Below, piece after piece: positions 1 to 32,093 of a DNA stretch of 32,093 nucleotides. The number at the start of each line of letters is the position of its first letter. Position 1 is the stretch's first letter. The position numbers and the translations under genes are program-made. The notes under the pieces were generated by a model. It had not been told where the DNA came from. It saw nothing but the letters and a program-made list of their open reading frames with translations, and ran no database searches. The DNA comes from a virus, in IMG/VR virus record IMGVR_UViG_3300011445_000056, positions 1 through 32,093 of that record; one strand, 5' to 3'.

Positions 1-1607
1 CAGAACGGGATCGACAGGAGCGCGGTGCCGCCCAGGCGCAGCGTCAGCCCACCCGTGGGGGTCAACGTGATGGGCCCGCCAGCTTCGTTGTAGACGCTGA
101 CCAGCGCGTTCTGCGCCATCGAGGGGATGGTGAAGTTGCCGAACAGCACGCAGCATTGGCCGCGCTTGTACTCAACGATTGCGCCCAGGTCTTTCCAGCC
201 CACTTCGATACTGTTGTAGTAAAGGTAGCCCTCGTAGCCCGTCTCGACAGCACCAACCCCGCCGCCACCGGGGGTGAAGATCGCGCCTCCACCTTCGTTG
301 ATGTGGAGGGCTGCAATGATGCCGCCCCCATAAACCGAAATGGTGCCGCGGTGCTGTGCAGCGAAGAAGGCGTAGCCCAACTGCATGCGGTACAGGACAT
401 TGCCCGATGCTTCACCGACGCTGATCTGCTTGGCGTCGGCGGCGCTGCCGGGGGTCGTATTCGGGACCACGCCCAGCTTGCCGCCGTAGTCGCTGGCGGC
501 GGTGCCGAAGGTGACGTTGGTCGTCTGCCACGCCCGCATGACCTGCGTCTCGACGTTGGCCGCGAGCACGCTCAACATGAAGCCTGCGTTGTTGTTGTCG
601 CCGCCGTGGAGGACTCGCCATGTAGGCCCAAGGTTCACGGTGGCCCAACCCAACCTGATGCCGCCATGGGGCGTGAAGACGCCGCCACCGGAGTCGTGGA
701 AGGCGCTGAAGTAGGGGTTGCCGACGCCCGCGTCGCCCAGGCTGACGGTCAACAGGTTGGGGCTGACGGCGTTGAGGTTGTTGCCGACAGCGAGGCGCCC
801 GGCGCTGTTGAGATACATGCGCGGGGTGGGCGCGAAGCTGCCACCCGCTGGCAGTGTGTCGTTGTTGTAGAAGACGATGTTGCCGCCATGCATCTGGATC
901 ATCGCGGACGTCGTCACGGTAGCGTCAAGCTGCCAGTTGCCGCCACCGATGGGCTTCGCGCCCGCGTTGAACTGCAAGCCCCCAGCCCCAGGCAGTTGCC
1001 CGATGTGGCCCTTGATCGCGCCGTCGCCGTCGATGCGAAGCGCCGCGTTGTTGCCGCCGAACTGGAACAGGTTGGTGAGCAGCAGCGGCAGGCCGAAGCC
1101 CGTATTGATCGCCAACTGGCCGGTCATCGTGCCACCGGCAATCGGCACGTAGCCCCCGACTGGGGGCGGCGGGATCGGCACCCCGGCCACCACCAGGGCG
1201 CCCCCGATGACGACGTCGCCGGTCACCCCGAGACTGCCGCTGAAGCCGCTGTCGCCCGTGACGTCGATGCCGTCGGGGCCGATCACGGCAGAGCCGAAGA
1301 CGTTGATGCCGTTGGCCGTCCAGGACTGCACCGTCGTGCCCAGGATCGACATCGACACGACGCCCGTGCCCTCGCGCCACAGGCCTGAACCAGTTTCTGC
1401 GCTGAAGGCGAAGGCGGGCAGGGCTTCGGTGCCGTCGGCCAGCCGGAAAGGCGCCACCATGCCGCCGCTGCCGTAGCGGTCCAGGCTGTTGGTGATCGCC
1501 TGGGCTACATCGTCCATCGTCGTGTTCGCCCAGGCCGACGAAATGACGGTGTTTGGGACGACGGGCGGCAGGGGCAGGGTGTAGTTGCCGGTGATGCTGC
1601 GGGGCAT
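1..1607 (-). CDS. Tail-fibre-like / tail protein (C-terminus beyond window)
   Basis: An open frame of 535 codons runs from an ATG at 1607 off the left edge with no stop, so the protein is incomplete. The N-terminus (PRSITGNYTLPLPP, then a WANTTMDDVAQAI stretch near residues 25-40) resembles the N-terminal anchor segment of many phage tail-fibre or tail-appendage proteins. The rest is Gly/Asn/Thr-rich, beta-prone sequence with repeated short G-G-N-rich turns, as expected of a fibre shaft or receptor-binding beta structure. No chaperone domain or catalytic motif is visible in the part present. The start follows GGAGA with 5 bases of spacing. It lies downstream of the internal virion genes, the usual place for a podovirus tail fibre. 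The fibre role is inferred from layout and composition; that it is a virion protein is fairly secure. Confidence 0.7.
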   Translation of the reverse strand, partial: MPRSITGNYTLPLPPVVPNTVISSAWANTTMDDVAQAITNSLDRYGSGGMVAPFRLADGTEALPAFAFSAETGSGLWREGTGVVSMSILGTTVQSWTANGINVFGSAVIGPDGIDVTGDSGFSGSLGVTGDVVIGGALVVAGVPIPPPPVGGYVPIAGGTMTGQLAINTGFGLPLLLTNLFQFGGNNAALRIDGDGAIKGHIGQLPGAGGLQFNAGAKPIGGGNWQLDATVTTSAMIQMHGGNIVFYNNDTLPAGGSFAPTPRMYLNSAGRLAVGNNLNAVSPNLLTVSLGDAGVGNPYFSAFHDSGGGVFTPHGGIRLGWATVNLGPTWRVLHGGDNNNAGFMLSVLAANVETQVMRAWQTTNVTFGTAASDYGGKLGVVPNTTPGSAADAKQISVGEASGNVLYRMQLGYAFFAAQHRGTISVYGGGIIAALHINEGGGAIFTPGGGGVGAVETGYEGYLYYNSIEVGWKDLGAIVEYKRGQCCVLFGNFTIPSMAQNALVSVYNEAGGPITLTPTGGLTLRLGGTALLSIPF

Positions 1608-1628
1608 TTTCGTCTCCAGTAATTACTG
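1608..1628. repeat. Divergent TTTCGT repeat copy overlapping a 12-bp palindrome
   Basis: TTTCGTCTCCAGTAATTAC (1608-1626) merges with the perfect palindrome CAGTAATTACTG (1617-1628). It fills the gap between the internal virion gene and the tail-fibre-like gene and includes the SD GGAGA on the minus strand. Confidence 0.6.
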
Positions 1629-3149
1629 ACGCAGGGCCGCGATGATCGCGGTGCGGACCCGGTCACTGTACGGTGCCAGCAGCCGCTGCAATTCGGTGCG
1701 CCCCAGCGCGAGGTTGGTCCCGGTGCGGCTGTAGAGCGCCGCCGCTGGCAGGCCCGCCACGAGGCCCGACAACAGGTGCGGGATGCTCTGCATGGCCGCA
1801 CGCCCAGCGGTCTGGCTGTCGGCCACCGTGGGCGTCGTCAGTTCGACGGCGCGACTGATCAGCGGATCGTCAGCCGTGCGCGTGACGTCGGTGCCTGCCT
1901 GCTTCGCCATCGCCTTCTCAAGCGCCCGTGGAGTCGCCAGCCGATCAGCGCGGGTGCTCGCGGCCTTGTTGACCGGGATCAGGTTGCGGTAGGCCCGGTT
2001 GGCCGTCCGCAGCAGATGCACATGCTCGGGCGCCATGCCCTGCTCCAGGCCCCCGCGCAGCGCCAGCTTGATATCGACCAGCGCCCCCGACAGGGCGCGA
2101 TCCGACGGCGAAGCCATGTGCCCGCTGTAGTCGCGTGCCAGCTTGCCCAGTTCACTGTCCAGGGCCTTGAGGCCCTGCCCGTCGAGGGCCGCGTAGTTGG
2201 CGAAGTTGTTGTCCCACAGGCCTTGCAGCGTCCTGACGGCGTCGGGCGTCAGTTGCGGGTTCTGCACCGCACGGTTGTAAGCTGCGGCTGCATCCATGAT
2301 CCCTTCGGGGTTGGCGCGCAAGTGCGGCACCGCCGCGTCGTACAGCGCCGACGCCGCTTGGTTGGCGTTGCGAATCACCTCGCCGCTGTTGCGCCCGGCA
2401 GGCAGCGGCGTTTCAGCCCCAAGGCCAAAGGCCCGGTTGACCACGCGCCCCTGGACATCCTCGACGCCGCGCCGCTGCGCGTTCTGGATCACCTCGCCCG
2501 CCACCGGCACGCTGGTCAACTTCTGCTCCATCGCATTGACGGCGCGGTTGCCGGTGGCCTGCCCAGGCGTCAGGTAGACGCCCTGATCCATCAATTCGGT
2601 GGCCTCCCGCGTGGGCGCCATCACGCCCCGGGTGGCCGCATGCAGCACGCCGCCCAGGCCACCGCCCAGGGCTGCTTGGCCCGCCTTCTTGAGCAGGAAG
2701 GTGCCGGTGTCGTCGCCCGCATCGGTGGGCGCCAGCGCAGCCTGGAGCGCACCGCTGCCGACGGCCCCCGACATGCCCGTGCCGCCCGTCAGCAGGTTCA
2801 TGGGGCTGGCGACGTTGCCCGCCATGCGGGCCCAATCGACGCCTTCGGGGGCCTTGTACTCAGCGTCCCGCTGCTTGACGTAACCCTCCATGTCGCCTTC
2901 GATGCCCAGGCCCTTGCGGATCGCGCCAGGGACGCCCGTGCGCTCCATGATCTGAGCGGCGCCCACCACCGGGTCCATCATCCCGGTGCCGATGCGCGAG
3001 ACACGGTCCTTGACGACGTCCCACTGATCCTTCGGAGGCTCGGGCGTCTTGGGCGCACGCGATGCGTTTAAACGCCCTTGCAGGTCTTCCTGTGTCGTCC
3101 CTTCCGGGACGTTCTGAATGATCGTGCCATCAGGCATGCGGACGTCCAT
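1623..3149 (-). CDS. Putative internal virion / DNA ejection protein
   Basis: A 508-aa protein. The N-terminus (MDVRMPDGTIIQNVPEGTTQ, then DLQGRL) is the short PDGT-I-NVPEGTT module often found at the front of phage internal virion (ejection) proteins. The middle is Ala/Gly-rich with a hydrophobic glycine-rich segment around residues 110-175 (GALQAAL, GGGLGGVLHAATRGVM) that could insert in a membrane. The rest is predicted helical. A second hydrophobic patch lies near the C-terminus (HLLSGLVAGLPAAALYS). It starts 3 bases after the stop of the gene at 3153-4622, and its TAA stop lies inside a 12-bp palindrome. An ejection role rests on position between tail hub and fibre and on composition; no enzymatic motif is seen. 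Confidence 0.55.
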   Translation of the reverse strand: MDVRMPDGTIIQNVPEGTTQEDLQGRLNASRAPKTPEPPKDQWDVVKDRVSRIGTGMMDPVVGAAQIMERTGVPGAIRKGLGIEGDMEGYVKQRDAEYKAPEGVDWARMAGNVASPMNLLTGGTGMSGAVGSGALQAALAPTDAGDDTGTFLLKKAGQAALGGGLGGVLHAATRGVMAPTREATELMDQGVYLTPGQATGNRAVNAMEQKLTSVPVAGEVIQNAQRRGVEDVQGRVVNRAFGLGAETPLPAGRNSGEVIRNANQAASALYDAAVPHLRANPEGIMDAAAAYNRAVQNPQLTPDAVRTLQGLWDNNFANYAALDGQGLKALDSELGKLARDYSGHMASPSDRALSGALVDIKLALRGGLEQGMAPEHVHLLRTANRAYRNLIPVNKAASTRADRLATPRALEKAMAKQAGTDVTRTADDPLISRAVELTTPTVADSQTAGRAAMQSIPHLLSGLVAGLPAAALYSRTGTNLALGRTELQRLLAPYSDRVRTAIIAALRQ

Positions 3150-3152
3150 GAC

Positions 3153-4622
3153 TCACCTCGACTTCGGCAGCGAGTTGAAGTCCACCACGGCGCCAGCAGG
3201 CGCCGGGGCGGGGGCGGGGGCCGCGCCTGGGGCTGCGGGTGCTGCGGGTGGCTGGAGCCCGGTGCGCTCGGCCACGGCCCGGTTGGCGGCTTGACCCCAG
3301 CGCGAGCGGGCGTCGTCGGCGTAGGCCCTGGCGCCCTGCAACTTCTGCATGACCAGTTCGATGTCGTCCTTGTCGGGGTTGATCAAGAAGCCCTGGGCGC
3401 GGTGCGCTTCGCCCTGCGACTGCGCCGCGCCGTACAGACGCGACATCTCCATCGCCGCGTCACGCACGAAGTTGACCCGCAGCGCCTTGGCATCCGGGGT
3501 CATGCCCACCGCCGTCTGCACGGCTGACTTGCCCATGATGCCGGGCACCCAGTCGGCGGCTGTCGCGCCGAAGCCGAAGGCCGTCGGGTTGGCCTTCACC
3601 TTGTCGAGCATGGTCGAGGCGCTGGCAGCGGCCTGGGCCAGTTCCGTCGTCGCCGTGACGTTCTTCTCGTGCTGAACCTTCGGGATCACAGAGCCCTGGT
3701 GCGGTGCGTACTGGGGCTGGCCGTTGGCGTCGAAGCCCGTGCGGACCCAGGCAGCACCCCGCTTGTCGCGGACAACCTCATTGCCCGTCTTGGAGTCCAC
3801 ACCCTCAAAGTCGGCCTTGCCGGGGCCGCTCGCACCGGCAGCGCCCGCCACGATGCCAGCGGTCATCATCGCCGTGCCGCGCTGGTACTCCCAGCCTTCC
3901 TTCTTCAGCCGCTCGATTTCCTTGGCAGCGGCGAGCTTGGCAGCGCGGGTGGCCGCGCTGTCGATCACGCGCTGGTGGGCCGTGATCTGCGCGTTGATCT
4001 GCTTGAGCTTCAGTTCCTGCGCGTAGCCCGGGTCTTCGATGAAGCCCGTCTCGGTCATCTGCCCGCCGTGAACCTTCATAGGCTCCTTGGCCGCTGCCGC
4101 CTGCTTGAGGAAGTGCCCCTGGACCGGGGCGAAGTCCTGCCCCGCCCGCTGCGCCGCCAGGGCCAGCATCAGTTGGGTGGTCCCGCCCTGGGCCCGCTTG
4201 TCGTACGCCGCCTGGGCGCCCGTCATGTCGGGCGGCTTCATGGCCTCCTGCAACTGGCCGTACAGGGCCTGCTGCCGGGCCTCCAGGGGGTCGAGCGCTT
4301 CAGAGGCTCCAGGAGGCGCCGCAGGAGGCGCTTGGCTACCAGGGGTGCTTGGCGGTCCCGATTGCGCCGCCACGGCCCTGGGAAGGGCCTGCGCGGGGGC
4401 CTGCGGCGGCTGGGGAGGCTGCACGGGCGGCTGGACCGGGGGTTGCGGCTGGACAGGCGGCTGGGGCGGCGCCTGGGGCGGCATCGCCGTCGGCATCGGT
4501 GGCCGGTCAGCCTGCTCACCCCGCAGCGCAGCGGCCTGCATCGTCATGCGCTCGCGCCGGGCTGCTTCGGCTGGCGTGACGTTGGGATCGCCGAACAGGT
4601 AGGAGAACAGGTCTTGGGCCAT
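3153..4622 (-). CDS. Putative internal virion protein with proline-rich N-terminal region
   Basis: A 489-aa protein. Residues 1-40 include FGDPNVTPAEAARRERMTMQ. Residues of about 40-100 are an extreme Pro/Gln/Ala tract with PP-QPP repeats. The remainder is Ala/Lys/Gln-rich, mostly helical, with a Lys/Glu coiled-coil-like patch near 215-245 (KLAAAKEIERLKKEG). The C-terminus returns to Pro/Ala (APAPAPAPAG). An SD-like AAGGA lies 8 bases before the ATG. It is followed after 3 bases by the gene at 1623-3149. Low complexity, helix content and position suggest an internal virion or ejection protein. The family is not recognised with confidence. Confidence 0.5.
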   Translation of the reverse strand: MAQDLFSYLFGDPNVTPAEAARRERMTMQAAALRGEQADRPPMPTAMPPQAPPQPPVQPQPPVQPPVQPPQPPQAPAQALPRAVAAQSGPPSTPGSQAPPAAPPGASEALDPLEARQQALYGQLQEAMKPPDMTGAQAAYDKRAQGGTTQLMLALAAQRAGQDFAPVQGHFLKQAAAAKEPMKVHGGQMTETGFIEDPGYAQELKLKQINAQITAHQRVIDSAATRAAKLAAAKEIERLKKEGWEYQRGTAMMTAGIVAGAAGASGPGKADFEGVDSKTGNEVVRDKRGAAWVRTGFDANGQPQYAPHQGSVIPKVQHEKNVTATTELAQAAASASTMLDKVKANPTAFGFGATAADWVPGIMGKSAVQTAVGMTPDAKALRVNFVRDAAMEMSRLYGAAQSQGEAHRAQGFLINPDKDDIELVMQKLQGARAYADDARSRWGQAANRAVAERTGLQPPAAPAAPGAAPAPAPAPAGAVVDFNSLPKSR

Positions 4623-4632
4623 GACAGTGTCC

Positions 4633-5190
4633 TTACTTGCCGACTCCAGAGCGCTCGCGCAGATCGGCGAAGGCCTGATCGCTCTTGCGGGTCAGCGCGG
4701 CCTGATCCTCGTCGGCCTGCTGGGCCTTGTAGGCGCCGACGCCCGTGTTGGCGAGCGCGCCCAGCATCTCCAGCGGGTGCTGGGCGACCTGCATGCGCCC
4801 GGCGTTACGCATCTGGCCCATCTGCCCGCCCTTGCGAAGCTGCTCGACCAGCGCCCGCTTGCGGGCAATCTCGGCGTGCTGGGGCTGGAGCCCGCCCATC
4901 GTCGTCAGGTAGTCGAGCATCAGTTGATCCTGATTCGGCTGTCCGGGCGGCGGCGGCGCGGTGCCGGGCACCTGACCCTGGCCCGCGATGTCGGGGTTGC
5001 CGCCCTGCGGCGGCATCGCCCCAGGGCCCATGCCGGGGTTCATCTGCGGGCCCATCGGCTGGCCCATGCCGGGCGGCATCGGGGGCATGCCGCCGCCACC
5101 GGCCACGGGGCCAGCCATGCCGGGGATGCCGGGACCGGCCTGCTGCTGGAGCATCTGTTGCAGGTCGAAGGGGAGGGGTTGACCGTTCAT
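4633..5190 (-). CDS. Gly/Pro/Met-rich virion-region protein, unknown
   Basis: A 185-aa protein. The N-terminal half is almost entirely Gly, Pro, Met and Gln (GPM, PGMG and PPMPPG repeats, about residues 15-85). The C-terminal half is a charged helical region (KRALVEQLRKGGQMGQMRNAG, then a segment with ANTGVGAYKAQQADED). The start ATG overlaps the TGA of the PAPS-reductase-family gene (ATGA), so the two are probably translationally coupled. It is 11 bases upstream of the proline-rich virion gene at 3153-4622, with which it shares composition. No known domain was recognised. It may be a small structural or linker protein. Confidence 0.6.
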   Translation of the reverse strand: MNGQPLPFDLQQMLQQQAGPGIPGMAGPVAGGGGMPPMPPGMGQPMGPQMNPGMGPGAMPPQGGNPDIAGQGQVPGTAPPPPGQPNQDQLMLDYLTTMGGLQPQHAEIARKRALVEQLRKGGQMGQMRNAGRMQVAQHPLEMLGALANTGVGAYKAQQADEDQAALTRKSDQAFADLRERSGVGK

Positions 5191-5870
5191 GGCAGGACTC
5201 CAATTTCTGTGAGGACATCATCGCGCCAGCGGGTGACCAGCGCGTTTACACGGTGCCGCTGCGCGGCGGGGAGGTTCTCGATGCGGCGATGGTTGTCGTC
5301 CAGGTAGGCGGTGCAGTCCCAGCAGTCGCGGCTGGTCTTCTCGCCATCCTCGTAGCCTGGAGGCACCAGATCGGGCCGGTGCTCGGCCACGTAGCGCCAG
5401 ACCATCTCGCGGGTCCAGTCATGAATCGGGAAGCGGTACATCACGCCGTCAACCACGATGCCGTCGTTGGCCGGGTCGCGCAGCTTGTCGTCGTCGCGCT
5501 GGCCCCGGTAGATCACCGTCGCGCCCATGCCCCGGCTGGTCTGCTCCAGCGGTTGCCAGATCGCCCGGTTGCAGCACGAGAAGGAGTCCTGGTAGCGAAT
5601 GTCCTTCGCGCCCCGGATCATCTGCCCCATGAACGTCCAGCGCAGCGGCACGACATCGACGGGGTGGCCGTACTGCTCGATGTCGCGCTCGGTACGCACG
5701 CTGACGAAGACGATGGCCGGGAAGGCCTCGCGCACCTTGTTGAGGTAATCGACGGTGCTGCCGTAGGCGCCGTCGGTCAGCACCGAGACGACATGCAGCC
5801 CCGGTTCGTCCTGCAACAGCAGCAGGCACGCCAGAGAGTCGAGGCCACCGGAGAACTGGAGGATTTTCAT
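5187..5870 (-). CDS. PAPS reductase / adenine nucleotide alpha-hydrolase family enzyme
   Basis: A 227-aa protein. The N-terminal strand-loop FSGGLDS (residues 6-12) is the PP-loop that binds the pyrophosphate of ATP or PAPS. Further family marks are TDGAYGS near 32-38, RGQRDDDKLR near 122-131, and PIHDWTREMVWRYV near 148-161, which matches the PI-WT-DVW-Y segment of PAPS-reductase-like proteins. Cysteines C99/C100 and C183-x2-C186 could bind metal or an Fe-S cluster. Known members reduce PAPS or APS or activate substrates by adenylation; the substrate here is unknown. The gene sits inside the virion operon. It starts 2 bases after the gene at 5873-6958 and overlaps the next gene by ATGA, so it is expressed late with structural proteins. 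This is odd for a metabolic enzyme but has been seen in other phages. Confidence 0.85.
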   Translation of the reverse strand: MKILQFSGGLDSLACLLLLQDEPGLHVVSVLTDGAYGSTVDYLNKVREAFPAIVFVSVRTERDIEQYGHPVDVVPLRWTFMGQMIRGAKDIRYQDSFSCCNRAIWQPLEQTSRGMGATVIYRGQRDDDKLRDPANDGIVVDGVMYRFPIHDWTREMVWRYVAEHRPDLVPPGYEDGEKTSRDCWDCTAYLDDNHRRIENLPAAQRHRVNALVTRWRDDVLTEIGVLP

Positions 5871-5872
5871 GG

Positions 5873-6958
5873 TCAGAAGGCCGTCGCCGCAGCGCCCGCG
5901 AGCGTGCCGATGCCGCTCATAAGCCCCTGGCCCTGGGCCTGCTTGGCGTTGAAGGCGTCCATCGATGCGTTGTACTGCTGGCCCGCCGCGCCCGAGTAAT
6001 CGACGCCCCCGGCTGAAGTGCTGGTGTTGAAGTTGCTGAACTGCGGCGAAGCGACCTGCTGCCCCGACATGAAGGCATTCAGTTCGTTGAGCGGCATCTG
6101 CCGGGCAAGCTGTTGCTCTCCGATCTGCTGCTGGCGCAACTGGTTCTGGTAATTCGCCTGGGTCAAGTCCTGGCCGAAATTCTGCTGGTTGGCCGCGAGG
6201 TTCTGGCCGAAGCCCTGGGCTTGGGCCTGATTCTGGAACTGACCCGCGCCCATCAGTTCGTTGAACCCCTGCTGCCGGTTCTGCATGCCCATGCCGTGTA
6301 AACGCGACATCTCGCTGCCGCCCATCTCCAGCGCGTTGAAGCGCTCGCGGGACTGCTGGTCACCCAGGCGCTGCTTCTCGCGGTTCCACTGCTCGCTGCC
6401 ACGGGTCAGGCCCATGCCCGCCAACTGGCCCTCCAGGCCTTCCTGGGCCTGCTGGTGCTGCGGCTGCATGCGGTCGAACAGGGCCCCCTCGATGCGCTGG
6501 CGCTCGGCGGCGTCGGCGCTGGGCATCGCGCCCAGCGACTGGGTATCCAGGCCGCTCATGAGGCCCTGGCCCGCGCCGCCCGTCTCGCGGGCCATCGGCA
6601 CGGCACCGGCCTGCTGCAAGCCCGCCCAGTCGAAGTCCTTGGACACGGCTTCGTTTGCACGGCCCAGCATGCCGCCTGCCGTGTTCATCAGGCCGGTCTG
6701 GATGCCCATCTGCTGGTCGAGCGCGGCCTGCTGCTGCGGCGACAACTGGGTGCTCTGCGACCACTTGTTGACCGCCTTGCCCGTGGCCGGGTCGATCACC
6801 GACTGCGACTGCCACGACGTCTTGTTGCCGTACATGTCGGTCTGGTCGGGCCGATTCGCCCAGTCGGCGCTGGTCTGCGCCTGCTGGCTCGATGCGGCTG
6901 TCGCCTCGGCAGCGGCCTTGTAGTCGGGTGCTGGCGGCGGCTTGGATTTCTTGCCCAT
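5873..6958 (-). CDS. Gln-rich virion protein (GKKSKPPPAPDY family)
   Basis: A 361-aa protein beginning GKKSKPPPAPDYKAAAEATA, a start often seen in a conserved phage protein placed between tail-hub and internal virion genes. The next segment (RPDQTDMYGNKTSW, residues of about 35-50) is also typical of that family. The remainder is Gln/Asn/Met/Gly-rich helical sequence (QQQAALDQQMG; NRQQGFNELMGAG). The last 30 residues are Gly/Ala-rich (GLMSGIGTLAGAAATAF) and may be amphipathic or membrane-active. The start follows GAGGAG. It is downstream of the GNAT-like gene with a 10-base gap. A structural, possibly ejected, role is inferred; its biochemical function is not known. Confidence 0.6.
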   Translation of the reverse strand: MGKKSKPPPAPDYKAAAEATAASSQQAQTSADWANRPDQTDMYGNKTSWQSQSVIDPATGKAVNKWSQSTQLSPQQQAALDQQMGIQTGLMNTAGGMLGRANEAVSKDFDWAGLQQAGAVPMARETGGAGQGLMSGLDTQSLGAMPSADAAERQRIEGALFDRMQPQHQQAQEGLEGQLAGMGLTRGSEQWNREKQRLGDQQSRERFNALEMGGSEMSRLHGMGMQNRQQGFNELMGAGQFQNQAQAQGFGQNLAANQQNFGQDLTQANYQNQLRQQQIGEQQLARQMPLNELNAFMSGQQVASPQFSNFNTSTSAGGVDYSGAAGQQYNASMDAFNAKQAQGQGLMSGIGTLAGAAATAF

Positions 6959-6968
6959 GTGAGGCTCC

Positions 6969-7388
6969 TCAGTGCGTGCGCCGGGGCGCGATCCACTTGC
7001 AATTCTCGCGCTTCATGCGAAGCACGAACAGCGAGCCATCGGGGTGCGCCCCCTCAAGCTCGACCACCACCTCAAACCCCAGGCGCTGGTCGATGTCGAG
7101 CGCGACGTCGTTGCCGCTCGGCACGAAGGCCAGCACCTGATTGCAGCCCATCACCCGGAACGGGTAGTCGAAGGCGGCGTGCAGCACGGTCTTGTCGAGC
7201 CAGCCGGGCTCGCCCGCCATGTGCATGACGACGCTCGCGCCGTTGAACCCGTCGTAGGCGACGACGCCGCGCAGCGACTGGTCAACGAAGGACAAGCTGC
7301 CGATGGCCCTGATGTCGTACGAAGGCGTCAGGCCGATGCGCTCGCAGAGCCACTGCACCAGGGCGGCTTGGTCTTGCGTCGTGATCAC
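6969..7388 (-). CDS. GNAT-like acetyltransferase
   Basis: A 139-aa protein. The pattern is that of a small GNAT-fold protein: beta strands in the first half (RGVVAYDGFNGASVVMHMAG, residues of about 40-60), a central VLHAAFDYPFRVMGCNQVLAFVPSGN segment (about 68-93), the LGFEVVVELEGAHPDG strand-turn typical of the RimJ/RimL-like C-terminus (about 102-118), and the ending LRMKRENCKWI. Such short GNAT-like proteins are common in podovirus tail regions. The acceptor is unknown. The GTG start overlaps the TGA of the tail-hub gene (GTGA), implying coupled translation. The acetyl-CoA loop is not sharp, so it might be a structural relic of the fold. Confidence 0.65.
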   Translation of the reverse strand: MITTQDQAALVQWLCERIGLTPSYDIRAIGSLSFVDQSLRGVVAYDGFNGASVVMHMAGEPGWLDKTVLHAAFDYPFRVMGCNQVLAFVPSGNDVALDIDQRLGFEVVVELEGAHPDGSLFVLRMKRENCKWIAPRRTH

Positions 7389-9046
7389 AAGATGCCCCCG
7401 GCTTCAACCAGCGCCTGCCAGCCGACGAAGATCAGGTCAGCAGGACCGCGCACGCGCAGCGCCAGCGAGCCGTAGCGGCCCGTGCCAGTGACGCCCGCCC
7501 AGTATTCGTAGGACGATCCCTCACCCGACCAGACCGCGACGTCCCACAGGCCCGAGTCCCACAAGCTGCCGCCAGCGGCCAAGTACGGCGGCGCGGCGCC
7601 CGTGATGCCCAGGTTCCATTCGTTATTCATCTGCACCATGACGCCCGGGGCTGCTTGCGAGATGAAGCTGGGCCGGGCCATCAGGAAGCGCTTGACGCGC
7701 ACCGGATCGCCCAGCGCCTGGAAGGCGGTCACGACGATGCCCTCCAAGTCGAGCCCGGGGATGTCGTCAACGTGACCGTCCGAGTTGCCCTCAAAGGCCT
7801 GCCAGACACGGCCATCCAGATCGCCCGTGTAAACGCGGCTACCAAGTTGCGCCAGGGTCAGCATCGGGATGCCGCGCAGCATGGCGAAGGCGCGGTTGTT
7901 CACCTCGTAGACCCACTGGAGATTCTCGACGTTGATTTCGGCGCGATTGATCACCACCATCTGCTGGCTGGGCAGGAAGACCACCTCCCAGTAGCGCGTG
8001 TCCAGCGAGCGCGAGATTTCGCCCGCCAGCGAACTGTTGATCGCCTGGGCGTTGCCGACGTTGGTGAAGAAGCCCTGGCCGCGCATCAGTTCCGACATGA
8101 AGCACATGCCGCGCTCGGACAGGATGATGACGTCGGCCATGTAGGTGCTGAAGAAGCGCCTGCCCACCGGCACACGGCCCACGTACCAGCGGCCCTCGAC
8201 GCCCTGGAACAGAGTCGGGTTGACGGCGTCGGCGTGGCCGTAGACCAGGACGTCGCCCTGCTCGCTGATCACCACCAGTTGGCTGTTCATGGTGCCGCCG
8301 CCGCTGGTGCCCGCGCCATCGCCGCCGCTGCCGTCGTACGTCCAGTTGACCAGCGCCGCCAGGGCCCCGCCGTTGGGCAGCATCGGGCCGAAGGGGAATT
8401 CGATAGCAGCCCCGAAGTACACACCCAGCGGCAGGTACCACGCGCTCGCGCTGTTCTCGGTCAGGAACCAGAGCCGATTCCTGAAGACCGTCACGAAGAC
8501 GAACGTGTCGGGGTCGATGTTGCTGACCTGATTGGCGCCAGCGCCCAGCGTGATCTGGATGAAGTTGGCGCCGTCGTAAATCCAGTAGCCACCCCCAGGG
8601 TTCACGGCCACCAGGACATGCACACCCGCGCCGGTCACGAAGTTGAGAGACGTCCATTCGCCGGGCGGCGCGCCATTGATCACCGTCGCCACGGGCACCG
8701 GGACCGTGACCGACGGCAGCGGCAGCGTGACGTCGTAAATCTTGCCCTCGCTGGTGGCCGCGAACAGTTCCTCGGTGCCGTTGGGCGCTTGGTACTTCAG
8801 GAAGGACCGCACCTCGCCGTCGAGGTTGGACTGCCAGCGCAGGTAGCCCCGGCGCAGTTGCACCCCCAGGGCACGAGGGATCAGGTTCTCCAGCCGGATC
8901 GCCGTCATCGGATCGCCACCGGGCAGCGGCTGCGCGGTATTGATCCCCTTCTGCGGCGCCGGGTAGGCGAAGGCCAAGTGGTTGCGCGTCTGCGTGCTGC
9001 GGCGCGGCGTCGTGCGGCGGGGGTGGGCGTAGGCCTGGATGGGCAT
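7385..9046 (-). CDS. Tail-hub / DNA-stabilisation-like virion protein
   Basis: A 553-aa protein. A basic N-terminal arm (AYAHPRRTTPRRSTQTRN) is followed by repeated beta-strand blades, with aromatic and Gly-rich turns such as YWIYDGANF, TFVFVTVFRNRLWFL and VLVYGHADAVNP. This resembles the beta-propeller tail-hub (P22 gp10-type) proteins. It begins 1 base into the stop of the gene at 9046-9279 and ends with a GTGA overlap with the GNAT-like gene. An internal ATG at 8911 (TAIRLENLIPRALG) is an alternative start, but the upstream 45 codons keep the frame packed against the preceding gene. The tail role is inferred from layout and fold-like pattern, not from a unique motif. Confidence 0.6.
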   Translation of the reverse strand: MPIQAYAHPRRTTPRRSTQTRNHLAFAYPAPQKGINTAQPLPGGDPMTAIRLENLIPRALGVQLRRGYLRWQSNLDGEVRSFLKYQAPNGTEELFAATSEGKIYDVTLPLPSVTVPVPVATVINGAPPGEWTSLNFVTGAGVHVLVAVNPGGGYWIYDGANFIQITLGAGANQVSNIDPDTFVFVTVFRNRLWFLTENSASAWYLPLGVYFGAAIEFPFGPMLPNGGALAALVNWTYDGSGGDGAGTSGGGTMNSQLVVISEQGDVLVYGHADAVNPTLFQGVEGRWYVGRVPVGRRFFSTYMADVIILSERGMCFMSELMRGQGFFTNVGNAQAINSSLAGEISRSLDTRYWEVVFLPSQQMVVINRAEINVENLQWVYEVNNRAFAMLRGIPMLTLAQLGSRVYTGDLDGRVWQAFEGNSDGHVDDIPGLDLEGIVVTAFQALGDPVRVKRFLMARPSFISQAAPGVMVQMNNEWNLGITGAAPPYLAAGGSLWDSGLWDVAVWSGEGSSYEYWAGVTGTGRYGSLALRVRGPADLIFVGWQALVEAGGIL

Positions 9047-9279
9047 CAGAGGGCCTCGTCGTAGGGTTGCTGCTGCGTGCGCGACTGCGCCGCCGTCAAG
9101 GCCTGGGCTTCACAGTCCTCCAGGGCCCCGCTGGCGCAGACGGTCTGGCCGTTCTGATCGGTGCAGATGTAGGTCAGGCGCGTGAAGCCGGGCCCGGCCA
9201 GGATGCCCGGGAAATTCGGGTCAGGAACGTGCTCGACCAGCGGATTGATGACCCAGCCAGGGGGAAGGACGACGGCCAT
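9046..9279 (-). CDS. Small hypothetical virion-region protein
   Basis: A 77-aa protein with a Pro-rich N-terminus (PPGWVINPLVEHVPDPNFPG), a short beta segment with two Cys (YICTDQNGQTVC) and one further Cys (EDC), and a Gln-rich end. No family is recognised. The ATG is abutted by a copy of the TTTCGTTAC repeat family read on the opposite strand, which leaves only a weak GG as SD. It lies between the adaptor and the tail-hub genes, with a 14-base gap upstream and a 1-base overlap downstream. A small tail accessory role is possible. Confidence 0.65.
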   Translation of the reverse strand: MAVVLPPGWVINPLVEHVPDPNFPGILAGPGFTRLTYICTDQNGQTVCASGALEDCEAQALTAAQSRTQQQPYDEAL

Positions 9280-9295
9280 TTCGTTACCAGTAATC
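9279..9295 (+). repeat. TTTCGTTAC repeat family, dyad copy at a start codon
   Basis: TTTCGTTACCAGTAATC on the plus strand overlaps the minus-strand ATG at 9279. It has the complete dyad TTAC-CA-GTAA. Confidence 0.7.
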
Positions 9296-10070
9296 AGTTC
9301 TGCCGCATGCCGTACAGGCTGGCCTCGGGCAGGTTGCCGATGCCGATGTACGGGTAGTCGTGACGGCCACCGGCCATGTTGAGGATGTTGGCGCCCTTCT
9401 CGGCGCCGATGCGCGAGTCGAAGGCCAGCAGGAAGTCGCGCACCGCTGCGGCGCTGTCGAAGCCCTTGGCTTCAAGCCACTTGATGCGCGTGAGCAGCGA
9501 CATGAGGATGCCGTCAAGCTGGAAGATGTCGCCGTTCTTGCTGGCGACGTTCTTGTACAGCGTGGGGTCGTCGGCGTCACGCACCAGCGCACGCGACAGG
9601 TACATGAACCTGAAGGGCTGGCCGGGCGGCGCGGGCGCGTTGAGGAAGTAAATCTGGCGCTGCCTGATCTGCCATGTCAGCGTGAAGTTGGCGCTGATCG
9701 GGAAGACCATGTAGGTCATCCAGCCCTGGGGTGCAACGGGCCCCACGGCGGGGAAGCGCATCGCCCCGTTCCACTGGGTCTGGTCGATGAAGCGGTAGAA
9801 GTCCTCGGGCAGCGGGAAGGCCGTCTCGGTGGCCTCGCCGGGGCTCGGCGGCACCGCCGTCTCAACGATGATTTCGCCCATCTTGGTCAGTTGCGACCAT
9901 TCATAGGCATTGAGCATCTCCAGGCTCGCCATGTTCGCGGCGGTCTTCATCAGGCCGACGTTGCTGTCGGTGCTGCCTGCCGGGTCCGCAGGGCTGGGCA
10001 GGGACAGCAGCGAGCACACCGTCTGGATGACGTTCGCCAGCGTCGAGAAGTCTGTCATCTGGTAGGGCAT
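9294..10070 (-). CDS. Head-tail adaptor / tail accessory protein
   Basis: A 258-aa protein. The N-terminal helix region (FSTLANVIQTVCSLLSLP) is followed by a strand-rich core with FPLPEDFYRFIDQTQWNG (residues of about 86-105). The PEDF-RFID-W signature is characteristic of phage adaptor or tubular-tail-like proteins of short-tailed phages (comparable to T7 gp11 or P22 gp4 in role). The C-terminal part contains a helical stretch (ILMSLLTRIKWLEAKGFDS) and ends in IGIGNLPEAS. The start follows AGGAG with 9 bases of spacing. Its place between head-decoration and tail-hub genes supports an adaptor role. Confidence 0.6.
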   Translation of the reverse strand: MPYQMTDFSTLANVIQTVCSLLSLPSPADPAGSTDSNVGLMKTAANMASLEMLNAYEWSQLTKMGEIIVETAVPPSPGEATETAFPLPEDFYRFIDQTQWNGAMRFPAVGPVAPQGWMTYMVFPISANFTLTWQIRQRQIYFLNAPAPPGQPFRFMYLSRALVRDADDPTLYKNVASKNGDIFQLDGILMSLLTRIKWLEAKGFDSAAAVRDFLLAFDSRIGAEKGANILNMAGGRHDYPYIGIGNLPEASLYGMRQN

Positions 10071-10084
10071 GCTCGCGGCTCCTG

Positions 10085-10795
10085 TTAACGACGGCGCAGG
10101 GGCGCCTTGGTGCGCGGGGCTTCATTCAGGTCGGGGTCGTCCTTGCTCGTGACCATCGCAGCGCTACGGGCCTCGGCCAGTTGCTCCTCCAGTTCCTTGA
10201 TGCGGTTGCCTGCCGTGGACTCCAGAGTTTCAATGCGCTTCATCAGCGCCTCGTTGCCGTTGATCGTCAGCAGGTACTTCTTGGCCGCGTTGGACATCTC
10301 GCGGGCACCCATCCAGGTCATGTTGCTGTCGGCGAGGTTCGCCAACTGCTCGATGGTGCGAATCTTGAAGTAGGCCAGTTCCTCGATGTGGCTCTCGGTG
10401 AGGAACGGCGCCACCTTCAGCGGCGTGCCGACGATCTGCTCCTTGATGCCAGCCTGGAACTGCGCCCAGTGCGTCGGGAAGCGCCTGATGTGCTGCTCCC
10501 ACACCTCGGCGGTGACGATGTTGTTCTTGTCGCCGGGGATCATGATTTCGATGTGAGGGACGTCCCTGTAGATCGGGCGGTTCTCCTGCGTCGAGCGCTC
10601 GGGGTCGATGCGCGGGCGCATGTAGAAGCGCACATGCAGGTTGTCGTCGTGGCCTGGGCCCATGCCGGGCGGCAGGCCTCCGGGGCCCTGCATGCCGAAC
10701 TTGCGGGCATCGGCGCCGACGGTCTGGTCGAACTTCGTCCAGTCGGTTGGGACAGCGGTTTGCAGGGCTTCGACCTGCGCGGCATCGAGGGACAT
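10085..10795 (-). CDS. Conserved phage protein with C-terminal coiled coil
   Basis: A 236-aa protein. The ATG at 10795 is chosen because AAGGAG lies 7 bases upstream; the longer open frame upstream overlaps the previous gene and lacks an SD. It has a compact N-terminal part (HVRFYMRPRID; VPHIEIMIPGDKNN, residues of about 50-90), a middle helical region (HWAQFQAGIKEQIVG), and a C-terminal coiled coil (TLESTAGNRIKELEEQLAEA) ending in a basic tail (KAPLRRR). Head or connector-associated roles are likely from context. I do not recognise a named domain. One dispersed GTGTAAAC motif lies just upstream, at 10859. Confidence 0.6.
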   Translation of the reverse strand: MSLDAAQVEALQTAVPTDWTKFDQTVGADARKFGMQGPGGLPPGMGPGHDDNLHVRFYMRPRIDPERSTQENRPIYRDVPHIEIMIPGDKNNIVTAEVWEQHIRRFPTHWAQFQAGIKEQIVGTPLKVAPFLTESHIEELAYFKIRTIEQLANLADSNMTWMGAREMSNAAKKYLLTINGNEALMKRIETLESTAGNRIKELEEQLAEARSAAMVTSKDDPDLNEAPRTKAPLRRR

Positions 10796-10858
10796 GAGGG
10801 TTCTCCTTGTACGCGGGATGTTGGGGAATCTCGGACGGGCCATCCCACTGAACCCGCC

Positions 10859-10866
10859 GTGTAAAC
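10859..10866 (-). repeat. CGTTTACACG-family copy in a virion-operon gap
   Basis: GTGTAAAC lies 2 bases beyond the stop of the decoration-type gene (10869-11438), in the 73-base gap before the coiled-coil protein gene. Confidence 0.8.
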
Positions 10867-10868
10867 GC

Positions 10869-11438
10869 TCAGATGCCGATGGTCGGCACGTACTCCACGA
10901 AGAAGCGGACGTTCGCCAGTTCGACGTTGTCGGCGCCTCCCGTGACCTTGCTCGCCCTGATCGTGTAGGTGTGATCGAGCGCATCCTCGGCGGTGGTGCC
11001 GACGCTGAATGCGGCCTGCACGAAGTTGCCCAGGCCCTGGCCGCTGACCGTCGTGCCGCCAGGGATGTCCACGCCGTCCCTGAACAGGCTGAAGACCACC
11101 TCGTCGCCAGCGGGCGCGGCAAGGTCGCAGTTGAATGAGATGCGGTTCACGGTGGACGGCAAGCCGCCCGCCAGCCGCTCGATGGTGCCCAGCACCGGGT
11201 CCACGACGTAGCCAGCAGTCTCGGCCAGGACGTCGGCGTAGGTGACGATCTGCGGCGCCACGCCCAGGGCTACAAGGGTCAACGTATCTGACGACAGGAT
11301 GCCGTAGCCGGGCGTGACCGTGTCGATGAAGTCCTTGACCATGTTGCGGACGTCGGCGGCGGTGATGTCCTGCGTGATGTTGTCGGGCAGGGTCGCGTCG
11401 GCCTGGGCCAGGAGCGCGAGCATCGTCTTGCGGGCCAT
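10869..11438 (-). CDS. Putative head decoration / capsid-associated protein
   Basis: A 189-aa protein starting at ATG 11438, with GGAGA 7 bases upstream and 1 base after the previous stop. The N-terminus (ARKTMLALLAQADATLPDN, then a segment with ADVRNMVKDFIDT) is helical. The second half is beta-rich (RISFNCDLAAPAGDEVVFSL; TYTIRASKVTGGADNVEL; FFVEYVPTIGI), like trimeric decoration or small jelly-roll proteins. The family is not identified. It is translationally linked to the 130-aa gene upstream. A surface-decoration role is a guess from fold-like pattern and location. Confidence 0.5.
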   Translation of the reverse strand: MARKTMLALLAQADATLPDNITQDITAADVRNMVKDFIDTVTPGYGILSSDTLTLVALGVAPQIVTYADVLAETAGYVVDPVLGTIERLAGGLPSTVNRISFNCDLAAPAGDEVVFSLFRDGVDIPGGTTVSGQGLGNFVQAAFSVGTTAEDALDHTYTIRASKVTGGADNVELANVRFFVEYVPTIGI

Positions 11439-11439
11439 G

Positions 11440-11832
11440 TCAATCTCCGATGTCGAAGGATGGGTCGAAGGAATCATCGAATGCGCCCAGGTCAGGCGGC
11501 GGGATGACGCCCGGGGATACAGCCAGGAAGCCCTCGGCGGTCAGCGGCAGGCCCGCGTACCACATCGCAGGCAGGCCAGTGCTGATGCGAATCTGGCCCA
11601 GGCCGTTGGTGACCGGGCCCGTAGGCCCGACCAGGGGGTTGTCGCTGTCGGTGATCTGGCCGTCGTCGAGGTAGCCGATGCCGCCCAAATGCACATCCGG
11701 GTCGAAGCCCGCCGCAGCGGCCAAGCCCCCGTCTGCACCGATGGGCGTGCCGCCATTGAAGTCAACAGCCGGACCGCTCGACAGGATGATCCGGCCCTCG
11801 GGATCGAACTTGAGTACGCCTGCGATGAGCAT
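11440..11832 (-). CDS. Small Gly-rich virion-region protein
   Basis: A 130-aa protein with the start taken at ATG 11832, 2 bases after the upstream TGA (TGATCATG). The longer frame upstream is a shadow of the neighbouring gene. It is Gly/Pro/Asp-rich with short beta motifs (VLKFDPEGRIIL; GGIGYLDDGQI; TNGLGQIRIS) and an acidic end (FDDSFDPSFDIGD). The pattern resembles head-fibre or decoration adaptors that precede a larger fibre, but no family was recognised. It is sandwiched between the lectin-like protein and the 189-aa gene with almost no spacing, so the three are probably co-translated. Confidence 0.55.
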   Translation of the reverse strand: MLIAGVLKFDPEGRIILSSGPAVDFNGGTPIGADGGLAAAAGFDPDVHLGGIGYLDDGQITDSDNPLVGPTGPVTNGLGQIRISTGLPAMWYAGLPLTAEGFLAVSPGVIPPPDLGAFDDSFDPSFDIGD

Positions 11833-11834
11833 GA

Positions 11835-13091
11835 TCAGGCGCTCAGGATCGTGTGGATGGCCGCTGCGTTGGCCGCTGACAACGCCGTAGTCCACACGAC
11901 GTCATCGACAAACGTGTAGGGGGAGTTGCCGCCGCCAGTGTGACGCAGCACCACGCCAGCAAGCGTGGTCAAGGTGCCCGCTGGTGCGTAGTTCTGCGTC
12001 AGCCCTGCATTCGCGCCGTTGGTGTAGTAGACGCAGGCGGCGTTGCCCACCAGACCGCAGTTGAAGACGGTCATGCGGGTTCGCACCAGCGCCGAGATGT
12101 CGTAGCTCGGCGACCACAGTCCCACCTTGACGCTCGCGCTCGCGCCGCCGATGTCAACACGGGTCGTGTTCGCCGAACTGCCGGTGTTGATCATGCCGTT
12201 GGCAGCATCGTTCCAGCCCACGCTCTGAAACGCATTGCCTGCATTGCCGCTGTTCGTAGCGGCCAGGATGCCGCGAGCCAGGACCGTCAACGTTGCGCTG
12301 ACAGGCAGCGCGTTGGCCGAACGCAGTTCCATGCCGCCAGCGATGGTGACAAGCCCCGTCCCGTTCCACACCAGTTGCCCGACTGCCGTCGGCGCGAAGT
12401 GGTTACCAGCCCCGGTCTGGTCGTAGAGCCGAACCACCTGCCCCGTCGTACCGGCAACGAAGGCATTGAGCGTGGCCGCGTTGACCGCGCCGCCTGCGCC
12501 CGTCACGAACGGGATGTCGGCTTCGGTGAGGTTGTCGGCCCTGCGGATACGCAGGCACGGGCCAGAGCCCGCAGCAAGACGGCGCAGCGAGCACGCCGAC
12601 CACATGCCGGTGGCATACGCATCGAGCAGGCCCGTGCCGCTGCCTGCGGGAGCCGTCGCCGCGAACACCACCGAGTTGCTGTTGGCGTTGGCGCCGCGAG
12701 AGTCTGTAGCCCGGAAGACCACTGCGCCGCCAGGACCGCCCGCCAGCGGCGTGCCCGTGACGCGGCCTGTGCCAGAGCCCAGCGACAGACCGGGCGGCAG
12801 CGCGCCCGAGAAGATCGAGTAGAAAATCTGCGGCGCGCCGTTCTGGAAGTGCGACGCAATGTTCAGGCTATAGGGCGACCCCTCAAAAGGCTCCGGGGCC
12901 GTGATGGGGTCCAGGGCGTTGAACTCGACTGGCGGCAGGACCGGCGCCGAAGCGCCGCCGCCCATCGCCGGGTTGACGACGCTCTCCGTTTCAACGGTAG
13001 GCAGCGCAACGCCGATGGCTGTCGTGCTGTAGACGTCTTCCGTCGTGCTGAATGGAACCCCAGGCTTCTCGAAAATATCGACTACGGCCAT
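11835..13091 (-). CDS. Head fibre/decoration protein: putative-Ig plus ABF-B/lectin-like domains
   Basis: A 418-aa protein; ATG 13091 follows GGAGAAGG. Residues of about 65-147 form a putative-Ig (He_PIG) repeat with the hallmark FSGALPPGLSLGSGTGRVTG and a final strand VVFRATDSRGA. Residues of about 155-240 match the N-terminal part of the arabinofuranosidase-B catalytic-type/concanavalin-like module: ACSLRRLAAGSGPCLRIRR, ADIPFV, NAATLNAFVAG, and VVRLYDQTGAGNHF. The rest (to 418) is a beta-sandwich-like segment with SPYTFVDDVVWTTALSAANA, as in LamG-type domains. In phages this layout suits carbohydrate binding on the virion surface. Whether any hydrolase activity remains cannot be told. It sits between decoration-type genes, not with the tail fibre, so a capsid-bound adhesin is likely. 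Confidence 0.7.
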   Translation of the reverse strand: MAVVDIFEKPGVPFSTTEDVYSTTAIGVALPTVETESVVNPAMGGGASAPVLPPVEFNALDPITAPEPFEGSPYSLNIASHFQNGAPQIFYSIFSGALPPGLSLGSGTGRVTGTPLAGGPGGAVVFRATDSRGANANSNSVVFAATAPAGSGTGLLDAYATGMWSACSLRRLAAGSGPCLRIRRADNLTEADIPFVTGAGGAVNAATLNAFVAGTTGQVVRLYDQTGAGNHFAPTAVGQLVWNGTGLVTIAGGMELRSANALPVSATLTVLARGILAATNSGNAGNAFQSVGWNDAANGMINTGSSANTTRVDIGGASASVKVGLWSPSYDISALVRTRMTVFNCGLVGNAACVYYTNGANAGLTQNYAPAGTLTTLAGVVLRHTGGGNSPYTFVDDVVWTTALSAANAAAIHTILSA

Positions 13092-13140
13092 GACCTTCTC
13101 CGGTGATGCCGCCACTGCGCCGCAGTGGCGGCAAGGCCCA

Positions 13141-13743
13141 TCAGGCCGGGGCCGCGCTTGCGGTGCCGAAGGAACCGAACACCGACTGGCCCGTCACCAG
13201 CGCGAGGCCCGAACGGTTTGAGTAGCCCGCCTCGACGGCGCCGCCCGTCACCACGGCGCCCGTGGCCGTCACCAGCTTGATGACGAAGCCCGTGAAGGCC
13301 GGTCCTGCGCCCGCGTCACGCGAGCCGCCCTGGCCCGCGCCGCCGATGCCCCAGCCCGCCGTGTAGGGCACCGGGGCACCCGTGGCATCGCTCTTGCCGC
13401 CGCCGATGTACATGATCGTGCTGTTGGCCGACGCCGTGCCGTCGGGCTTGGTGATGCCTGGGGTGTAGTCGTCGCTGAAGCCCGCCGCCTTGATCGAGTC
13501 GGGGGCCGTCAGGCCGATGATCGGCGGCGAGCCGAAGCCGATGCCGGTGGACAGGCCACCCGTCGATGCGTTGCCGCTGGCCGCGAAGCCCGTGCCTGCG
13601 GGCAGGCCAAGGTAAGGGACGTCAACGTCACGATCCTTCGGCGAACCCTTCGGGCCCGAGAGCAGATCGAAGATGACGAAGTTGCCCAGGCTCGGGTTGG
13701 CGAGGTTCTGGACAAGCGTGCTGCCGGGAAGTCCTGCGGGCAT
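13141..13743 (-). CDS. Putative head decoration protein
   Basis: A 200-aa Gly/Ala/Pro/Ser-rich protein. The N-terminus (PAGLPGSTLVQNLANPSLGN) precedes a low-complexity region (TGFAASGNASTGGLSTGIGFG) and a beta-prone C-terminal half (FTGFVIKLVTATGAVVTGGA; RSGLALVTGQSVFG). AAGGAG lies 9 bases before the ATG. It is the first gene after the capsid gene and is separated from it by a hairpin with a T tract, so it may be made at a lower level than capsid. Position suggests a decoration or cement protein. No family is recognised. Confidence 0.55.
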   Translation of the reverse strand: MPAGLPGSTLVQNLANPSLGNFVIFDLLSGPKGSPKDRDVDVPYLGLPAGTGFAASGNASTGGLSTGIGFGSPPIIGLTAPDSIKAAGFSDDYTPGITKPDGTASANSTIMYIGGGKSDATGAPVPYTAGWGIGGAGQGGSRDAGAGPAFTGFVIKLVTATGAVVTGGAVEAGYSNRSGLALVTGQSVFGSFGTASAAPA

Positions 13744-13761
13744 GGTGTTGCTCCTTGAATG

Positions 13762-13795
13762 AAAAAGGGGCGGGGGCGTTTACACGCCGCCCGCC
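13762..13795 (-). terminator. Terminator-like hairpin after the capsid gene, containing the dispersed motif
   Basis: On the minus strand a G+C-rich arm, GGCGGGCGGCGT, is followed by GTAA and then ACGCCCCCGCCCC and a run of five T. The inner stem GGCGT/ACGCC is perfect with a GNRA-type GTAA loop; the outer part pairs with a mismatch. It lies between the capsid stop and the next gene's SD, so it could attenuate transcription below the capsid gene. One copy of the CGTTTACACG family forms the loop end. Confidence 0.6.
13778..13785 (+). repeat. CGTTTACACG-family copy below the capsid gene
   Basis: The motif is the loop and inner stem of the hairpin between the capsid and decoration genes. Confidence 0.8.
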
Positions 13796-13807
13796 GAATG
13801 CCCTTGA

Positions 13808-14779
13808 TCAGGCTCCGACCAACCGGCCCTGGAACTGACGTCCAGAGCAGGTCAGATTCCCCGCCCAGGCCAGGATGCTCACCTCGGCGTCCTGGTTCAC
13901 GGCGTAGCGCTTGTTGGGCGACAACGGCACCATGTCCCGTGCGCTATGGGGGCGCAGGAAGATGTACTTCGTGTTCAGGAAGAAGGTCGTGTTCGCCGGG
14001 CAGAAGCCACCGATGCCGCCGTCGAGCACGACGTCGGCGTCCATGTACTTCACGCTCGGGAAGCCCAGGTTGCCCACCTCGGGCGAGGTGAAGCGCTGCT
14101 GCGCTTGCAGTGACGCAAGGTACACGCCCCAGGCTACGTTGTCCTGCACGATCAGGTCGGGCCTGTCGGTGCCACGGATCAGCGAGGCCCACATCGTGTT
14201 CATGAAGCCCTGGATGTTCGCCGCCGTCTGCGCTGCCGTCAGCGTGTACTTCGACGTCCAGAACAGCCATGTCGAGCCCACGATGCCGCCGTAGGCGGTG
14301 ACCTGCGAGGCTGGCGCCAGCGCGGGCATCGCAGCGCCCAGGCCCGTCAGGGACTTGCCTGCGTAGGTCGTGCCGTCGGCGTAGATGCCCTCGGCCATCA
14401 GGTTCGCCATCGTCGCCTCGGAGACGTTGATGCGGCCTTCCAGCAGGTCGATCATCTGCTCCTTGCCCGCGTTCTGGATTTGCTCCAGACCGGACATGGT
14501 CACCGGGCAGGCGAGTTGCTTGATGTTGAACTCAGCCGCCGAGATGACGTCGCTCGCGGCCACCGGCAGCAGGTCGTACCCGCTGTACCAGCCACCGTTC
14601 GCGTTCTGCGCGAAGGACAGTTCCTGGTAGATCACGTTGCCGCCCGAGAAGGGCTTGCGGTTGCCGCGCTGGTCGAGACGCATGTACAGCGCGTTGTTCT
14701 TGGTCACGTTGTCCGCGATCTTGCGGGTGCGCGACTGGATCGTCGTGGCGACGATGTCGGATACGTTGGGGAATGCCAT
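13808..14779 (-). CDS. Major capsid protein
   Basis: A 323-aa protein. The N-terminus carries the well-conserved arm of a large phage capsid family: TTIQSRTRKIADNVTKNNAL (residues 12-31), then RGNRKPFSGGNVIYQELSFA, WYSGYDLLPV and MSGLEQIQNAGKEQMIDLLE (about 95-114). The C-terminal half contains TWLFWTSKYTLTAA and the strand FLNTKYIFLRPHSARDMVPL. These are HK97-fold capsid features. The length is within the family range, and GGAGG precedes the ATG. It follows the scaffold gene in transcription order, as in most short-tailed phages. It should be the most abundant virion protein. Confidence 0.92.
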   Translation of the reverse strand: MAFPNVSDIVATTIQSRTRKIADNVTKNNALYMRLDQRGNRKPFSGGNVIYQELSFAQNANGGWYSGYDLLPVAASDVISAAEFNIKQLACPVTMSGLEQIQNAGKEQMIDLLEGRINVSEATMANLMAEGIYADGTTYAGKSLTGLGAAMPALAPASQVTAYGGIVGSTWLFWTSKYTLTAAQTAANIQGFMNTMWASLIRGTDRPDLIVQDNVAWGVYLASLQAQQRFTSPEVGNLGFPSVKYMDADVVLDGGIGGFCPANTTFFLNTKYIFLRPHSARDMVPLSPNKRYAVNQDAEVSILAWAGNLTCSGRQFQGRLVGA

Positions 14780-14807
14780 GAGGGCCTCCAGACGAAGTTA
14801 AGCCTGC

Positions 14808-14815
14808 GTTTACAC
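14808..14815 (+). repeat. CGTTTACACG-family copy between scaffold and capsid genes
   Basis: It lies about 30 bases upstream of the capsid ATG in the 139-base gap, the longest gap within the virion operon. The gap also contains the G+C hairpin CCCCG/CGGGG; nothing else is seen there. Confidence 0.8.
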
Positions 14816-14918
14816 GCGCCTATGCTCGCCTGAGGACTGCTTCGCTGGCCTACCCCGCCCGGGGCTGTCCTGGCCGTCAGTGACGGTGGAGCCCCAGGCG
14901 CGGCGGTGCTACTACGCC

Positions 14919-16049
14919 TCAGTACCGCGAATGCGCCTCGATGGCCGCTTCGATGCTCTCGCGGATCGAAGTCGGTTCAGCCACATTCGGGTTGCCGATG
15001 GGGGCCGACCCGGTCACGCTGACTGCGGCTGCGCGTGCGCGCTGGGCCGCTGCCGTCAGTTGGTGAGCGCTCGCCCCCTGTCGCTGGGCGATCATAACCT
15101 TGGAGATTTCGGGGTGCAAGAATGCCGCCCGCTCGTAGGCGTCGGCCAGACTCATGTCGAAGCCCTGGCGCTGGGCCACCTCGATCATGTCGGCCATCGC
15201 CACCCGCAGGTCGGGGAAATACTTATTCTTCGGGTCTGCGGCGAACTGCTCAAGCTCGCTGCGCGTGGCCGTCTCGGCCTGCTGCTGCACCTGCTGGTGG
15301 CGCTGCTGCGCGGCTTGGTACAGCGGCGCCAGGGCCTGCTGCACGGCCTGCTGCACGTACTGGGGATCGGTGCCCTGCTGCTGCTGCGGCAGCGGCTGGC
15401 CCACCAGGGCGTTGTCGAGGGACTGGATGTCCACGCCGTAGGTCTTGATGATCGTCGCCAGGGTCTGCGCCTTCTCGTTGGGCGTGCCCATCCTCATGCG
15501 GGTGGCGAACTGCATCAGGTTGGTGACCGCCGTCAACGGGTCAACCCCCTCGGCCTGGATCGCGGGCATGAAGGGCTGCACGGCCTGATGGAAGCGCTCG
15601 CCAAGCTGGCGCGCCGGGGCCGTGTCCTGGGCCCACTGCTGCATCTGCGTCTCGCGCCGGGCAATCTCCTGCTGCGCTGCAACAGGAACCTGGGCCCAGG
15701 CCTCCTTGGCGCCGAAGCTCCAGCCATAGGGCGGCTGGATGGCCTGGGAAGGGGCCTGCGGGGCCGCTGGCGCCCCGATCACGGGCGCGGTGGCACCTGG
15801 GGTGCCTGGAGCCGCTGCGGCGCCTCCTGGGGCCTTTTCGGCCTTCGGCAGGAAGCGGCCCATCGAGTCGCGCACCGGGGCGCTGCCCTCGGGCTTGGGA
15901 TCGGCAGGCGGCGTGCCCTCGGGCGGCGTCTCGGGCGCTGGCGTGCCGCCGTCGCCGCTGTCGGGGGTGCCGACGCTGTCGCCGGGACTATCTTCAGCGG
16001 TACTCAGCGCCGACTCGATGTCGCCGCGCAGGTCGTCTTCGGGGCCCAT
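14919..16049 (-). CDS. Capsid scaffolding protein
   Basis: A 376-aa protein. It has an acidic, Pro/Gly-rich N-terminus (residues 1-60 with many D/E and PP), then the motif RDSMGRFLPK, a Pro/Ala spacer (about 70-100), and a long helical, Gln-rich central region (WAQVPVAAQQEIARRETQMQ; VQQAVQQALAPLYQAAQQRH). A predicted helical C-terminus ends with SIRESIEAAIEAHSRY. Helical content, Gln/Ala bias and position immediately upstream of the capsid gene are those of scaffolding proteins that guide procapsid assembly and leave or are lost on maturation. AAGGAG lies 7 bases before the ATG. No protease domain is visible. Confidence 0.85.
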   Translation of the reverse strand: MGPEDDLRGDIESALSTAEDSPGDSVGTPDSGDGGTPAPETPPEGTPPADPKPEGSAPVRDSMGRFLPKAEKAPGGAAAAPGTPGATAPVIGAPAAPQAPSQAIQPPYGWSFGAKEAWAQVPVAAQQEIARRETQMQQWAQDTAPARQLGERFHQAVQPFMPAIQAEGVDPLTAVTNLMQFATRMRMGTPNEKAQTLATIIKTYGVDIQSLDNALVGQPLPQQQQGTDPQYVQQAVQQALAPLYQAAQQRHQQVQQQAETATRSELEQFAADPKNKYFPDLRVAMADMIEVAQRQGFDMSLADAYERAAFLHPEISKVMIAQRQGASAHQLTAAAQRARAAAVSVTGSAPIGNPNVAEPTSIRESIEAAIEAHSRY

Positions 16050-16059
16050 GAATTTCTCC

Positions 16060-16452
16060 TTATGTGCCCGTCATGCGGGCGATGGTTTCGGCAATATCGT
16101 TACGGGTAATTGCTCCACCGGCCTTGCCTTGCCGGTACAGATCGCGGGCGGCTTCGGCCTTGGCCCAGGATTCGGTGTAGTCGTCGGCGGTGGTCAGGCC
16201 GTGGCGCTTCATGTACTCGCGGTGCTTGCTGCGGCTTGAGATGTCAACGCCGTCCAGGGTCCGCAGGCCGTCGTAGGACCGATCCCCCGACAGCGGGTTG
16301 TCGATGGCCCTGAAGCGCACGGGCGGGAAGTAGCGGTCCATCTGCTGCTGGCAGCAGAAGTGCGGCAGGGGGTTGTCGATGTGCTCGCGGATCGAGCGCA
16401 CCGTCTCCTCCTCGCGCCCGCAGGCTTGGCATTTCCAGTTGTAGGTGGGCAC
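16060..16452 (-). CDS. FmdB-like zinc-ribbon protein
   Basis: A 130-aa protein with a GTG start overlapping the upstream TAG by one base. The N-terminus MPTYNWKCQACGREEE is typical of the FmdB/CxxC zinc-ribbon family, with C8-x2-C11 and a second Cys pair C33/C34 (HFCCQQQMDRYFPPVRFR). The C-terminal half is charged and helical. Related phage proteins lie near portal or scaffold genes; their role is unsettled. Here it lies between the 531-aa gene and scaffold. A copy of the TTTCGTTAC repeat family falls inside the last codons. The zinc ribbon is likely; function is unknown. Confidence 0.75.
   Translation of the reverse strand: MPTYNWKCQACGREEETVRSIREHIDNPLPHFCCQQQMDRYFPPVRFRAIDNPLSGDRSYDGLRTLDGVDISSRSKHREYMKRHGLTTADDYTESWAKAEAARDLYRQGKAGGAITRNDIAETIARMTGT
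16095..16113 (+). repeat. TTTCGTTAC repeat family, dyad copy inside the FmdB-like gene
   Basis: TATCGTTACGGGTAATTGC with the dyad TTAC-GG-GTAA, flanked by GCAAT/ATTGC. It lies near the 3' end of the minus-strand gene. Confidence 0.7.
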
Positions 16453-18047
16453 TACTTCTTCTCCTCGCGCAGGGCGGCAATGGTGGCGGCGGTGCCGCCA
16501 GTCCCAGCCGCGAGCGCGGCCAGCATCTCGGGGGTGGCAGCGCCCGCGTGGGTCTTGCCCATGATCACCATGTCGCGGGCCGTCTCAGGCGACACGTTTA
16601 AACGCCGTGAAGTGTCCATGATGCGCTGCGCCAGCAACTCCAGCTTGGGCGCGCCGATGGGCGACGTCACGCCCGTGGCGTTGGAGCCCGCGCCCCACAC
16701 CACGGCCTGGGCGGGCACCGCCTCAAGCCCCGCCTCGCGGGCGATCTTGTCCTTCCACCACGGGCCCAGCGATACCATCTCGGGCACGCTCGCGCTGGCG
16801 CCCGCCGAGATGGGCGTGGTGCCACCGGCCTTGCCGCGTACGTCGGGCAGGCCCACCAGCCTCGACCAGTGCGCGTCACCGACAGGCCACTGCGTCTGGA
16901 AGCCCGTCTCGGGCACGCCGCTGGCGTGGATGTAGCTCGGGACTTTGGCGCTGCCCATGTCAAGCTCGCCGCCGCCGCGCAGGTACTTCGCCATCGGGCC
17001 CGCCTGGGCGGTCTTGTGGTAGGCGTGGCCCATGACCTTCGCCATGTCGTCGGGCCGGTTGCCGGTCATGCCGCCGCCGTGGGTCACGAAGTCATCGAAG
17101 CGCCCGGCCTTGTCGAGCCAGTTGGCGGCGGTGCCACGGTTCATCTCGGTCAGCACCTCGCTGCCAGGACTCGCCATGCCCGTCAGGGTGTTGAAGCGCT
17201 TGTACTCGGCCACGGCCTGCTCGGGCCCGTACAACTCCTCAAACCGTTTGTATAGCGGGTCCATCGTGTACCAGGAGGCCATGCCCTCAAACAGGTCGGG
17301 CCGCTTGCGCGCCTCGCTGATGATGTCGAGCAGGCGCTGGTTGTTGCGCGGGTTCATCACCTCGCCCGCATGCGCGGCGCCCTTGGCGCCCGGGGCTGCG
17401 GCGAAGGGCCGCTCGGTCATGTTGCCTGCGCGGCGCCCCTGCTGCGAGATGTCGAACAAGTCGGAGCGGTTCACGCCGAACAACTGCTGCATGGCCGGGT
17501 CTTCCGGCGCCACCTTCGCGCCCGCGACAAGCTCATCGGGGGCCTTGTAAACCCCGGGGAACATCGCCTCGCGCTTGGGCCGCATCACCGTGGGCACGAC
17601 GCCCTTGGCTTGCTTGATGGCCTGCTCGGCGCCCGTCCTGGCGGCGCTGCCAGCGCCCCGCGTCGGCACCTCCAGCAGCCCCAGGGCGCCCGCCGCCATC
17701 ATCGGGTTGCTCTCGGCGAACTGGTCCCAGCCCGCCTCGCCCTGGGCCACGCCGGGCACGCGCTCGCGGGCCCAGTCGATGCCCTTGCCGATGGTCTGGC
17801 CCAGGCCCTGCAAGCGCTCGGCGCCGCGCTGCGTGCTCGGGCCACCGGCCCAGTCCTCGACGGCGCGAACCGTATCGGCGCCGCCCGACGCCGCCGCCTC
17901 GGGGCCCTTGCCGCGCAGCAGGTCAACGATGCCCCGGCTGGCCCCCGCCAAGCCCGCGACGGGCTGGACGGCCATGCCCTTGAGCAACTGGCCGGTGGCG
18001 TCGGCCTGCCCACCCACCTCGCGCAGCAACTCAGCCATGCTCGCCAT
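16452..18047 (-). CDS. 531-aa virion-region protein, unknown function
   Basis: A 531-aa protein following TAGGAG. The N-terminus is Ala/Gly-rich and helical (ELLREVGGQADATGQLLKGM). The middle part contains a compact region RLLDIISEARKRPDLFEGMA, SWYTMDPLYKRFEELYGPEQ and FNTLTGMASPGSEVLTEMNR (residues of about 228-300), which looks like a conserved phage domain I cannot name with confidence. The end is Gly/Ala-rich. It lies between portal-linked small ORFs and the FmdB-like gene. It might be a head-interior or maturation factor, but nothing catalytic is evident. It contains one CGTTTAAACG copy. Confidence 0.6.
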   Translation of the reverse strand: MASMAELLREVGGQADATGQLLKGMAVQPVAGLAGASRGIVDLLRGKGPEAAASGGADTVRAVEDWAGGPSTQRGAERLQGLGQTIGKGIDWARERVPGVAQGEAGWDQFAESNPMMAAGALGLLEVPTRGAGSAARTGAEQAIKQAKGVVPTVMRPKREAMFPGVYKAPDELVAGAKVAPEDPAMQQLFGVNRSDLFDISQQGRRAGNMTERPFAAAPGAKGAAHAGEVMNPRNNQRLLDIISEARKRPDLFEGMASWYTMDPLYKRFEELYGPEQAVAEYKRFNTLTGMASPGSEVLTEMNRGTAANWLDKAGRFDDFVTHGGGMTGNRPDDMAKVMGHAYHKTAQAGPMAKYLRGGGELDMGSAKVPSYIHASGVPETGFQTQWPVGDAHWSRLVGLPDVRGKAGGTTPISAGASASVPEMVSLGPWWKDKIAREAGLEAVPAQAVVWGAGSNATGVTSPIGAPKLELLAQRIMDTSRRLNVSPETARDMVIMGKTHAGAATPEMLAALAAGTGGTAATIAALREEKK

Positions 18048-18056
18048 GATCGTCTC

Positions 18057-18293
18057 CTATGACCCGTCGTCGGGCGGCGCGTCGAGCACCTCGACGTTTA
18101 CACGCTCAAGCGGCAACAGCTTGAGCACGCCAAGCTCGGCGCAGCGGCTGTTGAGACACTTGAGCGTGAGCGCAACGGGTGGCGCCCCGCCCGGGGTGGT
18201 GTGCGGCGCGACCTGATGCAGCGAATGGCCGCACGTTGGGCACCAAACACCCCCGGGCAACAGCACCACCTCGGACATCGGGCGCAGGCCCAT
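18057..18293 (-). CDS. Small putative zinc-binding protein
   Basis: A 78-aa protein. The ATG at 18293 is chosen because it comes 1 base after the upstream TGA with a GGAG 9 bases before. An in-frame ATG 33 bases earlier exists but overlaps that gene. Two Cys pairs, WCPTCGHSLH and LKCLNSRC, spaced by about 26 residues, form a likely zinc ribbon. The C-terminus is acidic (APPDDGS). Function is unknown. It carries a GTTTACAC copy within the coding region. Confidence 0.65.
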   Translation of the reverse strand: MGLRPMSEVVLLPGGVWCPTCGHSLHQVAPHTTPGGAPPVALTLKCLNSRCAELGVLKLLPLERVNVEVLDAPPDDGS

Positions 18294-18294
18294 G

Positions 18295-18576
18295 TCAGGA
18301 CTCCGGGGCCGGGTTGGAGTAGCCACCCTCGGGCTCCTTCTTGTAGCCCGGCTTGACGCAGTGCTCGGCCTTCCAGGCGTCGAATTCGGCGGCTGACGCG
18401 CCGCCGTTGGTGAAGCGCGCAGGCACCTCCTCGTCGTACTCCTCCACGACGTCGGCGGCGGCGACGTTGAGCGTCTCGTTGCCGTCCTGGTCGGTGGGGT
18501 ACTTCTTCTCGGCGGCGGCTTCGGCGGCTTGCTCGGCTTCGTAGTCGGCGTCAGCCTGGGTCTGCTTCTTGGTCAT
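18295..18576 (-). CDS. Small acidic protein, unknown
   Basis: A 93-aa protein preceded by AAGGAG. The N-terminal half is dominated by Asp, Glu, Ala and Gln (DADYEAEQAAEAAAEKKYP), followed by VEEYDEEVPARFTNGGASA and a polar tail. It lies 17 bases downstream of portal and 1 base before the zinc-binding ORF. Small acidic proteins are common here in podovirus genomes. No domain was recognised. Confidence 0.6.
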   Translation of the reverse strand: MTKKQTQADADYEAEQAAEAAAEKKYPTDQDGNETLNVAAADVVEEYDEEVPARFTNGGASAAEFDAWKAEHCVKPGYKKEPEGGYSNPAPES

Positions 18577-18592
18577 GTCGTCTCTCCTTGGG

Positions 18593-20644
18593 TCATTGCA
18601 TCGGTGGTCCCGATGCGGGTTGCAATGGTGCTACGTTGGGGCCGGGCTGCATCGGCATGCCGCCGGGGCCCATGCCGCCTTCGACGGCCAGCATGGCCTC
18701 GGCGCCCTTGACACGGGCCTCGGCGAGGTTCTTGACAGCCTGGGTCTTGTTCTTGTCCACGTTGCTGTCCTTCTCGCGCACCGTGGCCTCCTCGACGGGG
18801 TCGGGCTCGGGCGGCTTGTCGGGCTGCTGCGCGGCGGCGATGGCCTGATCGAGCACCGTCTCGATTTCCTTGGAGATGCGGAAGCCGCCCAGGCCCCACT
18901 TCATCATCTGGAGCACGACGGGGCCAGCCTCGGGCTTGCTCTCGATCAGCGGCGTGACCGCCGTGATGAAGGTGCCGACGGCGGTCATGAACTGCGAGCG
19001 GCTGTCGCGCTCCTGGGCCCAGTCCACCATCGCCATCGACTCTGCCTCGATGGTGATGCGGTAGAACTTGCTGTTGCCCGGCTCCTTCAGGAAGGCGATG
19101 GCCTGCTGCGCCAGCGGCGCGTCGGGCGAATGCTCGATGTTGCTGCGCTCCACGATGGTCTGCGGCTGGAACTTGTCGCAGATGATCTGCGACCTGATGC
19201 GCTGGCCCTGCGCGATCCAGGTGCCGATAGCCTGCTGTTTAAACTGGAGCCTGTTGCCGCCGAACTGGGCCTTCAGTTGCTGCGCGCCCAGCGTCTCGTC
19301 CGGGTCGGTCATGCCGCGCATGATGTCGCCGATGCCCAGCACCTCGTAGAGGTTGGCCTTGATGGCCTCGCGCTGCTGCGTCAACTGCCCGATCACCGAC
19401 GCGATCACCTCGATGGGCACGAAGTCCATCTGGCCCTTCAGCCCGCCCTTCTCGGCGAACGCGGCCCAGTTGTCCACCGGGATCATCTGGTTCTCCATGC
19501 CCTCAATGAACACGCGCCCGACGGGCGTCGAATTCTTGTCGTAGACGCCGATCACCTTGCAGGCCTTGATCAGGTACTTCAGGCGCGTCGTGATTTCATC
19601 GATCTGCTGGTACTGATCCTGCGCGAGCAGGTAGTCGGCCCGGGGCATGAAGCGCGACGTCGCCGTGTTCGCCATCAGCGGCGCCGGGCACGGGAAGAAG
19701 CCCCGGAGCCCAAGCGGGTCGGGCTTGTAGTCGCAGATGACGTCGTAGCCCAGGACATGCCAGTACGCGCATTGCGTGGTCTTGTCCCAAATCTCGAAAA
19801 CCGCCGCCTTCTCCCACGGGTCGTTCTGCGGGCCCACGCCGTCGTTCTTGGTCTTGCTCTTGCTCACCGGGATCAGCTTGCCGATCTTCTTGCCGAAGCG
19901 GGCGACCAGTTCCTCGCGGTTCATGAAGACCCGGCGCGCAACCCAGCGGACGTCCTGCCAGACCCGCGCAGGCGACCACCAGAAGTCCTCCCAGTAGACG
20001 TAGTCGGCGGGGGCATCCTCGCCCGTGATGGCCTCGTACTTGATGGGCTCGGCCAGTACAGCCCCGGTCTGCTGGTCGGTGACCGCCTCCGTCTCGGCTT
20101 CCTTCGTCTCCACCTCGTAGCGGTACCAGACCTGCCCCAGGCCCACCACCAGGAAGTCGCCGACGGCCTGCTTGGTCACCTCGGGGTATGTCGATTCGTC
20201 GCCGTCTTCGACGTCGTGATTGAGCATGCGCTGGAGGATGTTGCAGCCCACGCGGCTGACGTCGTCTTCGCTGTCCTTGTAGCTGTTGCTGACGTCCACG
20301 TTGGGCGGCTTGGCGTACAGGCTGGCCTTGAGCACCTCGATGTTCGACCAGAACAGGTTGAACTTGCTGTCGGCGCCGCCGTCCATCGCGCTCGCGTCGC
20401 GCTCATCGAGGTACTTCTGCACCAGCCTGCGCCCCAGCGAATGGAACTTGGTCAACTCCTTCTTCGCCGCTTGCAGTTCAGTCTCCCAGCGCTTCGCCAT
20501 CTCGGCAGGCGACTTGCCCTTGGCCTCCTTGGGCACCTTGGACTGATCCCCGGGCTTCACAGGCTCGTTGATGTCCTTGGCGTTGCTGGGGTCGGGGTCG
20601 GTCCCGTAGCCCTTTTCGTCACTGGTAGTTGTCTTGCGGGGCAT
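18593..20644 (-). CDS. Portal protein
   Basis: A 683-aa protein. The ATG at 20644 overlaps the terminase stop (TGATG); the longer frame upstream lies inside terminase. The N-terminal part has a helical RWETELQAAKKELTKFHSLG segment (about residues 52-71) and the KFNLFWSNIEVLKASLYAKP block (about 92-111). Later come PDYLLAQDQYQQIDEITTRL-like wing/stem helices and GTDPD/LGAQQLKAQFGGN. These match P22-type portals, as does the length (P22 gp1 is about 725 aa). The C-terminus is Gln/Ala/Pro/Met-rich. The portal forms the dodecameric DNA channel and anchors the terminase. Its position directly after terL is the canonical order. Confidence 0.88.
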   Translation of the reverse strand: MPRKTTTSDEKGYGTDPDPSNAKDINEPVKPGDQSKVPKEAKGKSPAEMAKRWETELQAAKKELTKFHSLGRRLVQKYLDERDASAMDGGADSKFNLFWSNIEVLKASLYAKPPNVDVSNSYKDSEDDVSRVGCNILQRMLNHDVEDGDESTYPEVTKQAVGDFLVVGLGQVWYRYEVETKEAETEAVTDQQTGAVLAEPIKYEAITGEDAPADYVYWEDFWWSPARVWQDVRWVARRVFMNREELVARFGKKIGKLIPVSKSKTKNDGVGPQNDPWEKAAVFEIWDKTTQCAYWHVLGYDVICDYKPDPLGLRGFFPCPAPLMANTATSRFMPRADYLLAQDQYQQIDEITTRLKYLIKACKVIGVYDKNSTPVGRVFIEGMENQMIPVDNWAAFAEKGGLKGQMDFVPIEVIASVIGQLTQQREAIKANLYEVLGIGDIMRGMTDPDETLGAQQLKAQFGGNRLQFKQQAIGTWIAQGQRIRSQIICDKFQPQTIVERSNIEHSPDAPLAQQAIAFLKEPGNSKFYRITIEAESMAMVDWAQERDSRSQFMTAVGTFITAVTPLIESKPEAGPVVLQMMKWGLGGFRISKEIETVLDQAIAAAQQPDKPPEPDPVEEATVREKDSNVDKNKTQAVKNLAEARVKGAEAMLAVEGGMGPGGMPMQPGPNVAPLQPASGPPMQ

Positions 20645-22005
20645 CAGAGTCTCCCTTCGTTGGGCCGGGGCCCGACAGTCGCCCACAACTGGTCGAGGGT
20701 GAAGCTGCGGTCAATGGGCGGCACGATTATGGTCTTCGGCTCGGGCGGCGGGTCGAGCACCATCAGGCGGGCGGCGCCTTCCATGTAGGCGTCGGCGCCG
20801 TGGCTCGACCAGTCGTGCTCGGGCTCGCTGCTGAAGGTCTTCGTCTCGTCGTCGTACTTGTAGGCGTAGGCCCGCATCGCCATCAGGAAGGGCTCGCAGA
20901 CCGGGGCGTCACTGATGCGGGCGCGGCGCAGCATGACGCGCCCGGCGTTGATGCTGTCGGCCTTCTTGCGCTGCTCGTTTACACGCACCTCGCAGCCCTT
21001 CCACGGCGGGTTGGCGAGGAACGTCTCGACGGCGGTGCGCTTGCTGGCGAACGTCCTGGCGCGGGCGTCGTGCGGCAGCACCAGGACGTTGGCGGGCGGC
21101 TGCTTGGACAGGCGCTCGATCCATTCCTCGGCGTCCATGCCGCTGCCGTCGTCGTAGTGGAAGACTTCAAACCCGCCGCGCATGCGCTTCCACCAAACCC
21201 ACGCGGCCTTGTCGCGGTAGCCGATGTCCGACGTCACCCACACCTCGTCGTTGGGCCCTGGTGGGTCGATGTGGCAGATGCGGCCCTGCTTCTCGGCCTG
21301 CTCGATGTAGCGCCCGAAGATCGCGCCGACGTTGGCCGCGCTGAAGTCGCAGTCGTACTCCTGCCGGTACAACTCATCGGGCATCTCGGCGCGCTCGTCA
21401 TCCAGGACGCTCTGCGCGATGTGCTTCGTGTCCTTGACGCCCAGGTGCGAATGGAACCACGCAGGGTTGGCCTTCGCCAGCTTGATCAGGTCGTAGAAGT
21501 GGTTGTAGCCCCGGGGTGTGCTGATGAATGCCGCCCAGCCGCCGTTGCCTGCCAGGATCGGACGGAATATCTGCCACGCACGTGGGTCACTGAGCGCTGC
21601 CTCGCTCATCGTCAGGCCGAAGGGGTTCGCGCCGACGATGCTGTCGTAGTAGTCGCTGCCCACCAACTGCCAGATCGCGCCGTTGCGTAGCGTGATCTTC
21701 ATCTCGGTCTTGTTCGTGTCCTGCCGGATCGCGGAGGGCATCGCAGTGTCGAGAATCTTGTGGCCGGTGTTGTCGAAGCCGTCCCATATCACCTTCCTGG
21801 CCTGCTTGTGATTCGGGAGCATGTGGAAGTACATGCCTGGACGTTCAAACATCATCTTGACCGTCTGATGCACCATCGTCAGGTCTTTGCCGTAGCGGCG
21901 CGGCCAGCACGCGGCGGCACGCAGGCCACCGTGATCGAAGTAGCGCATCAGGCTGCGCTGCGGTGGCCTGGGCGTGAACCCGTTGGGCAGGATCAGTTCG
22001 CTCAT
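20644..22005 (-). CDS. terL: Terminase large subunit
   Basis: A 453-aa protein with both terminase domains. The ATPase domain has the Walker A-like WPRRYGKD (residues 34-41), a Walker B region MSEAALSD (near 130-140) and the coupling motif ISTPRGYNHFYDL. The RNase-H-like nuclease domain has acidic residues in TSDIGYRDKAAW, in DARART (near 315) and at the late D of SSHGADAYMEG (near 420). The length is normal for the family. The ATG directly follows the dispersed motif GTGTAAAC with no clear SD, which is odd for an essential gene. It is followed by the portal with a TGATG overlap. Confidence 0.92.
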   Translation of the reverse strand: MSELILPNGFTPRPPQRSLMRYFDHGGLRAAACWPRRYGKDLTMVHQTVKMMFERPGMYFHMLPNHKQARKVIWDGFDNTGHKILDTAMPSAIRQDTNKTEMKITLRNGAIWQLVGSDYYDSIVGANPFGLTMSEAALSDPRAWQIFRPILAGNGGWAAFISTPRGYNHFYDLIKLAKANPAWFHSHLGVKDTKHIAQSVLDDERAEMPDELYRQEYDCDFSAANVGAIFGRYIEQAEKQGRICHIDPPGPNDEVWVTSDIGYRDKAAWVWWKRMRGGFEVFHYDDGSGMDAEEWIERLSKQPPANVLVLPHDARARTFASKRTAVETFLANPPWKGCEVRVNEQRKKADSINAGRVMLRRARISDAPVCEPFLMAMRAYAYKYDDETKTFSSEPEHDWSSHGADAYMEGAARLMVLDPPPEPKTIIVPPIDRSFTLDQLWATVGPRPNEGRL

Positions 22006-22006
22006 C

Positions 22007-22014
22007 GTTTACAC
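22007..22014 (-). repeat. CGTTTACACG-family copy directly before terL
   Basis: The 10-mer CGTGTAAACG lies immediately 5' of the terL ATG and fills the whole gap between the upstream stop and the start. It replaces the place where an SD should be, so initiation must rely on coupling or on the motif itself. Confidence 0.8.
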
Positions 22015-22016
22015 GC

Positions 22017-22139
22017 TCAGTCGCCCCAATACTCGTGCCACGACAGCCAGCGCTCCTCGACCCTGCACGCCAGCAGGTAGCTCGCCACGGCCACGGTGGC
22101 CGTGATGACGACGATGCCGATGGCGACGATGCAGATCAC
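22017..22139 (-). CDS. 40-aa single-pass membrane micro-protein
   Basis: GTG start overlapping the upstream TGA (GTGA). The first 25 residues are a membrane segment (MICIVAIGIVVITATVAVAS) followed by a Cys and a charged, Trp-rich tail (EERWLSWHEYWGD). No family is recognised. It is the last of four tiny overlapping ORFs between the small terminase candidate and terL. A lysis-helper role is only one possibility. Its reality is supported by the overlaps and by an uninterrupted frame of normal composition. Confidence 0.55.
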   Translation of the reverse strand: MICIVAIGIVVITATVAVASYLLACRVEERWLSWHEYWGD

Positions 22140-22294
22140 GCCAGCCGCCCCATCAACCTCGACAGCAGCGCATTGTCCCGCGTGACGTTGGCCGCGATGC
22201 GCGGCGCGTGCTTACGGAGCACCTCGCTGATGGTGCGAGAGATGTTGAACACGCGGCGGCGCGTGCTGTTGCGACGGCGGCGCAGACTTGTCAT
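22136..22294 (-). CDS. 52-aa Arg-rich protein resembling the capsid N-terminal arm
   Basis: The ATG overlaps the upstream TGA (ATGA) and its own TGA overlaps the next GTG. Residues 1-14 are strongly basic (RRRRNSTRRR). Residues 33-47, IAANVTRDNALLSRL, match residues 21-35 of the major capsid protein, IADNVTKNNALYMRL, at 10 of 15 positions. The similarity extends upstream without gaps, giving 12 identities over 33 positions. This looks like a duplicated or captured capsid-arm segment fused to a basic head. It is not a fragment of capsid in place: the capsid gene is about 8 kb away. Function unknown; binding to capsid or scaffold is plausible. Confidence 0.6.
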   Translation of the reverse strand: MTSLRRRRNSTRRRVFNISRTISEVLRKHAPRIAANVTRDNALLSRLMGRLA

Positions 22295-22389
22295 GGCCCG
22301 TACCACATGCGGTACTCGATGACGCGCTCGATCACGTAGGCCGCGAGCGCGCCCACTGCGATGCCGCCGATGAAGGCCAGCCAGATCAC
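22291..22389 (-). CDS. 32-aa membrane micro-protein
   Basis: GTG start overlapping the upstream stop (GTGA), stop overlapping the next ATG (ATGA). It has one hydrophobic segment (IWLAFIGGIAVGALAAYVI) and a short charged end (ERVIEYRMWYGP). No known family. Too short for domain assignment; reality rests on the overlap pattern. Confidence 0.5.
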   Translation of the reverse strand: MIWLAFIGGIAVGALAAYVIERVIEYRMWYGP

Positions 22390-22484
22390 GCCCAGGCCTC
22401 CACTGCCGTGATGACCGCAGCGGCGATCAGCGGGCTCGCTGCGATGACCCACAGCATCCAGGCAGGGTCAACGGCGCAGGTCAC
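22386..22484 (-). CDS. 32-aa membrane micro-protein
   Basis: GTG start overlapping the upstream gene's TGA. Residues 9-31 form a hydrophobic Ala/Ile-rich helix (MLWVIAASPLIAAAVITAV). The end overlaps the next GTG. Of the four tiny ORFs here this is the first read by ribosomes leaving the 104-aa gene. Function unknown. Confidence 0.45.
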   Translation of the reverse strand: MTCAVDPAWMLWVIAASPLIAAAVITAVEAWA

Positions 22485-22795
22485 TGGTCGATCCCCTCGA
22501 TGCCCTTGTGCCCCGCCACCAGTTCGCGGGCCTTGGCCGTGCCCAGGGCCTCCAGGTCAGTGGCCTGGAGCAGGTCCAGGCCACTGACGGCCACGCGGGC
22601 CTCACCCAGGCGCACCACGACGCTGTCGCTGTCGCTGGCGCCCAGGATGCGGCAGTCGGCCAGCCGATGGGGGCGCAGGCCCTGCCGGAAGCCCCTGATG
22701 AAGGCATCGGGCAGGAACTGGACGTAATTCCCCGTAACGAAACTGCCGGGGCTGCTGGCCCTGGGGTGGAGGCCTTCCGGCCATGTCGCGCCCAT
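22481..22795 (-). CDS. Small hypothetical protein
   Basis: A 104-aa protein with AAGGAGG just inside the upstream gene and 7 bases of spacing. The N-terminus contains SFVTGNYVQFLPDAF, where FVTGN is encoded by a copy of the TTTCGTTAC repeat family. The central part is beta-rich (CRILGASDSDSVVVRLGEAR), and the end is helical (LGTAKARELVAGHKGIEG). No family is recognised. It lies between the terminase small-subunit candidate and the micro-protein cluster. Confidence 0.65.
   Translation of the reverse strand: MGATWPEGLHPRASSPGSFVTGNYVQFLPDAFIRGFRQGLRPHRLADCRILGASDSDSVVVRLGEARVAVSGLDLLQATDLEALGTAKARELVAGHKGIEGIDQ
22725..22743 (-). repeat. TTTCGTTAC repeat family, copy inside a virion-region gene
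   Basis: On the minus strand TTTCGTTACGGGGAATTAC, in frame, encoding FVTGNY in the 104-aa protein. Nearly the same sequence as the SD-supplying early copies. Confidence 0.75.
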
Positions 22796-22796
22796 C

Positions 22797-23177
22797 TCAG
22801 GCCTCCTTGCGGATCACCACGGTCAATGGCCCGCCACCCTCGCCGACCTGCTCCTGGCGGGACAGCTTGGGCGCTGCGAAGTCAGCGAGGTGCCCCAGGC
22901 GCGTGAGCGCACCAGCGGGGTCAGCGGGCCTGCCCGCCATGATCACTTGGCCCTTGGCGTTGAGCTTGTCGGGCGTGCCCTCTGCGACCTGCCGCAGCCA
23001 CAGGGCGACGTTCTCGCGGTTGTCATCGAGCAGGCGCTGCACCGTGACGCGGAACTCCTGCGTGACCTTGTTGGGCACGCCCTTGACCCGCCCCTTGCCC
23101 GCGTTGGGAGGCTTGCGCCTGGGCGTTTCAACAGCAGGCACCAGCACTTTGCTGGCCTTGTCAAGGACTTTCGGCAT
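22797..23177 (-). CDS. Terminase small subunit (putative)
   Basis: A 126-aa protein with start at ATG 23177. The N-terminus is basic and Lys/Arg/Pro-rich, with GKGRVKGVPNKVTQEFRVTV (residues of about 27-46), a pattern common to small-terminase-like phage proteins that begin G-R-x-K-G-x-x-N-K. A helical VQRLLDDNRENVALWLRQVA segment and LTRLGHLADFAAPKLSRQEQ follow. The end is GGGPLTVVIRKEA. It would recognise phage DNA and stimulate TerL. It is the first gene of the virion operon. The start is unusual: a TACACT box lies only 5 bases upstream and no SD is evident, so the transcript may be leaderless. Confidence 0.65.
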   Translation of the reverse strand: MPKVLDKASKVLVPAVETPRRKPPNAGKGRVKGVPNKVTQEFRVTVQRLLDDNRENVALWLRQVAEGTPDKLNAKGQVIMAGRPADPAGALTRLGHLADFAAPKLSRQEQVGEGGGPLTVVIRKEA

Positions 23178-23345
23178 GCCGCAGTGTAGCCCTCTGCGGG
23201 CCACGCCGTCGAGCGCTGGACGACGACGGGCTCGCGTGCGCGGGCGCTCGCGCACATGCGATCTATATATATTTAATGTCCTTATGTCCCTATAGAGGGC
23301 CCTACGAACAAGACAAGAGGACCGCAGACCTACATAGACCCCCTC
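23178..23345. promoter_or_regulatory. Intergenic control region upstream of the virion operon
   Basis: There is no gene in these 168 bases. It is split between a G+C-rich part next to the small terminase and an AT-rich stretch (CTATATATATTTAATG, 23263-23278) that is unique in the window. Adjacent direct repeats ATGTCCTT and ATGTCCCT lie at about 23276-23291, then the palindrome AGGGCCCT. The layout looks like an operator or entry site for RNA polymerase serving the minus strand, but no textbook promoter is clear in the AT-rich part. Confidence 0.5.
23183..23212 (-). promoter_or_regulatory. Candidate minus-strand promoter for the virion operon
   Basis: Read on the minus strand: TCGACG, 18 bases, then GGGC-TACACT as last spacer bases and -10. 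This matches the spacing and GGGCTAYAYT core of the four plus-strand promoters. Only 5 bases separate the box from the ATG at 23177. Confidence 0.4.
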
Positions 23346-23612
23346 TCAAACGGGGCGTTTTTTCGCCAGCTTCAGGCCGTGGGCAAGCTGCCTGTCGTAG
23401 GCCTGCCTGCTCGCCACCGTGACGCAGTACGGTGGGTACTTCTTGATGCGCGCCGCCCGTTCGCTAGTCTTGGCCTGCGAGGCCACCCGGGCCTTGATGG
23501 CCTCGACCAGCACCCGGTGTGAGGCCTGGGCCGTCTTGATGACGTCGGCCAGCGCCGCTTCCTGCTTACGCATGTTGGACAGGTTCGTGTCCAGATTCGG
23601 GGTCAATTTCAC
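23346..23612 (-). CDS. Small basic hypothetical protein, isolated minus-strand gene
   Basis: An 88-aa protein from a GTG with GGAG 6 bases upstream (the only clear SD). It is basic (pI high by composition), with a helical N-terminal half (NMRKQEAALADVIKTAQASH) and a C-terminal part KTSERAARIKKYPPYCVTVA ending in KLAKKRPV. It lies alone between the virion-operon control region and the divergent early promoter, a location where regulators or small early proteins are common. No domain is recognised. A TATACT box at 23642-23647 on the minus strand, 30 bases upstream of the start, may be its -10. Confidence 0.6.
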   Translation of the reverse strand: MKLTPNLDTNLSNMRKQEAALADVIKTAQASHRVLVEAIKARVASQAKTSERAARIKKYPPYCVTVASRQAYDRQLAHGLKLAKKRPV

Positions 23613-23673
23613 GGTAGGCTCCAGTCAATTTGTGGGCCATCAGTATACCACCCACTTATTTGTGAAATAGTGC

Positions 23674-23703
23674 TTGCGCCGCCTTGAACATCCGGGCTAC
23701 ACT
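23674..23703 (+). promoter_or_regulatory. Early promoter P1
   Basis: TTGCGC, an 18-base spacer ending CCGGGC, then TACACT. It is the first of four look-alike promoters in the plus-strand region and would start about 27 bases before the ATG of the putative DNA-binding gene. It faces away from the minus-strand gene at 23346-23612. Confidence 0.65.
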
Positions 23704-23736
23704 ACGTGCGACGGATCAACAAACAAGGTACTGCAA

Positions 23737-24093
23737 ATGAACACCGCCCCCGCCCTGCTCGACACTGCCGCAGTCGCCGCCCCCGCCAAGAAGGGCCGCC
23801 CCGCCAAGCACGCCGACGCAGCCGCCCGCCAGCGCGCCTTCCGCGCCGCCAACAAGCTCAAGACCCTGCGCCTGGACGGCAAGGCCGCTGCCACCATCGC
23901 CAAGCTCGCCGCCGACTTCGACACCGACGAGACGCATGTCGTCAACAACCTGATCCGCTTCGCCCTGGCGAACCGCAACTGGATGTCCACCGGCATCGGC
24001 GGCTGGGCCATCAAGGACATGCGCGCCACCAGCGGCAAGCGCGAAGCCCCCGCCGAGCGCGACGACTCCCTCGATTCCTTCTCCCTCGCCTGA
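23737..24093 (+). CDS. Putative DNA-binding regulator (basic, RHH-like)
   Basis: A 118-aa protein. ATG 23737 is chosen because it is the first start after promoter P1; the open frame extends upstream into the promoter. The N-terminal Ala/Pro region precedes KKGRPAKHADAAARQRAFRA (residues of about 18-37), a basic stretch common to phage-encoded regulators that continue with a ribbon-helix-helix-like fold: TLRLDGKAAATIAKLAADFD then DETHVVNNLIRFALANRNWM (about 46-90). The beta-helix-helix spacing fits RHH. It is the first gene of the early operon, a position often taken by a transcriptional regulator. The RHH assignment is inferred from pattern only. Confidence 0.6.
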   Translation: MNTAPALLDTAAVAAPAKKGRPAKHADAAARQRAFRAANKLKTLRLDGKAAATIAKLAADFDTDETHVVNNLIRFALANRNWMSTGIGGWAIKDMRATSGKREAPAERDDSLDSFSLA

Positions 24094-24113
24094 TCACCCC
24101 CAAGGAACCCACC

Positions 24114-24335
24114 ATGGCCCTCACCTTCGTCACCACCGCCAGCGCCCCCTTCGTCAACTACTTCGGCAAGACCACCCGCAACCACGGCGTCACCCTGTAC
24201 CGCGACGGTGCCTACGTTGACAACTACGTCTGCGAGTCGGCCCGCCAAGCCAAGGCCATCGGGCAGGCCTGGGTCGAGCAGAACGACGCCGACCCCCGCA
24301 TCTCCCTGACCCTGACCAAGACCCTGATGGGCTGA
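24114..24335 (+). CDS. Small hypothetical early protein
   Basis: A 73-aa protein with AAGGA 9 bases before the ATG. Mixed alpha/beta pattern: LTFVTTASAPFVNYFGKTTR, HGVTLYRDGAYVDNYVCESA, then a helix AKAIGQAWVEQN. No family recognised. It is the second gene in the P1 operon, followed by a dispersed motif copy 5 bases after its stop. Confidence 0.65.
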   Translation: MALTFVTTASAPFVNYFGKTTRNHGVTLYRDGAYVDNYVCESARQAKAIGQAWVEQNDADPRISLTLTKTLMG

Positions 24336-24340
24336 CCATC

Positions 24341-24348
24341 GTTTACAC
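24341..24348 (+). repeat. CGTTTACACG-family copy in early intergenic gap
   Basis: CGTTTACACG lies in the 44-base gap between the genes at 24114-24335 and 24380-24652, shortly after the stop codon. It is one of six copies that fall outside coding sequence. Confidence 0.8.
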
Positions 24349-24379
24349 GCCAACCACCAACCCCGAGGAACACACCACC

Positions 24380-24652
24380 ATGAACCGCAACTACCCCGTC
24401 GGCGCCCGCGTCCGCAGCTACGACTTCCCCACCCGCGTCGATTGCTACATCGAGGGCCGCGTCCTGGCCGTCAACGACTTCCAGTACCGCATCCAGGTCG
24501 ATACCGTCGTCATCGAGGGCCAGCCCAAGCCCACCGACGGCACCCGTGTCGTCACGCCCCCGGTGAACGGCCTGGAGGGCATGTACGGCCCCACGCACGG
24601 CGTCGTGCTGGCCGACCAGGACGTCTTCCACGCCGCCGCGATCCCCCGGTAG
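24380..24652 (+). CDS. Small hypothetical early protein
   Basis: A 90-aa protein with GAGGAA upstream. The sequence is beta-rich: YPVGARVRSYDFPTRVDCYI, EGRVLAVNDFQYRIQVDTVV, TRVVTPPVNGLEGMYGPTHG. The arrangement suggests a small SH3-like barrel, but no named domain was recognised. It belongs to the P1 operon. Confidence 0.65.
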   Translation: MNRNYPVGARVRSYDFPTRVDCYIEGRVLAVNDFQYRIQVDTVVIEGQPKPTDGTRVVTPPVNGLEGMYGPTHGVVLADQDVFHAAAIPR

Positions 24653-24683
24653 CCACCGACCCCCAGGCTCCAATCCATCCCCA

Positions 24684-24702
24684 TTTCGTTACGGAGAATT
24701 GC
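24684..24702 (+). repeat. TTTCGTTAC repeat family, copy supplying an SD
   Basis: TTTCGTTACGGAGAATTGC precedes the ATG at 24704 by one base, and its GGAG acts as the SD. The same sequence recurs at 28390 and, slightly shorter, at 30160. Confidence 0.8.
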
Positions 24703-24703
24703 A

Positions 24704-24976
24704 ATGCTGACCACCCCCAAGACCCCGCACGCCCTGCGCCCCGGCGATCTTGTCCACCATCACGGCGGCGTCTTCCTGATCGTCTCCGACCCCGTCGAGT
24801 CCCAGACCCACCGGCCCGAGGGCTACTGGCCCCAGGCGGGCATAGGCCCATCGGCCTGCGTCGTCGCCAGGGGCGTGTGCCTGACCGGCACCGTGCCCGG
24901 CTACTTCGCCCCCGGCAGCGACTGGTCATTCCAGGGCAACCACCTCGCCACGTACCGGGTCCAGGTGACAGCATGA
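24704..24976 (+). CDS. Small conserved early phage protein, unknown
   Basis: A 90-aa protein. The segment LRPGDLVHHHGGVFLIVSDP (residues of about 11-30) and the later GPSACVVARGVCLTGTVPGY, then SDWSFQGNHLATYRV, recall small phage proteins of unknown role found in early regions. Beta-rich. The SD lies inside the TTTCGTTAC repeat. Its TGA overlaps the next ATG (ATGA). Confidence 0.65.
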   Translation: MLTTPKTPHALRPGDLVHHHGGVFLIVSDPVESQTHRPEGYWPQAGIGPSACVVARGVCLTGTVPGYFAPGSDWSFQGNHLATYRVQVTA

Positions 24977-25140
24977 CCATCGTCATCGACGCGGGCTCGA
25001 TCCTGTCAGCCCTGGGCTGGCTGGCCCTGGGAGGCGTAGGCATCGGCGCCCTGTTCATGGTGCCCATCGCCATTGTCAAGGCCATCAACACCCTGGCCTG
25101 TGCCATGCATTGGCTTGGGACCGGCGAATGGCCCACTTGA
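24973..25140 (+). CDS. 55-aa membrane micro-protein
   Basis: The ATG overlaps the upstream TGA. The N-terminal two thirds are hydrophobic (ILSALGWLALGGVGIGALFM, then VPIAIVKAINTLACAM), consistent with one or two membrane passes; the tail is short. Its TGA lies within the -35 box of promoter P2. Function unknown; a small membrane effector is possible. Confidence 0.6.
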   Translation: MTIVIDAGSILSALGWLALGGVGIGALFMVPIAIVKAINTLACAMHWLGTGEWPT

Positions 25141-25166
25141 CAGCCTTCCAAGCCCCGGGCTACAAT
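25137..25166 (+). promoter_or_regulatory. Early promoter P2
   Basis: TTGACA, 18 bases ending CCCGGGC, then TACAAT. The -35 contains the stop codon of the preceding gene. It drives the DUF6011-type gene and the chain of small ORFs after it. Confidence 0.75.
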
Positions 25167-25198
25167 CGCATCGTTCGTTCAACACACCGGAGATTCTG

Positions 25199-25903
25199 AT
25201 GTCCTTCAACCCCGCCAACTTCCCCTTCACCATGCCCGCCCTGGCCGTGCCCGGCATAGACCGCACCGCCGCCCGCGCCCACGGCGCCGTCGATGACGTT
25301 CTAGCCAAGGCCGTCGCCGCCCAGCGCGAGACGGCCGACATGGTGCAGTCCCTGCGCGACGCGGCGAGCCGATTTGAACTGCGCGGCCAGACCAACAACA
25401 TGCTGACCTGCAAGGACTTGGCCTCCAAGCTGGCCCACTACGGCAGCTTCGCCAGCGACAAGCAGGCTGGCTACGCCAAGCAACTGGTCGAATGGAGCAA
25501 GCCCCAGGCCGAGGCCCCCGCCGCTGCGAAGCCCCAGGCTCCTGCCGCCGTCGTGCTGCCCAAGCTGTTCGACCTGATGCAGCGCCTGAGCAAGCTCACC
25601 ATCGGCCAGATCACCATCGCCCGCAAGAACCAGGACAGCCTGTGCTGGGTCAAGTACGACCTGCATAGCGGCGTGATCGGCAAGATCGAGAACGGCGTGC
25701 TGCACATCTTCAAGCACCGCATCCCGGCTGGCACCAACGGTGCCAACGTCGTGGCCGAACTGCTGAAGATCGAGGCTGACCCCGAAGCCGCCGCCGTCCT
25801 GCACGGCAAGGCCAGCGGGCGCTGCGCGGTCTGCTCGCGTGACCTGACCGACCCCGAGAGCATCGAGCGCGGCATCGGCCCCGTCTGTGCCGAGAGGTTC
25901 TGA
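25199..25903 (+). CDS. DUF6011-type protein with C-terminal Cys-rich motif
   Basis: A 234-aa protein with GGAG 7 bases before ATG 25199. The N-terminal half is helical and Ala-rich (AAQRETADMVQSLRDAASRF), then KQLVEWSKPQAEAPAAAKP as a linker (about 90-110). A beta-rich middle follows (QDSLCWVKYDLHSGVIGKIE). The C-terminal 26 residues are GRCAVCSRDLTDPESIERGI then GPVCAERF, which is the DUF6011 signature, a small zinc-ribbon-like motif of unknown role seen in phage and plasmid early proteins. It is the first gene after P2 and is followed at 2 bases by the next gene. Confidence 0.75.
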   Translation: MSFNPANFPFTMPALAVPGIDRTAARAHGAVDDVLAKAVAAQRETADMVQSLRDAASRFELRGQTNNMLTCKDLASKLAHYGSFASDKQAGYAKQLVEWSKPQAEAPAAAKPQAPAAVVLPKLFDLMQRLSKLTIGQITIARKNQDSLCWVKYDLHSGVIGKIENGVLHIFKHRIPAGTNGANVVAELLKIEADPEAAAVLHGKASGRCAVCSRDLTDPESIERGIGPVCAERF

Positions 25904-25905
25904 GC

Positions 25906-26199
25906 ATGACCCCCGCCGCCACCCTGGCGGTGGCCTGGGCCCTCGTGGGCCCGGTCACCGCCACCCCGCACGCCGCCGTGTCGCTGACCACCGAGCAGCG
26001 CCTCGTGTACGTGATGGCCGTCGAATGCCGCAGGGGCATCGGCTGGCTGTACCTGTCCGACAGGCACCAGGACGGCGCCTACAGGGACGCCTTCTACGCC
26101 CTGGGCGCCAAGGATCACGCCAGCGTGATCGCCGCCACCCTCTGCAAGAGTTTCACCACCACGGGCTACCAGCCCATCTTCCAAGGAGCATCGCAGTGA
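25906..26199 (+). CDS. Small hypothetical protein with hydrophobic N-terminus
   Basis: A 97-aa protein with its ATG 2 bases after the upstream TGA. The first 20 residues are hydrophobic (AATLAVAWALVGPVTATPHA) and could be a weak signal peptide or membrane anchor; the rest is mixed, with CRRGIGWLYLSDRHQDGAYR and CKSFTTTGYQPIF. No family recognised. Its stop overlaps the next GTG. Confidence 0.6.
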   Translation: MTPAATLAVAWALVGPVTATPHAAVSLTTEQRLVYVMAVECRRGIGWLYLSDRHQDGAYRDAFYALGAKDHASVIAATLCKSFTTTGYQPIFQGASQ

Positions 26200-26501
26200 A
26201 CAAACCGCAAGAGCAACGCATCGCCGAGGGCGAAGACCACGGCCCCGGCCAGGAGGCCAACGCGGCCCTCAAGGCCGGGGCCAAGGCCCTCACCGACGTC
26301 CTGACAGCCCAGGGCATCACGGGCGCCATCTACCTGATCGCCGTCGTCCTGCCCAAGCACGAGCAGGGCCACGACGTCATCCGGCTGGCCTCCAACCTGA
26401 CTCGCCGCGACGATCTGCACGGCCTGATCCACCACCTCGCCGACAGCCTGCACATGAACACCGGCCCGGCCATCGACCTGTCCGACAAGGGAGGGCACTG
26501 A
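26196..26501 (+). CDS. Small helical hypothetical protein
   Basis: A 101-aa protein from a GTG overlapping the previous TGA, with AAGGAG 8 bases upstream. Helical: QEANAALKAGAKALTDVLTA, a central hydrophobic GAIYLIAVVLPKHEQGHDVI, then LASNLTRRDDLHGLIHHLAD. No family recognised. Confidence 0.6.
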   Translation: MNKPQEQRIAEGEDHGPGQEANAALKAGAKALTDVLTAQGITGAIYLIAVVLPKHEQGHDVIRLASNLTRRDDLHGLIHHLADSLHMNTGPAIDLSDKGGH

Positions 26502-26502
26502 G

Positions 26503-26748
26503 ATGCCTGTCATCGTCACCATCGCCAGCCCCGTGCTGGAGAACCTCAAGGCCTGCGAGCGTGCATGGCACGCCGTGACCGACGCCCTGCTCATCGGCAA
26601 CCCCGACTTCCTGCAAGGCCCGGGCACCGGCATCGACTGCGCCGTGCGCGAGATTGCCCGGCTGCAACGGGCCGACGCGCTCGCCAGGAAGATGACCGAC
26701 GCCGTGGGCCGCGCCGCCGCCATCGCCACGATGGGGACCGACGCATGA
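26503..26748 (+). CDS. Small helical hypothetical protein
   Basis: An 81-aa protein preceded by GGAG. Helical segments VLENLKACERAWHAVTDALL and DCAVREIARLQRADALARKM. No family recognised. Its stop overlaps the next ATG by ATGA. Confidence 0.6.
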   Translation: MPVIVTIASPVLENLKACERAWHAVTDALLIGNPDFLQGPGTGIDCAVREIARLQRADALARKMTDAVGRAAAIATMGTDA

Positions 26749-26987
26749 TCCCCGTCCTTCCCGCCTTCAAGGGCAGCATCCAGCCCGAGCCCGGCAGGGC
26801 CCTGCTCGACGCCCGCTTCTGCCGCATCATCATCGCCGTGTTGCTGCTTCGCAACGGGGGCCAGTCGGCCACGATCACCCAGGCCGACCTGGACGCCGTC
26901 GTCGGGCTCCAGGTGATGGAGGGTGGCGACGCCCAGGGCAACTTCATCGTGGGCCTGCGGAACCCGCCCACGGGGGTGCGGCAATGA
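26745..26987 (+). CDS. Small hypothetical protein
   Basis: An 80-aa protein starting in an ATGA overlap. The middle is hydrophobic (ARFCRIIIAVLLLRNGGQSA), then TITQADLDAVVGLQVMEGGD and a short strand NFIVGLRNPP. It may be soluble with a buried helix. No family recognised. Confidence 0.55.
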   Translation: MIPVLPAFKGSIQPEPGRALLDARFCRIIIAVLLLRNGGQSATITQADLDAVVGLQVMEGGDAQGNFIVGLRNPPTGVRQ

Positions 26988-27322
26988 CCCGCGCCGCCGA
27001 CGCCGTAGAACGCGCCAGGAGGCGCGAAATCGCCAAGGAGGTAGCCGAGGTAGCCAACGAGCGCCAGAGGGTCGCCACGGCCCTGGCAGACCCATCCACG
27101 GCCCTTCGCAAGCTCAAGGAGCGCACCCGCCAGCGCATGAGGAACCTGCGCGACCCGAAGTGGGGCCCGGCCCGGCGCTTCCCCGACTTCGTGGCCGGGA
27201 TGTCAACGAGCACTTACATCGCACTTTTCCAGTCGATGAATGCCAGCGGCATGGGCGACGTCCACCCGCTGACGTTCGACTTCAGGACGGCGGGCCCGGC
27301 CCCCTGGGAAGGCCAGCCATGA
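26984..27322 (+). CDS. Small basic helical protein
   Basis: A 112-aa protein from an ATGA overlap. The N-terminal 60 residues are highly charged and helical (VERARRREIAKEVAEVANER; KLKERTRQRMRNLRD), which suggests a coiled coil or nucleic-acid contact. The end is neutral (DVHPLTFDFRTAGPAPWEG). Function unknown. Confidence 0.6.
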   Translation: MTRAADAVERARRREIAKEVAEVANERQRVATALADPSTALRKLKERTRQRMRNLRDPKWGPARRFPDFVAGMSTSTYIALFQSMNASGMGDVHPLTFDFRTAGPAPWEGQP

Positions 27323-27468
27323 CTGAACTCTGGTGGATCGTCCTGCTCGCCGTCGGCTGCGTCATCAGCTTCGGCGTGGGCTACATCCGGGGCGCCGTGG
27401 ACGCCACTGACCGCTGCGCCAAGCGCGTGGCCGAACTGATGCACAACATGAGGAAGCCACTGCCGTGA
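27319..27468 (+). CDS. 49-aa membrane micro-protein
   Basis: ATGA overlap with the previous gene. One N-terminal membrane helix (WWIVLLAVGCVISFGVGYI), then GAVDATDRCAKRVAEL. The G-A-x-D-A-x-D-R segment after the helix recurs in the gene at 27677-27844. This looks like a diverged pair. Function unknown. Confidence 0.6.
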   Translation: MTELWWIVLLAVGCVISFGVGYIRGAVDATDRCAKRVAELMHNMRKPLP

Positions 27469-27680
27469 CCAACAAGACCCTTCGCTGCCCGCTGTACGAC
27501 AGCGACATCGACATGATGTACCGCACGGGCGGCAGCTTCGCCCAGGCCATCGCCACCGCCTACACCCGGGCCGACAGCATCAACAAGGCCAAGCTGCGCG
27601 CTGGCCTGCCGGAACTTTTCGGCAGGTACGAGCACCTCTACGCCGCCTACATGGTGGCCTACAACGAGAGGCGCGCATGA
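27465..27680 (+). CDS. Small hypothetical protein
   Basis: A 71-aa protein from a GTG overlapping the previous TGA. Helical (GGSFAQAIATAYTRADSINK; FGRYEHLYAAYMVAYNE). No family recognised. Lies between the two related membrane micro-proteins. Confidence 0.55.
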   Translation: MTNKTLRCPLYDSDIDMMYRTGGSFAQAIATAYTRADSINKAKLRAGLPELFGRYEHLYAAYMVAYNERRA

Positions 27681-27844
27681 GCACCGCCGTGCTGATCGGA
27701 GCGGCAGTCGGCGCCATCGTCGGCGCCCTGCTGTTCACCTGGGGCTGGTGCAGCGGCGCCAAGGACGCCGTGGACCGGGCCGACGCCCTGGCGAAGGCCG
27801 AGCGCAGCAAGTGGATCGCCGAGCAGGAGAGGTGGAAGCAATGA
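27677..27844 (+). CDS. 55-aa membrane micro-protein, related to 27319-27468
   Basis: ATGA overlap at both ends. The N-terminal helix (TAVLIGAAVGAIVGALLFTW) is followed by GAKDAVDRADALAKAERSKW. A helix then a soluble, charged coil resembles a small spanin- or Rz1-like layout, but no lipobox is present and the assignment is not supported further. Confidence 0.55.
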   Translation: MSTAVLIGAAVGAIVGALLFTWGWCSGAKDAVDRADALAKAERSKWIAEQERWKQ

Positions 27845-27999
27845 GAACCGACCCACGCATCGCCTGCGCCAACGGCCCCGAGCGTTGGCACTGGGCCTTC
27901 ATCCACGACGCCCTGGCGCACCCGCTGATGGCCCTCACGGGCTACAGCGGGTGGGCCCTGGCCTTCCACAACTACACCTCCAGGAGGGCATGGCCGTGA
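27841..27999 (+). CDS. 52-aa hypothetical protein
   Basis: ATGA overlap with the previous gene. Trp/His-rich: CANGPERWHWAFIHDALAHP, then ALTGYSGWALAFHNYTSRRA. No family recognised. Its stop lies within the likely GTG start of the next gene. Confidence 0.5.
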   Translation: MRTDPRIACANGPERWHWAFIHDALAHPLMALTGYSGWALAFHNYTSRRAWP

Positions 28000-28229
28000 C
28001 CCCGAGCACCAAGCCAGTCACCCGGCTGACGTCGGCCTACGTGCGTGACCAGGGCCTGCGGGCCGTCGTCGTCACGATCACCGGCAGCTTGATCGAGCTA
28101 CGCGCCAAGGGGCGCCGACAGGTCGAGGTGGTCGATGTCGTCAGCCTGTACTACCAGACCGTCAAGAACCGTGTAAACGCCGAGCGTCGGATCAAGAAGG
28201 CCGACAAGGCCAAGAGGCGGGTCAAGTGA
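27996..28229 (+). CDS. Small basic hypothetical protein
   Basis: A 77-aa protein. GTG 27996 has GGAGG 8 bases upstream and overlaps the previous stop (GTGA). An ATG at 27990 is an alternative but sits too close to the SD. It has strands AVVVTITGSLIELRAKGRRQ, then a helix VVSLYYQTVKNRVNAERRIK, and a Lys/Arg-rich tail. Basic, maybe nucleic-acid binding. It contains a GTGTAAAC copy at 28171. Confidence 0.6.
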   Translation: MTPSTKPVTRLTSAYVRDQGLRAVVVTITGSLIELRAKGRRQVEVVDVVSLYYQTVKNRVNAERRIKKADKAKRRVK

Positions 28230-28414
28230 GCAAGGCCACCGACCTGCAAGCCGCCGCCGAGGCCCACGCCCGGCTCCAGAAGGCCCTGAACGACTTCCAC
28301 GAGCGCCGATCCGACGAATGGACGCGGGCCTCGCTGGAGGCCATCAAGGCCGCTCAACGTCGGATGGCCCAGGCCTCCCCGCAGTCGAGTTTCGTTACGG
28401 AGAATTGCAAATGA
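28226..28414 (+). CDS. 62-aa helical protein ending in a repeat-encoded tail
   Basis: GTG start overlapping the upstream TGA. Helical throughout (LQAAAEAHARLQKALNDFHE; ASLEAIKAAQRRMAQAS). The last residues SFVTENCK are encoded by the TTTCGTTACGGAGAATTGC repeat, so the C-terminus has been shaped by the element. The stop overlaps the next ATG. Confidence 0.6.
   Translation: MSKATDLQAAAEAHARLQKALNDFHERRSDEWTRASLEAIKAAQRRMAQASPQSSFVTENCK
28390..28408 (+). repeat. TTTCGTTAC repeat family, copy inside a coding end
   Basis: Identical to the copy at 24684. It encodes the C-terminus of the gene at 28226-28414 and provides the GGAG SD for the ATG at 28411. Confidence 0.8.
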
Positions 28415-28605
28415 GCGCCAAGGACTTCAGCCAGATGGTCAAGCGTCTACGGGCCCAGGGCCTCATCACCGACGTCGTCAGGGGCGCCAAGCACCCGATC
28501 CTGATCCTGGCCGGTGGCGCCCGCTACACGATCCCCTGGACGCCGTCGGACTGGCGCGGCATCAAGAATGCCGAAAGTCACATAAAAAGGCTTGCACGAC
28601 GTTAA
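28411..28605 (+). CDS. 64-aa hypothetical protein
   Basis: ATGA overlap with the previous gene. A helix (KDFSQMVKRLRAQGLITDVV) is followed by strands KHPILILAGGARYTIPWTPS and a basic C-terminal helix (RGIKNAESHIKRLARR). The outline recalls small double-stranded-RNA-binding-like folds such as HicA, but the catalytic His is not placed as expected. Its stop lies in the spacer of promoter P3. Confidence 0.55.
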   Translation: MSAKDFSQMVKRLRAQGLITDVVRGAKHPILILAGGARYTIPWTPSDWRGIKNAESHIKRLARR

Positions 28606-28621
28606 AACCCTGGGCTACAAT
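28592..28621 (+). promoter_or_regulatory. Early promoter P3
   Basis: TTGCAC, 18 bases ending CCTGGGC, then TACAAT. It overlaps the end of the previous gene and would start transcription of the SprT-like gene. A CGTTTACACG-family copy (reverse) lies in the leader at 28639. Confidence 0.7.
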
Positions 28622-28638
28622 CGTGGCACGCAATCAGC

Positions 28639-28646
28639 GTGTAAAC
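28639..28646 (-). repeat. CGTTTACACG-family copy in the P3 leader
   Basis: GTGTAAAC lies between P3 and the AAGGAG SD of the SprT-like gene. A protein bound here would sit about 17 bases after the -10 box and could block transcription from P3. Confidence 0.75.
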
Positions 28647-28659
28647 AAGGAGATTGAGA

Positions 28660-29253
28660 ATGAAGAAGCAGATCACCCGCGAGCAGTGGCTTGAGCGCGC
28701 CGTCGATGTCATCCGGGCGTCGGTCAAGAAGCGCGTGACGATTCCCGCCGTCAAAGTGTCGTGCTCCTGGCCCGGTGGCGGCTCCAGCCGCACCCGCATC
28801 GGCGAATGCTGGCCCAAGCGCGCATCGAAGGCCGACGTCAACGAGATTTTCGTCTCGCCCAAGATCGAGGATGCTGGCCGCGTCGTCGGCATCCTGGCCC
28901 ACGAATTGGCGCACGCCGTGCTCGACTGCAAGCACGGCCACAAGGCCCAGTTCGTCGTCACGGCGGCGCTGATCGGCTGCGAGGGCAAGCCCACGAACAT
29001 GGTGCCGCCCGATGCTGTCTCCCAGGCCTGGGCCGACAAGGTCATCGCCAAGTGGGGCCCCTTCCCGCACCGCACCCTGGACAAGACCCAGTCTCCGACC
29101 AAGCCGCAGACGGCGCGCATGATCAAGTGCCAGTGCAACGAATGCGGCGCGGTCTGGCGCATGAGCGGCACCGTCATCGCATCGGCCATCGGCGAGTTGT
29201 CGTGCCCGGTCTGCCACACCCAGGAAGAAGGAGCGGTCAATGTCGGCGGTTGA
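28660..29253 (+). CDS. SprT-like zinc metalloprotease
   Basis: A 197-aa protein from ATG 28660, 9 bases after AAGGAG. The catalytic segment is GILAHELAHAVLDCKHGH (residues of about 77-94), with HExxH at 81-85 and further His at 92 and 94. A C-terminal zinc-ribbon-like part has C157, C159, C162 and C182-x2-C185. SprT/Spartan-family proteins cleave DNA-protein crosslinks in cells; phage versions are mostly uncharacterised. A role at replicating or injected DNA is an inference. It is the first gene after promoter P3 and overlaps the next gene by 14 bases. Confidence 0.8.
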   Translation: MKKQITREQWLERAVDVIRASVKKRVTIPAVKVSCSWPGGGSSRTRIGECWPKRASKADVNEIFVSPKIEDAGRVVGILAHELAHAVLDCKHGHKAQFVVTAALIGCEGKPTNMVPPDAVSQAWADKVIAKWGPFPHRTLDKTQSPTKPQTARMIKCQCNECGAVWRMSGTVIASAIGELSCPVCHTQEEGAVNVGG

Positions 29254-29464
29254 CGTTTACACGCTGCGCCTGACGGGCGCCGACGCCGAGGTGGTGCGCG
29301 TGGCCCTGGTGCTGCGGGCCGCTGCCCTGGAGGAGGAGGCCAAGCAGTTCGTGCCCCTGGGGGCCAACCTGCGGCGGCACATGGACACTGCCGTGGGCCT
29401 GCGCCGGATCGCCGAGGCGGTCCATGAGCAGACCCTCGACTACATGCGCCAGCGGACGTACTGA
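29240..29464 (+). CDS. Small hypothetical protein
   Basis: A 74-aa helical protein starting inside the SprT-like gene, with GGAG 5 bases before the ATG. VVRVALVLRAAALEEEAKQF, then RRHMDTAVGLRRIAEAVHEQ. The first codons (VDVYTLRL) are shaped by a GTTTACAC copy at 29265. No family recognised. Confidence 0.6.
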   Translation: MSAVDVYTLRLTGADAEVVRVALVLRAAALEEEAKQFVPLGANLRRHMDTAVGLRRIAEAVHEQTLDYMRQRTY

Positions 29465-29465
29465 C

Positions 29466-29711
29466 ATGGCCCACCTCAGTCGCAGCCTGACCCGCTTCAA
29501 CTTCGCGCCCGGTGGCCCCCGGCCACCGCTGCGGACCTGCTGCGAACTGGCCGAGGAACTGGGCACGACGCCGATGGCGCTGGGCAAGGCCCTGCAAAAG
29601 GCTGGCATCCAGCCGCTGATCGACAACCGCAAGGTGGGCGCCGCCAACCGGGCGGTCTGGTACGACCCGCGCATCGTGCGCGCCTTCTGGAAGGAGAAAA
29701 ATAGCGCTTGA
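29466..29711 (+). CDS. Small putative DNA-binding protein
   Basis: An 81-aa protein 1 base after the previous stop. A basic N-terminus (AHLSRSLTRFNFAPGGPR) is followed by a helix-turn-helix-like segment CELAEELGTTPMALGKALQK (residues of about 26-45) and RAVWYDPRIVRAFWKEKN. It is probably a small HTH protein. Its stop codon forms part of the TTGACA of promoter P4. Confidence 0.55.
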   Translation: MAHLSRSLTRFNFAPGGPRPPLRTCCELAEELGTTPMALGKALQKAGIQPLIDNRKVGAANRAVWYDPRIVRAFWKEKNSA

Positions 29712-29738
29712 CAGTCACTTGTAGCCCTGGGCTATAAT
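29708..29738 (+). promoter_or_regulatory. Early promoter P4 (best match)
   Basis: TTGACA, 19 bases ending CCTGGGC, then TATAAT. The -35 overlaps the stop of the previous gene. It is the strongest sigma-70-type promoter in the window and drives the nuclease and ssDNA-binding cassette. Confidence 0.85.
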
Positions 29739-29796
29739 ACGCCCAGGGATTCACCCTGACCGGCCCAGCCGGGTAACCTGAAGAAGGAAGATGAAG

Positions 29797-30132
29797 ATGA
29801 ACAACGCCGTGATCGCCCCCTCCAGCACCGCCACCGGCCAACTGGTTGACCGCTTCGGTCGCCTCAAGGCCGAGGCCTCCGACATCGCCACCGAGCTTGA
29901 CACCATCAAGGACGTCCTGATCGAGCGCGAAGGCGAGAGCAAGCTGGAAGGCGAACTGTTCCGTCTGGCGCTGTCGAACACCCTGCGCTCGACCACTGAC
30001 TGGAAGGCCGTCGCCCTGGCGATGGCGAAGAAGGCCGGTGTGTCCGACAAGGTCTTCGACAACGCCGTGGCGCTGAACACCAACTGCACCGCGATCTGGA
30101 CCGCAAGGCCCGCCGCCCGCGTCACCAAGTAG
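29797..30132 (+). CDS. Conserved early protein next to the recombination cassette
   Basis: A 111-aa protein. ATG 29797 is chosen because AGGA lies 8 bases upstream; the ATG at 29791 is too close. Helical N-terminal part (LVDRFGRLKAEASDIATELD; KDVLIEREGESKLEGELFRL) then TTDWKAVALAMAKKAGVSDK and a beta-like end (TNCTAIWTARPAARV). The E-G-x-L-F-R and D-W-K blocks are those of a small phage family usually next to DUF2800 nucleases. Function unknown. Confidence 0.65.
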   Translation: MNNAVIAPSSTATGQLVDRFGRLKAEASDIATELDTIKDVLIEREGESKLEGELFRLALSNTLRSTTDWKAVALAMAKKAGVSDKVFDNAVALNTNCTAIWTARPAARVTK

Positions 30133-30141
30133 CCAACCCCC

Positions 30142-30162
30142 GGCCCCTTCGGGGGCCTATTT
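30142..30162 (+). terminator. Terminator-like hairpin with a UUCG loop
   Basis: GGCCCC, TTCG, GGGGCC, then TATTT. A 6-bp stem with the very stable UUCG loop, directly before a TTTCGTTAC repeat copy and the nuclease gene. Some polymerase must read through since no promoter lies between. Confidence 0.6.
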
Positions 30163-30176
30163 CGTTACGGAGAATT
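30160..30176 (+). repeat. TTTCGTTAC repeat family, copy supplying an SD
   Basis: TTTCGTTACGGAGAATT ends one base before the ATG of the nuclease gene (30178), and its GGAG is the only SD. Same element as at 24684 and 28390. Confidence 0.8.
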
Positions 30177-30177
30177 C

Positions 30178-31311
30178 ATGTCAGGACACGCACCCTTCCC
30201 ACCGTCTGCCGCCAAGCGGTGGATGACCTGCACCGCCAGCTTCGGGCTGTCGCTGCAAGTGCCCGAGCAGGCATCGAGCAGCTACGCCGACGAGGGTAGC
30301 CGTTTACACGATCTGGCCGCGACCTACCTGACCCGCGAAGACGGCGCGACGACGATGTGCGCCGAGGACTACGCGACCCTCAAGCCCTACCTGGAGTACG
30401 CCAGCAAGCGCATGAAGGACGCCGTCGTCAGCCGGGTCGAGGAGCGCATCGAGCATTCGCAACTGCTCAACGGCACCGCCGATCTGGTGATCCTGGAGAA
30501 GATCGCCAAGGTGGGCACGCTGCTGGAGGTGGCCGACCTGAAGACCGGGGCAGGCATCATGGTCGATCCCGTGGACAACCACCAGATGCTGACCTACGCC
30601 TACATGCTGCTGTCCAAGCTGATCTGGCGCGGCGAGCGCCAGCCCGACATCATCCGGCTGACCGTCGTGCAGCCGCCCAACGAAGCCGAGCCCGTGCGGT
30701 CCTGGGATACCACCTCCAGCGTCGTGCTGCGGCACGGTGCAGCCGCCGAGGAGGCGATCACGATGGCGGTCACCGGCCAGGGCGAGTACGTCGTCGGCGA
30801 TCACTGCCGCTTCTGCCCGGCGAAGTCGATCTGCCCCAAGCTGCGCGGCGAGATGGTCGAGGCCCTGGGCGGTGCCCTGCCCGCGACGATGACGCCGCTG
30901 GCCCTGTCAAGCTGGCTGGACCGCGCTGACCGTATGGAGGCCTTCATCAAGTCGCTGCGCGAGACGGGCCACGAGGTGGCCTCGCTGGCCGCTCGCCAGG
31001 GCAAGCCCGGCATCCCAGGCTGGGGCCTGAAGCCCAAGCGTGCGATGCGGCAGTGGGTCGATGAGGAGAAGGTGATCGCCTTCGCCCGCCAGCGCAAGAT
31101 CAAAATCTGGCAGGACAAACTGCTCTCGCCCGCGATGGCCGAGAAGGAGCATCCCAGCCTTCCGAAGGAGTTGCGCGACATGATCGTTGCTGTATCCTCC
31201 GGGATGAATCTCGTCAGGGTTGAAGACCAGGGCGAGGTTAAGCAGGCCGAGGATGGATCGAAGATGGAACGTCTGATGGCTAATTTTGACTTGATGAAAC
31301 ACAGGAGATGA
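30178..31311 (+). CDS. DUF2800 Cas4-like PD-(D/E)XK nuclease with Fe-S Cys
   Basis: A 377-aa protein. The N-terminus GHAPFPPSAAKRWMTCTASF and SSYADEGSRLHDLAATY (residues 3-50) is the DUF2800 signature. The nuclease core is GTAD (99-102) and EVADLKTG (117-124) with D120 and K122, then NHQMLTYAYM (134-143). C18 and C210, C213, C219 (HCRFCPAKSICPKL) can bind an Fe-S cluster as in Cas4/AddB nucleases. These enzymes resect DNA ends and are used by phages for recombination or packaging substrates. It overlaps the next gene's first possible ATG. Confidence 0.85.
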   Translation: MSGHAPFPPSAAKRWMTCTASFGLSLQVPEQASSSYADEGSRLHDLAATYLTREDGATTMCAEDYATLKPYLEYASKRMKDAVVSRVEERIEHSQLLNGTADLVILEKIAKVGTLLEVADLKTGAGIMVDPVDNHQMLTYAYMLLSKLIWRGERQPDIIRLTVVQPPNEAEPVRSWDTTSSVVLRHGAAAEEAITMAVTGQGEYVVGDHCRFCPAKSICPKLRGEMVEALGGALPATMTPLALSSWLDRADRMEAFIKSLRETGHEVASLAARQGKPGIPGWGLKPKRAMRQWVDEEKVIAFARQRKIKIWQDKLLSPAMAEKEHPSLPKELRDMIVAVSSGMNLVRVEDQGEVKQAEDGSKMERLMANFDLMKHRR

Positions 31312-31316
31312 GCAAC

Positions 31317-32006
31317 ATGGCTACGAACGGCAAGAGCAACGGTGCGATGGTCACCTTCGACGCGAGCAAGTTCCAGGCGAGCGTCAACAACATGACCCGC
31401 AGCGTCGGGGGTCGGGCTGACTTCCTTCGCATGGACAAGAGCGGCGACTGGTACTTCGGCAAGGACGATACCCCGGTGGGCGAGAAGGACTTGATCTACA
31501 TCGACCCGATGGGATCGGTCCACGGCTGGCAGTGCTGGGCCGACACTGACCTGGACGGCGTCAACGCCGAACTGCTGGGCGACAAGGTGGTCCCGGCCTT
31601 CGACCCCCTCCCCGAGATGCCCGATCAGGTGCCGAAGAACGGGCGCGAATGGACCGAGATGCGTGGCCTGTCGGCGGTGCTGGGCGATCACAAGCTCACG
31701 TACACGACGACGTCGCTGGGCGGCAAGGAAGCCGTTGCAGCCCTGGGCGTTGCCCTGCGCGAGCAGTACGGCACCGACAAGACCAAGCTGGTGGCCGTCG
31801 TGAAGCTGTCCAGCGACTGGTACAAGCACAAGAAGTACGGCAAGACCTACGTGCCGGTCTTCGACATCGTTGACTGGGTCGCGGGCCCGCCCCCGGCCAC
31901 CGAGGCGGTGCCGATCAGTCCCGCCGCCAAGGCCAAGGCCAAGGCTGAAGTTGCGGGCAAGACCCCGGCGAAGAAGACCCCCCTCAAGCGCCCAGCCGCC
32001 CGCTGA
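31317..32006 (+). CDS. Putative ssDNA-binding protein
   Basis: A 229-aa protein. ATG 31317 has AGGAG 9 bases upstream; an ATG at 31308 overlaps the previous stop and has no spacing. It has a beta-rich core (SGDWYFGKDDTPVGEKDLIY; MGSVHGWQCWADTDL; GKTYVPVFDIVDWVAG) and a Lys/Pro/Ala-rich basic tail (residues of about 200-229). Following a Cas4-like nuclease, a single-strand-binding or annealing partner is the likely role, but the fold is not assigned. A strong terminator follows at once. Confidence 0.55.
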   Translation: MATNGKSNGAMVTFDASKFQASVNNMTRSVGGRADFLRMDKSGDWYFGKDDTPVGEKDLIYIDPMGSVHGWQCWADTDLDGVNAELLGDKVVPAFDPLPEMPDQVPKNGREWTEMRGLSAVLGDHKLTYTTTSLGGKEAVAALGVALREQYGTDKTKLVAVVKLSSDWYKHKKYGKTYVPVFDIVDWVAGPPPATEAVPISPAAKAKAKAEVAGKTPAKKTPLKRPAAR

Positions 32007-32013
32007 AGTACCG

Positions 32014-32040
32014 AGGCCCCGGGCTGTCCCGGGGCCTTTT
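32014..32040 (+). terminator. Rho-independent terminator
   Basis: AGGCCCCGGG, CTGT, CCCGGGGCCT, TTTTTC. A perfect 10-bp stem with a T tract, 7 bases after the stop at 32006. It ends the P4 operon. Confidence 0.85.
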
Positions 32041-32055
32041 TCGTTACTGGTAGTT
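32039..32055 (+). repeat. TTTCGTTAC repeat family, divergent copy
   Basis: TTTCGTTACTGGTAGTT directly follows the terminator T tract, 17 bases before a new ATG. Variant with the dyad TTAC-TG-GTA. Confidence 0.7.
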
Positions 32056-32072
32056 AAGCCCGGAGCTTCACA

Positions 32073-32093
32073 ATGAACCGCACCCCCATCCTG
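32073..32093 (+). CDS. Start of next early gene (truncated by window)
   Basis: An ATG preceded by CGGAG (9 bases) opens a frame reading NRTPIL before the window ends. Too little is present to assign a product. Confidence 0.45.

Follow-up and report, generated by a model that had tools for sequence, protein, structure and literature searches.

A free-standing small protein resembling the N-terminal arm of the major capsid protein, encoded in a variable terS–terL gap of a phage

The window analysed here, i.e. the whole stretch of 32,093 nucleotides of the IMG/VR record IMGVR_UViG_3300011445_000056, contains in the gap between the ORF in terminase-small-subunit position and terL the gene of a small arginine-rich peptide, whose tail resembles the N-terminal arm of the major capsid protein; the resemblance is confirmed as genuine. 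The description of this product as a capsid-arm-like peptide carrying a basic head, put forward in a first-pass annotation of the same DNA, is strongly supported, since purifying selection acts on the head as well as on the tail, and two more free-standing relatives have been found. As to its function, the reading that we tentatively prefer, with somewhat less than even confidence, is that of an accessory micro-protein derived from a capsid arm, which would modulate, cap or block the assembly of the shell in trans.

To our knowledge, the modulators of capsid assembly known so far are either mimics of the scaffold or whole homologues of the capsid protein, and are mostly derived from satellites. 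A capsid arm that stands free and is under selection, in the packaging operon of the phage itself, would represent, if true, a different way to act on the shell, and would make the contacts of the N-terminal arm during assembly directly testable with a reagent of roughly 50 residues. Variable terS–terL gaps harbour small proteins that ordinary annotation overlooks; the rare relatives detected elsewhere show that the peptide represents a real family of small proteins, whose members may dock on the shell during its assembly.

The peptide gene and the terS–terL gap

The features considered are collected in Table 1. The peptide ORF looks coding, its GC content by codon position (0.58/0.56/0.88) being like that of the capsid and terL genes. 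It sits in a series of tiny overlapping ORFs that runs from the terS-position ORF to terL: its ATG shares bases with the stop of the upstream one-TM ORF (ATGA), as does its TGA with the GTG start of the 40-aa one-TM ORF, which intervenes between the peptide and terL, so that the direct adjacency to terL initially claimed for the peptide does not hold. The product contains 13 Arg residues, with a pI of about 12 and a net charge of +12; its amphipathicity is strong (moment 0.48 over 37 residues), and a single-sequence model predicts a single helix from residue 3 to residue 51 (pLDDT 87.6).

Table 1. Position of the peptide gene, of its segments and of the other genes discussed in the text (window coordinates).
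Feature	Position	Strand	Remarks
Free capsid-arm mini-protein MTSLRRRRNSTRRRVFNISRTISEVLRKHAPRIAANVTRDNALLSRLMGRLA	22136..22294	minus	52 aa, ATG to TGA
Arginine-rich head, residues 4-15 (LRRRRNSTRRRV)	22250..22285	minus	identical in window, L228 and L205 lineages
Capsid-arm-like helix, residues 17-50	22145..22246	minus	gap-free to capsid residues 5-38; phrog_9953 in register; profile-profile comparison; capN HMM
Tail core, most conserved, residues 33-47 (IAANVTRDNALLSRL)	22154..22198	minus	identity to L228 12/15
One-TM ORF, ends ERWLSWHEYWGD	22017..22139	minus	40 aa; between peptide and terL
One-TM ORF (VIWLAFIGGIAVGALAAYVIERVIEYRMWYGP)	22291..22389	minus	GC3 0.94; stop overlaps peptide start
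Terminase large subunit (terL)	20644..22005	minus	phrog_2, E 4.5e-34; matches to Mx9 and BUCT555 terL
Conserved ORF in terminase-small-subunit position	22797..23255	minus	65-79% DNA identity in relatives
Major capsid protein	13808..14779	minus	NF033394 (NCBIfam) E 7.5e-84; phrog_9953 E 1.7e-102

The terS–terL gap is a variable accessory site: the segment 22005–22796 is replaced in 39 distinct relatives, the genes on both sides being kept, and its contents differ from one relative to another, comprising methyltransferase-like ORFs, lipoproteins, and holin-like and other tiny TM proteins. ORFs related to the 40-aa one-TM ORF are found in the same gap of relatives; none of the relatives examined first carries the peptide ORF in this gap, and most relatives are without the gene. 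The gap yielded neither an Rfam family nor a promoter-like site. A C-terminal motif, (R/K)WL(S/T)(W/L)xE, noted at 22017–22139 (minus strand) and at L197:3933–4076, occurs among 32,830 ORFs only in small one-TM ORFs of the gap and in the tail of the L205-type peptide described below; a swapping of tails among the neighbouring small genes at the gap is possible.

Some further genes deserve mention. In L196 (IMGVR_UViG_3300011440_000018), a record of the same phage as the window, a holin-like membrane protein of 64 aa (phrog_23151) is encoded outside the gap, at L196:1629-1823, and a look-alike of this protein is present in the terS–terL gap, upstream of terL, in L014 and L089. The same record encodes, at L196:1907-2833 (minus strand), a secreted-type protein of 308 aa with a C-terminal PEP-CTERM sorting motif (Pfam PF07589, E 2.7e-8), a surface signal usually found on bacterial proteins; a phosphoadenosine-phosphosulfate-reductase-like protein (phrog_424) is encoded at 5187–5870 (minus strand), among the structural genes. 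The ORF at 14919–16049 occupies the place of a putative scaffold gene and matches no family.

Resemblance to the capsid arm

A recount confirmed both the 10 identities out of 15 between IAANVTRDNALLSRL (peptide residues 33-47) and IADNVTKNNALYMRL (capsid residues 21-35) and the 12 identities of the longer gap-free block (peptide 17-50, capsid 5-38). What did not stand is the idea that the peptide copies the arm of the phage's own capsid protein: the arms of relatives are closer to it (14–16 identities over 34 residues) than the own arm (12/34), and a recent duplication of the own capsid gene is ruled out, the in-register DNA identity being 54/102 and other capsids being closer.

Taken alone, the similarity to the own capsid appears of modest strength. 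In a look-elsewhere test, which covered all pairings of a small ORF and a large protein of the window with 300 shuffled data sets, the single-sequence score against the own capsid was reached, window-wide, in 11 of the 300 sets, and the family-profile score in one. Moreover, the window copy keeps 3 of the 10 invariant and 3 of the 6 near-invariant residues of the arm, so that chance needed to be weighed seriously.

Comparisons of greater specificity are more telling. A search of the peptide against PHROGs gave a sole match out of 38,880 families, the major head protein, in register (E 0.2), the match to phrog_9953 covering only positions 9-41 of the 329 of the profile; in 2.3 Gb of phage DNA, all five tblastn matches (E 1-4) fall in the same arm of major capsid proteins. 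The capsid-arm profile detects the peptide with E 0.0046, the next non-capsid ORF of the 33,702 compared having E 11, and none of 20,000 shuffles attained the score of the peptide; when the profile of the two tail-bearing peptides was set against that of 28 capsids, the probability came to 96% over 34 gap-free columns. In a scan for arm-like stretches, the matches listed were capsids only, this phage excepted. A match in L006 was rejected as a chance match within a 623-aa ORF.

The peptide is not a full-length HK97-fold capsid protein (about 320 aa), and no NCBIfam model matches it. The PDB holds only weak relatives of the capsid (E about 0.03), and the AlphaFold model of this capsid has a pLDDT of 41.5.

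Homologues in other phages

The family is based on three tail-bearing lineages, i.e. the window, L228 (IMGVR_UViG_3300017605_000432) and G086 (IMGVR_UViG_3300043473_000010), and on one head-only lineage, L205. Scans with peptide patterns followed by tblastn confirmation overlooked true homologues, probably because arginine-rich stretches fail this confirmation; the homologues were recovered instead by full-record searches and by a DNA pattern of the head.

A whole-record search identified the homologue of the L205 lineage, MKLRRRRNSTRRRVMTVTRCIFEAMRRHSDPIDANRWLSLRERWDTSP, directly upstream of terL in IMGVR_UViG_3300047092_000006 (E 1.5e-8); head and middle are kept in this homologue, the capsid-like tail is not. 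The head-only DNA pattern (RRRNSTRRR), run over IMG/VR with the tail left out of the query, returned L228, as well as two more contigs of the L205 lineage. The L228 ORF, which encodes MGSSLRRRRNSTRRRVLTLTRILAETFRKRSAAIAANVTANNALLMRLTRG and overlaps the stop of a methyltransferase-like ORF and the start of terL, has a tail, IAANVTANNALLMRL, scoring 32 bits against the capsid-arm profile; because this homologue was found by its head alone, its tail represents an independent confirmation, and it overturned the reading, suggested by the L205 lineage, that the tail is unconserved. A homologous ORF next to terL in relatives, looked for as the first-pass annotation had proposed, is therefore present in the L228 and L205 lineages; the opposite outcome, that relatives have no homologue next to terL, nearly applied and fails because of these two lineages.

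The third tail-bearing copy, the G086 ORF MKKAKRLYWVRIAHLTLSELIARTIRRHAPKIAANIEQNNALLKYLRDSS..., was found by whole-record searches with the L228 peptide. Against the capsid-arm profile its arm reaches 27.6 bits, the best shuffle having 10.8, and with the window peptide it shows 50% identity over 30 residues and a common non-capsid stretch, HAP(R/K)IAAN; indeed, with the G086 peptide as query the window peptide outranks G086's own capsid. This copy lies far from terL and closes an early-type operon. Its basic head is diverged (KKAKRLYWVR), and the evidence of coding is weaker, with a GC3 of 0.68 in the first 50 codons and an uncertain C-terminus. In a close relative of G086 the upstream DNA is kept, similarity ends at the start of the ORF, and a different short ORF comes next. 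All copies occupy variable accessory sites. Searches of PLSDB plasmids and GTDB genomes yielded no homologue, and annotated phages gave capsids or nothing.

As a separate observation, two related phages, L255 (reverse complement, about 4380-4530) and L260, have in common a nearly identical segment of about 150 bp, which contains a hairpin (GCCCTTCCC...GGGGAGGGC) and precedes wholly different short ORFs, i.e. a conserved leader with the gene swapped.

Selection and residue anatomy of the free arms

The different segments of the peptide are under different constraint. Between the window and L228, dN/dS is 0/0.64 for the head (dN 0 and dS 0.6-0.9 over the pairs involving the window), 0.80/1.00 (about 0.8) for the middle and 0.17/0.75 (about 0.2) for the tail core, the latter for one pair and 15 codons; the head and the capsid-like tail are therefore constrained, the linker is not.

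Residues I21, A22, N24, N29, A30, L31, L32 and L35 are common to the three free arms and the capsid consensus, free and capsid arms sharing the core IAxN(V/I)xxxNALLxxL; the hydrophobic residues of this core correspond to capsid I21, V25, L32 and L35. At positions 8, 12, 15, 19 and 23, on the other hand, all three free arms carry residues absent from 77 distinct capsid arms; R15 and A23 are present in 3/3 free arms and 0/77 capsid arms, the invariant arm residues D8, T12 and D23 are lost, and E/Q15 is also gone. According to a post hoc analysis, carried out after seeing the data on three related sequences, these five positions line up as a single stripe along the helix (permutation P about 0.005), on the side roughly opposite to the retained hydrophobic direction. 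Given these shared and distinctive residues, the free arms look like one family, related to the capsid arms and yet distinct from them, one face of the helix apparently being kept and the other remodelled. A stand-alone ORF of less than about 90 aa, with a basic head and an arm-like helix, which we propose as the definition of this family, is found in the window, L228 and G086.

A proposed mode of action and its alternatives

In other phages, separate scaffolds contact the N-arm helix, which lies along the backbone helix of the capsid protein inside the procapsid (PMC12749128). The peptide probably docks at the procapsid site of the arm or of the scaffold, with an altered outer face and head: the arm-like helix would take the site of the arm via the hydrophobic face common to the capsid arm, lying against the spine helix of the capsid, where the separate scaffolds of other phages bind, and the remodelled face, together with the arginine head, would prevent or change the second contact. 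As a consequence of this altered contact, the assembly of the own capsid, or of the related capsid of a rival, would be modulated, capped or blocked; the head probably adds the ability to bind nucleic acid or an acidic scaffold. The L205 lineage, having kept the head and not the arm, indicates that some lineages do without the arm, and its swapped tail suggests that the tails at the gap may be exchangeable address modules.

The patchy accessory distribution and the terL-distant G086 copy argue against an obligatory role in packaging; for these reasons, and because the peptide is more similar to the arms of other phages, we consider its role more likely to be regulatory or competitive than essential for packaging. 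A bolder version, which we regard as rather unlikely, would be that a stripped-down capsid arm has been taken up by phages, or handed from one to another, more than once, and put to use as an accessory weapon or regulator; a face-swapped helix on a nucleic-acid-binding head would enter procapsids in trans and alter or poison assembly, mainly that of competitors with related shells.

Different explanations of the peptide have been considered. It is unlikely, in our opinion, that the working part is the head of a nucleic-acid-binding peptide, the tail being a capsid fragment exapted solely to provide a helix or a means of dimerisation, and making no contact with capsids. The head is indeed the most conserved part, and the tail in L205 has given way to a sequence like that at the end of the adjacent TM ORF (RWLSLRERW versus RWLTLKEWW), so that tails can be swapped; however, the tail of the window and L228 peptides is constrained nearly like the head and keeps the capsid-core residues, and G086 retains the arm despite its diverged head. 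A membrane-active peptide acting in lysis, of the disruptin type, is distinctly unlikely: the high positive charge, the single predicted helix, the strong amphipathicity, the flanking TM ORFs and the presence, in this gap of L014 and L089, of a holin-like relative of L196:1629-1823 would all agree with it, but the conservation of the core with the capsid arm in three lineages is left unexplained, and the G086 copy lies outside any lysis cluster.

Accessory distribution and hypervariable sites, both observed here, are typical of counter-defence genes. The free arm might accordingly be a decoy aimed at systems, of the host or of a rival, for which the major capsid protein is the signal, filling the site of the sensor without triggering it; defences sensing the capsid exist (CapRel, PMC9712102; a TIR system, PMC11312562), but we see no sign here of a sensor reading the arm and identified no defence partner, and this explanation is very doubtful. 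A chance resemblance in an arginine-rich helical ORF, finally, would be in keeping with the marginal window-wide single-sequence score, with the few arm residues retained by the window copy and with the fact that the scan itself favours coincidences; it is nevertheless largely refuted, and highly improbable, in view of the independent L228 homologue with its better-matching tail, of the third free copy in G086 and of the purifying selection acting on the tail.

Comparison with known systems

The assembly modulator postulated here may be compared with CpmB of SaPI1, a protein of 72 residues which competes with the scaffold for the capsid via a short helix (PMC5644958) and which provides a precedent for competition at the scaffold/capsid interface. 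The likeness is one of description, with no sequence relation claimed: both are small, separately encoded and helical, and the short C-terminal helix of CpmB mimics a natural partner in capsid assembly. CpmB, however, mimics the C-terminus of the scaffold and not the capsid arm, is encoded by a satellite and dimerises via its N-terminal domain. Ccm of SaPIbov5, itself homologous to the capsid protein, acts in trans to redirect assembly (PMC8569155); it is a full-length HK97-fold protein of 355 aa located in pentamers, in contrast to a 34-residue arm on a basic head. The peptide is not satellite-encoded as CpmB and Ccm are: its gene lies within the structural region of a phage that possesses terL, portal and capsid genes of its own.

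Disruptins are small, cationic and predicted to be helical. These cationic phage lysis peptides, mentioned in PMC9239132, are likened to the peptide as a cationic amphipathic helix and by these properties alone; a role in lysis does not explain the residue-specific conservation of the arm. With respect to the capsid family NF033394/phrog_9953, whose residues 5-38 align gap-free with the tail of the peptide, the free arms differ in being without the whole HK97 fold and in having an added basic head.

A minor observation concerns G091, the 71,149-base record of L182, in which capsid-arm matches occur at 638-730 and at 37123-37215, about 36 kb apart, perhaps reflecting two capsid genes or a concatenated assembly.
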